Positions 1 to 64,000 of a DNA stretch of 64,000 bases are shown here, piece after piece (position 1 is the stretch's first letter; every line of letters begins with the position of its first letter). The notes beneath the pieces are model-generated. The model had not been told where the DNA came from. It saw only the letters and a program-made list of their open reading frames with translations, and did no database searches. The stretch covers positions 1,550,001-1,614,000 of the forward strand of contig NZ_CP018091.1 in NCBI RefSeq assembly GCF_001885215.1, read 5' to 3'. Source of the stretch: Synechococcus sp. SynAce01 (GTDB lineage: Bacteria; Cyanobacteriota; Cyanobacteriia; PCC-6307; Cyanobiaceae). The position numbers and the translations under genes were made by a program.

Positions 1-774
1 CAGCCCGCCGAGGAAATCGCCACAGGAGCCGCCTGGATGCTGGCCGATGGCGCCATGGAGGGGGTGCAAGCCCTGTTCGGCCTGCATGTGTTTCCAAGCC
101 TGGAGGTGGGCAGCATCGGGGTGCGCAGCGGCAGCCTCACGGCCGCAGCTGGCGAGCTGGAGGTGGAGGTGCTGGGCGAAGGCGGCCATGGCGCCAGACC
201 CCACCAGTCGATCGATGCGATCTGGATTGCGGCGCGGGTGGTGAGCGGCCTGCAGGAGGCGATCAGCCGCCGCCTCGACGCCCTTCAGCCGGTGGTGGTC
301 AGCTTCGGGCGGATCGAGGGGGGCAAGGCCTTCAATGTGATCGCCGACCACGTGCGCCTGCTCGGAACCGTTCGCTGTCTCGACACCACCGTGCACGCCC
401 AGCTGCCGGGCTGGATCGAAGACACCGTCCAGGCCATCTGCCGCGGCTACGGCGGTGAGGCCAAGGTGCGCTACCGCTGCATTGCACCACCCGTTCACAA
501 CGACCCCGCCCTCACGGGCCTGGTGGAAGAGGCGGCCGTGACGCTGCTTGGAGCCGAGCAGGTGATCCGGCTGGAGCAGCCCTCCCTGGGGGCGGAGGAT
601 TTCGCCGAACTGCTTCGGGCCGCTCCCGGCACGATGTTCCGTCTGGGGGTGGCCGGAGCTCAGGGATGCGCCCCGCTCCACAACGGCAGCTTCAATCCCG
701 ATGAACGCTCGCTGGCGGTGGGGGTGAAGGTGCTCGCCCTCAGCCTGCTGCTTTGGATGGAGCGGCAGGGTTGA
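1..774 (+). CDS. M20 family metallo-amidohydrolase, C-terminal part
   Basis: The frame is open from base 1, so the start lies upstream. The first residues read QPAEEIATGAAWM, the conserved FQPAEE...GA stretch of M20 peptidases and aminoacylase-like amidohydrolases (hippurate hydrolase/IAA-amino-acid hydrolase type). The dimerisation-domain motif HGARPH follows near codon 65. The C-terminal LGAEDFAE and PLHNGSFNPDE segments match the metal-ligand regions of the family. The enzyme should hydrolyse an N-acyl amino acid or related amide using bound metal; the substrate cannot be read from sequence. Its stop overlaps a possible TTG start of the next small gene, suggesting one transcript. Family is secure, specificity is open. 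Confidence 0.9.
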   Translation, partial: QPAEEIATGAAWMLADGAMEGVQALFGLHVFPSLEVGSIGVRSGSLTAAAGELEVEVLGEGGHGARPHQSIDAIWIAARVVSGLQEAISRRLDALQPVVVSFGRIEGGKAFNVIADHVRLLGTVRCLDTTVHAQLPGWIEDTVQAICRGYGGEAKVRYRCIAPPVHNDPALTGLVEEAAVTLLGAEQVIRLEQPSLGAEDFAELLRAAPGTMFRLGVAGAQGCAPLHNGSFNPDERSLAVGVKVLALSLLLWMERQG

Positions 775-1034
775 GATCCCCTCTGCCGGCGATTCGTCCC
801 CTGCTGGCCCTGGCGGCGCCCCTGTTGATCCTGTTGGCGATGATCAGTCTGTTGGCGCGCCACGGCAGCCAGCGTCTCCAGGCTGTTCCCGCCCTGGTGA
901 TCGGTTCTGGCCTGATGGTCACCAGTCGTCTGCGGAGGTCTCGCCGGCGCCGCAGGCTGGTGGAGGCCCTCCGTGGCCAGCCGTTGGCGTCGCCACCGCC
1001 GCACCCCAATCCACCCGTTTCCATGGGAGGGTGA
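771..1034 (+). CDS. small membrane protein, unknown function
   Basis: A frame of about 87 codons begins at TTG 771, overlapping the TGA of the amidohydrolase; another TTG at 753 is also in frame. The product has two likely membrane segments (a Leu/Ala-rich one near residues 8-26 and a weaker one near 38-50), then a run of arginines (RLRRSRRRRR) and a proline-rich tail. The Arg cluster should stay cytoplasmic. It ends 4 bp before the ATG of the HEAT-repeat gene, whose ribosome binding site GGAGGG lies in this gene's last codons, so translational coupling is plausible. I do not recognise a family. The start is uncertain and the gene is supported mainly by context. Confidence 0.5.
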   Translation: MRSPLPAIRPLLALAAPLLILLAMISLLARHGSQRLQAVPALVIGSGLMVTSRLRRSRRRRRLVEALRGQPLASPPPHPNPPVSMGG

Positions 1035-1038
1035 AGGC

Positions 1039-1677
1039 ATGGTTCAACCTCGATCGGATTCTGATTCTCCAGGCGATCTGGAGGCCCTGCGCCAGGCGAT
1101 CCTCTCCGGCGACCCGGTTCGGGCCATGCCGGCCCTGGTGGACCTGCGGCGATTTGAGCCTGAGCAGGCCGTTCCCCTACTCCTGCTCGGCCTGGAGCAG
1201 GAGCCCTTCATCGTGCGTTCGATGAGTTGTGCTGGCCTGGGTATCAAGCGCAACGAAGAAGCCTGGCAGGTTCTGATCACGGCCCTCAGTGAGGATCAGG
1301 ACGCGAACGTGCGGGCCGAAGCGGCCAATGCCCTGGCCAGTTACGGCGTCGAGCGGGCCTGGCCCTTGCTGCGCGATGCCTTCGCCCGTGATGGCGAGTG
1401 GTTGGTGCGCTGCAGCATCCTCTCCGCCCTGGCTGAGCAACCGCAGATTGATCCGGAGGCTCTGTTGGAGCTCTCGGAGATGGCGATCGCCGATGCTGAC
1501 GGCACCGTGCGGGTGGGCGGCGCTGAAATCCTCTCTCGACTGGTGCGCGACTCAGCCGCGCAGGCCGCGCCGGCATCGCCGGCCTGGGCAGAAGCGGCCC
1601 GCGCGTTGTTGCGGGGTCTGCAGCAGGACGGAGACCACCGGGTGGTGGCCGCGGCCCTGAACGGACTGCAATCCTGA
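1039..1677 (+). CDS. HEAT-repeat protein
   Basis: Predicted 212 residues from ATG 1039, preceded by GGAGGG at 1026-1031. The body is a series of alpha-helical pairs with the HEAT signature of short hydrophobic helices and conserved Asp/Arg, e.g. DANVRAEAANAL and DGTVRVGGAEIL, spaced about 30 residues apart across residues 15-190. In cyanobacteria such proteins are scaffolds or relatives of the phycobilisome lyases CpcE/F and of the NblB type. Nothing here identifies a chromophore-lyase role, and no phycobilisome gene is adjacent. It may be co-transcribed with the amidohydrolase. The frame is also open upstream, but the SD and composition favour this ATG. Confidence 0.85.
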   Translation: MVQPRSDSDSPGDLEALRQAILSGDPVRAMPALVDLRRFEPEQAVPLLLLGLEQEPFIVRSMSCAGLGIKRNEEAWQVLITALSEDQDANVRAEAANALASYGVERAWPLLRDAFARDGEWLVRCSILSALAEQPQIDPEALLELSEMAIADADGTVRVGGAEILSRLVRDSAAQAAPASPAWAEAARALLRGLQQDGDHRVVAAALNGLQS

Positions 1678-1699
1678 AATCTTGCTAGGTTTGGCCAGT

Positions 1700-3301
<1,602 letters not shown>

Positions 3302-3813
3302 TGTTCTAGAGGCGGGGATTCACTCCTCCCTATTGATCTGAACTTGGTGGGGTTTGGGCGGCTCTTGCTCCCTTATCCCTGCCGCTTTACTCCCCTTCAG
3401 GTAGATGAGGATGATGGATCGATAGAAGACGCATAACCGCAAAGAACAGTACGCTGCGCTTCTTCAAAACTCAACCCAGGTAGGTGCGTAAGCCTGTGTG
3501 GCCAAGATGGGGTTGGCCGAACGGCAGATATAGATACTAAAATATTCCAAACTCCTTCTTCTCGCAAGGCCCGTTGCCGGTATTCATTCACTCAAATTTA
3601 TAAACTATTCGATAGCTTGACCTTGGTGCGATGTGAATCGGTAAAAATGGCTGGCGCTGACATTGTCAATTTAGCGAAGACGGTAAAGGGATTGCAACTT
3701 CGGAATCTTCTTCGGCGGCGAAAGCCGATGTGATCAGATTGCTTACACCAAGGAAGAGCCATGGGAAGAGTCGTCCTGTTGCAGCGGTAAAGAGTTCCCA
3801 TTCGGTCAACGCC
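3302..3813 (+). other. gene-poor junction after thiC
   Basis: About 510 bp with visibly lower GC than thiC. I find no convincing gene. Short open stretches on either strand (60-70 codons) have no recognisable motifs. The first 50 bases contain one arm (3319-3341) of an imperfect inverted repeat whose partner lies at 6273-6295. This is probably the left end of the accessory block. Confidence 0.55.
3319..3341 (+). repeat. left arm of a long-range inverted repeat
   Basis: This 23-bp stretch, containing CTCCCTATTGATC, matches the reverse complement of 6273-6295 at 20 of 23 positions. The two arms lie about 2.9 kb apart in opposite orientation and bracket the GrpB-like, channel and NTF2-like genes. 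They could be terminal inverted repeats of a decayed element or two copies of a dispersed repeat. Confidence 0.45.
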
Positions 3814-4335
3814 ATGCTTGATGCCGAGATCGAGATTGTTCCCTATAACTCTGGATGGACTACTGCATTTCTTGAGGAGCGGAAACTGCTTCGCGCTGTC
3901 CTAGAGCCTTGGCTGATTGGTGAAATTGAGCATGTAGGCAGCACTGCCGTTGCTGGTATGTCAGCCAAGCCAACCATCGACATCATGGCTCCAGTGGAAT
4001 CGCTCGGTCGGTCTCGTGCAGCCACCGCTGTGGCTGTGGAGGCGGGTTATGTTCACTATCCCTACAAGCTTGAGCAAATGCTCTGGTTTTGCAAGCCTTC
4101 ACCCGAGCGGCGTACCCATCATCTGTATCTTGTTCCGTACAACAGCTTATTGTGGTTGGAGCGATTGGCCTTCAGAGACATCTTGCGACAAGACAAAATA
4201 CTTTCTTCTGCCTACGCCAACCTGAAAGTTGAGCTGGCGAGTAGATTCAGGTCTGACCGCGAAGCCTATTCTCAGGCCAAAGCACCGTTCATTCAAGCTG
4301 TTCTTGCATCAAGATGCAGCATTGGACCGGCCTGA
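3814..4335 (+). CDS. GrpB-like (UPF0157) nucleotidyltransferase-fold protein
   Basis: 173 residues from ATG 3814; the frame is open further upstream but the family starts here. The N-terminal IEIVPYNSGW followed by EHVGSTAVAGMSAKPTIDI is the hallmark of the GrpB/UPF0157 family, which has a nucleotidyltransferase-like fold; the GST...D-x-D-like residues (GSTAVAGM, then TIDIM) fit that fold. HHLYLVPYNS and RDILRQD are also typical. The biochemical role is not established; related domains occur fused to dephospho-CoA kinase. It stands alone in the AT-richer block, 28 bp before the channel gene, and is probably acquired. Family assignment is strong, function unknown. Confidence 0.85.
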   Translation: MLDAEIEIVPYNSGWTTAFLEERKLLRAVLEPWLIGEIEHVGSTAVAGMSAKPTIDIMAPVESLGRSRAATAVAVEAGYVHYPYKLEQMLWFCKPSPERRTHHLYLVPYNSLLWLERLAFRDILRQDKILSSAYANLKVELASRFRSDREAYSQAKAPFIQAVLASRCSIGPA

Positions 4336-4363
4336 AACTCCAAACCAAAGGAGATCATTATTA

Positions 4364-5512
4364 ATGAGAGAAACAGTTAGTAGTGCTGATCAAAATACAG
4401 TGAGCTCTCGCTCCTATCGCCTGCAACGCTTCCTTCGGGGCCTCCTGCTGGTTGTTGTCTTAATCGTTGCTTGCCAAACGACAACGACCCTTCATGCCCA
4501 GGAAAAGACTGGTCCGGAGCGGATTGTTGATGTCGGGGTTTCTCTCAGCCCTCCTTTCGTAATGGTTGATGACGGGCAATATTCCGGCTTGGCGATTGAG
4601 CTTTGGGAAGATATCGCAAAAGATCTGAACTTACAAAGCAACTATCGTTCTTATCAAACATTCCGGGAGCTTGTCGATGCCACAGCAGCGAGTGATATTG
4701 ATATTGCAGTAACGAATCTCACGATTACCAAGGCGCGTGAAGAGCGCATCGATTTCACTCAACCATGGTTTGATGCCGGTCTGCGAATCATGGTTCGTGC
4801 TGACCAAGGCGTTGACATCAGAGCAGTGATCGCGGGGCTGATGGATTCTGGGCACTTTGGTGCTTACGCTTGGCTGGCTATTATTATACTGGGTGCAACT
4901 CTGGCGGTTACGTTGTTTGATCGGAGATTTGATCCGGATTTTCCAAAGCGTTGGCGCGATGGAATTGCCGAAAGTTTCTATACCGTGATGTCGGTGGCAA
5001 CATCAGGAAAGCCTGCTCGTCGCAAGAGTTTGACTGGTTGGCTTGGACGTATTTGGGCGGCCGCGTGGCTGATGTGTGGAGTTGCCGTTCTTTCCTATAT
5101 CACCGCTTCGGTTACAAGCGTTATGACAATGCTTTCCTTGAACAATCAGATCAGCAACTTAAGTGATCTTCCCGGTAAGACGATTGGGGTTTTCTCTGGA
5201 AGCACAGCAGAAGACTATGTGCGTGAAGTCGGGATGATGTTTCAAGCCTTTCCAAGCATCGAGTCCGCAGTGGCATCGTTACGAAAAAAAGATGTTGCGG
5301 CCATTGTTGCTGATGCACCTGTTCTTGAATACTATCAGCATAATAATCCTAATTCAGCTGTCGAAGTTGTGGGCCCAATATTTGAACCCGATAAATATGG
5401 ATTTGCGCTTAATCCTGGTAATCCCCTCACCGAGGCTGTGACCCTCGAGCTGCTCGAAGGCAAAGAAAATGACTTGATAGAGAAACTACGCGCAGATTAC
5501 TTCGGGAGATAG
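4364..5512 (+). CDS. prokaryotic ionotropic glutamate receptor-like channel
   Basis: 382 residues from ATG 4364, with AAGGAG at 4348-4353. Order of parts: signal sequence (about 23-45, likely cut after LHA); binding lobe 1 (53-145, with LTITKAREERIDFTQPW typical of periplasmic amino-acid binding folds); membrane helix M1 (155-174); re-entrant pore loop (192-207); helix M2 (217-243) with SYITASVT in the place of the receptor SYTANLAAF motif; binding lobe 2 (from about 249). This is the GluR0 arrangement. The pore loop reads TVMSVATSGKP where GluR0 has a potassium filter TVGYG, so ion selectivity is probably different. It should sit in the inner membrane and open on binding a small periplasmic ligand. 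A plain transporter binding protein is excluded by the split domain with membrane helices. Confidence 0.85.
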   Translation: MRETVSSADQNTVSSRSYRLQRFLRGLLLVVVLIVACQTTTTLHAQEKTGPERIVDVGVSLSPPFVMVDDGQYSGLAIELWEDIAKDLNLQSNYRSYQTFRELVDATAASDIDIAVTNLTITKAREERIDFTQPWFDAGLRIMVRADQGVDIRAVIAGLMDSGHFGAYAWLAIIILGATLAVTLFDRRFDPDFPKRWRDGIAESFYTVMSVATSGKPARRKSLTGWLGRIWAAAWLMCGVAVLSYITASVTSVMTMLSLNNQISNLSDLPGKTIGVFSGSTAEDYVREVGMMFQAFPSIESAVASLRKKDVAAIVADAPVLEYYQHNNPNSAVEVVGPIFEPDKYGFALNPGNPLTEAVTLELLEGKENDLIEKLRADYFGR

Positions 5513-5667
5513 GCCCTGAGGGGAACCGTGGCTCCGTTTGCGGTAGAGCTTCAGAAGCACGGCCCAGCACGCCACATCATTCCAAGGCTGATCTGTGCAT
5601 CAATCTACCTTTCCTAGGCCATTAGGAATCGGTCAATGGACGCAATCCTTCCTGTGGACGTAGTTGC

Positions 5668-6246
5668 TCAATAGCGCATGCGCCAACTTGTGATGCGCCC
5701 ATCCTCCACGGTGAATAGGAAATCGGCTTGGCTGCTGTAGCCATTGCTTTGATACTGGCCTGTTGCAACAACCTCGTTTCCGCTGGCTGTGAGTTGAGCG
5801 TTCTCCACACGGCCGTTGCGTTGGATGATGTCGCTATCAAGCCAGCGAAAGAAGGCCTCTCCTGATTTCGCTGTTCCATTGCCATAGGCCTGGGAGGCGT
5901 TAGCGGCAAACAGAGAGCGAATCTTCTCCCCATCATTGGCAGCCATGGCCGCCATCAAGGAGTCAACAACACTCTTGGGATTGTTGGCCGGAGCTGTAGC
6001 GGGAGCTTGGGCCAGCTCAGATGCCGCCACTGGCCTTGGATTCTCGGCAGGTGCCTGAGAGGTTGCGCATTGCGGCAGGATGGCAAAAACCATGACAGCG
6101 GCAAACGGCGACGCCAATCCGCCGGGGTTTTTCAACCTGAGCCACTGCAAGGGAGAACGGTTCGTTCTACTTCTGATGGATACAGTAAGCCATTTCCAGC
6201 TTGAATGTATGGCCCCAAAAATGGCCCTGTTCACGAAGTTCTGCAT
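5668..6246 (-). CDS. secreted NTF2-like (SnoaL/DUF4440 type) protein
   Basis: Up to 192 residues if it starts at ATG 6246; an internal ATG at 6093 or a nearby codon would place a hydrophobic signal segment (FAAVMVFAILPQC) at the N-terminus, so the true start may be internal. A low-complexity Ala/Pro linker follows. The C-terminal 100 residues, from VDSLMAAMAANDGEKIRSLF to ITSWRMRY, have the cone-shaped NTF2-like pattern: two helices, then a curved sheet ending in a Trp/Arg strand. The domain may bind a small hydrophobic ligand or serve as an immunity or scaffold module; no catalytic residues stand out. It is convergent with the channel gene and is AT-richer than core genes. The assignment is by pattern only. 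Confidence 0.6.
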   Translation of the reverse strand: MQNFVNRAIFGAIHSSWKWLTVSIRSRTNRSPLQWLRLKNPGGLASPFAAVMVFAILPQCATSQAPAENPRPVAASELAQAPATAPANNPKSVVDSLMAAMAANDGEKIRSLFAANASQAYGNGTAKSGEAFFRWLDSDIIQRNGRVENAQLTASGNEVVATGQYQSNGYSSQADFLFTVEDGRITSWRMRY

Positions 6247-6272
6247 GCTTTCTGCACGGATGGTTTAGGGAA

Positions 6273-6295
6273 TCGGATCAACAGGGAGTAGTGAA
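6273..6295 (-). repeat. right arm of a long-range inverted repeat
   Basis: Reverse complement of this stretch matches 3319-3341 at 20 of 23 positions (shared cores TTCACT, CTCCCT and TTGATC). It lies just upstream of the NTF2-like gene start. The match does not extend further on either side. Confidence 0.45.
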
Positions 6296-6355
6296 GGGTA
6301 TTCTGCTCCCTGGCTTGAGCCTCTGCTACTCCGCTGCAGTGCCAGAACTTGCAAT

Positions 6356-7111
6356 TTAACGTGTTGTGTAGCCACCATTGGCGAAAATCGTCTGCCCGGT
6401 AATCCATCAGCCCTCGGTTGCCAGAAATCTCACAATCGGAACAATATCTTCAATCTGGGTGAGTTGGTTGCCCATCCCCTGGGATTTGTGAAAGGCCACC
6501 CGCTCAGGTGTTTCCTGACCATAGAAGAAGGGTGTATCCATCGGGCCTGGTCCGATGGCTGTCACCGAGAGGCCACGGGATGAAAATTCCTTGGCGGCCG
6601 CGCGGGTGAAGTGCTCCACCGGGGCCTTGCCGCCCGCATAGGTGGAGTAACCATCGGTAAAGGCCGCCAGGAGAGACGTCACCAGCGAGATGATTTTTCC
6701 ATTGTCGTGGAGATGCTTGCCCGCTTCTTTGATAAAGAAATAGGCTGTCTTTGCATTGATATCAAACATCGAGTCAAACTCGTCTTCGCTTGTTTCCAGG
6801 ATTGGCTTGCGCAACACTTTGCCTACGGTGTTAATGGCGATATCAATGCGACCAAAGCGCTCCTTTGCCTTCTCGAAGAGCAGGCTGACATTCTCTGGCT
6901 TTGTCAGATCGCCTTGGACGGCTATCGCCTCCCGGCCGAGTTCTCCAATGGCCTGCACGGTTTGCTCAGCTTCTTGTTCGGCCGATGGGCTGTGGTAGTG
7001 AACAACAAGATTGGCCCCTTTGCGGGCAAGATCGCGACTGATCAGTCCGCCAAGATTCTTGGCGCCACCGGCAACAAGCACCACTTTTTGATTCAAGTTA
7101 TCGCTGGGCAT
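6356..7111 (-). pseudogene. short-chain dehydrogenase/reductase interrupted by an in-frame TGA
   Basis: Reading from ATG 7111, the protein has the SDR Rossmann pattern: VVLVAGGAKNLGG (cofactor loop), a GDLT segment, NTVGKV in place of NNAG, the catalytic Ser in SLVTSLLA, YSTYAGGK (Tyr-x-x-x-Lys) and GPGPMDTPFF. Translation stops at TGA 6409-6407 after FLATEG. The same frame then continues as WITGQTIFANGGYTTR and stops at TAA 6358-6356. That tail is exactly the usual C-terminal beta-strand of this family (normally EGWWITGQ), so TGA stands where TGG is expected. Either a recent nonsense mutation or a shortened 234-residue protein lacking its last strand. It is divergent from the LysR remnant, a common SDR/LysR pairing. 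Confidence 0.8.
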
Positions 7112-7200
7112 GGCTGACTCCTGGAAGATTGAGGATCGCCCGCAGTGATCGCCCCTGTGGAATCGGTGGGGAGGTCTGCAGACTACAGAACCCTACCGAG

Positions 7201-7229
7201 TTGACGAAACTATGGGTAGTGGGTAAAAT
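7201..7229 (+). promoter_or_regulatory. sigma-70-type promoter for the LysR gene
   Basis: TTGACG (7201-7206), a 17-bp spacer, then TAAAAT (7224-7229): close to consensus in both boxes and spacing. It points at the LysR start (ATG 7262). The spacer contains ACTATGGGTAGT, an inverted repeat that could be the autoregulatory LysR site. Confidence 0.6.
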
Positions 7230-7261
7230 TGCAATTATATATTGCGATGAGAGCAATAAGC

Positions 7262-7465
7262 ATGCCGAGCCTTCAGCAGCTGTTTGTCCAGGTGGTTGAA
7301 GCAGGAAGTTTCAAGCAGGCAGCAGAGCAGATGCAGATGGAGCCATCCTCGCTCAGTCGCAAGATAGCGGCCCTGGAGCAGCATCTCAACGTGCGATTGC
7401 TGCATCGTTCGACCCGCCATACCCATCCAACCGAACTTGGCCAACGTTATTATGCTGGCCTGTTT
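7262..7465 (+). pseudogene. LysR-family regulator, truncated after the DNA-binding domain
   Basis: From ATG 7262 the product begins MPSLQQLFVQVVEAGSFKQA and runs through the complete winged helix-turn-helix of LysR regulators (MEPSSLSRKIAALEQHLNVRLLHRSTR), ending with LGQRYYAGL around 7460. After this the reading frame continues only as unrelated residues made from the antisense of the neighbouring glycosyltransferase 3' end. The 200-residue effector domain is absent. The gene was therefore cut by a deletion or recombination whose joint lies near 7455-7480. An upstream ATG (7247) and TTG (7229) are also in frame. The remnant could still bind DNA, but without its sensor it is most likely non-functional. 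Confidence 0.82.
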
Positions 7466-7477
7466 CGCTCGTTCGTT

Positions 7478-8569
7478 TCAGGGGGTGTTCCAGACGAAGC
7501 GCGAGGAGGCCGCATAGTTCCAGACAAAGACCACCAGGATTCCGGCTAGCTGGGCCCAGAGCCGGTCTGCTGAAACGTGGCTGTAAAAGGCCGAAGCCAC
7601 ACCCACGTTCGCCAGGACCGGCAAGGAGGCCACCAAGAGAAACTTCAGCAGGCCCCGCAGCAGGGCCGCTCCCTTCTGCCGTTGAAAGCGGAAGGTGAGG
7701 GCATTGTTGATCAGGTAGTTGGTGGTGGCCGCTGTGAGCACCGCCACCGGCAGGGCCTGGTCAAAACGCAACGAAACCAGGCCCATCAGGGCCTGTACGA
7801 CTAGAAGTTGAATGACCACGCCTGTGGCGCCCACCAGCGCAAAGCTGATGGCACGGCGCGGAATGGCCCGCAACAACAGGGTGTGCAGGATCGAGATGCC
7901 GAGATCCCAGACGATGGCCAGATCCAGCTTCGAATCTCCGGTGATCCGGGCCTGGAAATTCAAGGGAATTTCGCTCACGTTCAGCTGCCCGTCGCTGATA
8001 GCCAGCAACTCGTAGAGGAACTTGAAACCATTCACATCCACCCGCCGCACCAAAGGAATCGTGCGCTCCGGCCTGAGGGCGAAAAAGCCACTCATGTAAT
8101 CGCTCAAACGGCGATAGCGGGGCAAGCTGAAGCGGGCCATGCCATTGGCCCAGGTGGAATGGAGGGTCCGTTGGCTGCTGAGGCCAACGATGGCGGCCTC
8201 GCGATGGAAACGACTGCCGATCACCAGATCGCAGCCACTGTCGATCAGTTGGCGCACAGCCGTTTCGATTGCAGTGGGCTCATGCTGGCCGTCGCTGTCC
8301 ATGACGACCACCACATCACCGGTGGAGTCGAGAATGCCCTCTTTGATCGCGCTGGCCAGCCCCCCGCGTCCCACCCTGCGGATCAGGCGAACGCAAGCCT
8401 GCTGATGGGCCAGCTCCCTGACGCGATCCGCCGTGCCATCGGCTGAATCATCATCAACAAACAGGATCTCGAGGATGAACCGTTGCTGGAGCGGCAATAG
8501 CTGATGGAGGATCCGCTCAACGTTGTCGAGTTCGTTGTAGGTGGGGAGCACGATGGACAGTCGCTCCAC
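7478..8569 (-). CDS. GT2 glycosyltransferase fused to a GtrA-like membrane domain
   Basis: About 363 residues from GTG 8569 ([13 protein letters not shown]), with GGGA 8 bp upstream; a TTG at 8605 is an alternative. The N-terminal 225 residues are a GT-A fold of the dolichyl-phosphate mannosyltransferase type: [28 protein letters not shown] (the DxD) and VIGSRFHR. The C-terminal 125 residues have four hydrophobic helices of the GtrA family ([32 protein letters not shown]). Such fusions transfer a sugar to polyprenyl phosphate and help pass it across the membrane for envelope glycosylation. Its 3' end abuts the truncated LysR gene, so it borders the accessory block. Confidence 0.92.
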
Positions 8570-8674
8570 GCTCAGATTCCCGTGACGCCTTTGCGTTTCC
8601 CGCAACGACGCCGGGAAGAATCCTGAGGATTCCGCCCGGACGCCTTTTGCTCCAACGAGGCCACATTCAAGCCG

Positions 8675-8726
8675 TTGACCCTCAACGAGTTGACACTCAA
8701 TGGATTGACAATCAACGACTCAACGC

Positions 8727-8734
<8 letters not shown>
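8675..8734 (+). repeat. 15-bp tandem repeat, four units, at the 3' end of tkt
   Basis: Units at 8675-8689, 8690-8704, 8705-8719 and 8720-8734 share the form TTGACNNTCAACGAN; the first three match at most positions and the fourth is degenerate. Each holds a small inverted repeat (TTGA...TCAA). The array fills the space just past the tkt stop codon (8727-8729, minus strand). Confidence 0.8.
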
Positions 8735-10742
<2,008 letters not shown>

Positions 10743-10794
10743 GGCGATGGCAGAAGGGGTGGGGAGGGGTTCCTCTGGGGAGCGGAACGGAGGT

Positions 10795-12042
10795 TCAGCT
10801 CATCCGGCGGAAGGCGAGGCAAACATTGTGACCGCCGAACCCAAAGGAGTTGGAGAGCACGACATTCAATTTGAGTTCCCGTGCCTTGTTGGGAACGACA
10901 TCCAGATCACAGGCCGGATCGGGATTGTGGTAATTGATCGTAGGAGGCACCAGGTTGTGCTCGATCGCCATCACGGCGGCAACGGCTTCAATGCCGCCGC
11001 TGCCGCCCAGCAGATGGCCGGTCATCGATTTGGTGGAACTCACTGGAATGGTTCTGGCGTGCTCCCCGAGGGCCGACTTGATGGCTGAGGTTTCGTTGCT
11101 GTCGTTGGCCTGGGTGCTGGTGCCGTGGGCATTCACGTAATCCACCTGTTCCGCTTCCAGCCGGGCATCGGCCAGGGCCAGCCGCATGGCTTCGGCGCCG
11201 CCGACGCCACCCGGTGAGGGCGAAGTGATGTGATGGGCATCGCAGGTCATGCCGTAGCCGACGACCTCCGCGAGGATGGTGGCGCCGCGGGAGCGGGCGT
11301 GCTCGAGGCTTTCAAGCACCACCACGCCGGCCCCTTCGCCGATCACGAAGCCATTGCGCTCCGCATCAAACGGGCGGCTGGCCGTGGCGGGATCGTCATT
11401 GCGGCAGGAGAGGGCCTTGGCACTGGCGAAACCGGCCACCCCCAGGGGGGTGATCGCCGATTCGGCTCCGCCGCAAACCATGGCATCGGCCAGGCCGAGC
11501 TGGATCAGGCGATAGGCATCGCCGATGGCGTTGGAGCCGGCGGCACAGGCGGTGGAAGCTGCCGTGCTCGGTCCCTTGGCGCCGATGGCGATGGCGGTCA
11601 GACCAGCCGCCATGTTGGGAATCATCATCGGCACGCAGAACGGGCTGACCCGATCGGGCCCCCGATCAGCCAGCACATGGGCCTGGGTTTCCATCATCAG
11701 CAGCCCACCCACGCCGGAGCCGATGGCCACGCCCACCCGCTCGGGCCGCGCCTCTTTGATCGCCAGACCCGCCTGGGCCACCGCCTGCTTGGCAGCCACC
11801 ACGGCGAACTGGCAGAAGCGATCCCAGCGCTTGGCCTCTTTGCGCTCGATACTGCCGCTGGGATCAAAGTCCTTGACCTCGGCCGCCAGCCGGCAGGCAT
11901 GGCGGGACGCATCAAACAGTGTGATCGGCCCGACGCCGTTACGACCCGTGCTCAACCCTTCCCAATATTGGGAAATGGTGTTGCCGATCGGTGTGACCGC
12001 GCCCAGCCCTGTGACGACGACGCGGCGGAGACCCTCCACCAT
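10795..12042 (-). CDS. fabF: beta-ketoacyl-ACP synthase II
   Basis: 415 residues from ATG 12042, 8 bp after the acpP stop; a TTG at 12048 is in frame but less likely. Condenses malonyl-ACP with acyl-ACP in type II fatty-acid elongation. The catalytic triad is visible: Cys near residue 166 in [12 protein letters not shown], His in [16 protein letters not shown], and His in [13 protein letters not shown]. The C-terminal NSFGFGGHN glycine loop is intact. The close coupling with acpP puts enzyme and carrier in one operon, the usual cyanobacterial order. Confidence 0.98.
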
Positions 12043-12050
12043 CAACAACC

Positions 12051-12293
12051 TCAGGCCTGCTTGTCCTGGATGTACGTCACGGCATCACCAACGGTGGTGA
12101 TGCCTTCGGCGGATTCATCGGGAATCTCGATGTCAAAGGCTTCTTCCAAGGCCATGACCAGCTCGACGGTGTCGAGAGAGTCGGCGCCGAGATCGTTCTG
12201 GAAATTCGATTCGGGCTTCACTTCAGCGGCGTCGACGCTGAGTTGCTCGGCAACGATCGAGCGCACTTTCTCGAAGATCGCTTCCTGTGACAT
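12051..12293 (-). CDS. acpP: acyl carrier protein
   Basis: 80 residues, strongly acidic. Carries growing acyl chains on a 4'-phosphopantetheine arm attached to Ser 39 in the motif [10 protein letters not shown]. Four-helix ACP pattern and usual length. It is the first gene of an acpP-fabF(-tkt) unit and is divergent from psaC; the 148-bp space between them must hold both promoters. Confidence 0.98.
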
Positions 12294-12354
12294 GACCGAT
12301 GAGTGAGAGGCCGCATCCTACGGGTCGCCCTGTCTCAGGCCTTGGCCGATATGA

Positions 12355-12687
<333 letters not shown>

Positions 12688-12710
12688 GTCCGGCTCCGTC
12701 CTGCAGACCA

Positions 12711-12735
12711 CCCGGCTTCGGCCGGGTTTTTTTTT
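12711..12735 (+). terminator. intrinsic terminator after psaC
   Basis: Perfect stem CCCGGC/GCCGGG closed by a TTCG tetraloop, extended by an A-T pair and followed by nine T residues. It lies 24 bp past the psaC stop. Confidence 0.95.
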
Positions 12736-12820
12736 GGTTGTGAGTTCTGCCCTTCTGCTGTCCGATTGGGTCAGGCGCCGGTCAATCCTTTAGAAACAGC
12801 CCAATTCCGGCCCATCGGCC

Positions 12821-14742
<1,922 letters not shown>

Positions 14743-14746
<4 letters not shown>

Positions 14747-16062
14747 CCGTCTTCCCCCTGTCCCCGCAGCTTTTGATGCGTCTGTTCGCGCTTCTCGCCG
14801 CGTTGATCGCCCTGCTGGCCTTCTTCGCCGCCGCTGAGTTCGCCATGATCCGGCTGCGCCCGAGCCGGGTTCAGGTGCTGGCTGCTGAAGGCCATCCCGG
14901 TGCCGCCGCGGTCGACCGGCTGCAGAAGCGTCTGCGGCGGGCCTTGCTCTCCACCCAGCTGGGGGCCGCCCTGGCCCTGGTGGCCCTGGGCTGGGCCGGC
15001 CGTGGGCTGGCCGTCCGCCTGGATCCCCAGACTGGGCGGCCCTGGATCGATGTATTGGTGTTTCTGGGTCTGGTCTGCCTGGCCACCCTGCTGGGCGGCT
15101 TGTTACCCAAAGCCTGGGTGATGCACAACCCGGAGGTGTCGGCCCTGCGCCTGGCACCGGTGCTGGAGTCGGCGAACCGCACCCTCTCGCCCCTGCTCTC
15201 GCTGCTTGAACGCCTGGCCGATGGCCTGCTGAAGCTGCTGGGGCTGCCGCGCCACTGGGACGCCCTGGTGCCGGGCCTCTCAGCCGGGGAGCTCGAAACC
15301 CTGATCGAATCCAACAGCGTGACCGGCTTGATGCCCGATGAACGCAACATTCTTGAAGGGGTGTTCTCCCTGCGCGACACACCGGTGCGCGAGGTGATGG
15401 TGCCCCGTTCCGGCATGGTCACCCTGCCGCTCGATGCCTGCTTCGCCGAGATGATGGATGCCGTCCATGCCACCCATCACGCCCGCTTTCCAGTGATCGG
15501 TGACTCCCTCGACGATGTCCGCGGCCTGCTCGATCTGCGCCGGTTGGCCGAACCAATCGCCCGGGGCCTGCTGCAGGGAACCACCCGGCTGGCCCCCTTC
15601 ATCTCACCGGTGACGAGCGTGCAGGAAACGACCTCCTTGGCTGAGCTGCTGCCCCTGATCCGCAGCGGTCAGCCGCTGCTGCTGGTGGTGGATGAACATG
15701 GAGGCACCGAGGGCCTGGTCACGGTGGCCGATCTCACCGGTGAGATCGTCGGCGATGAGGACAACAGTCAGTCAGGCGTGGCCGATCTCCAGCAGATCGA
15801 TGCCGACAGCTGGCTGGTGGCTGGGGATCTCGAGGTCGTCGAGCTCAACCGTCAACTGGGATTGCGCCTGCCCGAAGCCGAAGGGCACCACACCCTGGCT
15901 GGCTTCCTGCTGGAGCGCTTGCAGCACATTCCCAGCCGGGGCGAGAGCATGCGCTGGAAGGGCGATCACTTCGAGATCAGCTCCATGGATGGTCCCCGGA
16001 TCGAGCGGGTGCTGATCACCCGCCGGGCTGCCGAAGAGACGGCCCACGAGCCCAATCCCTGA
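14743..16062 (+). CDS. CNNM/CorC-type membrane protein with CBS domains
   Basis: 439 residues from GTG 14743, which overlaps the glmS stop (GTGA), so translation is probably coupled. An N-terminal transmembrane DUF21/CNNM domain has about three to four helices (FALLAALIALLAFFAAAEFAMIR; LVFLGLVCLATLLGGLLPK). A CBS pair follows, with VREVMVPRSGMVTLPLD at its start and DEHGGTEGLVTVADLTGEIVG in the second repeat. A C-terminal CorC/HlyC domain (LVAGDLEVVELNRQLGLRLPE) ends it. Related proteins export magnesium or other divalent cations; the old label hemolysin is misleading. Ion specificity cannot be read. Confidence 0.92.
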
Positions 16063-16077
16063 TCATTGATAATGATC
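16061..16077. promoter_or_regulatory. AT-rich palindrome between two genes
   Basis: GATCATT-GAT-AATGATC, 7-bp arms with a 3-bp centre, just after a CBS-protein stop and 48 bp before the Gfo/Idh start. GATAATGAT within it equals nine bases of the Fur-box consensus. No T-run follows, so an operator is at least as likely as a terminator. Confidence 0.35.
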
Positions 16078-16124
16078 TCTTCAGGTCGAAGGATGGTCGC
16101 GTTGACGCGAGTGCTGGGGATGCG

Positions 16125-17132
16125 ATGACCACCGTTCCGATCGAACCGGTCAAGGTGGGCGTCATCGGCATCGGCAACATGGGCTGGCACCACGCCCGCG
16201 TCCTGAGCCTGTTGCGCGATGGCGAACTGGTCGGTGTTGCCGACCTCAACGAGCGTCGCGGGCAACTGGCGGTCGAGCAGTTCGGCTGCCGCTGGTTTTC
16301 CGACTTCGAAGCCCTTCTGCCCCATGTCGAGGCGGTGTGCATCGCTGTTCCGACCCTGTTGCACCATCGGGTCGGCATGGCCTGCCTGCGGGCCGGCGTG
16401 CACGTGATGATCGAAAAGCCGATCGCCGCCAACCAGGAGGAGGCCACCGAGCTGATCCAGGCTGCCGAGGTCGCCCAGCGCCAGCTGCAGGTGGGCCACA
16501 TCGAGCGCTTCAATCCCGCCTTCCGGGAGTTGCTCAAGGTGGTGGCCGATGAGGAGGTGGTGGTGCTCGAAGCACGCCGGCACAGCCCCCATGCCGATCG
16601 CGCCAACGATGTGTCGGTGGTGCTGGATCTGATGATCCATGACATCGATCTGGTGCTCGAGCTCGCCCAGGCTTCGGTGGTGCGGCTGGCGGCGGTCGGT
16701 GGTCGCAGCGCCGAGGGCCCGATCGACTACGTCAATGCCTCTCTAGGTTTCGACAACGGTGTGGTGGCCAGCCTGACGGCCAGCAAGATGGCTCACCGCA
16801 AGATCCGCAGCCTCAGCGCCCACTGCCGGGCCAGCCTGGTGGAAACCGATTTCCTCAACCGCAGCCTCCATATTCATCGCCGCACCCACGAAACGGTGTC
16901 TGCCGACCACGGCGATCTCCTCTACCGCAACGACGGCTTCATCGAAGAGGTGAGCACCACCTCGATCGAACCCCTCTATGCCGAGCTGGAGCACTTCCTG
17001 CAATGCGTGCGCGGCTGCGAGATTCCGGCGGTGAATGGCCAGCAGGCCTCCAGGGCCCTGTTGCTGGCCAACTTGATCGAGCAGGCCGTCGATCAGCCCT
17101 CGCTCTGCATGACGCTTGACGCCCCGATCTGA
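16125..17132 (+). CDS. Gfo/Idh/MocA-family NAD(P)-dependent oxidoreductase
   Basis: 335 residues from ATG 16125. The N-terminal Rossmann domain has VGVIGIGNMGWHHARVL, and the family signature VMIEKPIA (Glu-Lys-Pro) is at about residue 100. The C-terminal sheet domain has VLDLMIHDIDLVLEL, whose Asp/His pair is catalytic in the family. Likely oxidises or reduces a sugar or sugar nucleotide; in many bacteria close homologues act on UDP-GlcNAc-type substrates, but that is inference. Its last 40 bp overlap tail-to-tail with the large GH15-like gene. Confidence 0.93.
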   Translation: MTTVPIEPVKVGVIGIGNMGWHHARVLSLLRDGELVGVADLNERRGQLAVEQFGCRWFSDFEALLPHVEAVCIAVPTLLHHRVGMACLRAGVHVMIEKPIAANQEEATELIQAAEVAQRQLQVGHIERFNPAFRELLKVVADEEVVVLEARRHSPHADRANDVSVVLDLMIHDIDLVLELAQASVVRLAAVGGRSAEGPIDYVNASLGFDNGVVASLTASKMAHRKIRSLSAHCRASLVETDFLNRSLHIHRRTHETVSADHGDLLYRNDGFIEEVSTTSIEPLYAELEHFLQCVRGCEIPAVNGQQASRALLLANLIEQAVDQPSLCMTLDAPI

Positions 17133-20100
17133 ACGGGGCCTGATTCGATTCCCTTGGTGAGATCACGCAGGGCCAGGATCTGCCAGCGGCGGCAGCTGGC
17201 CGGTGAGGCGCGGTAGAAGCTGTCCCAGGCCTCCGCTTTGTGCAGTCCGTAGGCTTCGGCGCTGCTGTCGCCGTGGTCCTGCTGCCAACCGACGCGGACG
17301 GCGTGGCCGATCACCACGTCAAGGGCCAGGTTGTCATCGAAGCGAACCTCAGGATTGGCCCCCACGAAGGCCACCAGGGAAAGCAGGGTCTCGCAGCAGA
17401 GCCGCCGATATTCGGGAGCTTCGATCTTGCTGAGCAGATGCTCCACCAGGGCGGCGAAGTTGCGCTCACCGGGGGTTTTCTCGGAGATCAGAGGGGCGCT
17501 CTCTAGCCGATTACGGCGTTCCAGTTTGTCGCCGATCACCAGGCCGCGGCAGTGGTGGAGCAGATCCCAGACACCGGCATAGAAATCGCGGGGGACCCGT
17601 TGCAGGGCCCCGAGCCGCTGGCGGTGCTGCAGCCAGCGGGTTTCCCCGCTTGGCAGGGTTTCGAGTGCCACCGGTACGTCCCAGCGGACCCGGCCGCTGA
17701 GGTGGAGCTGTTCCTTGCGCCGCAGGGCATCGCGGGCATGGTCCACATCGGCCAGCACGGCCCGGAGGCGGCGACGGATCGCGTGCGGGGGCAGGCTGCA
17801 CAGCGCTTCGAAGGCGTCGCCGGGGCTGAGGTCCTGCTCGGCGGCCAATTCACCGGTGAGCAGCAGTAGCAACTGACCCAGCTGCAGGGTGAGGCTGCCG
17901 CTGAGCAGGGCAGGTTCCAGCCGAGCCAGGCCGTCCAAGGCCAGCAGCAGCTCCTGTTGCAGCATCCATTCGCGCCCGTCTTCGCCGCTGAAGCGGCGGA
18001 TCATGGCGGCGATCGTCGCGCTGCCCTGGGGCTGGGTGATCAGCGAGTCGTGGGTGTAGTTGCGGCCCACCACCAATTGTTTCTGGCGCACCAGCAGGTC
18101 GGTCATGGCATCTTCGAGCTGGGGGTGGACCAGGTCGATCAGGCCGGCGCAGCGGCGCACCACCGACCAGTCGGATTCGCCCAGGCTGCGGCGGTAGATC
18201 TCCTCCACCAGGGCCTGCAACCGCACCGGTCCTCCCTGCGATGGTCCCTGCAGGATCGCGTTCTGACCGAGGCGTCGCACCAGCTGTTCGAGCAGCTCCG
18301 CCTGCTCGCTCAAGGAGGTGCTTCCCCAGAGCCGCTCCGCCAGGTCGGCGATCGGGATCTCTTCGAGCTCCTGCTCCTGCTCGATGGTGAGCGGGTGGTG
18401 GCTGCTGCTCGGCAGCATCGGGGTGGCGGCGATCGAGGCTGCGGAGCTGCCGATCGCCTGGGCCGGTAGGTCCACCCAGCAGGCCCAGGCGCTGAGCGCT
18501 TCGAGCCGATCCAGCCGCACCGGCACCCCCTCGAGGCAGCCGCTGGCCAGGGCGTGGCCGAGGCGAAGGATGGCGTCTGGATCGCGCTGGAACGGCCCGG
18601 CCGCCACCGGGATGACCAGCAGCGGCTGGCCGGATCCGCGCCAGTGGCGCTGGAGCAGGCGCAGTTCACCGATCACGGTGTCACCGAGCTGTTCGGGGTC
18701 ATCGACGAGGTAGAAGGTGCCTTCCTCCAGCACCGCCGGCAGGAAGGCGATCAGGCCGGCGCTGTCTCGGTAGACCCGGGCGGTGGCCATGGTCTCCATG
18801 CGCACAGGCGGATGGCCGCTGAGGCCGAGCTTTGCGTTGGCGCCCACCTCGGCCATGCGGGCGGCCAGATCCCGGGAGCCCGCCAGCCGCACCGGCCTGG
18901 CCCCACCAGCCCAGTCATCCTCCGTCACGCTGTCTGCGCCGCTCACCGGCAGGCCCGCCGCTTCCAGTGCTGCGGCGATCGAGGCATTGGCGGGTGCCAG
19001 GGCGACAAGCACCTGCTCGGCGCCCGGCTGGCTCGGGTGGCGACGGCCAATGGGATCGATGTCTTCGGGTTTGATCAGCCCATTGAGCAGCAGATCACCC
19101 AGCCAGGTGAGGCTCTGGGTCCAGAGCAGGGGAACGTTGGCATTGGCGATCCGCGCCTGGCTGCCGGGCTGGAGCCGTTCCGCCTCGATCGCCTCCTGCG
19201 GCACCAGGTAGAGCTCGGGAAGGAGCGGCAGGCCGTCCACTTCCAGGCTCACCGCCTCCAGCCGCCGCCGCCAGCCCCAGGCTTCCTCCCAGCGCGCTTC
19301 GCAGCAGGCTGTGACCAGCTCATAGGCGAAGAACAGCGGCCATTCGCACTCGATTGCTTCGAACTGGGCCAGTTCTTCGCGCTCGTAGTGGAGGCGATGG
19401 TGGTCTTCCACCACCGTCTGGTGGCCATCGCGACGAAAGCGTTTGTAGCCGTACCGGCCGCCGAGCTCCCGCCGGATCTTGTCCCTGGTGCGTTCGACCA
19501 GCAGGGGATCTTCCACGGCCCAGGCGGGGTAGCCGATCACCGATAGGCAGGCACTGTCCACCTCCTTGCTCGCCGACTCCCGCGGCAGCAGGGCCTGGAG
19601 GGCGCGGCGCAGGCGCATCACCGGCGGCTGGGGGATGTGCAGACAGCAGCTGCCGTCGCCGTGGGGGCCATAGAGGTCGAGCCCATCGAGGGCCTCCAGG
19701 GCCGCCTTGACCAGGCCGATCGAGCTGGCGTTGCGCTCCGGCTCGCCATGGTTGCCCTTGTCACCCCGCTCCCAGATGCCGTAATCGGCCACCCGGTAGG
19801 CCCGGGCCACGTAATACACCAGGTTCTGCAGAAAATCCCGTTCGTGGTGGCTCTGAACCACGACCAGGCCGCCCTTGGTGAGCTGGGCGAGCTGGAGCAG
19901 ATAGAGCGCCGTGGCATCGAGCTGCAGATGCCCCCAGCCGTCATCGGCCACCACCGGCTCACCGCGGGACGTGTCGAATTTGGCGTGGATCGCATCGCCG
20001 CGGTTGAGGCTGTTTTTGAAGCGCTCCACCTTGTCGGCCTGGCGCAGCATCGCCACCAGCAGGCCGCGCATCAGCATCAAGACCCGCTGCTCCAGCTCAA

Positions 20101-20371
20101 ACACCCGCTGGCTGGCTCCGTTGAGGCGGCGGTGCGCCAGCGCCAGCCCCCAGACGCATTGAATGGAGTACACGCAGTCGCGGACCCAGGCATCGCCGTA
20201 GTTGCCATGGACGGTGTTGGCGGTGCTGGCCGGCAGCAGGCCGCTGATCGGGTGTTGACGCACCAGCACGGCCCGCTCGATCTGGCCATCGAGGAGCTGA
20301 AGCATCGCCTGGGCTTCGGCATCGGCCAGAACCCTGGGCCCTTGATCGTTGCCGCTGCCTGGGTCTGCCAT
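17093..20371 (-). CDS. GH15-like protein related to phosphorylase kinase alpha/beta subunits
   Basis: 1092 residues from ATG 20371. The N-terminal half has the (alpha/alpha)6 glucoamylase-like fold as found in the regulatory subunits of eukaryotic phosphorylase kinase: STANTVHGNYGDAWVRDCVYS, VWGLALAHRR, HAKFDTSRGEPV, GWGHLQLDATALYLL and CEWPLFFAYELV. A long second half (about residues 600-1092), helical and Leu/Arg-rich, resembles the C-terminal part of those subunits. It may bind or hydrolyse alpha-glucan; whether it is catalytic is not settled. No gamma-type kinase gene lies beside it. Divergent from the WecG-like gene, with a 96-bp shared upstream region. Confidence 0.85.
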   Translation of the reverse strand: MADPGSGNDQGPRVLADAEAQAMLQLLDGQIERAVLVRQHPISGLLPASTANTVHGNYGDAWVRDCVYSIQCVWGLALAHRRLNGASQRVFELEQRVLMLMRGLLVAMLRQADKVERFKNSLNRGDAIHAKFDTSRGEPVVADDGWGHLQLDATALYLLQLAQLTKGGLVVVQSHHERDFLQNLVYYVARAYRVADYGIWERGDKGNHGEPERNASSIGLVKAALEALDGLDLYGPHGDGSCCLHIPQPPVMRLRRALQALLPRESASKEVDSACLSVIGYPAWAVEDPLLVERTRDKIRRELGGRYGYKRFRRDGHQTVVEDHHRLHYEREELAQFEAIECEWPLFFAYELVTACCEARWEEAWGWRRRLEAVSLEVDGLPLLPELYLVPQEAIEAERLQPGSQARIANANVPLLWTQSLTWLGDLLLNGLIKPEDIDPIGRRHPSQPGAEQVLVALAPANASIAAALEAAGLPVSGADSVTEDDWAGGARPVRLAGSRDLAARMAEVGANAKLGLSGHPPVRMETMATARVYRDSAGLIAFLPAVLEEGTFYLVDDPEQLGDTVIGELRLLQRHWRGSGQPLLVIPVAAGPFQRDPDAILRLGHALASGCLEGVPVRLDRLEALSAWACWVDLPAQAIGSSAASIAATPMLPSSSHHPLTIEQEQELEEIPIADLAERLWGSTSLSEQAELLEQLVRRLGQNAILQGPSQGGPVRLQALVEEIYRRSLGESDWSVVRRCAGLIDLVHPQLEDAMTDLLVRQKQLVVGRNYTHDSLITQPQGSATIAAMIRRFSGEDGREWMLQQELLLALDGLARLEPALLSGSLTLQLGQLLLLLTGELAAEQDLSPGDAFEALCSLPPHAIRRRLRAVLADVDHARDALRRKEQLHLSGRVRWDVPVALETLPSGETRWLQHRQRLGALQRVPRDFYAGVWDLLHHCRGLVIGDKLERRNRLESAPLISEKTPGERNFAALVEHLLSKIEAPEYRRLCCETLLSLVAFVGANPEVRFDDNLALDVVIGHAVRVGWQQDHGDSSAEAYGLHKAEAWDSFYRASPASCRRWQILALRDLTKGIESGPVQIGASSVMQSEG

Positions 20372-20467
20372 CCTGCCGCTGAACTCCTGGATCGATGGGT
20401 GCCGGCGCGGATGTCGCCGGTAGTCTCCGTAGATTCTCCCCTGCCGTAAACGCGGCCCTCAGCAGCG

Positions 20468-21199
20468 ATGGCGACGGAATCGGTTCAGGCTCCGGCACCT
20501 AGAAGCCGGGTGCTGGGCGTTCCAGTGCATGTCTGCCCCGATGTGTTCGAGGCTGCCCTCGCCCTGCAAGCCAGGGGCGGCGGTCAGATCGTCACGCTCA
20601 ACGCCGAGATGACAATGGCGGCGTTGGAGACCCCCCAGCTCCGCGCCGTGATCGAGGCGGCCGAGCTGGTGATCCCCGATGGGGCTGGCGTGGTCTGGGC
20701 GTTAGGCCGGCAGGGCGATCGGGTGCGCCGCAGCCCCGGCATCGAGCTGGCCCAACGTTTGCTCGGCCATGCCGCTGCTGCGCACTGGCGCGTCGCCCTT
20801 GTCGGGGCCAGCCCGGTGGTGATGGCGGCCCTGGTGGAGCGGCTGCACGCGCGCTGGCCGGGCCTGGATCTGGTGTTCAGCAGCGATGGCTACCACCAAG
20901 CGCAGGAGTGGCCAGCCATTGAGCAGGGCCTGCTGGCTGCCAGGCCCGATCTGGTGCTGGCAGCCCTCGGTGTGCCACGCCAGGAAACCTGGATCCAACG
21001 CCTGCATCGGGGCCAGCCTGGCCTGTGGATGGGGGTGGGCGGCAGTTTCGATGTCTGGGCAGGGACAAAAAAAAGAGCCCCCGCCTGGATGGGAGCTCTG
21101 CAGATCGAATGGTTGTACCGGCTCTATCAGGAACCCCACCGCTGGCGGCGGATGTTGTCCCTGCCCGCGTTTGCCTGGGCGGTGCTCCGCGGTGGCTGA
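20468..21199 (+). CDS. WecG/TagA/CpsF-family glycosyltransferase
   Basis: 243 residues from ATG 20468. GT26 enzymes add a ManNAc-type sugar to a lipid-linked acceptor on the cytoplasmic face. Diagnostic parts: VTLNAEMTMAALETPQL, VIPDGAGVVWA (the catalytic Asp region), LVGASPVVMAAL, ALGVPRQETWI, MGVGGSFDVWAG and KKRAPAWMGALQIEWLYRL. The last segment holds the conserved RAP and EWLYR. Together with the WecA-like gene at 36915 it could build a cell-surface glycan. A run of eight A residues lies inside the TKKR codons. Confidence 0.93.
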   Translation: MATESVQAPAPRSRVLGVPVHVCPDVFEAALALQARGGGQIVTLNAEMTMAALETPQLRAVIEAAELVIPDGAGVVWALGRQGDRVRRSPGIELAQRLLGHAAAAHWRVALVGASPVVMAALVERLHARWPGLDLVFSSDGYHQAQEWPAIEQGLLAARPDLVLAALGVPRQETWIQRLHRGQPGLWMGVGGSFDVWAGTKKRAPAWMGALQIEWLYRLYQEPHRWRRMLSLPAFAWAVLRGG

Positions 21200-21252
21200 G
21201 CCCTGCTGCGTTGAGCTCTGGTGATGCCTGGAGCCTGCCGTTGATTCGCGAT

Positions 21253-21405
21253 TCAGCGGAAGCCGACGGAGGCTTGCCAGACGAAGGCCAACAGCAGGAA
21301 GAAAAGTGGAATGATCGGCAGGATGTCGACCAGCGGGCCGAAGGCCTGGTACGCCTCAGGAAGCTGGGCCAGCGTCAACACAGCCATGCCAGTGAATACT
21401 GCCAT
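21253..21405 (-). CDS. psbK: photosystem II protein PsbK
   Basis: A 50-codon gene from ATG 21405 to TGA 21255-21253, preceded by AGGA. The product contains [19 protein letters not shown] followed by [16 protein letters not shown], the conserved mature PsbK sequence with one membrane helix. The first 13 or so residues are the leader that is removed on assembly. PsbK sits at the edge of the photosystem II core near CP43. It lies 32 bp downstream of tgt on the same strand, a linkage kept in many cyanobacteria. Confidence 0.96.
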
Positions 21406-21437
21406 TCCTGGTGCTTAGAACAAGATCAAATCGGACG

Positions 21438-22601
21438 CTACCACGTGTGGGCCGCCGCAGAGCCCGGCTCCCAGGGAGCGAAATCCTCTGCAAAACAACC
21501 GTCGGCAATGGCGCGGCCCATCGCCGTGGTGAAGCGGATCAGGTGGGTGAGGTTGTGCAGGCTCAGCAGGGTGCGTCCCAGCATTTCATCGCTGCGAATC
21601 AGGTGGCTGAGGTAGGCGCGGCTGTGGCTCCTGCAGGCCAGGCAGGGGCAGCTGGCATCAAGGGGGGTGTGGTCGTGGCGAAAGCGGGCATTGCGCAGGT
21701 TCCAGCGTTCGCCCCCGACTAAGGCGGTGCCGTGGCGTCCCAGTCGGGTCGGCAGGACGCAGTCGAACAGGTCGATCCCCTGGGCCACGGCGATCGCCAT
21801 TTCGCGCAGGCTGCCGATGCCCATCAGGTAGCGAGGTTTGTGCTCCGGCAGCAACGGGGTGACCTGGCGAACGATTCTGTGCATCTCCTCCACCGGTTCA
21901 CCGACGCTGACCCCGCCGATCGCGATGCCCGGCAGGTCCATGGCCGCCACGGCCCTGGCGGATTGGTCCCGCAACTGGGGATAGAGACCGCCCTGGACGA
22001 TGCCGAACAGGGCCTGGTCGGCACGGTTGTGGACGACCGCACAGCGCTCCAGCCAGTCCTGGGTGCGCCGGCAGGCCACGGCCACTTCGGCTTCGCTGGC
22101 CCCATAGGGAGGGCACTGGTCAAAGGCCATCACCACATCGGCCCCCAGGGCCATCTGAATCTCCATGGAGCGCTCCGGCGTCAGCGTGATCCGAGCGCCG
22201 TCGCGGGGGGAGCGGAAGACAACGCCGTGGTCGTCGATGCGATTGAGCGCCCCCAGGCTGAACACCTGATACCCGCCCGAGTCGGTGAGCAGGGGCCCGG
22301 GCCAGCCCATGAAACGGTGCAGTCCGCCGGCTTCCGCCACCACCGCTTCGCCGGGCTGGAGGTGCAGGTGATAGGTGTTGGCCAGCACCATCTGGGCGCC
22401 GGTGGTGGCTAATTGATCGGCGCTGACCCCCTTGACGGTGGCCGCGGTGCCCACCGGCATGAAGCGTGGCGTCGTGATCACGCCGTGGGGGGTGTGAAAC
22501 CTGCCGCAGCGTGCCTGGGTGTGACGGCAGGAGGCGGTGCGCTCGTAATGAAAAGGAATGGCCGGAGTCGATCGACTGGCCCCTGCCCCAGGGGGTGACA
22601 A
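21438..22601 (-). CDS. tgt: tRNA-guanine (queuine) transglycosylase
   Basis: Up to 387 residues from TTG 22601; the conserved part starts at FHYERTASC about 17 residues in, so the exact start is unsure. Exchanges guanine 34 of Asp, Asn, His and Tyr tRNAs for the queuosine precursor. Seen: [27 protein letters not shown] (nucleophile-region Asp), [25 protein letters not shown], and the zinc ligands in [16 protein letters not shown]. psbK follows directly and probably shares its transcript. Confidence 0.97.
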
Positions 22602-22637
22602 GGCTGGGTTCGCTCAACGGTGGGTTGAACTTAAGGG

Positions 22638-23483
22638 GTGCCCCTCACGCCTGCCCCGCCGGTGATTCCCGCTCCGCCCGTGACGCCTCCCTCTTCCGGC
22701 CGTGCACGCGCCCCTGGATGGCTGCGGGATCTTGCTGGAGCCTGGGTCTTCTACAGCGTGCTGCCGCCCTGGCCCAGGCTCCAGCCGCGCTTCGAGCGCA
22801 TCGCCCGTTTTGCGCCCTGGATCGGGCTGGTGCTGGGTGGCTTGCAGGCCCTGCTCTGGGGGGGCACCGCCCTCTGGCTGCCTGCGGAGGCCCGCGTGGC
22901 CCTGGTGCTGGCCCTGGGCTTCTGGCTCAGCGGCGGCCTTCATGTCGATGGGGTGATGGACACCGCCGATGGTCTGGCTGCCGGTGAGCGCTCGCTTGAG
23001 GCGATGGACGACAGCCGGGTGGGGGCCAGTGGTGTGCTGGCCTTCACGCTGCTGCTACTGCTGCGGGCCGCCGCCCTGCTGAGCCTGGCGGCGGCCGCCT
23101 CTGCGGCAGTGGTGGCGCAGGTGTTGATCTGGTCAGCGGTCTGGGGACGGATGGCGCCGCTGCTGGCGATTGGGGCCTTCCCCTATCTGCGCCAGGACGG
23201 CACCGCTGGCTTTCATCGCCGCCACTGGCTCGGCATCGGCCGGGAGTTGCGTCCCTCGTTACTGCTGCTGGCCGCACTGGCGCTCCAGGGGGCAGGGCCG
23301 CTGGGGGCAGGCTGGTTCTGGCAGGGCTGGCTGGGGCTGCTGCCGGCGCTGCTGGTGCCGCTCTGGCTGGGCCGGCGACTGGGCGGCCACAGCGGCGACA
23401 GCTATGGGGCCTGCGTTGAGTGGACCGACAGCCTGGCCCTGCTGCTGATGGCCCTGGTGATCTCAGCGGGCTGGCTGATCTGA
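22638..23483 (+). CDS. cobS: adenosylcobinamide-GDP ribazoletransferase (cobalamin synthase)
   Basis: 281 residues from GTG 22638. Joins adenosylcobinamide-GDP to alpha-ribazole in the membrane, the last joining step of B12 (or pseudo-B12) synthesis. GGLHVDGVMDTADGL carries the metal/substrate aspartates, and GHSGDSYGACVEWTDS is the second conserved block; six or so hydrophobic helices lie between. The first 25 residues are a proline-rich extension with a repeated PAPPV. Divergent from tgt with only 36 bp between, and convergent with the histidine kinase (21-bp overlap). Confidence 0.95.
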   Translation: MPLTPAPPVIPAPPVTPPSSGRARAPGWLRDLAGAWVFYSVLPPWPRLQPRFERIARFAPWIGLVLGGLQALLWGGTALWLPAEARVALVLALGFWLSGGLHVDGVMDTADGLAAGERSLEAMDDSRVGASGVLAFTLLLLLRAAALLSLAAAASAAVVAQVLIWSAVWGRMAPLLAIGAFPYLRQDGTAGFHRRHWLGIGRELRPSLLLLAALALQGAGPLGAGWFWQGWLGLLPALLVPLWLGRRLGGHSGDSYGACVEWTDSLALLLMALVISAGWLI

Positions 23484-24605
23484 GGGCAGGCTGAGGCAGA
23501 AGGCATTCCCTTCGCCGGGCAGGTCCGCAGCAACGGCCTGGGGGGGCTGGATCAGCTGCAGCTCACCACCCAAGCTGCGGGCCAGCTGCCTGGCCAAGGC
23601 CAGGCCCACCCCCGTTCCCGAGAGCCCCTCCGACGTGGCGCCGCGGACCCCCCGTTCAAAGATCGCCTCTCGCTCGTTGAGGCTGATCGCCGGCCCCCCA
23701 TCCCAGACCGTGAGACGGAGCTGGCCTGGCTGGCTGTCGTTCTGGCTGACTGGCTGGCTGCAGTGGAGTCCAACGGCGCTGCCTTTCGGGCTGTAGCGGA
23801 AGGCATTTTCAAGCAGATTCGCCAGGATTTCAGCCACGGCTCCGCTGTCGCCGCTCCAGTCGGGACGCCACCCGGGCCCGAACCAGTCGCGGTCCTGCAA
23901 GGACGCGGTGGCCGCGGCCCGCTGCAGCAAGGGGTCCAGGCGCTCCTGCAGAGGCTGCGCTTGCCCGGAGCTCAGCGAGGGGGGCAGCAGCAGGGGGTGG
24001 GGCTCGGCGCTCACCGAGTCCAGCTCCAGGCGGCTCCCCAGGCTGTCGATGGCGTCGACGTAACGATTCAGCTGGCGTTCTTCCTCCAGCAGGCCGTCGA
24101 CGAGGGAACGGTTCTCGGGATCACGTTCCAGTCGCCGTTTCAACAGTTGGCCGAAGGTGCGCAAGGCAGCCAGCGGATTGCGGAGCTGGTGCACGAGCAA
24201 CCGCAGATCCCGGTCCTGGCCCTCCAGCTGACCCTGCAGGCGCTGATTGTCGAGGTCAAAGCAGCGGGCTTCGGTCAGGCAGTGCGCCACCGCCTGGAGA
24301 CGGACGCTCAGGCTCGGTGGCCAGGGAAGTTGGGCTGTTTCCACCCGCAGGGCTCCCAGCAGCAGTCGGTCCTGACGCAAGGGCAGCCAACGCCGCTCGG
24401 CGCTGGGCAGTTGCAGGCTGCGGTCCTCGTCAACGGCCGGCAGAATCCGATCGTCGCGGGGCCAGTGGCCGACGGGAATCAGGCCGGGTTTGCCATCGCC
24501 CCCTGGCAAGGCGAGGTAAACCACCAGAGAGCGAAGGTCGGGACGGTCGGAGAACTGGGCCAGCTGATGGCCGAGCAAGGTCAGGAAGCGGGCGGAGATC
24601 TCCAT
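23463..24605 (-). CDS. soluble sensor histidine kinase
   Basis: 380 residues from ATG 24605 (MEISARFLTLLGHQ); the frame stays open to a GTG at 24704 with AT-richer codons that look non-coding. There is no membrane segment. An N-terminal domain of about 140 residues resembles GAF/DICT-type soluble sensors. The H-box is LLVHQLRNPLAALRTF, the N-box ILANLLENAFRYSP, the D-box VWDGGPAIS (Ala replaces the usual second Gly) and the G2 box GLSGTGVGLALARQL. It should phosphorylate a response regulator, which is not nearby. The signal is unknown. Confidence 0.9.
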   Translation of the reverse strand: MEISARFLTLLGHQLAQFSDRPDLRSLVVYLALPGGDGKPGLIPVGHWPRDDRILPAVDEDRSLQLPSAERRWLPLRQDRLLLGALRVETAQLPWPPSLSVRLQAVAHCLTEARCFDLDNQRLQGQLEGQDRDLRLLVHQLRNPLAALRTFGQLLKRRLERDPENRSLVDGLLEEERQLNRYVDAIDSLGSRLELDSVSAEPHPLLLPPSLSSGQAQPLQERLDPLLQRAAATASLQDRDWFGPGWRPDWSGDSGAVAEILANLLENAFRYSPKGSAVGLHCSQPVSQNDSQPGQLRLTVWDGGPAISLNEREAIFERGVRGATSEGLSGTGVGLALARQLARSLGGELQLIQPPQAVAADLPGEGNAFCLSLPSDQPAR

Positions 24606-25010
24606 CGGTGACTGGGCTTGACGCTGAAACCGTGAAATTTGCGCTCGGATGTTGGGATCCAGTAAAAAAGGCGTAATATTTGAGTATCGACCAATACTTC
24701 GCACTCCGGGAGCCGGATCACCAAGCGAAGCAGAGGCGGCCTTCGTTGCATCCCCTTGCAGCTGAGGTTACAGCAGAGGCAGACACGTCCCTCTGTTGTT
24801 TGATGGCCTGTTTTCAGGCCATCGCGTCACTGTTGGCCTGGTTGCAGAGAGTCCCTTATCCGGGTGATCCTCTGTTATCTCCTCCACCCGGCAGAAAGTT
24901 GTTTGGGAGTTGGCAAGCATGCTCCTTTTGAGTGTGCCGCCGCTTTGGCTCGCCCCTGGCCCGCCATTTTCCTACCCATCCTCATCCTCCTCCCCTTTGG
25001 GAGTGGTTTC
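24606..25010 (+). other. 405-bp intergenic region with a 9-bp perfect hairpin
   Basis: Lies between divergent histidine kinase and DUF3155 genes, so it must contain promoters in both directions. An AT-rich patch (24663-24698) includes the imperfect palindrome AGTATCGACCAATACT. A perfect hairpin GATGGCCTG-TTTT-CAGGCCATC sits at 24802-24823. I find no convincing protein gene or known small RNA here; the DUF3155 leader may be long and structured. Confidence 0.5.
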
Positions 25011-25382
25011 ATGTCAAAGAAGCGCAAGCGGATCAGCCGCCGTCGTCTTGCCGGTCAGCGCGTGCTAGCCCACATTCCCACCCATAACCTTGAAACTGGT
25101 GAACACAAGCCGGTCACGGCCGCCCGTCGGTTCATCGCCGAATCCGGCCTGCAGCCCCCGGCCTTGCTGAATGTGCGCCGCAACGAGCACACCACGGATC
25201 GTTTTTTCTGGGGTGAAAAGGGCCTGTTCAGCGCCCAATACGCTGAGGAGAATCACTTTCTGTTCCCTTCCCTGCGGCTGATCGTGGATCAGATCGGTGA
25301 AGACGCGCTCTTTGCCGGCCTTGAGCCCACCGGCTCCGACGACTGGGAAGAAATGGAAGAGTACGAATACGCCTTCGTTTGA
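25011..25382 (+). CDS. DUF3155 family protein
   Basis: 123 residues from ATG 25011. A cyanobacteria-specific family of unknown function. The basic start MSKKRKRISRRRLAGQRVL, the block EHKPVTAARRFIAESG, and VRRNEHTTDRFFWGEKGLF followed by QYAEENHFLFPSLR are highly characteristic. The C-terminus is acidic (DDWEEMEEYEYAF), so the protein has a strong charge gradient, and the basic N-terminus could bind nucleic acid. Upstream in-frame codons are leader. Role unknown. Confidence 0.93.
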   Translation: MSKKRKRISRRRLAGQRVLAHIPTHNLETGEHKPVTAARRFIAESGLQPPALLNVRRNEHTTDRFFWGEKGLFSAQYAEENHFLFPSLRLIVDQIGEDALFAGLEPTGSDDWEEMEEYEYAFV

Positions 25383-25408
25383 CGCCGAAGGCCTGATGCC
25401 GAAGCAGG

Positions 25409-25454
25409 CCCAATCATCCTCTTGCCGGTTCATCCCGGCTCCGGGGTGATTGGG
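25409..25454. terminator. long hairpin between convergent genes, possible bidirectional terminator
   Basis: CCCAATCATCC (25409-25419) pairs with GGGTGATTGGG (25444-25454), 11 bp with one G-T pair. The loop contains a second hairpin, GCCGG (25424-25428) with CCGGC (25435-25439). It lies between the 3' ends of the DUF3155 and esterase genes. There is no T-run, so it may protect or end transcripts in a factor-dependent way. Confidence 0.5.
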
Positions 25455-25500
25455 GTGGCCGATCTAAGCCTGGCTTGCTTGTTCAAGGCCACTCCTTCGC

Positions 25501-26094
25501 TCACGGCAATTGTTCCTTCAGGAACGTCCGCAGCATCGGAAACAGGCCGACGTCGATCGTGTGTCCACCGCTGAAGCGCAGCAGCTCGGCGCTGCCGCCC
25601 GCTGCACGCAACTGGCGCAGCACCTCTTCACTCGCTGCCACCGGCACCACCGGGTCTTGTTCGCCATGGGTGAGTAACACCCGGGCCAGCGGTGCTTGTG
25701 GGGCCCAGCCGGGGTGGGGATAGCCGCTGCAGGCGATCAGGCCGGCCAGCGGCAGGCCGCTAGCCACATCGAGGGCCATGGCCGCCCCCTGGGAAAAGCC
25801 CAGCACCACGGTGGCCTCCAGCGGAATCGACTCCGCGAGCACCAGCAGCCGCTGGCGCAGATCCATACGGGCGGGCGGCAGCCCTGGCCATTCCGGTTGC
25901 TGCAGGTCGTACCACTGCCTGCCCACCCCGTGGGGATGGGGCTCCGGAGCTCGTAAAGCCACAAGGGCCACGGCAGGCCCTCCCAGTTCTTCGCCGAGAT
26001 CGAGCAGGTCGTCGGCGTCCGCGCCCCAGCCATGCAGGAGCACAAGGCGCTGTTTGGCGTCGGCGGGGCCTTGCTGCAGCTGGTCCTGGGTCAT
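25501..26094 (-). CDS. phospholipase/carboxylesterase family alpha/beta hydrolase
   Basis: 197 residues from ATG 26094. A compact cytosolic serine esterase related to E. coli YpfH and acyl-protein thioesterases. The oxyanion segment is [11 protein letters not shown], the nucleophile Ser 101 lies in GFSQGAAMA, Asp 147 in [11 protein letters not shown], and His 178 in GGHTI. Substrates are probably short acyl esters. It is divergent from purH with 59 bp between start codons. Confidence 0.92.
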
Positions 26095-26153
26095 GGGGAG
26101 GGAAGCAAATGGGAGCTCTGGGTAGGTTGTGGCGATTCAGTTCGGCGATCGCC

Positions 26154-27710
26154 ATGCCACCCACGGCCCTCCTGAGTGTGTCGGATAAGGAAGGGGTCGT
26201 GGCCCTGGCTGAAGCGCTCCACCGCAGCCACGGCTACCAGCTCCTCTCCAGCGGTGGCACCGCTTCGGTGCTGGCGGCGGCTGGCCTGCCGGTGACGCGG
26301 GTGGCCGATCACACCGGATCCGCTGAGATCCTCGGTGGGCGCGTCAAAACCCTGCACCCCCGCATCCATGGCGGCATCCTGGCCAGACGCGATGACCCGG
26401 GTCATCAGGCCGACCTGCAGGCCCAGGCCATTCCCTTGATCGACCTGGTGGTCGTGAACCTCTATCCGTTTGTGGCCACGGTGGCCGATCCGGCCGTGGA
26501 CTGGGAGCAGGCGATCGAAACCATCGACATCGGCGGCCCGGCGATGCTGCGGGCCGCGGCCAAGAACCATGTCGATGTGGCCGTTCTCACCCGCCCCGAG
26601 CAGTACGGACCGTTTCTCGCCGCCCTGGCGGAGGGGCGGCTTGATCAGGCGTTCCGCCGCCAGCTGGCCCTCGAGGCCTTCCGGCACACCGCCGCCTATG
26701 ACGCGGCCATCAGTGGCTGGCTCGAATCCCAGCTGGCCAGCGCGGCCGCTCCGCCCCTGCAGCTCCAGTTGCCGGCCCGGCAAACCCTGCGCTACGGCGA
26801 AAATCCCCACCAGAGCGCCGTCTGGTACAGCGCCCCGGACGCTGGCTGGGGCGCCGCCCGCCAGCTGCAGGGCAAGGAGCTCAGCACCAACAACTTGCTC
26901 GACCTCGACGCTGCCCTGGCCACCGTGCGTGAGTTCGGCTACGGCGTGCCGTTGCCTCAGGGAGGCCAGCCGGCGGCGGTGGTGGTGAAGCACACCAACC
27001 CCTGCGGTGTGGCGATCGGCGCTGACGGCATCGAGGCCCTCAGCCGGGCCCTCGATGCCGACAGGGTCTCGGCCTTCGGCGGCATCGTGGCCGTCAACAG
27101 TCCGGTGGAGCTGGAGGCCGCCCGCCTGCTCAGCGGCCTGTTTCTCGAATGCGTGGTGGCCCCGTCTTACAGCGCCGAAGCCCTGGCGCTGCTGGCGAGC
27201 AAGGCCAATCTGCGGCTGCTGGAACTGAGCGCCACCCTGATTCAGCGGGCCTCCCGCCGCCAGCTGCGCAGCGTGCTCGGTGGGGTGCTGGAGCAGGAGC
27301 TCGACGACCAATCCGCCTCCGAGGACAGCTGGCAGGTGGTCAGCCGCCGGGCGCCGAGCAGCGCCGAACGCGACGACCTGCGCTTTGCCTGGCGCCTGGT
27401 GCGCCATGTGCGCTCCAATGCGATCGCCGTGGCTCGGGGCGGGATCAGCCTGGGGATCGGTGCCGGCCAGATGAACCGGGTGGGCTCCGCCCGGCTGGCC
27501 CTGGAAGCGGCCGGTGAGCAGGCAAGGGGCGCCGTGCTCTCCAGTGATGGCTTCTTCCCCTTCGCTGATACCGCGCAGCTGGCGGCCAGCCATGGGATCA
27601 CCGCGCTGATTCAGCCGGGAGGAAGCAAGCGCGACGGCGAATCGATCGCGGCCTGTGACGACCACGATCTGGCCATGATCGTCACAGGCCGCCGCCATTT
27701 CCTGCATTAA
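26154..27710 (+). CDS. purH: bifunctional AICAR transformylase / IMP cyclohydrolase
   Basis: 518 residues from ATG 26154 ([15 protein letters not shown]); an ATG at 26109 is in frame but outside the family alignment. Catalyses the last two steps of IMP synthesis. Cyclohydrolase domain: [27 protein letters not shown] and NLYPF. Transformylase domain: [31 protein letters not shown] (the Lys-His pair), [16 protein letters not shown] and the ending [11 protein letters not shown]...[15 protein letters not shown]. All hallmark residues are present. Confidence 0.98.
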
Positions 27711-27764
27711 GCGGCGCAGGGGTGCGTGCCAGTTGTAACTTCGCTAGCAACGCCCCACCTCTCC

Positions 27765-28223
27765 ATGCCAGACGCCATCGCCTTCAACCTCAACTTCCTC
27801 CATCCCTTGTTGATGTGGTCGTTGCTGGCCCTCTCGGGCTATGCCCTTTTCCTGGGCATCAAGGCGAAGAAAACCCGCACGGCCGAGCTTGAACAACGCA
27901 AGGAACTGATCAAAGGCAAGTACGCCCAGCGCCACTACGTGATCGGCAGTCTGGTGCTGGCGGTGATGGTGCTGGGCAGTTTTGGTGGCATGGCCGTCAC
28001 TTACTTGAACAACGGCAAGCTGTTCGTTGGCCCCCACCTGCTGGCAGGCCTCTCGATGGTGGGCCTGATCGCCGTGGCCGCCTCCCTCTCCCCCTGGATG
28101 CAGCGCGGCAATCTGATCGCCCGTAAGGTCCACGTGGGCCTGAATATGACGGTGATGAGCCTGTTCCTCTGGCAGGCCGTCAGCGGGGTTCAGATCGTCA
28201 ACAAGATCTGGGTCAATCGCTGA
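27765..28223 (+). CDS. DUF4079 family integral membrane protein
   Basis: 152 residues from ATG 27765. Four predicted membrane helices: LLMWSLLALSGYALFLGI, HYVIGSLVLAVMVLGSFGG, LLAGLSMVGLIAVAASL and VHVGLNMTVMSLFLWQAVSG. Paired histidines at helix ends (HPLL, GPHLLAG, KVHVGLN) recall cytochrome b561-like haem ligands. DUF4079 is typical of cyanobacteria and chloroplast relatives; a redox role is only a guess. It is 54 bp after purH and may be co-transcribed. Confidence 0.88.
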   Translation: MPDAIAFNLNFLHPLLMWSLLALSGYALFLGIKAKKTRTAELEQRKELIKGKYAQRHYVIGSLVLAVMVLGSFGGMAVTYLNNGKLFVGPHLLAGLSMVGLIAVAASLSPWMQRGNLIARKVHVGLNMTVMSLFLWQAVSGVQIVNKIWVNR

Positions 28224-28314
28224 CATTCATCAGCCGGATCAAGACTCAGCAGGATCAAGCCCTGCCTGGTGGCCACAAGCCACAACAGGCTGTCCGCGAT
28301 GGCCGGCTCCGCGT

Positions 28315-28953
28315 TCAGAAGTGAGCCCGGCGCCTTGGCGGGCAGCTGAGGTTGTGGTTGGCGTGAAAATCTTCCTGAACCTTCCAGGTGAGTTTGCGGG
28401 AGACCTGACGCACGATCTGGCGAAGCAAATGGTCTCCACTTGACTGCACCAGGCCATCTGGGAGCAGACCGATCACGGCAGGCAGGCGAATCCAGACACT
28501 CAGGTCGAGTTCCCAGCACACCTGGGTGCCAGGCCCGTGCTCAAGCTCCAGCCGCTCAAGCTGCAACGTGGCCTTGAAATCCACGTCGTAGATCTCCTGG
28601 AGTGAGGGATCGCCATCGGCCAACGGGACGGTGACGATGCGGTAAATCCCTTCGCTCTGGGGCAGCAACTCCAGGGCGATCGTGGGTTCGACCTCAAAGC
28701 CGAAATTCCCGAAACGACCCAGGGTCAGGGCATAGCCGTTCTGGCCGATCGACAGCACCTTCATCGGGGCGGCGCAGCGGCGGAACCAGCCGTCGTGGTG
28801 GTCGAGGTAGTTGGCAACCAGCGGTGCCTCCGAGCGCATTTCCATCAGGTCGGCGAACTGGCTGCTGTAGCAGCGCACGCGCGGATCGGACCCGTCTCGT
28901 AGCCGGGCACTGGCCACGGTGGCGGATGGAATGCGGGGATGGGCGATGGACAA
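28315..28953 (-). CDS. DUF1997 family protein
   Basis: About 212 residues from TTG 28953; GTG 28917 is another possible start. The family occurs in cyanobacteria and plastids. Seen: LVANYLDHHDGWFRRCAAPM, GRFGNFGFEVEPTIALELLP, and the ending SRKLTWKVQEDFHANHNL, which is the most conserved part. The pattern suggests a START-like or SRPBCC-like binding fold. Function not established. Convergent with DUF4079 and followed upstream by ispH on the same strand. Confidence 0.88.
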   Translation of the reverse strand: MSIAHPRIPSATVASARLRDGSDPRVRCYSSQFADLMEMRSEAPLVANYLDHHDGWFRRCAAPMKVLSIGQNGYALTLGRFGNFGFEVEPTIALELLPQSEGIYRIVTVPLADGDPSLQEIYDVDFKATLQLERLELEHGPGTQVCWELDLSVWIRLPAVIGLLPDGLVQSSGDHLLRQIVRQVSRKLTWKVQEDFHANHNLSCPPRRRAHF

Positions 28954-29057
28954 AAGACTCCGATTTCCCCCCTTGCCCGGCCAGGAGAGCAGATCAATGA
29001 GGGCAATCCCAATCTAGGTGTCAAAAGCCAGCCGAGTTGGCGCCGCTGTGACAGCGA

Positions 29058-30254
29058 TCAGTTGTCGCACAGGTCCATCAGATGGCGGATGACGTCTTCA
29101 ACCACCCGGTCGGGGGTGGAGGCCCCAGAGGTGATGCCCACCCGCAGCGGGCCGGCGGGCAGGAATGGGGTGACCGATTCAAGATCGCCGCCCAGGGGCA
29201 TGTGCTCAATCTGGTTGCCAGGACCGATCCGCTCCGGCGTATCGATGTGAAAGGAGCGGATGCCCCGGCTGATCGCAATCTCCTGGAGGTGGGTGGTGTT
29301 CGAGGAGTTGTAACCGCCGATCACCACCATCAGATCAAGCGGTTCGTCCACCAGGGAGAACATGGCGTCCTGACGTTCCTGGGTGGCGTCGCAGATCGTA
29401 TTGAAGGCGAGGAAGTGCTCGTTCAGTGCGACCGGGCCATGGCGTTGCAGCATGGTGCGCTCGAACATCCGGCCGATTTCCTCCGTTTCGCTCTTGAGCA
29501 TGGTGGTCTGATTGGCCACGCCAACCCTGGAGAGGTCTCGGTCGGGGTCGAAACCGGGCGAGCAGGCTTTGGCAAAATGCTCGATGAACGCTTGGCGATT
29601 GCCCTTGCCGAGGATGTAGTCGCAGACCATCTGGGCTTCGGTCAGGCCGAGAACCACCAGATAGGTTCCGGCGAAGGAACTGGTGGCCAGGGTTTCCTCG
29701 TGCTTCACCTTGCCGTGGATGATCGAGGTGAAGGCATGTTTCTTGTGCTTCTCCACCGTGTTCCACACCTTCGACACCCAGGGACAGGTGGTGTCGACGA
29801 TGTGACAGCCCCGCTCGTTGAGGAGTTGCATCTCCTGCACCGTGGCGCCGAAGGCCGGCAGGATCACCACATCACCGACGCCCACCTCTGAAAAATCCTT
29901 GACCCCATCTTCGACCTGGATGAACATCACGTTCATCTCGCGCAGATGGTCGTTCACCGAGGGGTTGTGGATGATCTCGTTGGTGATCCAGATCCGTTCG
30001 GTGGGGAAGTGACGTCGGGTTTCGTAGGCCATGGCCACGGCCCGCTCCACACCCCAGCAAAAGCCGAAGGCTTCGGCCAGTCGAATCGTGAGCCGGCCAT
30101 GGCGCAGTTCGTAGCCGTTTTCACGGATGGTGGCGATCAGTTCGCTCTGATAGGCCTCCTCCAGGTTTCCGGACACCTCTTCAGCCCGACCGAAGCCGCG
30201 GCGGTTGTAGCGCTCGGAATGGTGCAGCGAGCGTTTGAAGGCGCGGGTGTCCAT
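29058..30254 (-). CDS. ispH: 4-hydroxy-3-methylbut-2-enyl diphosphate reductase
   Basis: 398 residues from ATG 30254, the long cyanobacterial/plastid form. Final step of the MEP pathway giving IPP and DMAPP for carotenoids, chlorophyll tails and quinones. The three Fe-S cysteines are visible in [24 protein letters not shown] and [11 protein letters not shown]. Substrate residues lie in the blocks NEIIHNP and ATVQEMQLL, and the ending [15 protein letters not shown] is typical. Also important here because the enzyme is oxygen-sensitive and ferredoxin-driven. Confidence 0.97.
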
Positions 30255-30309
30255 GGCAACGCCGTCTCAATGTCCGCTGACTCTATGGGCCAAGCCCAGC
30301 GGTTGGCGC

Positions 30310-30338
30310 AAAAAAAACCCACGGCCGAAGCCGTGGGT
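30310..30338 (-). terminator. intrinsic terminator after amt
   Basis: Read on the minus strand: ACCCACGGC-TTCG-GCCGTGGGT followed by seven to eight T residues. It lies 29 bp past the amt stop and separates amt from ispH. Confidence 0.95.
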
Positions 30339-30366
30339 GCAAGAAGCCAAACAGGGGTGGATCCGA

Positions 30367-31809
30367 TCAGCCCACAGAGGAGACGAAATCGGGATAAGCC
30401 TCCATGCCGTGCTCGCTGATGTCGAGGCCCTCGGTTTCTTCCGATTCGCTCACCCGGATACCTCCGGAGACCGCCGAAAGCACCGACCAGAGGATCCAGG
30501 AGGTGACAACGGCGAAGATGCCGTAGGCCAGAACTCCAACGATCTGATAGCCAAACTGGCCAAAGCCATGGCCGTAGAGCAGGCCTTTGTCCTTGTTGAA
30601 CAGGCCAACAGCCAGGGTTCCCCACATGCCACAGGTGCCGTGAACGGAGAAGGCACCCACGGGATCATCGATACTCAGCGAATCGAGCATCGCCACGGAG
30701 AAGACCACCAGGCCACCACCGATGAAGCCGGCGATCCAGGCACCGGCCATGGAGAAACCATCGCAACCGGCCGTGACGCTCACCAGACCGGCAAGGATGC
30801 CGTTGATGGTCATCGTCAGGTCAGGTTTGCCGCCGCGAATCTGGGACACCAGGGTTCCGGAGATGGCACCACCGGCTGCACCGAGGGTGGTGGTGACGGC
30901 CACGTAGGGGACGGTCTGATCCATCGCCAACACCGAACCCGGGTTGAAGCCGTACCAGCCGATCCAGAGGATCAGGCAACCCAGCGTGGCAATGGCCATG
31001 CTGTGTCCAGGCAGGGCCTGGGTTTTGCCATTGACGAACTTGCCGATGCGGGGGCCGAGAATGATCGCGCCGACCAAGCCGGCCCAGGCACCAAAGGAGT
31101 GAACAATCGAGGAGCCGGCAAAGTCAATGAAGCCCATCTCACTCAGCCAGCCACCATTCCACTGCCACGATCCGGCGATGGGATAGAGCAGACCGACCAG
31201 AACCAACGAGAACACCACAAAGGCGCTGAACTTGATGCGCTCGGCAACAAGGCCAGAAACGATCGTGGCGGCGGTGGCGGCGAAGGCCACCTGGAAGAAG
31301 AAGTCAACGGTTGGAACCAGGGAGCCGTCCGTGACCATCTCCGGGGTTACCGCAGGATCAAAGAAGATGCCCTTGAAGAACAGCCAGCCGCCGATCACGG
31401 CGTTGCCGTACATGATCGAGTAGCCAACGAACCAGTAGGCCGTTGCGGCAAGTGCAAAAACAATCAGATTCTTGAGCAGGATGTTGACGGCATTCTTCTG
31501 CCGGCACATCCCGGCTTCGACCATGGCGAAGCCCGCATTCATGAAAATGACGAGGATCGCTGCGACGAAGATGAACAGGTTGTTGATCAGGAAGGCTGGT
31601 GTCAGCTCTGGCAATTCAGCGGCATGGGCCGAAAGATTGAAAACTCCAAGCCCGAAGAGGGCGAGGGGAATACAGGCCAGCCAGGTCAGGGTGCCCTGAT
31701 CTTTCAGACCCTTGATGCGGCCAAACAGCAGGGATGGAGCATCGAGCAGGCTGGTGTCCTTCAGCCGCCGTGGCTTGGGCCGGCGAGGAGCATGGAGAGC
31801 AACGGTCAT
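30367..31809 (-). CDS. amt: ammonium transporter
   Basis: 480 residues from ATG 31809 (MTVALHAPRRPK); ATG 31836 is also in frame. Inner-membrane channel for ammonium of the Amt/Rh family with 11 helices after a cleavable or extra N-terminal helix (WLACIPLALFGLGVFNLSAHA). Diagnostic: MNAGFAMVEAGMCRQKNAVNIL, DFAGSSIVHSFGAWAGL (pore His), GWYGFNPGS and DDPVGAFSVHGTCGMWGT (second pore His). Picocyanobacterial amt genes are usually NtcA-activated; I did not find a convincing NtcA promoter here, although ntcA lies at 52242. Confidence 0.97.
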   Translation of the reverse strand: MTVALHAPRRPKPRRLKDTSLLDAPSLLFGRIKGLKDQGTLTWLACIPLALFGLGVFNLSAHAAELPELTPAFLINNLFIFVAAILVIFMNAGFAMVEAGMCRQKNAVNILLKNLIVFALAATAYWFVGYSIMYGNAVIGGWLFFKGIFFDPAVTPEMVTDGSLVPTVDFFFQVAFAATAATIVSGLVAERIKFSAFVVFSLVLVGLLYPIAGSWQWNGGWLSEMGFIDFAGSSIVHSFGAWAGLVGAIILGPRIGKFVNGKTQALPGHSMAIATLGCLILWIGWYGFNPGSVLAMDQTVPYVAVTTTLGAAGGAISGTLVSQIRGGKPDLTMTINGILAGLVSVTAGCDGFSMAGAWIAGFIGGGLVVFSVAMLDSLSIDDPVGAFSVHGTCGMWGTLAVGLFNKDKGLLYGHGFGQFGYQIVGVLAYGIFAVVTSWILWSVLSAVSGGIRVSESEETEGLDISEHGMEAYPDFVSSVG

Positions 31810-31939
31810 GGAGCGATTGATCGCAGAGGACGTCATGTGGACATTGCAACGCTGAAAAAAGCGTTCCATCGTGGCTAAAAGTGCTCGCAAGTGCCCCTTT
31901 CTCAGGTCGCATCCGCTACAGAAGTCCTGAAATCTTCGT

Positions 31940-32704
31940 TCAGGTTGCGATCTTGGGACCTCTCGGCAGCACCGGCGCCACCCCCAGCCAGGTCACGGCC
32001 GTGGCTTCGAAGCGGTAGCGGCAAGGCAGCACCTCCACCCCTTGGGTCAGGGCCTCGCGGAACAGCTCCCCGTAGCGGGGATCGGCGGAATCCCCGGGAG
32101 CGAATCGGCTCACATCCCAGCGGCTCAGGCATGGCACCAGCACGGCCCGCGCGGTGGGGATCAGGGCGGCCAGTTCAATCAGATGCTTCTGGCCCCGCTC
32201 GGTGACGGTGTCGGGGAAGAGGGCCAGATCCCCCTGGCTCCAGGTGGTGTTCTTCACTTCCAGATAGATCGGCCGGGGATCAGCCGCCGCCGCCGGCGGG
32301 CTCAGCAGCAGGTCGATGCGACTGCGACGGTTGGCGCCATAGGGGACCTCGGCCCTGATCGACTCGATCGGGCCCAGCCAGGGCTCGAGGCAGCCTGCCT
32401 CGATCGTGGCCCGCACCAGTCGATTCGGCAGGGCCGTATTCACCCCCACCCAGCCGGTCTCACCATCGGCGCCCACCACCTGGGCCTGCTCCCAGGTCCA
32501 GTCGAGTTTGCGTTCCGGCCGCGGGTCGTGCCGCAGCCGCACCAGGCCTCCGGGCTTGAGCACCCCGGTCATCGGCCCGGTGTTGGGGCAGTGGCAGGTC
32601 ACCACCTGCCCGCCTGCCAGCTCCACATCGGCCAGAAAACGCTTGTATCGCTTCAGCAACACCCCTTCGACCAGGTTCTGGGGCCAGAGGATCTGGGTGG
32701 GCAT
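31940..32704 (-). CDS. sfsA: SfsA family nuclease-like protein
   Basis: 254 residues from ATG 32704; ATG 32725 is also possible. SfsA was named for sugar fermentation stimulation; the fold joins an OB-like DNA-binding part to a PD-(D/E)xK-type nuclease core. Seen: EGVLLKRYKRFLADVEL, CHCPNTGPMTGVL, NTALPNRLV, SRIDLLL, YLEVKNTTW (the E-x-K), LFPDTVTERGQKHLIEL and LVPCLSRWDVSRFAP. Divergent from murJ with 75 bp between starts. Cellular role not settled. Confidence 0.94.
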   Translation of the reverse strand: MPTQILWPQNLVEGVLLKRYKRFLADVELAGGQVVTCHCPNTGPMTGVLKPGGLVRLRHDPRPERKLDWTWEQAQVVGADGETGWVGVNTALPNRLVRATIEAGCLEPWLGPIESIRAEVPYGANRRSRIDLLLSPPAAAADPRPIYLEVKNTTWSQGDLALFPDTVTERGQKHLIELAALIPTARAVLVPCLSRWDVSRFAPGDSADPRYGELFREALTQGVEVLPCRYRFEATAVTWLGVAPVLPRGPKIAT

Positions 32705-32779
32705 GCTGCGAGGCCGGCAGACCATGCTGCACCGCCAGAGGGGAGAATCAGCCGGCGATGCGGCTTCGGCAGCGACTGG

Positions 32780-34393
32780 ATGGCGAAAACCCTGAGGCGG
32801 ATCGCCCTGATCGTGGCCATGGCCACCGCCTTGAGCAAGGTGGCCGGCCTGGTGCGACAGCAGGTGATCGCCGCCGCCTTCGGGGTCGGGGCCGCCTACG
32901 ACGCCTACAACTACGCCTACGTGCTGCCGGGGTTTCTGTTGATCCTGCTGGGGGGGATCAACGGTCCGTTCCACAGCGCCATGGTGAGCGTGCTGGCGCG
33001 CCGTCCCCGCCAGGAAGGGGCCCACGTGCTAGCTGCGATCAACACCCTGGTGGGGGTCGGATTGCTCGGAGTCACGATCCTGCTGGTGGCCGCGGCCGAT
33101 CCGTTAATCACCCTGGTGGGGCCGGGGCTCGGGGCTGATCGCCATGCCATTGCCGTTCTGCAGTTGCGCTGGATGGCACCGATGGCCCTGTTCGCGGGGT
33201 TGATCGGTCTTGGCTTCGGCGCCCTCAACGCGGCCGATGTCTTCTGGCTGCCCTCCGTCAGCCCGCTGGTCTCCAGCCTGGCGATGATCGCTGGAATCGG
33301 CCTGCTCTGGTGGCAACAGGGCGCCGCCATCAGCCTGCCCGCCACGGCGCTGCTCGGCGGGGTCGTCCTGGCCGGCACCACCACGCTCGGAGCCTTGCTG
33401 CAGTGGTTGATCCAGCTGCCGGCGCTCGCCAAGCAGGGCCTGCATCGCTTCCGGCTCGTCTGGGACTGGCACCATCCCGGCGTTCGTGAGGTGCTGCAGG
33501 TGATGGGCCCGGCCACACTCTCCTCGGGAATGCTGCAGATCAATGTGTTCACCGATCTGTTCTTCGCCTCCGGCATCGTTGGAGCCGCCGCCGGCCTCGG
33601 CTACGCCAATCTGCTGGTGCAGACCCCGCTGGGCCTGCTCTCGAACGTGCTGCTGGTGCCCCTGCTGCCGGTGTTCGCCCGGCTCACGGCTCCCGCCGAC
33701 CGGCCGGCCCTGGTGGGCCGCATCCGCCAGGGCCTGATGCTTTCCAACGCCAGCATGTTGCCGCTCGGCGCCTTGATGGTGGGCCTGGCCGGCCCGATCG
33801 TCGCCCTCGTCTACGAGCGGGGGGCCTTCGACAGCCAGGCCGCCGCCCTGGTCGGTGGTCTGCTGATGGCCTACGGACTGGGGATGCCGGCCTATCTGGG
33901 GCGCGATGTGCTGGTGCGGGTGTTCTATGCCCTGGGTGATGGCGTGACGCCGTTTCGCTTTTCGATGGCCGGGATCGGTTTCAACGTGATCTTCGACTGG
34001 GTTCTCGTCGGCGGCCCGACGCCCTGGGGGCTGCAGCTGAGCGCCCTGAATTTTGGAGCTCCCGGTCTGGTGTTGGCCACCGTGGCCGTCAACCTGATCA
34101 CCTGCGTCGCCCTGCTGCTGGCCCTGCGCAAGCGTCTCGGCGAGCTCCCCCTGCGCCGCTGGGCCAGCGACACGGCCCTGCTGATGGGAGCGGCGCTTGT
34201 GGCCGGTCTGGCCGCCTGGATCTTGTCGAACGGTGTGCGCTGGCCGGCCGGGCTGCCTGGCCTGCTGCTGCAGGGTGGCCTCAGCGCCGGCCTCGGCCTG
34301 GGACTGTATGGCCTGCTGGCCACCGCCGCCGGGGTGCCGGAAGCCCAGCAGCTCAGCCAACAGATCCGGCAACGGCTCAGCCGTCGTTCTTGA
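32780..34393 (+). CDS. murJ: lipid II flippase MurJ
   Basis: 537 residues from ATG 32780 (MAKTLRRIALIVAMATALSK). A MOP-superfamily transporter with 14 or so helices that flips lipid II for peptidoglycan synthesis. Recognisable: SKVAGLVRQQVIAAAFGVG, LPGFLLILLGGINGPFHSA, LNAADVFWLPS, NVFTDLFFASGIVGAAAGLGYANLL, PLLPVFARL and GRDVLVRVFYALGDGVTPFR. The frame is open upstream, where it runs antisense to sfsA. The last 17 bp overlap tail-to-tail with the next small gene. Confidence 0.96.
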   Translation: MAKTLRRIALIVAMATALSKVAGLVRQQVIAAAFGVGAAYDAYNYAYVLPGFLLILLGGINGPFHSAMVSVLARRPRQEGAHVLAAINTLVGVGLLGVTILLVAAADPLITLVGPGLGADRHAIAVLQLRWMAPMALFAGLIGLGFGALNAADVFWLPSVSPLVSSLAMIAGIGLLWWQQGAAISLPATALLGGVVLAGTTTLGALLQWLIQLPALAKQGLHRFRLVWDWHHPGVREVLQVMGPATLSSGMLQINVFTDLFFASGIVGAAAGLGYANLLVQTPLGLLSNVLLVPLLPVFARLTAPADRPALVGRIRQGLMLSNASMLPLGALMVGLAGPIVALVYERGAFDSQAAALVGGLLMAYGLGMPAYLGRDVLVRVFYALGDGVTPFRFSMAGIGFNVIFDWVLVGGPTPWGLQLSALNFGAPGLVLATVAVNLITCVALLLALRKRLGELPLRRWASDTALLMGAALVAGLAAWILSNGVRWPAGLPGLLLQGGLSAGLGLGLYGLLATAAGVPEAQQLSQQIRQRLSRRS

Positions 34394-34643
34394 GCCGCAC
34401 CTGCCGTTCTTCGCGCACGTGAACAGGGATCTCCAGGTGGTTGCGGCCCAGCATCACCGGACCATCAAGGGAATAGATCTTCGCCTCGATGCCGAATTCC
34501 CGAAAAGCTGTCTCCAATTCCTGGATCAGGGCCTTCTCGACCTGGGCTTCGGCATCGACCACCTTGCCGATCAGCCGCCCGCCCAGCTTGCCCATGCGCT
34601 GGCTCACCACCTCACGGGCATTGGTGACCTCGATGACCAGCAT
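34377..34643 (-). CDS. conserved cyanobacterial small protein, unknown function
   Basis: 88 residues from ATG 34643. Sequence begins MLVIEVTNAREVVSQRMGKL and continues with a charged helix (VVDAEAQVEKALIQELETAF) and then short strands (AKIYSLDGPVMLGRNHLEIP). No membrane segment or known catalytic motif. From memory, proteins of this form occur widely in picocyanobacteria, but I cannot name a family. Balanced composition and a standard start support it as real. Confidence 0.75.
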   Translation of the reverse strand: MLVIEVTNAREVVSQRMGKLGGRLIGKVVDAEAQVEKALIQELETAFREFGIEAKIYSLDGPVMLGRNHLEIPVHVREERQVRLKNDG

Positions 34644-34711
34644 CCAGCGCCTGCGGGAGGGGCAACACTATGCGCCAGTTGGTGCGCCTGTTGGTCCCCC
34701 TGCACAACCGC

Positions 34712-34996
34712 TTAGGAGCAGAAGGATTCGAGGATGTCTTCGAGATCCCGCAGTTGGCCCGCCGGAATCAACCGGGCCAACGGCAAGCGGCCGGGCCCTC
34801 CGCCGATCGGCACCTGAAGGGCTTCGAGGGCCTGGCGTGCGCAGATCCCAGCGCCCTGATCGATCCGGGCGGCGCACTCGATCGCCAGCGGATCGGCCAG
34901 TCCGGCGTCCCCCAGGTAGAGGTGCCAGCCAGCGATCTGGATGTAGAGGCGGTCGGCCAGAGCCAGCGAGAGCTCTTGGAATTGGCTTGTCGTCAA
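34712..34996 (-). CDS. DUF3181 family protein
   Basis: 94 residues from TTG 34996 (MTTSQFQELSLALADRLYI); the frame is open to 35056, but that would overlap the next gene further. LYIQIAGWHLYLGDAGLADPLAIEC is the core of the cyanobacterial DUF3181 family. Mostly helical, soluble, function unknown. Same strand as the 34377 gene and the 2TM protein upstream, so a small operon of unknowns is likely. Confidence 0.8.
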   Translation of the reverse strand: MTTSQFQELSLALADRLYIQIAGWHLYLGDAGLADPLAIECAARIDQGAGICARQALEALQVPIGGGPGRLPLARLIPAGQLRDLEDILESFCS

Positions 34997-35024
34997 ACTC
35001 AAGGTTGCAGTTGCGATCCTTTCC

Positions 35025-35276
35025 TCAGGATGGAGCCACTGGTGCCGACTTCGCATGTAGTCGCAACACGATGAGGAGATGCATCAGCAGAGCAGCGGCC
35101 CAGGCCAGCGTCAGCCAGCCCAGGTGCTGGAAGGGATGGCGCAGCCCCTGCAGGAACCAGAGGCCGCTGTTGAAGGCGGCGAACACCCCGCCATGGACGC
35201 AGAGGTTGACGACCCGCTCGAAGTGGCGATAGGTGGGATCGGCGGGGTCGGCGGGCCCGTACCAGCGGATTGGCAT
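35025..35276 (-). CDS. small two-helix membrane protein
   Basis: 83 residues from ATG 35276 (MPIRWYGPADPADPTYRHF); TTG 35291 is also in frame. Two membrane helices: VNLCVHGGVFAAFNSGLWFLQ and LGWLTLAWAAALLMHLLIVL. The start WYGPADP-DP and the hinge SGLWFL are features I associate with a conserved cyanobacterial family, but I cannot name it. It is upstream of, and nearly touching, the DUF3181 gene. Confidence 0.75.
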   Translation of the reverse strand: MPIRWYGPADPADPTYRHFERVVNLCVHGGVFAAFNSGLWFLQGLRHPFQHLGWLTLAWAAALLMHLLIVLRLHAKSAPVAPS

Positions 35277-35383
35277 GGAGGAAAGGAGCAAGGCCCCCAG
35301 ACGCTGGATCCATTCTCTCCTTCTGTCGAAACGTCAGGGCAGTTGACGGATGGCACCCCCGTGCGGTGAGAATGTCGGTTCAA

Positions 35384-35457
35384 GCGCTTGTAGCTCAGCG
35401 GATTAGAGCATCTGACTACGGATCAGAGGGTCGGGAGTTCGAATCTCTCCAGGCGCG
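35384..35457 (+). tRNA. tRNA-Arg (ACG)
   Basis: 74 nt. Acceptor stem GCGCTTG/CAGGCGC with discriminator G; D arm from TAGCTCAGCGGATTAGAGCA; anticodon stem TCTGA/TCAGA with loop CTACGGA, anticodon ACG; T arm GGGAG-TTCGAAT-CTCTC with one G-T pair. The first A would be edited to inosine to read CGU, CGC and CGA. CCA is not encoded. Confidence 0.98.
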
Positions 35458-35463
35458 CTTTCA

Positions 35464-35486
35464 ACCGTCCCCAGGGGCGGTTTTTT
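35464..35486 (+). terminator. intrinsic terminator after tRNA-Arg
   Basis: ACCG-T-CCC, loop CAG, GGG-CGGT: a stem with one bulged T, followed by six T residues. It starts 7 bp after the tRNA end. Confidence 0.8.
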
Positions 35487-35495
35487 ATTGATCAG

Positions 35496-35531
35496 CCACG
35501 GTTTGTTCGTCCACGGCCACGGTTGTTCGTC
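35496..35531 (+). repeat. short direct repeat upstream of glyA
   Basis: CCACGGTTTGTTCGTC (35496-35511) recurs as CCACGGTTGTTCGTC (35517-35531), one base shorter; a third GTTCGTC occurs at 35541-35547. It lies between the tRNA terminator and glyA and may form part of the glyA leader. Confidence 0.5.
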
Positions 35532-35586
35532 GTTGCTTGCGTTCGTCGTTTCTTACGATGAGCCACTAGCGCCTTGACTTGCAGCG

Positions 35587-36876
35587 ATGACGGATTTCAC
35601 CGGTGCCGCCCTGAACCAGTCCCTCGCGGCCGGCGATCCCGCCATCGCGGCCCTGATCGCCAAGGAGGGCGAGCGGCAGCAGCACCATCTCGAATTGATC
35701 GCCAGCGAGAACTTCACCTCGCGGGCGGTGATGGAGGCCCAGGGATCGGTGCTCACCAACAAGTACGCCGAAGGCTTGCCCCACAAGCGCTACTACGGCG
35801 GCTGTGAGCACGTTGACGCGATCGAGGAGCTGGCGATCGCCCGGGCCCGCCAGCTGTTCGGGGCCGCCTGGGCCAACGTGCAGCCCCACAGCGGCGCCCA
35901 GGCCAATTTCGCCGTTTTTCTGGCCCTGCTCCAGCCCGGTGACACGATCCTGGGGATGGATCTTTCGCACGGGGGCCATCTCACCCATGGCTCGCCGGTG
36001 AATGTGTCAGGCAAGTGGTTCAAGGCGGTCCACTACGGCGTTTCGCCCGACACCGAGCATTTGGATTTTGCCGTGATCCGTCAGCTGGCCCTGGAGCACC
36101 GCCCCAAGCTGATCATCTGTGGCTACTCGGCCTACCCGCGCACGATTGATTTCGCGGCCTTCCGCGCCATCGCCGACGAGGTCGGCGCCTACCTTCTGGC
36201 GGACATGGCCCACATCGCCGGCCTGGTCGCCGCTGGGGTGCACCCCAGCCCCATTCCCCATTGCCATGTGGTCACGACCACCACCCACAAGACCCTGCGT
36301 GGGCCCCGCGGCGGCTTGATCCTCACCAACGACGCCGACTTCGGCCGCCAGTTCGACAAAGCGGTGTTTCCCGGCAGCCAAGGGGGGCCGCTGGAGCATG
36401 TGGTGGCCGCCAAGGCGGTGGCCTTCGGAGAGGCGCTCCAGCCAGGCTTCCGGGCCTACAGCCAGCAGGTGGTGGCCAACGCCCAGGCCCTGGCTGAGCG
36501 GCTGATCGAGCGCGGCCTGCGGGTCGTCTCCGGTGGCACCGATAACCACCTGGTTCTGATCGATCTGCGTTCGGTCGGCCTGACCGGCAAGGTGGCTGAT
36601 CTGCTGATGAGCGATGTGAACATCACCGCCAATAAAAACACCGTTCCCTTTGACCCTGAATCCCCGTTCGTGACCAGTGGCCTGCGCATTGGTAGCGCCG
36701 CCCTGACGACACGAGGTTTCGATACCGAAGCCTTCGAGGAGGTGGCCGAGGTGATTGCTGATCGCCTGCAGAAGCCCGCCGATGCCGTCGTCGAGCTGCG
36801 TTGCCGCGAGCGGGTCAAGGCCTTGTGTGACCGTTCCCCCCTCTATGGGCCGTCCAAGGTCGCCCAGATGGTCTGA
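35587..36876 (+). CDS. glyA: serine hydroxymethyltransferase
   Basis: 429 residues from ATG 35587. PLP enzyme interconverting serine and glycine with tetrahydrofolate, feeding one-carbon units to purH and thyX, and active in photorespiration. Seen: [59 protein letters not shown] and the PLP-lysine block [15 protein letters not shown]; then [11 protein letters not shown] and [15 protein letters not shown]. Normal length. Confidence 0.98.
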
Positions 36877-36914
36877 CCCCCATCCCTAAGCTGTCGCTCA
36901 CAAGCTGATCGGTT

Positions 36915-38045
36915 ATGACCAGCCCGGCCGATCTGTTCGGCAGTCCGCTCAAAGTGGCTGTCGTCACGTTCGGCATTGCCGCCGTGCTCACGGCCCTGAT
37001 CGTTCCGCTGGTCCGGCGTCTGGGCCTGCGCTATGGCCTGATTGACACCCCCGATCCGCGCAAGCAGCACGCCGTCCCGATGGTTCGGCTCGGTGGTGTC
37101 GGCATGGTGGCCGGCTTTTCCCTGGCCCTGGCGATCACTTGGTTTCTCGGTGGCTTCGGCAGCCTGGCGCCGGCCAAGGATGAACTGATCTGGACGACCC
37201 TGGCCGGAGCTCTCTGCTTCTTTGTGATCGGCCTTGCCGACGACCTCTTCGCCCTGCCTCCCCTGCCCAGGCTGGCCGGTCAGGTGGCGGTGGCGATGGT
37301 GGTCTGGAGCGAAGGGGTGCGCATCGGCGGGATTGATCTTCCCCTCGGTCTGGTCGGCTTGCCAGGGTCGGCCCTGGTGCTGCCCGATGGGCTTAGCCTG
37401 CTGGCCACGGTGATCTGGCTGGTGGGCATCACCAATGCGATCAATTGGATCGATGGCCTCGATGGCCTGGCCGCCGGTGTGGGTGGCATCGCCGCGATCG
37501 GCTTGCTGTCGGTGAGTTTCAGCCTGCAGCAGAGCGCCGCTGGCCTGCTGGCTGCCGCCCTGGCCGGGGCTTGTTTCGGCTTCCTGCGTCACAACTTCAA
37601 CCCCGCCCGCATCTTCATGGGCGATGGCGGCTCCTATTTCCTCGGGTTTGCCCTGGCGGCTATCAGCATCGTGGGCCCCGCCAAGGGGCTCACCACCGTC
37701 AGCCTGCTGTTCCCCCTGCTGATTCTTTCGCTGCCGCTGGCGGACATGTCGGCGGTGATCATGGGCCGGCTGAGTGAGGGCCACTCGCCCTTCTACCCCG
37801 ACCGCCGCCATCTTCACCACCGGCTGCTGCGGGCCGGCTTCAGCCATCGCCGCACCGTTGTGCTGATTTATGCCTTCACCCAGTGGCTGGCGGCCCTGGC
37901 TCTGGTTGTGGCCGATGTGGAGATGCGCTTTCTCTGGCTGGCGATCGCCACGGCGGTGCTGATCGGGGCCTTGGTGCGCTCCCGCCAGAAACGCCTGGTG
38001 GCGGGCGTTTCCGAACGTCCATGCTCCGGTGATGCCGATGGCTGA
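36915..38045 (+). CDS. WecA/MraY-like undecaprenyl-phosphate sugar-1-phosphate transferase
   Basis: 376 residues from ATG 36915, about 10 membrane helices. Transfers a HexNAc-1-phosphate from UDP to undecaprenyl phosphate, starting a lipid-linked glycan. Signatures: [37 protein letters not shown] (the DD motif), [16 protein letters not shown] (catalytic NxxN and DG), [18 protein letters not shown], and the cytoplasmic His loop [18 protein letters not shown], which groups it with WecA rather than MraY. Stop overlaps the cinA start region. Confidence 0.95.
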
Positions 38046-39366
38046 CCCCAGCTGTTCCGCTGAGTCTCCAGAAACCAGCAGTGCAGCGATCAGCAGTGCC
38101 GCGAAAGGAGCCCTTGCTGCCGAGATTCTCTGCATCGGCACCGAGCTGTTGCTCGGCACCATTCTCAACGGCAACGCCCGCTGGTTGGCCGAGGAACTGG
38201 CGGCCCAGGGCCTCCCCCACTACCGCCAGACCGTGGTGGGCGACAACCGGGAGCGGCTGATCCAGGTGGTGCGCGAGTGCGCCCAGCGCTGCAGCCTGCT
38301 GGTGTGTACCGGCGGCCTTGGCCCCACCCCCGACGACCTCACCACCGAGGCGCTGGCCGCGGCCTTCGGCGCACCGTTGCAGGAGCGGCCCGAGATCTGG
38401 GCTGACATCAGCGCCAAACTCGCGGGCCGCGGTCGCCCGGTGGCGACCAGCAATCGCAAGCAGGCGCTGTTGCCCGTCGGCGCCCAGGTGTTGCCCAATC
38501 CCACCGGTACGGCGCCGGGAATGATCTGGAGCCCCCGACCGGGCTTCACCGTGCTCACCTTCCCGGGGGTCCCCGCCGAGATGCGGGCGATGTGGAATGG
38601 CACCGCTGTGGACTGGCTGAGCGGGCAGGGCTTCGGCGGTGGGGTGTTCCAGAGCCGCCTGCTGCGCTTCTGGGGCATCGGCGAATCCAGCCTGGCCGAG
38701 CAGGTGGACGATCTGCTGGCCCTGGAGAACCCCACCGTGGCCCCCTATGCAGGTGCCGGTGAGGTGAAGCTGCGACTCACTGCCCGGGCTGACACGGCCG
38801 CGGCAGCCCGGGGCCTGCTGGTGCCGGTGGAGGCGGAGTTGCGCGAGCGCACCGGCCTGCTCTGTTTCGGCGCCGATGACGACAGCCTGGCCTCGGTGGT
38901 GCTGGAGTTACTGCGTCAACGGGGGCAGACGCTCGCTGTTGCCGAATCGTGCACCGGTGGGGGCCTCGGTGCTGCCCTGGCCGGGGTGGCAGGGGCCTCC
39001 GATGTTTTTCTTGGCGGCGTGATTTCTTACAGCAACCGCATCAAGCAGGAGCTGATGGAGGTGCCGGCGGGAACCCTGGCGGCATATGGAGCTGTGAGCG
39101 ACCCAGTGGCGCTGGCGATGGCCGAAGGGGTCCGTCGCCGGCTGGGCAGTGACTGGGCCATGGCGGTGACCGGCATTGCCGGCCCTGGCGGCGGAAGTGC
39201 CGACAAGCCCGTCGGGCAGGTTCACTTCGCCGTGGCGGGCCCCGATGGCAGCGAGGCGGCTTCTGTTCGCTTCGGTGCCCGGCGCGGCCGTGCCTGGATC
39301 CAGACCCTCAGCGTTGGCGAAGCCCTCAATCAACTGCGCCTGCGCTTGGGCCGATCAAGCCGCTGA
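38032..39366 (+). CDS. cinA: CinA family protein (nicotinamide-nucleotide amidase/pyrophosphatase)
   Basis: 444 residues from ATG 38032; ATG 38038 and GTG 38029 are alternatives, all overlapping the previous gene's end. Two domains. N-terminal MoCF-like/COG1058 part: [49 protein letters not shown]-terminal amidase part: [46 protein letters not shown]. These act in recycling nicotinamide mononucleotide. Located just before leuC, as in several picocyanobacteria. Confidence 0.96.
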
Positions 39367-39477
39367 TTCCCCCGTCTCGGCAGCCCAGGTGATGTGCGGG
39401 TCTCCTGCTGCGAGAGCCGGCCGGCCGTTTCGCGCCCACCCTTCGGTTTTAGGCTGCTGGGATCGGCGGAGGTCACG

Positions 39478-40929
39478 GTGAGTTCCGGAACGCTGTACGA
39501 CAAGGTTTGGGATCTGCACCGCGTGGCTGAGCTGCCCGGCGGCGCCACCCAGCTGTTCATCGGTCTGCACCTGATCCACGAGGTGACCAGTCCCCAGGCC
39601 TTCGTGGCCCTGCGGGAGCTGGGCCTGGGAGTGCGCCACCCGGAGAGGACGGTGGCCACCGTGGATCACATCGTGCCGACTACCTCCCAGGCGCGGCCCT
39701 TCGCTGATCCCCTGGCCGAAACAATGCTGGCCACCTTGGAGAGCCACTGCGAGGAGCACGGCATCCGCCTTCACGGCATCGGCAGCGGCCGTCAGGGGAT
39801 TGTGCACGTGATTGCACCGGAGCTGGGTCTCACCCAGCCAGGCATGACCGTGGCCTGTGGCGATTCCCATACCTCCACCCACGGGGCCTTCGGAGCAATC
39901 GCCTTCGGCATCGGCACCAGCCAGGTGCGTGATGTGCTGGCGGCCCAGAGCCTTTCGATCGACAAACTCAAGGTGCGTCGCATCTGGGTGGAAGGCCGGC
40001 TGCCTTTTGGTGTGTACGCCAAGGACTTGATCCTCCACATGATCCGCCAGCTCGGGGTCAAAGGTGGCGTGGGCTATGCCTATGAATTTGCTGGTCCGGC
40101 CATCGAAGCCCTCTCGATGGAGGAACGCATGACCCTCTGCAACATGGCGATTGAGGGTGGCGCCCGTTGCGGCTACGTCAATCCCGATGCCACCACCTTC
40201 GCCTACCTGCACGGCAGGCCGATGGCTCCGAGCCGGGCGAACTGGGAGCGGGCGGTGGCTTGGTGGCAAAGCCTGGCCAGCGGGCCTGAGGCCCACTTCG
40301 ACGACGAGGTGCGTTTCGATGCCTCGGCCCTGGCGCCCACGGTCACCTGGGGGATCACCCCCGGCCAGGGGATCGGCATCGATGAGGCCGTGCCGACCCC
40401 CGAGCAGCTCGAACCCAACGAGCGCCCCCTGGCCGAGCAGGCTTACCTCTACATGGACCTCACCCCGGGGGCTGCGATGGCCGGTCTACCTGTGGATGTC
40501 TGCTTCATCGGCAGTTGCACCAACGGTCGGCTCAGTGATCTGCGCGCCGCTGCGGCCGTGGCCCGGGGGCGAACGGTGGCCAGCGGAATCAAGGCTTTTG
40601 TGGTGCCTGGCTCTGAGCAGGTGGCCCGCGCCGCTGAAGCCGAAGGGCTCGATCAGGTCTTCCGCGCCGCCGGGTTTGAGTGGCGCGAACCGGGCTGCTC
40701 GATGTGTCTGGCCATGAATCCGGACCGCCTCGAAGGCCGCCAGATCAGCGCCAGCTCCAGCAACCGCAACTTCAAGGGTCGCCAGGGCTCGGCCGTTGGC
40801 CGCACCCTGTTGATGAGCCCGGCGATGGTGGCGGCCGCGGCCGTTCGTGGTCACGTCACCGATGTGCGCGAGCTGCTGCTGGCGCCGCCACACCCCGAGC
40901 CAGCCCAACCGGAGCCAGCGCTTTCCTGA
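39478..40929 (+). CDS. leuC: 3-isopropylmalate dehydratase large subunit
   Basis: 483 residues from GTG 39478, preceded by GGCGGAGG at 39465-39472; the open frame further upstream is leader. With LeuD isomerises 2- to 3-isopropylmalate in leucine synthesis. Aconitase-fold blocks: [37 protein letters not shown], and the Fe-S cysteines in FIGSCTNGR and [11 protein letters not shown]; then [12 protein letters not shown]. leuD starts 29 bp later. Confidence 0.98.
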
Positions 40930-40958
40930 GTCAGTTTGTTGCCCGCACCCTGCCATCA

Positions 40959-41627
40959 ATGACCACTTCCACTTCTCCCACCAGCTCGCGGCCCAGCTCA
41001 CCCCCGCGTTCGCACGCCGCCTTCCCCTCCGGTCCGATCCGCTCGGTTCAGGGGCAGGCGGCGGTGATCAGTGGCGATGACATCGACACCGACCGCATCA
41101 TTCCGGCTCGTTTCCTCAAGTGCATCAGCTTCGAGGGCCTGGGGGAACAGGCCTTTGCCGACGACCGTCTTGAGCTGGCCGGGGCCCATTCCCTTGATCG
41201 GCCTGAGCGCCGGGATGCCCGGATCCTGTTTGTGAACCGAAATTTCGGCTGCGGCTCGAGCCGGGAACATGCCCCCCAATCGCTGATGCGCTGGGGGATC
41301 CGGGCGGTGGTGGGCGAGAGCTTTGCTGAGATCTTCTTTGGCAACTGCCTGGCGCTGGGGATTCCCTGCCTGCAGGTCAGCCATGACAGCCTCGTCGACC
41401 TTCAGGACCTCTCCACCGCCGACCCCGCCCTCGACTTCCAGCTCGACCTGGTCACAGCTGTCTTGAAGGCTGCCGATCGGCACTGGCCGCTGGAGATGGC
41501 GCCCGGGCCGCGCCATCTGTTGCTCAGCGGTCAATGGGATGCCACCAGCCAGCTTGTGGCCCACGATCAGGAGCTGCGCGCTACGGCGGCGCGACTGCCT
41601 TATTTGGTCAATTTCGCCCCTAGCTGA
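40959..41627 (+). CDS. leuD: 3-isopropylmalate dehydratase small subunit
   Basis: 222 residues from ATG 40959, longer than usual because of a Ser/Pro-rich N-terminal extension of about 25 residues before the conserved region. Swivel-domain blocks: DDIDTDRIIPARFL, NRNFGCGSSREHAPQSL and GESFAEIFFGNCLALGIP. Partner of leuC directly upstream. Convergent with the large outer-membrane gene, 7 bp apart. Confidence 0.97.
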   Translation: MTTSTSPTSSRPSSPPRSHAAFPSGPIRSVQGQAAVISGDDIDTDRIIPARFLKCISFEGLGEQAFADDRLELAGAHSLDRPERRDARILFVNRNFGCGSSREHAPQSLMRWGIRAVVGESFAEIFFGNCLALGIPCLQVSHDSLVDLQDLSTADPALDFQLDLVTAVLKAADRHWPLEMAPGPRHLLLSGQWDATSQLVAHDQELRATAARLPYLVNFAPS

Positions 41628-41634
41628 CGCGTGC

Positions 41635-44600
41635 TCAGAACCAGCGGCCGCGGGGCTGACCGGGAACAACCGGGCGGAAGGGCACAAAGGGTACGCCGGT
41701 GCCGTTGAAGCCGAAATCGTTCAGCCTGACCCGCACGCCGCCGATTCCCTCAAAGGGGCTATAGAACACGCTTAAGGCATAGGCGCGCCGTTGCCAGCGC
41801 AGCTCCACGAACGAGCCGGTCAGCTCGCCATAGTTTGGAGACGATGGATCCACATTCAGGCCGATCCCCCCGTTGAACAGCAACGGTCCGGCCAGTTGCT
41901 GGGTCAGGCCGACCCCCACGGTGCCCAGGTCAACGGCCTGATCGAAGCCAAATGGGCTGAGCCCATCACGCACGGCGATGCCGCCGGTGAGCGTGATCTG
42001 GGTGAAGTCGAAATAGGGTTTGCTGAAGTTCCCCAGGGTGAGGGTGGGCCCGCCGGAGAACGACAGGACGTTCTGATTGGTGCCGTCGCCGAAGTAGGCC
42101 AGATCGGCAGAGAGATTGGTGTTGAAGGTCAGGCCCGGCACGATCGGCACGGGCGAATAGCGCAGGGCGCCATCCGGGGTCAGGGGTAAGGTTTGGCCTC
42201 GCCAGATGTTGAGGGAGCTGTTGATGGCGCCGAAGGCATTGGCGCGCCAGAGCTGGGCGAAATTATCCGATTCATTGCCGTTGATGAATTCGTTGCTCTG
42301 GTAGTTGCCGACGCCGAGCCGCCAGAAATAGCTGTTCCTCAGCCGTCCCAGATTCGGCAAGACCCCCTGCTGTTCCAGGGAGCCTCCAAAGGCGGAATAG
42401 ACATCCTGTTCACCGAGGGAGCCGTTCCAGATCCGAAAGCGATAGGCGGCAAACAGGCGTGCCACCGTGTCACCCAGCAGCGGTAGCTTCAACGGCCGGC
42501 TCATTTCTCCCCAGCTGCGGGTGCCGTTGGCGATGTTCTCCGGGTTGAAGCTGGAGAGATCGAGGTTGAACTCGGCGTCGAAGCCCAGTAGGGGCAGGTT
42601 GAGCTGGGCCTCCAGGCCGAACAGATCCCCCAATTGCGCGTCCTGCTCGACAGACGAGGACCCCGCCGAAGTTCCTGGCAGCGGGTAGCTGTTTGTTGTG
42701 CCCTGGACGGCACGCTCCAGCAGGAACTGGGGTTCCAGTTGCAGAGTTCCGGTCGATCCGATCCCGATTGGTCTGAGGCGGCGGCCGACGAAAAAGCCGT
42801 CGCGGTCCTCCTCGTCGAAACCGAACACCCAGCGGTTTTCCACCTCCTGTTCCTGCTGGATGCGGGTGCTGCTCGCCACGGGGACCGACAGACGATCCTC
42901 AAAAATCAGGCGGTTGCGGTTGGCGCGGATCACCGTGTCGCCGTTCTCCTCTTGGACGGCCACCACGTTCTCGGCGTCCATCCACACCTGGGCTGGGGTG
43001 AAGGGATCGTTGCTAAAGCTGACCCGGTTGGCGCGCCAGTCGGTGTTGGTCATCTGGATGCGCGGCGACTGAAAGCGCAGCCGCGTCAGGGTGCCCTGGA
43101 CCAGACCCTGCTGCCTGTTGCTGCGCAGACGGCGCACCTGGGGGGGAGTGGCAGGACCGAAATTGCTGTTCTGCTCGCCCTCGGTCAGGTCGGTTCCGCC
43201 GGGTACGGAAAACTGACGGTTCAGCACCAGTCCCTCCCGGGCCTGAACGTTGCTGATGCGCTGCTCGATCGTGGCGATCGCCTCGTCCCGCTCACGTTCT
43301 TGCTGACGCAGGTTGAGGAAGGAGGGCTTCTTCGGAGCTGGTAGCGGCCCCTGGGTTGTTTCAGGGGCTTGGGACCTGGGTTCAGCCCCAGCTTCTGGAA
43401 AAAGCTTGGGCGCTCCTCCGCCCATCGCCGCTTGCTCTAGGGCCTCGGGCAGCGAGCGCGGCCGCTCCGGGGGCTCCTCCGGGCGATTCGGGCAGCCTTT
43501 GGCGGGCGGCATTGACGCTGCCGCCTGCAGGGCGGCTTTCGGGGTGGCATCTTCGCCAAAGCGGTAGCGCAGCCCCAGAAGATAGGCATTGCTGCCTTCC
43601 TTGACGCCGTTGAAGGTCCCGAAGGCACCCGAGCGATGGTGGATGCGCCCCACCACCGACCATTGCGGGGAGAAGGATCCCTCCACCTCGAAACCCAGGT
43701 AATTGAGAATCCGGGACGATCGTTCGCGGAAGGTGTCCTCAAAGTTGCTGAGGCTGGTGGTGACGCTCACGCCCTGGACAACGCCCACATTCAGCCAGGG
43801 CTGCAGCCAGGCCCGCAGGCCGATGCCTGCTGTGAACTCGCCGAAGCTCTGGGCGGCGGTCCGCTGCCCTGAGGCGTCGTTGGTGAAGCGGCTGGTGAAG
43901 CCGCTGCCTCTCTGGGCGGCGGCCCAGTGGCCGAGGGCCGTGAAATCCAGTTCAAGGGCAAACGGTCCTGCCTTGATCAGCCGCCGCTGCAGGCCTGCGC
44001 CGAGCAGCAGCTCCTCCCTGAGCTGGCCCTTGAACTTGAAGGTGTCACCGAAATTGGCGTCGAACAATTGCCCGCCCCAGAGGGTGGCCGCCCAGGGATG
44101 GGGGTGCCAATCCGGGACCGGCGGCAAAATGGTCGGGCAGGCGATCGGCTCAGGGTCCGGCAGGGGTGTGGAGACCGGCAGCTCTGGATTGAGATCCACC
44201 TCGCTGGTGCTGAGATCCAGGACCCCATAGACGTCCTCCATCTCGCCGGTCGCCTCGATCAGGCTGAAGCGCAGGCGGCTGGCCTGGAAGTACTGGTTGC
44301 CGCGCCGGAAGCGCACACTGCCGCTGGCATAAACCGTGCGGTTCGTGGTGTCGTACTCGAGGCGTTCCGCCATCAGCCGGCCACCGGCCAACACAGCTTT
44401 GACATTCCCCGTCGCGACAAAGCGCTGGATCAGCTGGTCAAAGCCCTGCTGATCGGCTGTGATCTCAAGCACCTTGGCCAGCGACTCCGGCGTGTCCACT
44501 GGTTCTGCCAGCTCGGGGCCCATTGCCGCAGGATCGGCCGATGGGCTGCCTGGCTGGTTAGCCAGCGGGCTGCTTAGGAGTGGGTTCGGCGGCTTCTGGC

Positions 44601-44916
44601 TGGGAGGTGCTTGCCAGGATCCACTCGGGTCAGCGCTGGTGGCAGGGTCGCCTGTTTTTGGATCCCTGAGTTCCGGATCGGTGCTCTTTTTTGGATCGCC
44701 GACCTCTCGATCGCCAACTTCTGCCTGAGCAGCTGGCGTTCCAGCGGGCAGCTGGCTGGCTGGGGTGCGTACTTCCAGGGCAGAGTCTGCATCCAGAGCA
44801 GAGCCCGCCTCCTTAATGCCAGGCAGAGGGTCAACCTGCGCGTGAGCTGTGGACCCCAACAAGCCAGCCGCACCGACCAACCCGATCGTCCAGTGGATGG
44901 GGTTGACCAGAGTCAC
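41635..44916 (-). CDS. LptD-like (DUF3769) outer-membrane protein with an extra internal barrel
   Basis: 1093 residues from GTG 44916. Signal peptide 1-26 (cut after AHA). Residues 68-100 hold short Asp-Pro repeats of about five residues, then a Pro-rich linker. Residues 147-240 form an OstA/LptA-like strip (EYDTTNRTVYASGSVRFRRG). Residues about 285-455 look like a small separate beta-barrel ending in RIHHRSGAFG...YLLGLRYRF, with a His427-x-Ser429...Glu440 pattern like the lipid A deacylase PagL. A charged linker (about 525-565) leads to the C-terminal DUF3769 LptD-type barrel, ending GGVRVRLNDFGF. It probably inserts lipopolysaccharide in the outer membrane; the inner barrel may modify it. 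Confidence 0.85.
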   Translation of the reverse strand: MTLVNPIHWTIGLVGAAGLLGSTAHAQVDPLPGIKEAGSALDADSALEVRTPASQLPAGTPAAQAEVGDREVGDPKKSTDPELRDPKTGDPATSADPSGSWQAPPSQKPPNPLLSSPLANQPGSPSADPAAMGPELAEPVDTPESLAKVLEITADQQGFDQLIQRFVATGNVKAVLAGGRLMAERLEYDTTNRTVYASGSVRFRRGNQYFQASRLRFSLIEATGEMEDVYGVLDLSTSEVDLNPELPVSTPLPDPEPIACPTILPPVPDWHPHPWAATLWGGQLFDANFGDTFKFKGQLREELLLGAGLQRRLIKAGPFALELDFTALGHWAAAQRGSGFTSRFTNDASGQRTAAQSFGEFTAGIGLRAWLQPWLNVGVVQGVSVTTSLSNFEDTFRERSSRILNYLGFEVEGSFSPQWSVVGRIHHRSGAFGTFNGVKEGSNAYLLGLRYRFGEDATPKAALQAAASMPPAKGCPNRPEEPPERPRSLPEALEQAAMGGGAPKLFPEAGAEPRSQAPETTQGPLPAPKKPSFLNLRQQERERDEAIATIEQRISNVQAREGLVLNRQFSVPGGTDLTEGEQNSNFGPATPPQVRRLRSNRQQGLVQGTLTRLRFQSPRIQMTNTDWRANRVSFSNDPFTPAQVWMDAENVVAVQEENGDTVIRANRNRLIFEDRLSVPVASSTRIQQEQEVENRWVFGFDEEDRDGFFVGRRLRPIGIGSTGTLQLEPQFLLERAVQGTTNSYPLPGTSAGSSSVEQDAQLGDLFGLEAQLNLPLLGFDAEFNLDLSSFNPENIANGTRSWGEMSRPLKLPLLGDTVARLFAAYRFRIWNGSLGEQDVYSAFGGSLEQQGVLPNLGRLRNSYFWRLGVGNYQSNEFINGNESDNFAQLWRANAFGAINSSLNIWRGQTLPLTPDGALRYSPVPIVPGLTFNTNLSADLAYFGDGTNQNVLSFSGGPTLTLGNFSKPYFDFTQITLTGGIAVRDGLSPFGFDQAVDLGTVGVGLTQQLAGPLLFNGGIGLNVDPSSPNYGELTGSFVELRWQRRAYALSVFYSPFEGIGGVRVRLNDFGFNGTGVPFVPFRPVVPGQPRGRWF
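44617..44715 (-). repeat. Asp-Pro pentapeptide-period repeat in the LptD-like gene
   Basis: Codons 68-100 repeat with period close to 15 bp (GDREV, GDPKKST, DPELR, DPKTG, DPATSA, DPSGS), two units having small insertions. The DNA shows the recurring GGATC-rich unit. It lies in the linker just after the signal peptide. Confidence 0.6.
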
Positions 44917-44975
44917 CGCAGATTCTGAACAACGGCTGATCTTGCCACGTCAAGGAAAGGCTGAGCCGATCAATG

Positions 44976-45048
44976 GACCAGCTGGAGAGTGGCTAGCTAA
45001 AGAGTGGCTAGGGAGGGGGTGGCTAGCTAGTGAGTGACCAGCTGGAGT
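44976..45048 (+). repeat. 15-bp tandem repeat beyond the 3' end of psbI
   Basis: Five units starting at 44976, 44991, 45006, 45021 and 45036 (last one 13 bp), all of the form GGCTAGCTAGNGAGT or GACCAGCTGGAGAGT. The array fills the space between the psbI stop (45052) and the start of the LptD-like gene (44916). Confidence 0.85.
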
Positions 45049-45051
45049 GGC

Positions 45052-45171
45052 TCAATCCTCAAGATCCTTGCGGCTTGGGGTGCGGGTCGGATCGCTGGCC
45101 AGGAAGCCGAACACAAAAATGCCGATGAAGAAGAAAACGACCGAATAAACGGAAATCTTGAGAGCGAGCAT
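45052..45171 (-). CDS. psbI: photosystem II reaction centre protein PsbI
   Basis: 39 codons from ATG 45171 to TGA 45054-45052. The product begins [20 protein letters not shown] and ends [18 protein letters not shown], nearly the standard PsbI sequence with a single membrane helix. PsbI contacts D1 and CP43 in photosystem II. It is divergent from the GH38 gene and followed by a tandem repeat array. Confidence 0.98.
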
Positions 45172-45247
45172 GGTCCGTCTGGCGGGTGACAGGGAGTGAC
45201 AGGCCCCAGGTGGGCCCTGAACGACCCTTCGGCAGCGGCATCATCCT

Positions 45248-48200
45248 ATGGGTCACCCATGGCCACCTCCGATGCCCAAGGCCCTGGAAACGACACTTCC
45301 CACCTGGATTGAAACGTTTCAGTCACGTTCAAGGCTGGATCTGCTGCCGCAATGGGAGCGCCGCACGGCTTCCGGGTGCTGGCAGAACGCCGCCGCCGAC
45401 CCCTGGGGAGGGCTGCACCGGCCCGACTGGCAGGCCCGCGGCCTGTTGATCTGGCCGCGGGGCGGCCTCAGCCTGAGGCTCAGGTTGCAGCTCCACTGTC
45501 CCGAGGCCTGGCGGTTCCATCAAGCCTGCGGCGCCCGCCTGGCGCTGCGTTGGTGGGCCATTGAGGCGCAGTTGCGCGTCGATGGGCTCGCGGTGCACCG
45601 GGGCGATCTCTACGACTCCGCCTGCCGCTGGCTGCTCCCCCCCCGCTGGTGGCAGGGCGAACCGCTGGAGCTCGAACTCGAGCTGCGCAGCCCTCTCCAC
45701 GATGACGGCGCCCTGATCCTCAGCCGCCTGGAGCTGGAGCCCCTGCAGCCAGCCGACCCGGAGGGTCTGTTGCTGGCTACGGGCCTGGAGCTCGAGCAGC
45801 TGCGTCAGGCCCACCGCCTTGGCGAGCCGGCCGGACGCCTGGGGGGTGGGGCGACCCTGGGCTCACGAGCTGACGCTGAGGCGCTGGCCCGCTCCACGAC
45901 CCCGTCGCCGGGGACCGTTCAGGTGCTGGGCCATGCCCACCTCGATCTGGCCTGGTTGTGGCCGGTGGCCGACACCTGGCAGGCCGCCGAGCGCACCTTC
46001 CGCTCTGCCCTGGCGCTGATGCGCCGCCATCCCCAGCTCCATTTCGGCCATTCCACCCCCGCGCTCTATGCCTGGCTGGAGCAACACCGCCCGACCCTGT
46101 TCGAAGAGATTCGTGGGGCGATGCGGGCCGGACGCTGGGAACCCCTCAACGGCCCCTGGGTGGAGAGCGACTGCGTGCTGATCAGCACGGCTTCGCTGCT
46201 GCGCCAGTTTCAGGAAGGACAGGCCTACAGCCGGCGCGCCTTCCCGGAATGGACCCATGAGCTGGCCTGGTTGCCCGACAGCTTCGGCTTTGCTGCCGGC
46301 TTGCCGCCGGTGGCGGCGGCCACCGGCGTGCGCTGGTTCTGCACCCACAAGCTGGCCTGGAATGCCACCAACCCCTTTCCCCATCGACTGTTTCGCTGGC
46401 GGGGCCGCTGCGGAGCGGAGCTGCTGACCCTGGTCACCGCGCCGATCGGCAGCGATGGCGATCCGGTGGCGATCGAGCGCTACCGGCTGGAGTGGCAACA
46501 GGCCACCGGCTGTGCGGATGCCCTCTGGCTGCCAGGGGTGGGAGACCACGGCGGCGGCCCGACGGCCGAGATGCTGGAGCAATTGGCGTTGTGGCAAAAC
46601 CAGCCGGTGGCGGCTGTCCAACGCCACGGCACCGTGCGGGCCTACCTGGCCGACCTGGAGCAGCACCGCGAGCAACTGCCGGTCTGGCGCGACGAGCTCT
46701 ACCTGGAATTGCACCGCGGCTGTGCCACCAGTCGGCCGGATCAGAAGCGTCACAACCGCAGCCTGGAGCGTCTGCTGCGGGAGGCGGATCTGGTGGGCGC
46801 CTTGCTCTGGGCCATTCCGGTTGCAACCGCTGGCCAACCCCCTGAGTCTGCCCCGCCAGCGGACACGGTCGACTGGCGAGCGCTGCTGTTTCAGCAGTTC
46901 CACGACATTTTGCCGGGCACCGCCATCCCCGACGTGTTCGAGCAGGCCGAACCCCAGTGGCACCGCGCCCGCCGTCAGGCGCGGTGCCAGCGCGATCAGG
47001 CGCTCCTGGCCTGGCTGAGTGGCGCCGGACCGGCAGCGCCGGCAGGGCCCGGCCAGCTCTGGTGGCTCGCGTGCCTGCAAGCCCTGCCGGCGGCCTTCCG
47101 CACGGTGCGTTTGCCGAAGGGGGTTTGGTGGCAGGGTGATCAGCGCCTCCCCAGCCAGCCGACGGCGGCCGGGGGGGAGTGGGTGCAGCTCGCCAGCGCT
47201 GGTGGGGTGGCGGCGCTGGCCCTGCGTCGTCTGGTCTCTGCCGGCGCGATGACTGAGGCGTCAGCCGGAGGCACGGCGCTGGCCATGAACGGGATGGACG
47301 AGATGTTGCCCGGCGCCATCGAAGGACCCGTCACCCTGCAGCGCGCAGACGGATCAGCTGGTGCCCGTTGGCGGCTGGGCAATGGGCTGGTCCGCGCCGA
47401 ACTCGGCCCCGCCGGGGTGGAGCAGCTTTGGGGTGCCGACGCCCTTCCCCAGCTTGCCAGCCCGCTCGAATGGCGCCGCTGGCGGGATCGCGGCGAATTC
47501 TGGGATGCCTGGGATCTGGCCGGGGACTACCGCGATCACCCCCTGCCCCTGAGCTGGCAGGGCGAGCTCCAGGTGGCTGAACAGGGGCCGCTCTGCTGCC
47601 GACTGGTCTGGCGCGGCCAGTGCGGCAGCAGTGCCCTGCGGCTGGATCTGCAGTTGCTGGCCGGCAGCCCCTGGCTTGAGCTGACCTTGCGGGTCGACTG
47701 GCGCCAGCGCCATGAGCTGTTGCGGCTCGAGCTGCCCCTGCAGCAGCAGGCCTTGCGCTGGGCGGCGGACACCTCTGGTGGCGTGCTGGAGCGGCCCGCC
47801 CGGGTCTGCACGCCGCGGGAGGCCAGCCGCTGGGAGGTCCCTGCCATCAGCTGGGTGGCCAGCCAGGCCGCTGACGGTGGACTGGCGGTGCTGCTCGATG
47901 GCCCCCAGGGTGTGTCGGCCGGCCCGCAGGCGCTGGGGGTGTCGTTGCTGCGCAGCCCCAGCTGGCCTGATCCTGGTGCCGATCAGGGCGTGCAACGGCT
48001 GCGGCTTGCCCTCTGCCCCTGCCCGGGTGGCTGGCGCCAGGCGGCGGTGCCGGCCGCGGCGGTGCAGTTCCGGGAGCCTCTCTGGCTGCGGCCAGCCCCG
48101 CCGGGAATGGCGGCCGGGCCGGCGGGCTGGCGGCGGATTCTTGACCTGGGCAGCCGAGCGCTGCAGCTGGTGGCCCTGCGCCCGGATCCGGAGCAGGGCG

Positions 48201-48388
48201 TGTTGCAACTCACAGCCCAGAACCTCTCGCCCTGTCGCCAGACCTTGGCGCTCGGCGGGAGGTGGCAGCTACTGGGGCGCCTGAATGCCGGTCAACGAAG
48301 CACTGCTGGCCGCTGGGCGTCAGCGGGGCCGGAGCGGCTCGGGCCCTGGGAGTTGGTGACCTGGCGGATTCGGGCTCAGTCGTCGTGA
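45248..48388 (+). CDS. GH38 family alpha-mannosidase
   Basis: 1046 residues from ATG 45248; ATG 45272 is also in frame. Catalytic domain near residues 220-500: GHAHLDLAWLWP (zinc His and Asp), RWEPLNGPWVESDC, ELAWLPDSFGFAAGLP (nucleophile Asp region), GDHGGGPT (zinc His). Middle and C-terminal beta domains follow, with VELG-type sheets and WDAWDLAGDY. Hydrolyses alpha-mannosides; no signal peptide, so probably cytosolic turnover of mannosyl glycans or glycolipids. It sits between psbI and psbN, and its stop overlaps the psbN end by 13 bp. Confidence 0.93.
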   Translation: MGHPWPPPMPKALETTLPTWIETFQSRSRLDLLPQWERRTASGCWQNAAADPWGGLHRPDWQARGLLIWPRGGLSLRLRLQLHCPEAWRFHQACGARLALRWWAIEAQLRVDGLAVHRGDLYDSACRWLLPPRWWQGEPLELELELRSPLHDDGALILSRLELEPLQPADPEGLLLATGLELEQLRQAHRLGEPAGRLGGGATLGSRADAEALARSTTPSPGTVQVLGHAHLDLAWLWPVADTWQAAERTFRSALALMRRHPQLHFGHSTPALYAWLEQHRPTLFEEIRGAMRAGRWEPLNGPWVESDCVLISTASLLRQFQEGQAYSRRAFPEWTHELAWLPDSFGFAAGLPPVAAATGVRWFCTHKLAWNATNPFPHRLFRWRGRCGAELLTLVTAPIGSDGDPVAIERYRLEWQQATGCADALWLPGVGDHGGGPTAEMLEQLALWQNQPVAAVQRHGTVRAYLADLEQHREQLPVWRDELYLELHRGCATSRPDQKRHNRSLERLLREADLVGALLWAIPVATAGQPPESAPPADTVDWRALLFQQFHDILPGTAIPDVFEQAEPQWHRARRQARCQRDQALLAWLSGAGPAAPAGPGQLWWLACLQALPAAFRTVRLPKGVWWQGDQRLPSQPTAAGGEWVQLASAGGVAALALRRLVSAGAMTEASAGGTALAMNGMDEMLPGAIEGPVTLQRADGSAGARWRLGNGLVRAELGPAGVEQLWGADALPQLASPLEWRRWRDRGEFWDAWDLAGDYRDHPLPLSWQGELQVAEQGPLCCRLVWRGQCGSSALRLDLQLLAGSPWLELTLRVDWRQRHELLRLELPLQQQALRWAADTSGGVLERPARVCTPREASRWEVPAISWVASQAADGGLAVLLDGPQGVSAGPQALGVSLLRSPSWPDPGADQGVQRLRLALCPCPGGWRQAAVPAAAVQFREPLWLRPAPPGMAAGPAGWRRILDLGSRALQLVALRPDPEQGVLQLTAQNLSPCRQTLALGGRWQLLGRLNAGQRSTAGRWASAGPERLGPWELVTWRIRAQSS

Positions 48389-48516
48389 TCGTCGAACGGG
48401 TCGGTGAGGCCCTTGGAGGGCGGACCGAAGGCCAGGTACACGCCAAAACCTGTCAGCGCCAGAAGCGCCAGCAGCACGGTGATCGCGATCGAAAGGGCGG
48501 GGGAGGTTTCTGTCAC
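48376..48516 (-). CDS. psbN: photosystem II assembly protein PsbN
   Basis: 46 codons from GTG 48516 to TGA 48378-48376. Product METSSPALS-type start (here MTETSPALSIAITVLLALL), one membrane helix, then GFGVYLAFGPPSKGLTDPFDDHDD. PsbN is needed for photosystem II assembly and repair but is not a structural subunit. It is divergent from psbH, the arrangement conserved across cyanobacteria and chloroplasts. Confidence 0.97.
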   Translation of the reverse strand: MTETSPALSIAITVLLALLALTGFGVYLAFGPPSKGLTDPFDDHDD

Positions 48517-48647
48517 AGGGGGGGGCTGGGAGACGGGCAGGACAGGGCCGGTTGTTCCATCACAACTCTCGACCCTGGCGGCTCGGTGCAGCGGCGGGAG
48601 CTTTACAGTAACGACCCAGACACCTGTGTCAGAGAGGTTCAGCCGCC

Positions 48648-48848
48648 ATGGCCCAACGCACTCCCTTGGGGAACCTGCTTCGCCCGCTCAATTCCGAGTA
48701 CGGCAAGGTCGTGCCGGGTTGGGGGACGACCCCGGTGATGGGCATCTTCATGGTTCTGTTCCTGGTCTTTCTGCTGGTGATCCTGCAGCTGTACAACAAG
48801 TCGTTGTTGCTCGATGGGATCACGGTGAACTGGAACGGCCTCGGCTGA
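48648..48848 (+). CDS. psbH: photosystem II protein PsbH
   Basis: 66 residues from ATG 48648 ([20 protein letters not shown]). One membrane helix ([20 protein letters not shown]) and the typical end [15 protein letters not shown]. Stabilises bicarbonate and QB binding in photosystem II. The upstream 130 bp, shared with psbN, contain a GACAC-CT-GTGTC inverted repeat at 48617-48628 that could be a control site. tatA and pth follow on the same strand. Confidence 0.98.
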
Positions 48849-48882
48849 GCGATCTGCGCTCCTGCTCCATCGCCCTCTGGCC

Positions 48883-49395
48883 ATGAATTTTTTCGGGATC
48901 GGTCTTCCGGAGATGGCAGTGATCGCTGCTGTCGGCTTGTTGGTGTTTGGTCCCAAACGCCTGCCGGAGCTTGGGCGCACCCTTGGGCGCACTCTTAAAG
49001 GTTTTCAGTCGGCTTCCCGGGAGTTCGAGCAGGAATTCCGCCAGGCGATCGATACCGAAACGGTCACGGCCCAACCCACCAGCCAGGCCATGGCTCAGTC
49101 CGCTGAGCCGCTCGTCTCCGAGGCTCGCGCCTCAGAAGCGGCTTCGCTGCAAGCTGCTTCCTCTGAAGCCACGTCCGCCGAAGCCGCTGTCGCCCCGCCA
49201 ACGGCTTCGTCCAGTGGCCGGCCCGTTGAGCTGCCTGTGACGCCTGAAGCGGAGACCATCAGCGGTTCTGTCCCTGCTTCAGAACGGCCTGCTTCAGAAC
49301 AGTCCACTTTAGAACGGTCTGCATCAGCGCAGCCTGCTTCAGAGTCTGCTTCGGCAGAATTGCCCCCTGAATCCTTGCCGGTCTCGCCGTCCTGA
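48883..49395 (+). CDS. tatA: twin-arginine translocase subunit TatA/E
   Basis: 170 residues from ATG 48883. The short N-terminal helix and amphipathic helix are standard: MNFFGIGLPEMAVIAAVGLLV then FGPKRLPELGRTLGRTLKGF. The tail from about residue 65 is Ala/Ser/Glu/Pro-rich and built largely from five-residue repeats (49123-49197 and 49273-49347), making it much longer than typical 75-100 residue TatA. TatA oligomers form the pore for folded, twin-arginine-signal proteins such as the Rieske protein. Located between psbH and pth, as in related picocyanobacteria. Confidence 0.95.
   Translation: MNFFGIGLPEMAVIAAVGLLVFGPKRLPELGRTLGRTLKGFQSASREFEQEFRQAIDTETVTAQPTSQAMAQSAEPLVSEARASEAASLQAASSEATSAEAAVAPPTASSSGRPVELPVTPEAETISGSVPASERPASEQSTLERSASAQPASESASAELPPESLPVSPS
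49123..49197 (+). repeat. 15-bp coding repeat in tatA, first array
   Basis: Five consecutive 15-bp units (49123, 49138, 49153, 49168, 49183) encoding ARASE, AASLQ, AASSE, ATSAE, AAVAP. Divergence is moderate, and the reading frame is kept. Confidence 0.7.
49273..49347 (+). repeat. 15-bp coding repeat in tatA, second array
   Basis: Five units from 49273. The first two differ by one base (CCTGCTTCAGAACGG and CCTGCTTCAGAACAG); the third and fourth have diverged, and the fifth matches again in its first 11 bases. Confidence 0.85.
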
Positions 49396-49519
49396 TCGGG
49401 CCGGGCGGCTTCCTCAAGCGGCCTTGCCGAAAGGTTTGGCAATGGCGTTTGAGTATTCCGGTCGCCCTTCGGCTCGCCACCACAGCGCCGCAGCGACTGA
49501 GCTTCACCCGCATGGCCCG

Positions 49520-50146
49520 ATGACTGCCGCTCCTGCCCCCGCTGGGGATCTCCAGTTGTTGGTGGGGTTGGGAAATCCGGGCAGCAACTATGCCAAAACT
49601 CGCCACAACGTCGGCTTCATGGCCCTGCAGCGCCTGGCCCAGGCCGAAGGCGTCAGTTTTCGGGTCAACACCAAACTGAAGGGAGAGGTCGCCGACCTGC
49701 GTCAGGGCGCTCGGCGCCTGCGCTTGCTGATGCCCACCACATTCATGAACGAAAGCGGTTGGTCGATTCGTGCCACTCTCGACTGGTTTGATCTGAAGCC
49801 CCACCAGTTGCTGGTACTCGTTGACGACATGGACCTGCCTCTGGGCCGCCTGCGGCTGCGCCGCGAGGGTGGCGCCGGCGGCCATAACGGCCTGCGCAGC
49901 ACCATCGAGCAACTCGGCAGCCAGCAGTTCGCCCGACTGCGCATCGGCATCGGTGCCCCATCGCTCGATCCTGCCGTGCGCAGGGAGCGCACCGTCTCCC
50001 ATGTGCTGGGCCGTTTCTCCGCCGCCGAAGGTCCTGTGGTCGATGCCGTGCTCGAGGAGGTACTGGCTGGCATCGGCCTGATTCAGCGTCTCGGCTACGA
50101 GCGGGCCGGCAACCGCCTCAACAGCTTTCAACCCAACCCCGCCTGA
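49520..50146 (+). CDS. pth: peptidyl-tRNA hydrolase
   Basis: 208 residues from ATG 49520; the frame is open from 49424 but the family begins at LQLLVGLGNPGSNYAKTRHNVGF. Frees tRNA from stalled peptidyl-tRNA. Catalytic His is in TRHNVGF, with Asn in PTTFMNESG, Asp in LVLVDDMDLPLGRLRLR, and GGAGGHNGLRS. Usual length. 124 bp after tatA. Confidence 0.97.
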   Translation: MTAAPAPAGDLQLLVGLGNPGSNYAKTRHNVGFMALQRLAQAEGVSFRVNTKLKGEVADLRQGARRLRLLMPTTFMNESGWSIRATLDWFDLKPHQLLVLVDDMDLPLGRLRLRREGGAGGHNGLRSTIEQLGSQQFARLRIGIGAPSLDPAVRRERTVSHVLGRFSAAEGPVVDAVLEEVLAGIGLIQRLGYERAGNRLNSFQPNPA

Positions 50147-50182
50147 CGGGGCGCTCCCCATCCTGTTCGCCGACCCCGTGCC

Positions 50183-50440
50183 GTGAGTCGCCTGCCTGCC
50201 ACCACCGCCCAGCTGCGGGTGCTGCATCAGAGCTTCAGCCAGAAGCTGGTGGAGGGCGAGGTGGTGGCGGGCGGATTTCAGTGGTCGTTTCGCTGGGCCT
50301 TCGACCGCGGCGAGCTGAGTGTGGAGCCCTCGCTCGGCCGTGCCCTGATCCAGGACGCGCTGCTGCGGTTTCTGCTCAAGGCCGACTACCAGCTCGAACC
50401 AGGCAGCGATTACGCCTTTACGGTCCGGGCGAAGATCTAA
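50183..50440 (+). CDS. DUF3146 family protein
   Basis: 85 residues from GTG 50183. A small cyanobacterial family of unknown function. LSVEPSLGRALIQDALLRFLL and YQLEPGSDYAFTVRAK are its conserved ends; the middle (GEVVAGGFQWSFRW) predicts a beta-sheet. 36 bp after pth, same strand, and probably co-transcribed. Convergent with the next gene. Confidence 0.88.
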   Translation: MSRLPATTAQLRVLHQSFSQKLVEGEVVAGGFQWSFRWAFDRGELSVEPSLGRALIQDALLRFLLKADYQLEPGSDYAFTVRAKI

Positions 50441-50455
50441 GTCCAGGTTTTAGGT

Positions 50456-50923
50456 TCAGGTTCTAGGTCCGTGGCCCAGTGCCCCCAGCCTGTCGCCTCC
50501 AGTCTCGCGCTCAAGGCGGTGGCCCAGGGCCTGCTCCACCAACAACTGGGCGACGACGTCGTCCCAGGGCCGTGGTGGCTGGCGCAGGCCCATCGGCAGC
50601 AACCGCCTCCAGCCCCGTGCCGGGAACAGCTGCCAGTAGCGCGAACGGGCCGCCAGGGTGCTGCCCCGTTCCTCGATCAGCAGCACCGGAGCGAGGGGCG
50701 CCAGCTGCTCCAGCCAGGCCCTGCTGCCGGTGCCATTGCCCAGCAGGATCGCGCCAAGCAGGCGCTCTTGCAGCCAGGTGTCGAGCTCCCTTTTGGTGTC
50801 CTCCGGGCTGAGGATCAAGGCCACCTCGATCCGCTGGCGGTCAGGGTCGCTGCGGACCAGACCACACTTGCTCCGGCCCGGGTCGATGCCGGCAAGCGCT
50901 CCGTGCGCGGGCAGCTGGCTCAT
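50456..50923 (-). CDS. YqgF/RuvC-like RNase H-fold protein
   Basis: 155 residues from ATG 50923. Starts with the RNase H-fold strand LAGIDPGRSKCGLVRSD (first catalytic Asp), then an ILLGNGTGSRAWLEQL strand and helix, and LLIEERGSTLAARSRYW with a Glu. The end has PPRPWDDVVAQLLVEQAL with a second Asp pair. Resembles the Holliday-junction resolvase/YqgF group; a cyanobacterial subgroup, exact role unknown. Overlaps the DUF3084 stop by ATGA. Confidence 0.8.
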   Translation of the reverse strand: MSQLPAHGALAGIDPGRSKCGLVRSDPDRQRIEVALILSPEDTKRELDTWLQERLLGAILLGNGTGSRAWLEQLAPLAPVLLIEERGSTLAARSRYWQLFPARGWRRLLPMGLRQPPRPWDDVVAQLLVEQALGHRLERETGGDRLGALGHGPRT

Positions 50924-52182
50924 GGTCGCCGGGGCTGGGGCTGAACAGCGTCCCCACTGCTTTCTCCCCCCACACGACGCAGCTCCAGGAAGATCGGATC
51001 GGCGGTGTCGGCATTCCGCAGTGCCACCGCTTCGAGCTTGACGCTCTGACCGGCCGTTCGCTCGCTGAGCTCACGGCCGAGCTGGTTGAACAGATTCACA
51101 TCGAACTGAACCCCATCGACCACGGATCCCTGGCGCTGTGCTTTGGCGAAGGAGGCCGCCAGCAGCAGGTTGAGCCGGTTGCGCACCTGATTCGGCGAGA
51201 GCTCCTCCCCCTCGAGATTGGTGGTGGCCATCACCTCACCGGCGCGCATCACCTGACGGTTCGGGCGCAGATCGGGAAAGGCCAGCACCTGGCGCTCGCC
51301 CCGCAGCACGTTGGCGGCGGAGCGGATGCTCACCACCCAGGCACCTCCCTGGCTGATCAGGCCTTCCAGTCTTTCGATATCGCCACGGGGAACGAGCAGC
51401 ATCTGGCGATCGGGCGCTGTTCCCGGCAGGACCCGATCGAAGGCGGCCACGTTGGCTTGGCGCAGCAGCTCTTCGATCACGGGCTTGGCCTCCGCTCGCC
51501 GCTGGATGGCGACCTTGACGGTGGCGAGCGTCTGGCCGCTGCTGATCACCACGTCCCCGCGCCTGAAGGCGATCAGGTTCTCCTCCAGCGACTTGAGTTC
51601 GGCTTCGCCGGCGCTGATCTGCTGCCTGACCCTGGAGAGTTCTGCTTCGTTGCGGCGGATGTCCTGATCCCGGCTGGCGATGTCGCCGTTGAGCCGGTCG
51701 CGCTCGCTGATCAGTTGCTTGCGCTGATCCTGCAGGGGTTTCAGTTCGCTGCGCAGGCGCTGGGCCTGAACTTCGACGGAGGCCAGTTGCTGGCGTGCCT
51801 GCTGACGGCCCTGTTCGGCCCGGACCACCCCCCGCTGGGCCTGGCGCTGGGCCGTGGTGCTGCGTTCCAGGGCGGCTTTGCTGCTTTTTAAGGCCTCGGC
51901 GCTGCGATCAAGGGCGCTGCGGCTGTCACGCAGTTTCTGCTCCAGGCTGTCGAGTTCAAACAGCCCCACCCGCAGGCGCTCGCTGACCGCGAGCATCAGC
52001 CCCAGCGACACCGCGCTGATCAGGCTGCCGGTGAGCACCGTGATCAGTACGGCGGTTTTGCGGGGGCGCAGATTGAACAGGCTGAGCCTGGCCTTGCCAA
52101 CCCGGCTGCCAAGCCGATCGCCCAGGGTGGCCAGCACGCCACCCAGCACCAGCAGAGCGAGGATCAGCAGCCAGCCGGACAC
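50920..52182 (-). CDS. DUF3084 coiled-coil membrane protein
   Basis: 420 residues from GTG 52182. Two N-terminal helices (WLLILALLVLGGVLATLGDRLG and VLITVLTGSLISAVSLGLMLA) are followed by a long coiled coil (about 75-210) and a C-terminal globular region with LIAFRRGDVVISSGQTLATVK. DUF3084 is typical of cyanobacteria and some Gram-positives; related to no known enzyme. Probably membrane-anchored with a scaffold role. Its stop overlaps the start of the YqgF-like gene. Confidence 0.9.
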   Translation of the reverse strand: MSGWLLILALLVLGGVLATLGDRLGSRVGKARLSLFNLRPRKTAVLITVLTGSLISAVSLGLMLAVSERLRVGLFELDSLEQKLRDSRSALDRSAEALKSSKAALERSTTAQRQAQRGVVRAEQGRQQARQQLASVEVQAQRLRSELKPLQDQRKQLISERDRLNGDIASRDQDIRRNEAELSRVRQQISAGEAELKSLEENLIAFRRGDVVISSGQTLATVKVAIQRRAEAKPVIEELLRQANVAAFDRVLPGTAPDRQMLLVPRGDIERLEGLISQGGAWVVSIRSAANVLRGERQVLAFPDLRPNRQVMRAGEVMATTNLEGEELSPNQVRNRLNLLLAASFAKAQRQGSVVDGVQFDVNLFNQLGRELSERTAGQSVKLEAVALRNADTADPIFLELRRVGGESSGDAVQPQPRRP

Positions 52183-52241
52183 GGTTCAGCTCGAGGAGCT
52201 CCAGTATCGGTGCCGCGGGTTGCGGCGCTGCTGTGGCCAGC

Positions 52242-52970
52242 TCAGCTGAATCGTTTCGCCAGGGCCACCGGATCGAAGACGGTGATTTTCTTGCGGTCCA
52301 CCTGGACCAGGCCGGCCTGGCGGAGGTCGCCGAGCAAGCGGGTGATCGTGACGCGGGTGGAGCCGATCGCTTCGGCGATTGATTGGTGCGAGAGGCGCAG
52401 ATCAATGGTGATCCCTTCGGCACCCGGCACGCCGAAGTCACGGCAGAGCACCAGCAGAAAGCTCACCAGCCGGGACGACATGTCCCGGTGGGTGAGGGTT
52501 TCGATCATCGTTTCGGTCTGGAGGATGCGCGAGGAGAGGCCCTGCAACAGCAGAAGCCCGACGCTGGCGTCCTGCTCGATCGCCCGACGCACCGAGGTGG
52601 CCGGTGCCGCGACCATCTCCACCCGGGTGAAGGCAACGGCGTGATAGAAGCGATCGGAGCGTTGGCCGGTGAGCAGCGAGAGCACCCCGAACAGGCTGTT
52701 TTCGCGCAACAACGCCACGGTGATCTCCTCACCGGATTCGTAAACCCTGGAGAGGCGAACGGCTCCGCGGCGGAGGAGATAGACCCGCTCGGCTGGATCG
52801 CCAGGGAAGAAGATTGTTTTGCCCCGCTCCACTGCCTCAAGGGTGCAGCCACTGAGGCCACGCATCACTTCAAGCAGGGTGGTGGCTCCGCTGGCCGTGG
52901 AGCCGACGCCGGTGGTCGTCAGTGCTGGGGTGGTGCTGGTGCGGCTAAATCCGCGCATTGCGCCGACCAT
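52242..52970 (-). CDS. ntcA: global nitrogen regulator NtcA
   Basis: 242 residues from ATG 52970. CRP-family activator that senses 2-oxoglutarate and controls nitrogen genes. The effector domain has [22 protein letters not shown] and [21 protein letters not shown]; the recognition helix-turn-helix is [21 protein letters not shown] (about 193-213), and the end is [15 protein letters not shown]. About 20 residues longer at the N-terminus than most NtcA, with a Ser/Thr-rich insert. An NtcA-type promoter lies just upstream, pointing to autoregulation. Confidence 0.98.
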
Positions 52971-52991
52971 GACGGCGAGACGAGTGAACGG

Positions 52992-53033
52992 AAGCTACGG
53001 ATCGCCCAGGTCAGGCCACGTAGCAATCGACAC
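52992..53033 (-). promoter_or_regulatory. NtcA-activated promoter of ntcA
   Basis: On the minus strand GTG-N8-TAC (53033-53020) matches the NtcA box GTA-N8-TAC at five of six bases; after 22 bp comes TAGCTT (52997-52992), fitting the TAN3T -10 element. This is the classical spacing of NtcA class II promoters. Transcription should start near 52985, giving a short leader. Confidence 0.72.
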
Positions 53034-53182
53034 TAATCCCTTGGATCCACCCAGGCTGGCAGGCATTCCCATGAGCGCAAGCCCAGGCAGTAGTACGCCT
53101 GTTTGCGCTAGGGATGGTGCCTGCCGCTTGTTTCCGGGCTCGACACCGCTACATTCGGTTTCGCGTGCCCAGCGGGGTGTTG

Positions 53183-53785
53183 ATGACGGCCAGCCTGATC
53201 ACCCCTCACCAGGAGGCCCGCCATCCGTTGCGGCCCCTGGCCCAGGTGCGCCCACCGGCCCTGCCACCCCTCCCCCCGCAGCAGGTCACAGCGGCCCGGC
53301 CCGAAGGATTGCTGCAGGTTCACACCGCGGCCTTTCGTGGCAGTTTTAGTGGTGTGTTCAGCCAGGCCCTGCGCACGGCCGGACTGGGCAGCCGGGTCCT
53401 GATCAGCCAGTTTCTCAAAGGCGGCGTCGACCAGGGCCCGGAGCGCAGTCTCTGGCTGTGCGGACGCCTCCAGTGGATGCGGCCAGCGCTGAGCAGCTGC
53501 CTGATCCATCCAGCCGCTGATCCGCTCACCGATCCGGCCGATCGGCGCGCGGTCGAGGCGGCCTGGACCTTCAGCCGCGAGCAGCTGCTCGCCGGCGCCG
53601 TCGACCTGGTAGTGCTCGACGAACTCGGCCTGGCGATCGCCCTGGGCTACCTTCCGGCCGATGACGTGGTGTCCACCCTGGAGCAACGACCAGCCCAGCT
53701 CGATGTGATCCTCACCGGGCCGTCCATGCCAGCCGACCTGATCGCGATGGCCGATCAGGTCACCCAGTTGTGCCGGGGTGCCTAG
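53183..53785 (+). CDS. CobO/BtuR-like P-loop family protein with a degenerate P-loop
   Basis: 200 residues from ATG 53183; the open frame upstream is less convincing. A proline-rich start (15-35) precedes a fold like cob(I)yrinic acid a,c-diamide adenosyltransferase: VLISQFLKGG, LVVLDELGLAIALGYLP (Walker B) and DVILTGPSMPADLIAMADQVT. At the Walker A site, where active enzymes have GxGKGKT, it reads HTAAFRGSFSG (47-57), with no Lys. ATP-dependent adenosylation is therefore doubtful. It is adjacent to dcd with no gap (stop TAG directly followed by ATG). Function open. Confidence 0.85.
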   Translation: MTASLITPHQEARHPLRPLAQVRPPALPPLPPQQVTAARPEGLLQVHTAAFRGSFSGVFSQALRTAGLGSRVLISQFLKGGVDQGPERSLWLCGRLQWMRPALSSCLIHPAADPLTDPADRRAVEAAWTFSREQLLAGAVDLVVLDELGLAIALGYLPADDVVSTLEQRPAQLDVILTGPSMPADLIAMADQVTQLCRGA

Positions 53786-54379
53786 ATGCTCAAGTGTGAC
53801 CGCTGGATCAACGCCCAGGCCGCGGAGGGCATGATCGAACCGTTCCAGGCCAGCCTGGTGCGTCACCTCGATCCGCAAGCGGCGGGCCGGCCGGTACTGA
53901 GCTTCGGCTGCTCCTCCTACGGCTACGACCTGCGCCTTTCGGCTAACGAATTCCTGATCTTTCGGCATGTGCCGGGCACGGTGATGAACCCCAAGCGGTT
54001 CAATCCTGCCAACCTCGAACCTGCCGCGCTCCACCACGACGAGGACGGCGACTCCTTCATTCTTCCGGCCCATTCCTACGGCCTGGGTGTGGCCTTGGAG
54101 CGGCTGCGGGTGCCGCCCAACATCACCGTGATCTGCCTTGGCAAGAGCACCTATGCCCGCCTGGGGATCATCGTCAACACCACGCCGGCCGAAGCGAGCT
54201 GGGAGGGGCACCTCACCCTGGAGTTCAGTAATTCTTCCGGTGCCGACTGCCGCATCTATGCCAACGAGGGCATTTGCCAGCTGCTGTTCTTTGAAGGCGA
54301 CCCCTGCGACACCACCTACAGCGATCGCCAGGGCAAATATCAAGACCAGCCCGAGCGGGTGACCCTCGCCCGAATGTGA
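53786..54379 (+). CDS. dcd: dCTP deaminase
   Basis: 197 residues from ATG 53786. Deaminates dCTP to dUTP, feeding dUMP for ThyX. Seen: LSFGCSSYGYDLRLS, GKSTYARLGIIVNTTPAEASWEGHLTLE (catalytic Glu and substrate residues), and ANEGICQLLFFEGD. Directly follows the CobO-like gene and is convergent with thyX, so the two dTMP-pathway genes meet tail to tail. Confidence 0.97.
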   Translation: MLKCDRWINAQAAEGMIEPFQASLVRHLDPQAAGRPVLSFGCSSYGYDLRLSANEFLIFRHVPGTVMNPKRFNPANLEPAALHHDEDGDSFILPAHSYGLGVALERLRVPPNITVICLGKSTYARLGIIVNTTPAEASWEGHLTLEFSNSSGADCRIYANEGICQLLFFEGDPCDTTYSDRQGKYQDQPERVTLARM

Positions 54380-54420
54380 ACCCCTTGAACCCCCGGCACT
54401 GCTTGCTCAGCCAGCCCAGA

Positions 54421-55143
54421 TCAGGGGGCTAGGCGGGCTTTGTGCAGGCGGCTTTTCTCGTACCAGGCGGCAAATTCCGGCGCCCAGGTTTCGAGATGGG
54501 GCCAGATCAGGTCGCAGAGCTGGCGAATTTCCAGCTGGGCATCGAGCTTGGCGCGCAGATCGAGAAAGTGCAGCAACGCCCGCAGGGTGAAACTGACCAC
54601 GAAGTGCTGGCGGTAGTCGAAGGGGAGGATGCCCCGGGCATGTTCCTCGGCGAAGCCGGCGGCCAGCAGGTCGCGGTAACGCTCGGCGGCGGCCAGGCAC
54701 AGGGCCAGGTCGACCTGCCGTTGCTCCTCGGTGTAGGCGTACTTCTTGCCCTGGCGGTCGCTGTAGCTGCCGACCGGCCGTAAATAAAACACCTCCTCGA
54801 GCTCAAGTTCGCCATTGGCGGCCCGACAGATCCGCTCGCCCGTGTAGCGCATCGACTGCACATCGAAGCTCACGCCCACCCGGTGGGTGCGGGCCTGCTG
54901 CATCACCGAGTGGGGGAACCAGCCCACGTTGAGCACGATCTGGGCATGTTCCATGGGTCCGTAGTGCCCCCGTTCCCCGGCCAGCAGCCGTTTGACGCAG
55001 ATCTCACCAGCGCTGGTCTCATCGGGCCAGGCGCTGCGATCGGCAGCCACGAACCCTTCGCAATAGTCCTGGTGCATGCCGGCGTAGACGCACAGCTGCG
55101 GATTGGGGGTGGCGGCAATCAGCTCGACCCGGAAGCGGTCCAT
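54421..55143 (-). CDS. thyX: FAD-dependent thymidylate synthase
   Basis: 240 residues from ATG 55143. Makes dTMP from dUMP with methylene-tetrahydrofolate and FAD. The ThyX motif appears as RTHRVGVSFDVQSMRY (standard RHRxxSxNExSxRY, here with small changes: Thr-His-Arg and Phe-Asp-Val in the middle). Also EHAQIVLNVGWFPHSV and LPFDYRQHFVVSFTLRALLHFLDLR. Together with dcd this gives a full dCTP-to-dTMP route. Confidence 0.95.
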   Translation of the reverse strand: MDRFRVELIAATPNPQLCVYAGMHQDYCEGFVAADRSAWPDETSAGEICVKRLLAGERGHYGPMEHAQIVLNVGWFPHSVMQQARTHRVGVSFDVQSMRYTGERICRAANGELELEEVFYLRPVGSYSDRQGKKYAYTEEQRQVDLALCLAAAERYRDLLAAGFAEEHARGILPFDYRQHFVVSFTLRALLHFLDLRAKLDAQLEIRQLCDLIWPHLETWAPEFAAWYEKSRLHKARLAP

Positions 55144-55195
55144 GGCGGCAAACGGTTGGTGGTGGAGTGGTGGGGGCTAGGGCGCTCAAGGGCGC

Positions 55196-55750
55196 TTAAC
55201 CGTGGCTGCGCGGGCCCGCCAGGGGGGAGATGGTCTCCTCCAGCCTGCTGACCGTGCCGATTCCCGCCAGATCCGGCAGGGGGGTGCCATCGATCAGGGC
55301 GGTGGCGATGGTTTCGAGTTCAAGCTGGCTGCGGCCGCCGAGCGAGCGGCCGACCACCTGGCCGTCTTTGTCGAAAAACTCCAGCTGGGGGATGCCGTTG
55401 ACGCCGTAGCGCTCGATCTCAGGGCTCCAACGGGGGTTGTCCACATTCAGCAGCACCAGGTCGACGGCGCCGCGATGCTCGGTTTCGATCGCTTCCATCG
55501 CCGGTGCCATCGTCCGGCACACCTCACACCAGTCGGCGTAGAACTCCAGGATCGTCGGGCGGCCATTGGCCAACGCCACCGGCAGCTCCAGGGAGCGACG
55601 AGCCATCTGCTCCAGGGGGGCCTGGGGATGCAGTCCGCCGCGCAGCTGGAACAGCAGCAGACCGAGGGCGGCGGCGATCGCCGCCAACAACACCCTCTCC
55701 CTGCGACCGAGCAGCGGCAGGGCCGGGTCACGGTTGTTCGATGCGCCCAT
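55196..55750 (-). CDS. membrane-anchored thioredoxin-like protein (TxlA/HCF164 type)
   Basis: 184 residues from ATG 55750 (MGASNNRDPALP); an open frame runs upstream. One N-terminal helix (VLLAAIAAALGLLLFQL), then a thioredoxin fold with active site YADWCEVCRTMAP, VDLVLLNVDNPRW, and GIPQLEFFD (cis-Pro). Expected to face the thylakoid lumen or periplasm and carry reducing power to cytochrome c or b6f maturation. The C-terminal extension after the fold is typical. Confidence 0.92.
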   Translation of the reverse strand: MGASNNRDPALPLLGRRERVLLAAIAAALGLLLFQLRGGLHPQAPLEQMARRSLELPVALANGRPTILEFYADWCEVCRTMAPAMEAIETEHRGAVDLVLLNVDNPRWSPEIERYGVNGIPQLEFFDKDGQVVGRSLGGRSQLELETIATALIDGTPLPDLAGIGTVSRLEETISPLAGPRSHG

Positions 55751-55842
55751 CGCTTCGGCCAAAAGTTGGTCAGCTGGTCTGCACTCTGGCAGCGCCCCAG
55801 CTGCGGCCGGGCCAAACTGAAGATCGCACGCGGCCATTCCCG

Positions 55843-56256
55843 GTGAAGCACCGTCTCACCATTCATTTCCCCAGCGAGGCGGTGCACCAGCCGATCACCT
55901 ATCGGCTGGCGGTCGATTACGACATCGCCGCCAAGATCCTGCGGGCCCAGATCGCACCCAACCGGAGCGGCACGATGGTTGTTGAACTCTCCGGTGACAT
56001 CGACGAGCTGGCCGCCGCCGAGGAGTGGCTCGAGGGTCTGGGTCTGCAGCTGGACAGGGCCCAGGGCGAAATCCGCATCGACCGCCAACGCTGCGTTGAC
56101 TGCGGCATCTGTACCAGCGTCTGCCCCAGCGGCGCCTTGAGCAGCGGCCTTCCCTCCTGGCAGCTCAACTTCGATGCCCAGCGCTGTCTGGTCTGTGAGC
56201 AGTGCATCCCCAGTTGCCCGCTCGACGCCATCGCCCTGGTGTTGGAGTCGCGATGA
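55843..56256 (+). CDS. NIL-domain 4Fe-4S ferredoxin
   Basis: 137 residues from GTG 55843. The N-terminal NIL domain (KHRLTIHFPSEAVHQPITYRL, IAPNRSGTMVVELSG) resembles the substrate domain of methionine ABC ATPases. The C-terminal two-cluster ferredoxin has CVDCGICTSVCPSGAL and CLVCEQCIPSCPLDAI. Such proteins are common in cyanobacteria and methanogens; a role in sulfur transfer or homocysteine synthesis has been suggested for relatives. Overlaps the next gene by ATGA. Confidence 0.92.
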   Translation: MKHRLTIHFPSEAVHQPITYRLAVDYDIAAKILRAQIAPNRSGTMVVELSGDIDELAAAEEWLEGLGLQLDRAQGEIRIDRQRCVDCGICTSVCPSGALSSGLPSWQLNFDAQRCLVCEQCIPSCPLDAIALVLESR

Positions 56257-56843
56257 CCCGCCCTTTCCACCCAGCTCCCAACCTGGTGAGATCGCTGCCG
56301 GTGGCCGGCCGCCCCAGGGTGGTGCCAAAGCCGTTGCCCTGGCCGTTGCGCCTGCTGAAAGCCCTGTTCAACTTCACCATGGTGCCGCTGCGGGCACCGC
56401 TGCTGCTGCTCTTGCTGGCGGTCAGTGTCTATCTCGGCATGCATTGGTCGACGCTGGATTCACCGCCTAAAACCCTGCTCTGGACCCTGGACCTCAATCA
56501 CCATATTTCCTGGACGCTGGAATGTTTTCAGGCCATCCTGGTCGTCGTCGTCTGCACGATGCCATCACTGCTGATGCGCCAGCTTTCGGCACTGATGGCC
56601 GCCAGCCGGGTGATGACCCTGGTCTTGACCCTTTTTCTGGTCACCATCGCCGCCCTTTATCTGCTGCGGCTGAGTGTGCTGGCCGACATGCTGATTCTGG
56701 CCACGTCGGTGCTGTTGGCCCGGCTTGATCTGACGCGAATTCGAATTGTGCCGCCGCCTATCCCTGCCGCCATTGCCCTGAGCGCCTACGTGATGCTCGG
56801 GGTCTGGCTGGGCCGGTTTTGGCATCTTTCGGCGCAGGCTTAG
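56253..56843 (+). CDS. conserved multi-spanning membrane protein
   Basis: 196 residues from ATG 56253, overlapping the ferredoxin stop (ATGA). About four helices: LLLLLLAVSVYLGMHW, AILVVVVCTMPSLLMRQL, VMTLVLTLFLVTIAALYLL and AAIALSAYVMLGVWLGRFW. No motif that I recognise. Tight coupling to the NIL-ferredoxin suggests a linked function, perhaps a membrane partner for electron transfer. Tail overlaps the lytic transglycosylase by 4 bp. Confidence 0.8.
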   Translation: MTRPFHPAPNLVRSLPVAGRPRVVPKPLPWPLRLLKALFNFTMVPLRAPLLLLLLAVSVYLGMHWSTLDSPPKTLLWTLDLNHHISWTLECFQAILVVVVCTMPSLLMRQLSALMAASRVMTLVLTLFLVTIAALYLLRLSVLADMLILATSVLLARLDLTRIRIVPPPIPAAIALSAYVMLGVWLGRFWHLSAQA

Positions 56844-58879
56844 GGAGCCGCGCAGCGCAGCCCATCAAACTGCTGGTAGGTCCAGAGATTGCCCAGCACC
56901 TTTTTGGTGTAATGCCGGGTCTCGGGGAAGGGAATGGCCTCCACCCACAGCTCCGGTTCCGTTTGCAGCTGGGGCTCAAGCCAGCCCTGCACGGCCCCGG
57001 GACCGGCGTTGTAACTGGCGATCGCCAGAAAGGGATTGCCCTGCCACAGGCGCAACAGTTCAGCGAGATAGCGCGCTCCCAGCGGGGCATTAATGGCTGG
57101 TTGCTGCAGCTGCTCGGTGCTCAGCGGCTTGCCTGCTAGCTCGGCGGCGGTGGCCGGCATCAGCTGCAGCAGGCCGACGGCGCCTGCTGCTGACGTCACC
57201 GCCGCGGCGAAGCGGGATTCCTGCTTGGCCACAGCCAGCAAAAACCTGGGATCGATCCCGGCCGCCTGGGCCGCCTGGGAGAACACCGTTCCGTAGCGCA
57301 CGGGATGGAGTGAACGCTCCAGGTCGAGGCTGCTCGGACAGGGGGGGGCAATCCAGCGCAGGTTCGCCCGCTCCAGCTGGTCCAGCCCGGTCCAGTCATC
57401 GCCGACCCCCTGACGCAGCCGGCCCTCCAGGACCAGCAGTTCCGGGGTTGTGGGCTCGGTGTCGCCCCGCTGGTGTCGCCACATCTCCCAGGCTTCCAGG
57501 GGCTGGCCAAGCCGCCAGAGCTGATCCAGCCGAGGCTCACCACTTTGCAGCGGTTGCCAGCTCAGCGGTTCCAATGGCGCGGTTGGTTCCACGGTTGCGA
57601 GCAGGAGGCTGCGTTCCCCCTGGCCCAGCCTCACCTTGGCGCGCCAGCCGTAGTACCCCCAGGGGGAGCGCAGCAGCAGGTCCTGCCAGCGGCGGCGAGC
57701 CAGCGCGCTCTGACCCTGGCGCTGCTCGGCAAACGCAAGCCAGAACTGCTGGCGCGCGGCCTGGGGTTCCGGCAGCCCTTCGGCGGGCAGCGCGCCGAGA
57801 ACCGCTGCGGCTGCCGCCCACTGCTGCTCCAGCAGCAGTGGGCGGGCCAGGTCCCACTGCAACTCCCAGCTGGCCGGATCGGCTGGCCAGCGCTTCAGCA
57901 CCGACTGCCAGCCTTCGCCGCTCTCGATGGCGCGGCGGGCCTGCACCGGGGCGGTCTGCTGCAACGGGCCGGGCAAGCGGTCCAGCAGCGTCAGGCCCTC
58001 TGGCCTCTGACTGAGCAGGCGGGTCGCTTCCATGGCCGCAGAGCTGGCGGGCTGGCGCCGGCTCAGGGCCAGCAACCGCTCCGCTCCCTGGCTTTGCTGC
58101 TCCTCTTGGCCCTGGAGCAAGGTGCGGCCCAGGGCCAGCTCAGTGGCGGCCTCGCCGGGCTGGTTACCGCCGGGCTGGTTACCGAGGCAGGCCAGGGCTC
58201 CGGCGCCATCGCCCAGCTCCGCCAGGGCTCCGGCCAGCTGGCTGCGGGCCGTGGCGCTGAGGTTGGCAGCCTGGAGACGGCAGGCCTCGCCGATCTTGCC
58301 GGCCGCTCCCGGCCAGCGCGCGCCCCAACGGGCCAGGTGAAGGGCTCCCTCTAGCAGGGCGTCCGGGCTGGGGCCGGCCTCCACGGCGGCGGCTAAGGCG
58401 GCGGGATGGGCCGGGAAGCGTTGCTGCAGCAGCGCTCGCCTGCTGGGTTCCTGGCGACCGAGCGCATAGAGCGCATCGGCGGTGGCCGGAGCCGACGGGA
58501 ACCGCCGCAGCAGCTGACGCCAGAGGAGTTCGGCTTCGCCGTCCTGGCCCAGGTCCGTGGCGGCCTGAGCGTCGAGTTTGAGCACCAGTGCCGCCAGAGG
58601 GTCGCTGCCCCAGGCCTGACCAGCCAGCAGGAGGCGCTGCCGGGTGGGTTCGGCCTTGGCGCCAGCCTGGAGCAGCAGGCTGGCCTCCCGTCGCCGCTGG
58701 GGATCGGGATCCCAGCGGCGACTGCGCACCAGTTGGTCCGAGGGTGTGGCGGGGGTCGGCAGGGGCCGCCGCTGCAGGGCCTGGCGGCCGAGGAAGAGCA
58801 CGGCGCCGCTGCCCACGATGGTGAGGGCAAGGGTCAGCAGGCCCCGCGCTGGAGAGGCGATGGCAGGGGGTTGGGGCAC
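56840..58879 (-). CDS. soluble-type lytic murein transglycosylase
   Basis: 679 residues from GTG 58879. N-terminal membrane anchor (LLTLALTIVGSGAVLFLG), a long helical superhelix of TPR-like repeats, then the Slt catalytic domain: AVAKQESRFAAAVTSAAGAVGLLQLMPATAAELAG with catalytic Glu in QESRF, and AYNAGPGA-type block (SYNAGPGAVQGW). It cuts peptidoglycan glycan strands in the periplasm for growth and recycling. Two repeated GGNQPGEAAT-like loops occur near residue 230. Family clear, specific paralogue not named. Confidence 0.93.
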   Translation of the reverse strand: MPQPPAIASPARGLLTLALTIVGSGAVLFLGRQALQRRPLPTPATPSDQLVRSRRWDPDPQRRREASLLLQAGAKAEPTRQRLLLAGQAWGSDPLAALVLKLDAQAATDLGQDGEAELLWRQLLRRFPSAPATADALYALGRQEPSRRALLQQRFPAHPAALAAAVEAGPSPDALLEGALHLARWGARWPGAAGKIGEACRLQAANLSATARSQLAGALAELGDGAGALACLGNQPGGNQPGEAATELALGRTLLQGQEEQQSQGAERLLALSRRQPASSAAMEATRLLSQRPEGLTLLDRLPGPLQQTAPVQARRAIESGEGWQSVLKRWPADPASWELQWDLARPLLLEQQWAAAAAVLGALPAEGLPEPQAARQQFWLAFAEQRQGQSALARRRWQDLLLRSPWGYYGWRAKVRLGQGERSLLLATVEPTAPLEPLSWQPLQSGEPRLDQLWRLGQPLEAWEMWRHQRGDTEPTTPELLVLEGRLRQGVGDDWTGLDQLERANLRWIAPPCPSSLDLERSLHPVRYGTVFSQAAQAAGIDPRFLLAVAKQESRFAAAVTSAAGAVGLLQLMPATAAELAGKPLSTEQLQQPAINAPLGARYLAELLRLWQGNPFLAIASYNAGPGAVQGWLEPQLQTEPELWVEAIPFPETRHYTKKVLGNLWTYQQFDGLRCAAP

Positions 58880-58948
58880 GGAGAGGGACGGGAGCGGCCG
58901 AGGCCTTCCTCAGCTGCCGGCATTCTGGGGGGACAGCTTCACCGCACC

Positions 58949-59167
58949 ATGGGCCTGTTTCCATCGCTTCCAGCCCGTTTCACCACCCTGCCCGGAGCTG
59001 CCCAGCGCCGCCGGGCCGTGGCGGTGGTCCTGACCGCTGGGCTTGTGGTGGCCCTGCGGCCGATCTGGCCGCTCCAGGCCCTGCCGGGCTGGGTGGTGGG
59101 CAGCCTGTTGCTCTGGGCCATCGCTGAATTGGTGCGCTGGGCCTGGTGGCCCCGCCGCAGCGCGTAA
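58949..59167 (+). CDS. small membrane protein, unknown function
   Basis: 72 residues from ATG 58949 (MGLFPSLPARFTTLPG). Two hydrophobic stretches (AVAVVLTAGLVVALRPIW and LPGWVVGSLLLWAIAELVRW) with basic ends. No recognised family. It starts 69 bp upstream of the divergent transglycosylase start and ends 26 bp before glmM, so it may be the first gene of a glmM unit. Confidence 0.6.
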   Translation: MGLFPSLPARFTTLPGAAQRRRAVAVVLTAGLVVALRPIWPLQALPGWVVGSLLLWAIAELVRWAWWPRRSA

Positions 59168-59193
59168 CCTGCAGCCCAGCGATAGGTGCCCGG

Positions 59194-60606
59194 ATGACGG
59201 AGCTGGCGTCCCTTCCCGTCGGTCCACCCCAGGGTTCCTCCACCCCCGGTTTCGGCACCGATGGCATCCGTGGCCGGGTCGGCACCCTGATCACCCCAGC
59301 GCTGGCCCTGCAGGTGGGCTACTGGTGCGGCCATGTGCTGCCGGCCAAGGGGCCCGTGCTGATCGGCATGGACTCCCGCACCAGCAGTCCGATGCTGGCT
59401 GCGGCGCTGACGGCGGGCCTGACCGCTGCGGGCCGTGAAGTGTGGAACCTCGGGCTTTGTCCTACCCCGGCGGTTCCCGGCAGCATCCGCCGCCTGGGAG
59501 CGGCCGGAGGGTTGATGGTTTCCGCCAGCCACAACCCACCGGAAGACAACGGCATCAAGTTGTTCGGCTCCTCCGGCGCCAAACTCAGCAGAGAGGTGCA
59601 GCAGGCCATCGAAGCCGGTCTGCGCGGTGAGCCTGGGGCCACCGCCACGAACGACCGGGGGGAAGATGGGGCCTACCGCTGCGGCCCGGCCCACCAACGC
59701 ACCGACTTGCTGGCTGACTACAGCACCGCGTTGCTGGAGAGCGTGGCGGGAAGCCGTCTGCAGGGCTGCAAAATCGTTCTCGATCTCTGCTGGGGATCGG
59801 CCACCGCCTGTGGCGTTGAGGTGTTCCGGGCCCTGGGCGCCGACCTCCAGGTGCTGCATGGCGAGCCCGATGGACGCCGCATCAATGTGGGTTGCGGCAG
59901 CACCCACCTGGAGCCATTACGCCAGGCTGTGCTGGCGTCAGGGGCCCAGATGGGCTTTGCCTTTGATGGCGATGCCGATCGCATGCTGGCCGTCGATGGC
60001 CGCGGCCGGGTGGTGGACGGCGATCAGATTCTCTTTCTCTGGGGTGGGGCCCTGCAGGAAGCCGCCCAGCTGCCGGACAACCGCCTGGTGGCCACGGTGA
60101 TGTCCAACCTCGGCTTCGAGCGGGCCTGGCAGGGCCGTGGCGGCCTACTCGATCGCACCGCCGTCGGCGACCAGCATGTCCACGCCGCCATGGAGGCCAG
60201 CGGTGCGGCCCTGGGCGGTGAACAATCCGGCCACATCCTTTCGCTGCAGCACGGCATGAGCGGCGATGGCCTGCTCACAGCCCTGCAGGTGGCCAGCCTG
60301 ATCCATGGCCGGGGCGGGTCCCTGGCTGAGTGGATGGAGAGCAGTTTCCGTCCCTACCCCCAGCGGCTGGTCAATGTCATCGTCCCCGCCCTGGAACGCC
60401 GCCAGCACTGGCAGCAGAGTGAGCCATTACGCCGGGCAGTGGAGCAGGCGGAAGCCTCGATGGCCGGCTCCGGCCGGGTGCTGGTGCGGGCCAGCGGCAC
60501 CGAACCACTCCTGCGTGTGATGGTCGAGGCGGCCGAGCAGGACCAGGTGGATCACTGGTCGTCCCATCTGGCGGCCCTGGCCCAGTCCGAGCTCAACCCG
60601 GCCTGA
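59194..60606 (+). CDS. glmM: phosphoglucosamine mutase
   Basis: 470 residues from ATG 59194. Converts glucosamine-6-phosphate (from GlmS) to glucosamine-1-phosphate. Features: FGTDGIRGRVG at the N-terminus; the phospho-serine loop MVSASHNPPEDNGIKLFG; metal loop FAFDGDADRMLAVD; sugar loop GEQSGHI; phosphate-binding RASGTEPLLRVMVEA. Usual length. Its end overlaps by 14 bp with the convergent BadF-type gene. Confidence 0.97.
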   Translation: MTELASLPVGPPQGSSTPGFGTDGIRGRVGTLITPALALQVGYWCGHVLPAKGPVLIGMDSRTSSPMLAAALTAGLTAAGREVWNLGLCPTPAVPGSIRRLGAAGGLMVSASHNPPEDNGIKLFGSSGAKLSREVQQAIEAGLRGEPGATATNDRGEDGAYRCGPAHQRTDLLADYSTALLESVAGSRLQGCKIVLDLCWGSATACGVEVFRALGADLQVLHGEPDGRRINVGCGSTHLEPLRQAVLASGAQMGFAFDGDADRMLAVDGRGRVVDGDQILFLWGGALQEAAQLPDNRLVATVMSNLGFERAWQGRGGLLDRTAVGDQHVHAAMEASGAALGGEQSGHILSLQHGMSGDGLLTALQVASLIHGRGGSLAEWMESSFRPYPQRLVNVIVPALERRQHWQQSEPLRRAVEQAEASMAGSGRVLVRASGTEPLLRVMVEAAEQDQVDHWSSHLAALAQSELNPA

Positions 60607-61603
60607 TCCGCAGGCTGTTGATCGGCAGGCTGTCGGCGGCCAGCCACAGGGCTCCCTGACAGGCATCACCGCGGGCAGTCACGCTGCTGGCATCCGGCAG
60701 GACATGGCCCAGGGCGGCGGTGAAGGCGGCGGCGAAGCGGGGCAGGTGCGTCAGGGCGCCCCCGAGTCCGCAGACCTGCGCCTGCTCCATGGCCAGGGCG
60801 CGGGCGACACCGTGCACCAGGCCCGCCAGACCGAGGGCCGAGGCGTCGAGCACGGCCTGGGCTTCGGCGTCTCCCCTGGCGGCCAGAGCGTCCACCGTCG
60901 GCGCGAGCCGGGCAAAGCCTGCCGCGCCGAAGTTGGGGTCCACCGCCAGGGCCTTGATGGTCTGGGCAGAGGCTGGCTGGGCTAAGGCCTGCCAGATCGC
61001 CTGCCGCAAGGGGGATTCGCCGCGGCGTCCATCGGCCATCTCCAGGGAGAGGCTCAAGGCGTCGCGCCCGATGTCGCAGGCGGAGCCGGAGCGATCCAGC
61101 AGCCAGCCCCAGCCTCCGCAGCGGTGTTCCCGGCCGGCCGAATCCTGGCCCAAGGCGATGCTGCCGGTGCCGCTGATCACCACGATGCCGGCGCTGTTGC
61201 CCTGGAGGTCGCCATGGGCCCCGCGCAGGGCCGTGCGCTCATCGCCGGTGACCAAAACCTGGGGCAAGGGCATGGCCAGCGCGGCGGCCGCCAGGGCCCT
61301 GCCTTGTTCTTGGATGGCGGTGCCCTGCTCGATGCCGCTGGCCCCGACGGCGGCCGCTGCGAGATCGGGCTGCGTTCCGGGCCCGAGGGCCTGGCCAAGG
61401 CTGGTTGTCAGCGCCAGCGCAAAACGCTCCGGCCCCCCGCTCGCCGCCAGATGGCTGACCCCCGGACCTCTGCCCTCGGCCACGGTGAACAGGCGTCCAT
61501 CGCCGCGCAGGCGGGCCAGTCGGCAGGTGGTGTGGGTCTGGCCGGCATCGAAGCCAGCCAGCAGGGGACCTGCGATCGCTCCGCTTTCAGTGGTTGCGGT
61601 CAT
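60593..61603 (-). CDS. BadF/BadG/BcrA/BcrD-type ATPase, probable N-acetylglucosamine kinase
   Basis: 336 residues from ATG 61603. ASKHA-fold kinase: LLAGFDAGQTHTTCRLA (phosphate-1), AVGASGIEQG, LVTGDERTALRGAH, VISGTGSIALGQDSAGREHRCGGWG and LLDRSGSACDIGRDAL. The last two blocks are those of GlcNAc kinases (NagK/N-acetylglucosamine kinase of the BadF family). It may recycle GlcNAc from the cell wall. Tail-to-tail with glmM supports a wall-sugar context. Start overlaps the ictB-like stop by 17 bp. Confidence 0.88.
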   Translation of the reverse strand: MTATTESGAIAGPLLAGFDAGQTHTTCRLARLRGDGRLFTVAEGRGPGVSHLAASGGPERFALALTTSLGQALGPGTQPDLAAAAVGASGIEQGTAIQEQGRALAAAALAMPLPQVLVTGDERTALRGAHGDLQGNSAGIVVISGTGSIALGQDSAGREHRCGGWGWLLDRSGSACDIGRDALSLSLEMADGRRGESPLRQAIWQALAQPASAQTIKALAVDPNFGAAGFARLAPTVDALAARGDAEAQAVLDASALGLAGLVHGVARALAMEQAQVCGLGGALTHLPRFAAAFTAALGHVLPDASSVTARGDACQGALWLAADSLPINSLRIRPG

Positions 61604-62945
61604 CTGACGGGGGCAGGACGGCCAGGGTGGCCAGGCAGAGCCAAGCGGTCAGTTGAACTTCCGGCCGGAAAAAGATCGTGTCGGTGAGGCCCTGCACCCC
61701 GAGGCCGACGATGGCCGCCAGGGCCCCGATCGCCGGCAGGGCCAGGCCTGCCGGGCTGCGCAACTGGCTCAGGCCGCAGCGGACACTGCTCCAGAACAGG
61801 CCAAGTCCGGCGAGCAGCCCCGGCAGCCCCCCCTCGACGGCCAGTTCCAGGGGAATGGAATAGGCGCTGAGGGCATTGAACTTGGGCTGTTGGTAGAGGG
61901 GGTAGATCAGGTTGAAGGCGTTGTTCCCCGGGCCGATGCCCAGCCAGGGGCGGTCCTGAATCATCTGCAGGACCGCCATCCAGACGTTGATGCGGAAATT
62001 GTTGGAGCTGTCTTCCCGACCTGCCAGCAAACTCATCAGCCGCACCTGCAGCGGCTCCACCAGGGCGATCGCTACCGCCAGGGCCGCAGCTCCGAGCAGC
62101 AGCAGCAACAACGGAAACAGGCGTTGCCAGAGCACGGGCCAGTGTCCGATCCAGCGCCAGACCAGCAACAGTCCCAGGCTGCCCAGGGCTGCCACCAGGC
62201 CCAGCCAGCCTCCGCGGCTGTAGGTGAAGTAGAGGGCCGTACTGCCCAATAGCAGCGAGGTGAGCGCGAAAAGGCGGCCACCTACGCCCCGCCAACGCAG
62301 CAGGGCCACCACCGCCAGCGGCAGGATCGGCAGCAGATAGCCCGCCAGCAGGTTGGGGTTCCCCAGGGTGCTGTAGATCCGCACAGTGCCGCGGGCGACT
62401 GAATTCGGATCCGACCAGCGGGCCAGGGCAGAGGAATCGACGTAAAGCTGGCGGATGCCGATCACCGACGCCAGCAACTGACCAGCCAGCAGGGCGGCCA
62501 CGATCCGGTCCCACCAAGCCGGAGAGTTCGCCAGCAACTGGCGCATCAGGGCATAGACGCCGAGGTAGCTGAGCAGCTTCAGCAGGCCCTTGGCGGCGGC
62601 GGTGGGAACCGGCGAGAAGCCTGTGGCCAGCACCGCCACCCCCAGCAGCAGCAGCAACCAGCCGCTGATCGGTCCGATCCGCCCCGCTGGCGTCCGCAGC
62701 GCCCAGAGCATCCAGAGCAGGCCGCAGGCCAGAACCAGCAGGGCCAGGCCCGCCCGGGTCAGGAACGGCAGGCCGGCCATCAAGATGCAGAGCACCAGCC
62801 CCGAGAGGCCGGCCAGCTGCCGTGACAACAAACCGGTTGGGGCGTCAGCCAGCAGGCCCTGCCAGCGCAGCAACCAGGGAACCGGCGCGGGGATCGGCGC
62901 AGGGATGGCCGGTGGAATTGGCGGGGCTGGAGCGGCGGCCGGCAT
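61587..62945 (-). CDS. IctB / O-antigen ligase-like membrane protein
   Basis: 452 residues from ATG 62945. After a Pro/Ala-rich start there are about 10-12 helices. The Wzy_C-type block lies in TLGNPNLLAGYLLPILPL, TYSRGGWLGLVAALGSL, and RINVWMAVLQMIQDRPWLGIGPGNNAFNLIYPLY. Cyanobacterial members were named IctB (inorganic carbon accumulation), but the domain is that of O-antigen ligases and a glycan role is more likely. Overlaps the BadF-type gene start; same strand as trmB. Confidence 0.92.
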   Translation of the reverse strand: MPAAAPAPPIPPAIPAPIPAPVPWLLRWQGLLADAPTGLLSRQLAGLSGLVLCILMAGLPFLTRAGLALLVLACGLLWMLWALRTPAGRIGPISGWLLLLLGVAVLATGFSPVPTAAAKGLLKLLSYLGVYALMRQLLANSPAWWDRIVAALLAGQLLASVIGIRQLYVDSSALARWSDPNSVARGTVRIYSTLGNPNLLAGYLLPILPLAVVALLRWRGVGGRLFALTSLLLGSTALYFTYSRGGWLGLVAALGSLGLLLVWRWIGHWPVLWQRLFPLLLLLLGAAALAVAIALVEPLQVRLMSLLAGREDSSNNFRINVWMAVLQMIQDRPWLGIGPGNNAFNLIYPLYQQPKFNALSAYSIPLELAVEGGLPGLLAGLGLFWSSVRCGLSQLRSPAGLALPAIGALAAIVGLGVQGLTDTIFFRPEVQLTAWLCLATLAVLPPSDDRNH

Positions 62946-62989
62946 CAGACGGGTTGGGAAATCGCTGCGGAAGGTGCTGGATCGGGGCC

Positions 62990-63694
62990 TTACGCAGCGC
63001 TGATGGCGCGATTATGGGTGGCCTCGGCAACCGCCTCCAGCCTGGCGAGGGGTCGCAACGCTGCCGTTGTGCGCTGGTAGAGCACCCGGTAGACGGGTTG
63101 GCCTTGGCTGAGCACGTGCTGCTCCCGCTCGCTGGCCACCGGCAGCGGATTGGTCGTTCGCCAGGGCCGTGGGTCAGTTCTGGGCCGATCGAAGGCGCCG
63201 CAGGCTTCGCTGAGCGCCACCATCGGCTCGATCACAGCGGCGACATCGCTCTGCAGGAACAGCTCGCCTCCCGGGGCGAGGGCGCTGGCGATGGCATGGA
63301 GAAGCGCTGGTTGCAGCACACGGCGCTTCTGGTGTTTCCGCTTGAACCAGGGATCGGGAAACTGGATCGTCACCCGTTGCAGCTGGCCGGGCGGCAGAGC
63401 GGTGAGCCAGTCCTGGAGGCTCACATTGGCGTTGCAGAACCGGAAAGCAACATTGCCGAGCCCCAGATGCTCGCGGTCGCGCTCGGCGGCGTCAACGAGG
63501 CCTCGGCGAATTTCGACTCCGAAGAAGTTCCAATCCGGCTGCTGGGGAGCCAGCGCCAGCAGGAAGCGGCCCCTGGCGCTGCCGATGTCGAGGTGAAGGG
63601 GTTGGCGCGGATGGCTGAAGAGGGCCTGTGGCGGTGGCAGGGTCCGCGGCTGCTGGTGGACGCTGCTGAGCGGATTGACGTGCTGACGCACCAT
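62990..63694 (-). CDS. trmB: tRNA (guanine-N7-)-methyltransferase
   Basis: 234 residues from ATG 63694 ([12 protein letters not shown]), 4 bp after the FIST gene stop. Methylates G46 of tRNA using SAM. Seen: [16 protein letters not shown] (SAM loop), [42 protein letters not shown] (the family signature) and LFLQSDV. The open frame extends upstream but belongs to the other frame of the FIST region. Confidence 0.97.
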
Positions 63695-63698
63695 CCGC

Positions 63699-64000
63699 TC
63701 ACTCCCCCGCCGCCGCCTGGTCCGGCGGGATGTTGGGCACCAGAAAGCCCCAGCTGGCGGTGTAGCCATGCAGATAGGTGGTGCCGGCCACGGGGCCGAT
63801 TTCGCCATTGCAGAAGGCGCCGGCGATGGGCAGGGCGGGGAACTGCTCATGGCAGAGCGTCACGTCGCCATCCGGCTGGCCATAGAGCCCCTGGCCCCGA
63901 CCCAGGCAGGCAAACACCAGGGCGGCGAGCGGGGTGCTTTCGTGTGTGGCCTGGCGGCGCAGCAACAGGCGTAGCTCCTGGCGTGAGGCGGCGGCATCAC
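63699..64000 (-). CDS. FIST domain protein, C-terminal part
   Basis: Frame open to the window edge, so the 5' part lies beyond 64000. The visible 100 residues include [46 protein letters not shown] and [15 protein letters not shown], the end of the FIST_C domain. FIST proteins are thought to sense small ligands such as amino acids and often connect to signalling. Just upstream of trmB and probably co-transcribed. Confidence 0.9.

Follow-up and report, generated by a model that had tools for sequence, protein, structure and literature searches.

Cyanobacterial LptD and its embedded stretch

What is the extra stretch that lies within an LptD-like protein of Synechococcus sp. SynAce01, and could it act on the lipid that this protein would insert? 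The window analyzed is a 64,000-nucleotide stretch of the SynAce01 genome (NZ_CP018091.1, positions 1,550,001 to 1,614,000). An earlier note, made from the letters alone, had proposed that the protein carries an embedded PagL-like deacylase barrel. The features concerned are the following.

41635..44916, minus strand: lptD-like gene with the embedded barrel (open reading frame, 1093 amino acids, GTG start)
44215..44478, minus strand: first part of the LptA-like jellyroll, residues 147–234 (strands of the full-length model)
44137..44139, minus strand: Cys260, ahead of the barrel (invariant, 33 rows)
43558..44094, minus strand: predicted embedded eight-stranded barrel, residues 275–453 (AlphaFold2 models and structural neighbors)
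43630..43638, minus strand: His427-Arg428-Ser429 on strand 7, candidate catalytic His and Ser (invariant in 33/33 and 29/29 rows)
43597..43599, minus strand: Glu440, third residue according to the earlier note (80/80 fused loci among those listed; 20/29 rows)
43588..43590, minus strand: Asn443 at the start of strand 8, candidate third catalytic residue (29/29 rows; in register with PagL Glu140)
43492..43494, minus strand: Cys475, past the barrel (invariant, 33 rows)
43102..43557, minus strand: linker, largely of low confidence, with a helix at 533–548 (full-length model)
41713..43095, minus strand: DUF3769 region, remaining jellyroll and LptD barrel, residues 608–1068 (profile match and model)

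Judged by its sequence and predicted model, the 1093-residue product is a cyanobacterial LptD with a putative function in LPS insertion. Residues 608–1068 match DUF3769 (PF12600) with 426.6 bits (cut-off 20.5; E = 1.5e-127), and a weak LptD_N match at residues 183–217 falls below its own cut-off. DUF3769 is named LptD in PMC4365693. The predicted full-length model comprises a jellyroll resembling LptA and, after it, a large barrel similar to that of solved LptD structures. In VIA comparisons, the jellyroll aligns with LptA (2r1a_C; Z = 12.3, 2.5 Å, 115/135 residues, over model residues 147–638), and the model as a whole aligns with LptD over 412–449 residues (Z = 13.3–15.3, rmsd 6.5–15.7 Å). 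Foldseek ranks 1–15 are all LptD chains (E = 2.5e-11 to 5.2e-8), at TM-scores of just 0.10–0.20; among them is 4q35, which we take to be LptD, its entry title being silent on the point. Cys260 and Cys475, the sole two cysteines of the protein, bracket the extra stretch.

A predicted separate eight-stranded barrel within the jellyroll

The stretch had been placed at about residues 285–455, ahead of the DUF3769 barrel. It does exist, and we refine its bounds to about 266–454. Modeled alone with AlphaFold2, the domain forms a barrel of eight long strands (pLDDT 84.5, pTM 0.78), and the same eight strands recur in the full-length model as a unit preceding the LptD barrel strands. The two models therefore agree with the proposal of a separate barrel rather than one continuous LptD barrel: residues from about 275 to 453 are predicted to form an outer-membrane barrel of their own within the LptA-like jellyroll, between Cys260 and Cys475. 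On another view, the stretch is nothing more than a long insertion in the periplasm, or else it belongs to a single, larger LptD barrel, and its barrel-like alternation is due to chance. The modest confidence of the full-length model (pLDDT 69.1, pTM 0.60) leaves some room for this, but the good confidence of the domain modeled alone and the conservation of the barrel across family genomes (see below) speak against this view, and the separate proteins in other genomes contradict it; we regard it as highly improbable.

The first VIA neighbor of the domain model is PagL (2erv; Z = 16.6, 1.9 Å, 135/146 residues aligned), as it is for residues 275–453 of the full-length model (Z = 16.9, 2.2 Å, 140/150). 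The predicted fold is thus the eight-stranded barrel of PagL, with OprF nearly tied: the N-terminal barrel of OprF reaches Z = 15.5 against the domain model and 16.2 against the full-length model, and a designed barrel reaches 15.3 and 15.9, respectively. Because these are nearly level with PagL, the fold is not PagL-specific. PagL is also absent from the best 50 Foldseek matches listed for the domain model, in which OmpA and Ail rank first.

Many of the VIA neighbors, including OprF, OmpA, and OmpW, are non-enzymes, as would be expected if the barrel had no enzyme activity and served as a membrane anchor or as a lateral partner that stabilizes or gates LptD, perhaps replacing a missing partner protein. 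Its invariant residues would then be structural; from strand alternation, Arg424, Arg428, Arg450, Arg452, and Glu410 do look like an interior salt network. We consider this account unlikely.

Distribution and history of the barrel

Of 386 cyanobacterial genomes, 33 encode the embedded stretch; within the window's own family, the barrel domain is found in 201 of 400, so the stretch is conserved rather than a product of chance. The barrel also occurs as a separate protein, with no LptD attached, both among other cyanobacteria and in alphaproteobacteria, where plasmids encode it; the separate members whose annotation was examined are called hypothetical proteins. These relatives keep His-Arg-Ser and Asn, and the residues are therefore not there for LptD, which argues against a barrel that merely anchors or gates its host.

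The DUF3769 tree requires two changes, and one gain of the barrel followed by one later loss is the simplest history on the trees. Three unfused LptDs of the sister clade have the cysteine pair and no barrel, and one sister-clade genome encodes the barrel in a protein of its own. Prediction and comparison together support a separate barrel with an invariant His-Arg-Ser...Asn set, gained once and later lost once, with the cysteine pair of the insertion site also present in a barrel-less sister clade. The barrel would have been inserted into the periplasmic jellyroll of LptD in an ancestor of picocyanobacteria. Our literature search found no earlier report of an LptD-barrel fusion, and the passages of PMC4365693 and PMC9581022 consulted do not mention one.

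Candidate active-site residues

We aligned 29 rows, comprising 18 fused proteins and 11 separate ones (8 cyanobacterial, 3 alphaproteobacterial). His427, Arg428, Ser429, Asn443, Glu410, and Gly448 are invariant in all 29, and His427-Arg428-Ser429 is likewise invariant in the 33 rows of another set, which bears out the conservation expected of His427 and Ser429. The expectation for Glu440 as the third residue did not hold: it is replaced by Gly, Asp, Ala, or Arg in 9/29 rows, whereas Asn443 never changes there. By our reading of the sequences, these substitutions fall in 9 of the 11 separate relatives, and Glu440 is kept in all 80 fused loci among those listed. We also considered Glu410 as an alternative acid. 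Although it is invariant, strand alternation places it in the middle of strand 6, facing inward, and it is probably a structural residue.

In an hhalign profile alignment, His427 falls on His126 of PagL, Ser429 on Ser128, and Asn443 on Glu140. Among nine PagL sequences, position 140 is Glu in three, Asp in three, and Asn in three, so the invariant Asn443 is an acidic or amide residue of the kind found there. The arginine three residues before the histidine is present in 27/29 rows here and in 8/9 PagL sequences. His-x-Ser lies at the end of strand 7 in all 29 rows, as in PagL, and the positions of His, Ser, and the third residue are on the more hydrophobic, presumably lipid-facing side of their strands in both families, the face being judged by hydropathy alone, from 29 window-family rows of which one was wrong (L154, another reading frame). 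Invariant polar residues on a lipid-facing side would be unusual outside active sites, a further point against a purely structural barrel. It is plausible that Ser, His, and Asn form a site on the lipid face.

Kinship to PagL by sequence is not proven. PagL Asn129 and Asn136, invariant in nine PagL rows, are not kept, being Gly430 and a variable residue here. PF09411 gives no match over its cut-off in the window protein; of the 55 members listed it matches one (E = 0.55), again below the cut-off. A separate relative (P0004) has a sub-threshold match (E = 0.026) at residues 85–123, outside the motif region, and the LptD frame of one genome (G388) reaches 13.7 bits (E = 0.106 per genome), within chance for 40 genomes. 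Profile-profile comparison with PagL is not significant (hhalign, Prob 0.2, E = 0.26); with fused rows alone, the motif is left unaligned. The corrected set scores 16.5 against the PagL profile versus 16.4 against the reversed profile, and 29 of 400 parity-keeping shuffles score as high. A profile search of solved-structure sequences returned a single match, a ribosomal protein (E = 0.79), and NCBIfam returned nothing relevant for 10 rows. The proposal of a PagL-like deacylase therefore stands in part: PagL is the first VIA neighbor, the profile evidence does not extend the likeness to sequence, and the activity itself is conjectural.

Separately, with a permissive limit of E = 10, DUF3187 matched 13 of the 55 members listed, the strongest at E = 0.0034; in a follow-up it matched one of 10 proteins, with residues 171–210 of that domain covering the motif region.

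A possible lipid hydrolase at the LptD exit

We tentatively favor an acyl hydrolase of the PagL kind, joined to LptD and acting on lipid A. As in PagL, strand 7 (His427 and Ser429) and strand 8 (Asn443) would together form a lipid-facing Ser-His-Asn site close to the outer leaflet. Ser429 would attack an ester-linked acyl chain, and the link to LptD would let the enzyme meet lipid A on its way out of the LptD barrel. The deacylase activity is putative, and so is its substrate: a 3-O-linked hydroxyacyl chain of lipid A is the most likely candidate, with an outer-leaflet phospholipid or glycolipid as second choice.

In favor of this reading, LpxC is present in 20/20 genomes tested. According to a review table (PMC4113827), the lipid A of Synechococcus WH8102 and CC9311 has four acyl chains. 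This number equals the expectation from the four-enzyme cyanobacterial lipid A pathway (PMC3087551), so no trimming is evident in these two strains, a result that bears on the fusion only if they carry it. If they do, four chains are too many for strong deacylation of lipid A to take place, which would suit an acyl hydrolase or transferase working on outer-leaflet phospholipid or glycolipid, with chemistry nearer that of OMPLA, to clean or prime the membrane around the LptD exit. The invariant His-x-Ser...Asn set is of the OMPLA type, but the barrel has eight strands rather than the twelve of OMPLA, and its placement inside LptD points to LPS. This alternative seems to us doubtful, about as much so as a barrel without enzyme activity.

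Returning to the lipid A hydrolase, we suggest, with slightly more reserve than for the activity itself, that a single polypeptide both inserts and edits LPS in picocyanobacteria: an unnamed HxS...N outer-membrane lipid hydrolase, separate elsewhere, would have been built into a cysteine-bracketed jellyroll loop of LptD such that each lipid A could be trimmed at its exit. LptD is an essential exporter in well-studied bacteria, and to our knowledge, the known outer-membrane enzymes that edit lipid A are separate proteins. If the suggestion is right, abundant marine and freshwater phototrophs have a fused exporter and editor, which would show how membrane composition can be set at the exit gate, and it becomes possible to predict how far lipid A is acylated in picocyanobacteria. 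It would also point to a family of outer-membrane hydrolases marked by HHRSG...GSN. In many small cyanobacteria of oceans and lakes, one molecule may both export the surface lipid and trim it.

Comparison with known systems

The window protein belongs to the same family as other cyanobacterial LptDs over residues 608–1068, and its model has their LptA-like jellyroll and LptD-like barrel. The extra barrel is absent from 15 of 20 DUF3769 relatives tested (frames of 621–984 amino acids) and present in five (1027–1116 amino acids).

PagL (PF09411, 2ERV), the lipid A 3-O-deacylase, is an eight-stranded barrel of similar size to the embedded one, with His-x-Ser on strand 7 and, where strand 8 begins, Glu, Asp, or Asn; these are in register with the residues described here. 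In contrast, the embedded barrel has Gly in the position of Asn129 and lacks Asn136; an Arg that never varies separates its His and Ser, its last loop is two residues longer, and it is built into LptD.

OMPLA (PldA) has His-x-Ser with Asn on the next strand (in E. coli, His142, Ser144, and Asn156), an arrangement that the invariant His427, Ser429, and Asn443 resemble in sequence; OMPLA, however, is a twelve-stranded barrel. One Thauera phospholipase A, by our reading of its sequence, carries HESNG and an Asp twelve positions after the Ser. Finally, multi-barrel outer membrane proteins, reportedly the subject of work by Solan and colleagues in PNAS in 2021, are said to have two barrels per chain, one of them eight-stranded, as predicted for this LptD.

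A predicted eight-stranded barrel inside LptD

The subject of this section and its neighbor are as follows.

41635-44916, minus strand: lptD-like ORF, 1093 residues
45248-48388, plus strand: adjoining ORF, 1046 aa, by eye resembling a family 38 alpha-mannosidase

Residues 608–1068 of the lptD product match DUF3769 in Pfam (E 1.5e-127), the family to which an excerpt of PMC4365693 assigns cyanobacterial LptD, and residues 183–217 give a weak, below-cut-off match to LptD_N. In the full-length AlphaFold2 model (33 aligned sequences as input; mean pLDDT 69.1, pTM 0.60), strands at 151–234 make up the opening portion of an LptA-like jellyroll, eight more occupy 275–453 and are followed by a poorly defined linker, and the remaining jellyroll and large barrel lie at ∼606–1071. 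LptD chains fill Foldseek ranks 1–15, with good E-values and low TM-scores; these include 4q35, which we take to be LptD, its record title lacking that name. VIA-align superposes LptD over 412–449 residues (Z 13.3–15.3, rmsd 6.5–15.7 Å) and LptA over 115 of 135 residues (Z 12.3, 2.5 Å). Because the LptA alignment spans model residues 147–638, it suggests that the insert interrupts the predicted jellyroll itself.

Modeled alone from 55 sequences, residues 245–468 give eight long strands (mean pLDDT 84.5, pTM 0.78). The top VIA neighbor of this domain model is PagL (2erv_B; Z 16.6, rmsd 1.9 Å, 135 of 146 residues), followed by OprF (4rlc; 15.5), a designed barrel (15.3), and OmpA (14.8). PagL is top again with the full-length model (Z 16.9, 2.2 Å, 140 of 150 residues, model 275–453), where OprF, at Z 16.2, is a tie under VIA-align's own rule. 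Foldseek ranks OmpA and Ail first for the domain model, and PagL is absent from its best 50 rows. The predicted fold therefore agrees with PagL without singling it out. Prediction and comparison give good support to the separate barrel within LptD that the earlier note described, and the unusual nature of the protein is real. Elsewhere in this genome, a 348-aa frame (L003/L036, G000:C1:1198703-1198972) with a weak barrel match (E 0.0245, 38% identity, query 112–195) is probably another outer-membrane barrel.

A candidate lipid-facing site

Positions invariant across 33 rows include His426, His427, Arg428, Ser429, Gly430, Asn443, Tyr445, and Gly448, with Glu440 kept in 30 and replaced by Ala, Arg, or Gly in the other three. 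In a corrected set of 29 rows (18 fused and 11 separate proteins, including distant cyanobacterial and three alphaproteobacterial plasmid proteins), His427, Arg428, Ser429, Asn443, Glu410, and Gly448 are present in all 29 and Glu440 in 20. The alphaproteobacterial relatives came from four tblastn records (best E 8e-16, 35% identity); the three sequences taken are annotated as hypothetical and give no Pfam match above cut-off.

Stand-alone proteins of the HHRSG family, from Skermanella, Aminobacter, and Chelativorans plasmids
L141, 1399-1989
L142, 1351-2001
L143, 1351-2001

Among the best 80 of 147 relatives, HHRSG, a Glu ahead of GSN, and a single Cys per flanking stretch examined occur in 80 of 80 frames, the HHRSG part of this count being circular because that motif was one of two scan patterns and also guided the choice of frames. 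Complete frames number 73 (953–1189 aa), and the other seven reach a contig end. A contig titled Bifidobacterium breve (L095, from a metagenome-assembled genome) bears a cyanobacterial-type lptD fusion and probably belongs to a mislabeled bin.

When the barrel family was aligned to nine PagL sequences with hhalign, R424-I-H-H427-R-S429-G-A paired with PagL R123-A-I-H126-Y-S128-N-A and Asn443 with Glu140, across a loop two residues longer than that of PagL; the corrected 29-row comparison repeated this register. Since position 140 is Asn in three of the nine PagLs (Glu and Asp in three each), Asn443 falls inside that family's own range. Mean hydropathy is 1.76 on the His427/Ser429 face of strand 7 versus −0.46 opposite, and 1.38 on the Asn443 face of strand 8 versus −1.01 (one of the 29 window-family rows being wrong in both), much as in PagL (His126/Ser128, 1.95 versus −1.45; Glu140, 1.13 versus −0.74). 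Such hydrophobic faces suggest that the candidate site faces lipid.

The profile comparisons with PagL are not significant: the family alignment gives Prob 0.2 and E 0.26, the corrected comparison scores 16.5 against 16.4 for reversed PagL, with 29 of 400 parity-keeping shuffles equally high, and the barrel-domain alignment pairs 14 columns only, elsewhere than the motif. The invariant Asn129 and Asn136 of PagL are not kept in the embedded barrel. The PagL family model, PF09411, yields no domain match at cut-off, the one match among 55 members having E 0.55; its match to one separate relative (P0004, E 0.026) is below cut-off and outside the motif region. In genome G388 it matches within the LptD frame at 13.7 bits, a score that chance alone could give across 40 genomes. 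We therefore call the barrel PagL-like rather than a PagL. The catalytic set proposed earlier, His427-x-Ser429 with Glu440, is plausible as a PagL-like site if the less conserved Glu440 gives way to Asn443.

Weak DUF3187 (PF11383) matches occur in 13 of 55 domain sequences, over the HHRSG...GSN region in the single case with position seen, and DUF3187 may be a distant relative. On a Thauera plasmid (NZ_OW011624.1, 37262-38987; L152/L148), a PagL (acyloxyacyl hydrolase) gene adjoins one for a phospholipase A that carries an HESNG motif.

Distribution and history of the domain

The barrel domain occurs in 33 of 386 evenly drawn cyanobacterial genomes, the identical 33 being recovered by profile search, with 30 long frames (787–1226 aa, of which the shortest lies at a contig end) and three short ones (291–363 aa). 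Within the window's family it is present in at least 201 of 400 genomes and at least 35 of 59 genera, a count that includes G370, where the barrel is a separate protein. Each of the 20 genomes tested encodes a DUF3769 protein, which carries the barrel motif in five (G386, G387, G388, G400, and G403) and lacks it in 15, among them G370, G239, and G274.

On a DUF3769 tree of 24 fused and 15 plain (barrel-less) rows, built by a quick method and with several rows long or compositionally odd, the fused/plain label changes twice, a number equally low in 0 of 500 shuffles. Rooted on other cyanobacterial families, the tree is most simply explained by a single gain, later than the divergence of the G239/G274/G370 clade, and a single loss inside the rows grouping with named Prochlorococcus loci. 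In the domain tree, which carries a long-branch warning, one branch (89/94) separates the fused rows from all others, of which the stand-alone G370 protein comes closest to them (19 rows jointly, 100/98). The barrel of fused proteins is bracketed by two cysteines, in a context similar to the ACPP/VCPP/ACPE...GCPG pair of the three plain LptDs of the G239/G274/G370 clade, where the paired cysteines lie 31–32 residues apart with no barrel between them. This pair is absent from four Prochlorococcus-like plain LptDs and one other outgroup protein inspected (L122). In the simplest history, a separate barrel gene would have been inserted into an already existing cysteine-bracketed loop of LptD, and barrel and loop would later both have been lost in the streamlined clade.

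Lipid A context

LpxC is found in all 20 genomes tested, and an LpxL-type late acyltransferase in three (G239, G274, and G370), all without the fusion, and in none of the eight fused genomes of that set. These three are exactly the family members with the LptD cysteine loop but no barrel. They are an exception to the statement, in an excerpt of PMC3087551, that the cyanobacterial lpx genes are limited to lpxA, C, D, and B, a set that we read as giving four primary acyl chains. Excerpts of two further papers describe lipid A with four acyl chains and no phosphate in Synechococcus CC9311 and WH8102 (PMC4113827), and odd-chain hydroxylated fatty acids with phosphates absent (PMC4515613). If CC9311 and WH8102 bear the fusion, their four chains, as described there, argue against strong constitutive trimming. 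Lipid A deacylation by the embedded barrel is a testable guess; the barrel may also be a latent or partial enzyme or act on another lipid substrate.

Comparison with known systems

Our literature search found no report of an LptD-barrel fusion; the general kind, multi-barrel outer-membrane proteins, is already known, reportedly from the work of Solan et al. in 2021. The catalytic set of OMPLA is His-x-Ser...Asn, a pattern shared by the candidate residues His427, Ser429, and Asn443 of the embedded barrel.
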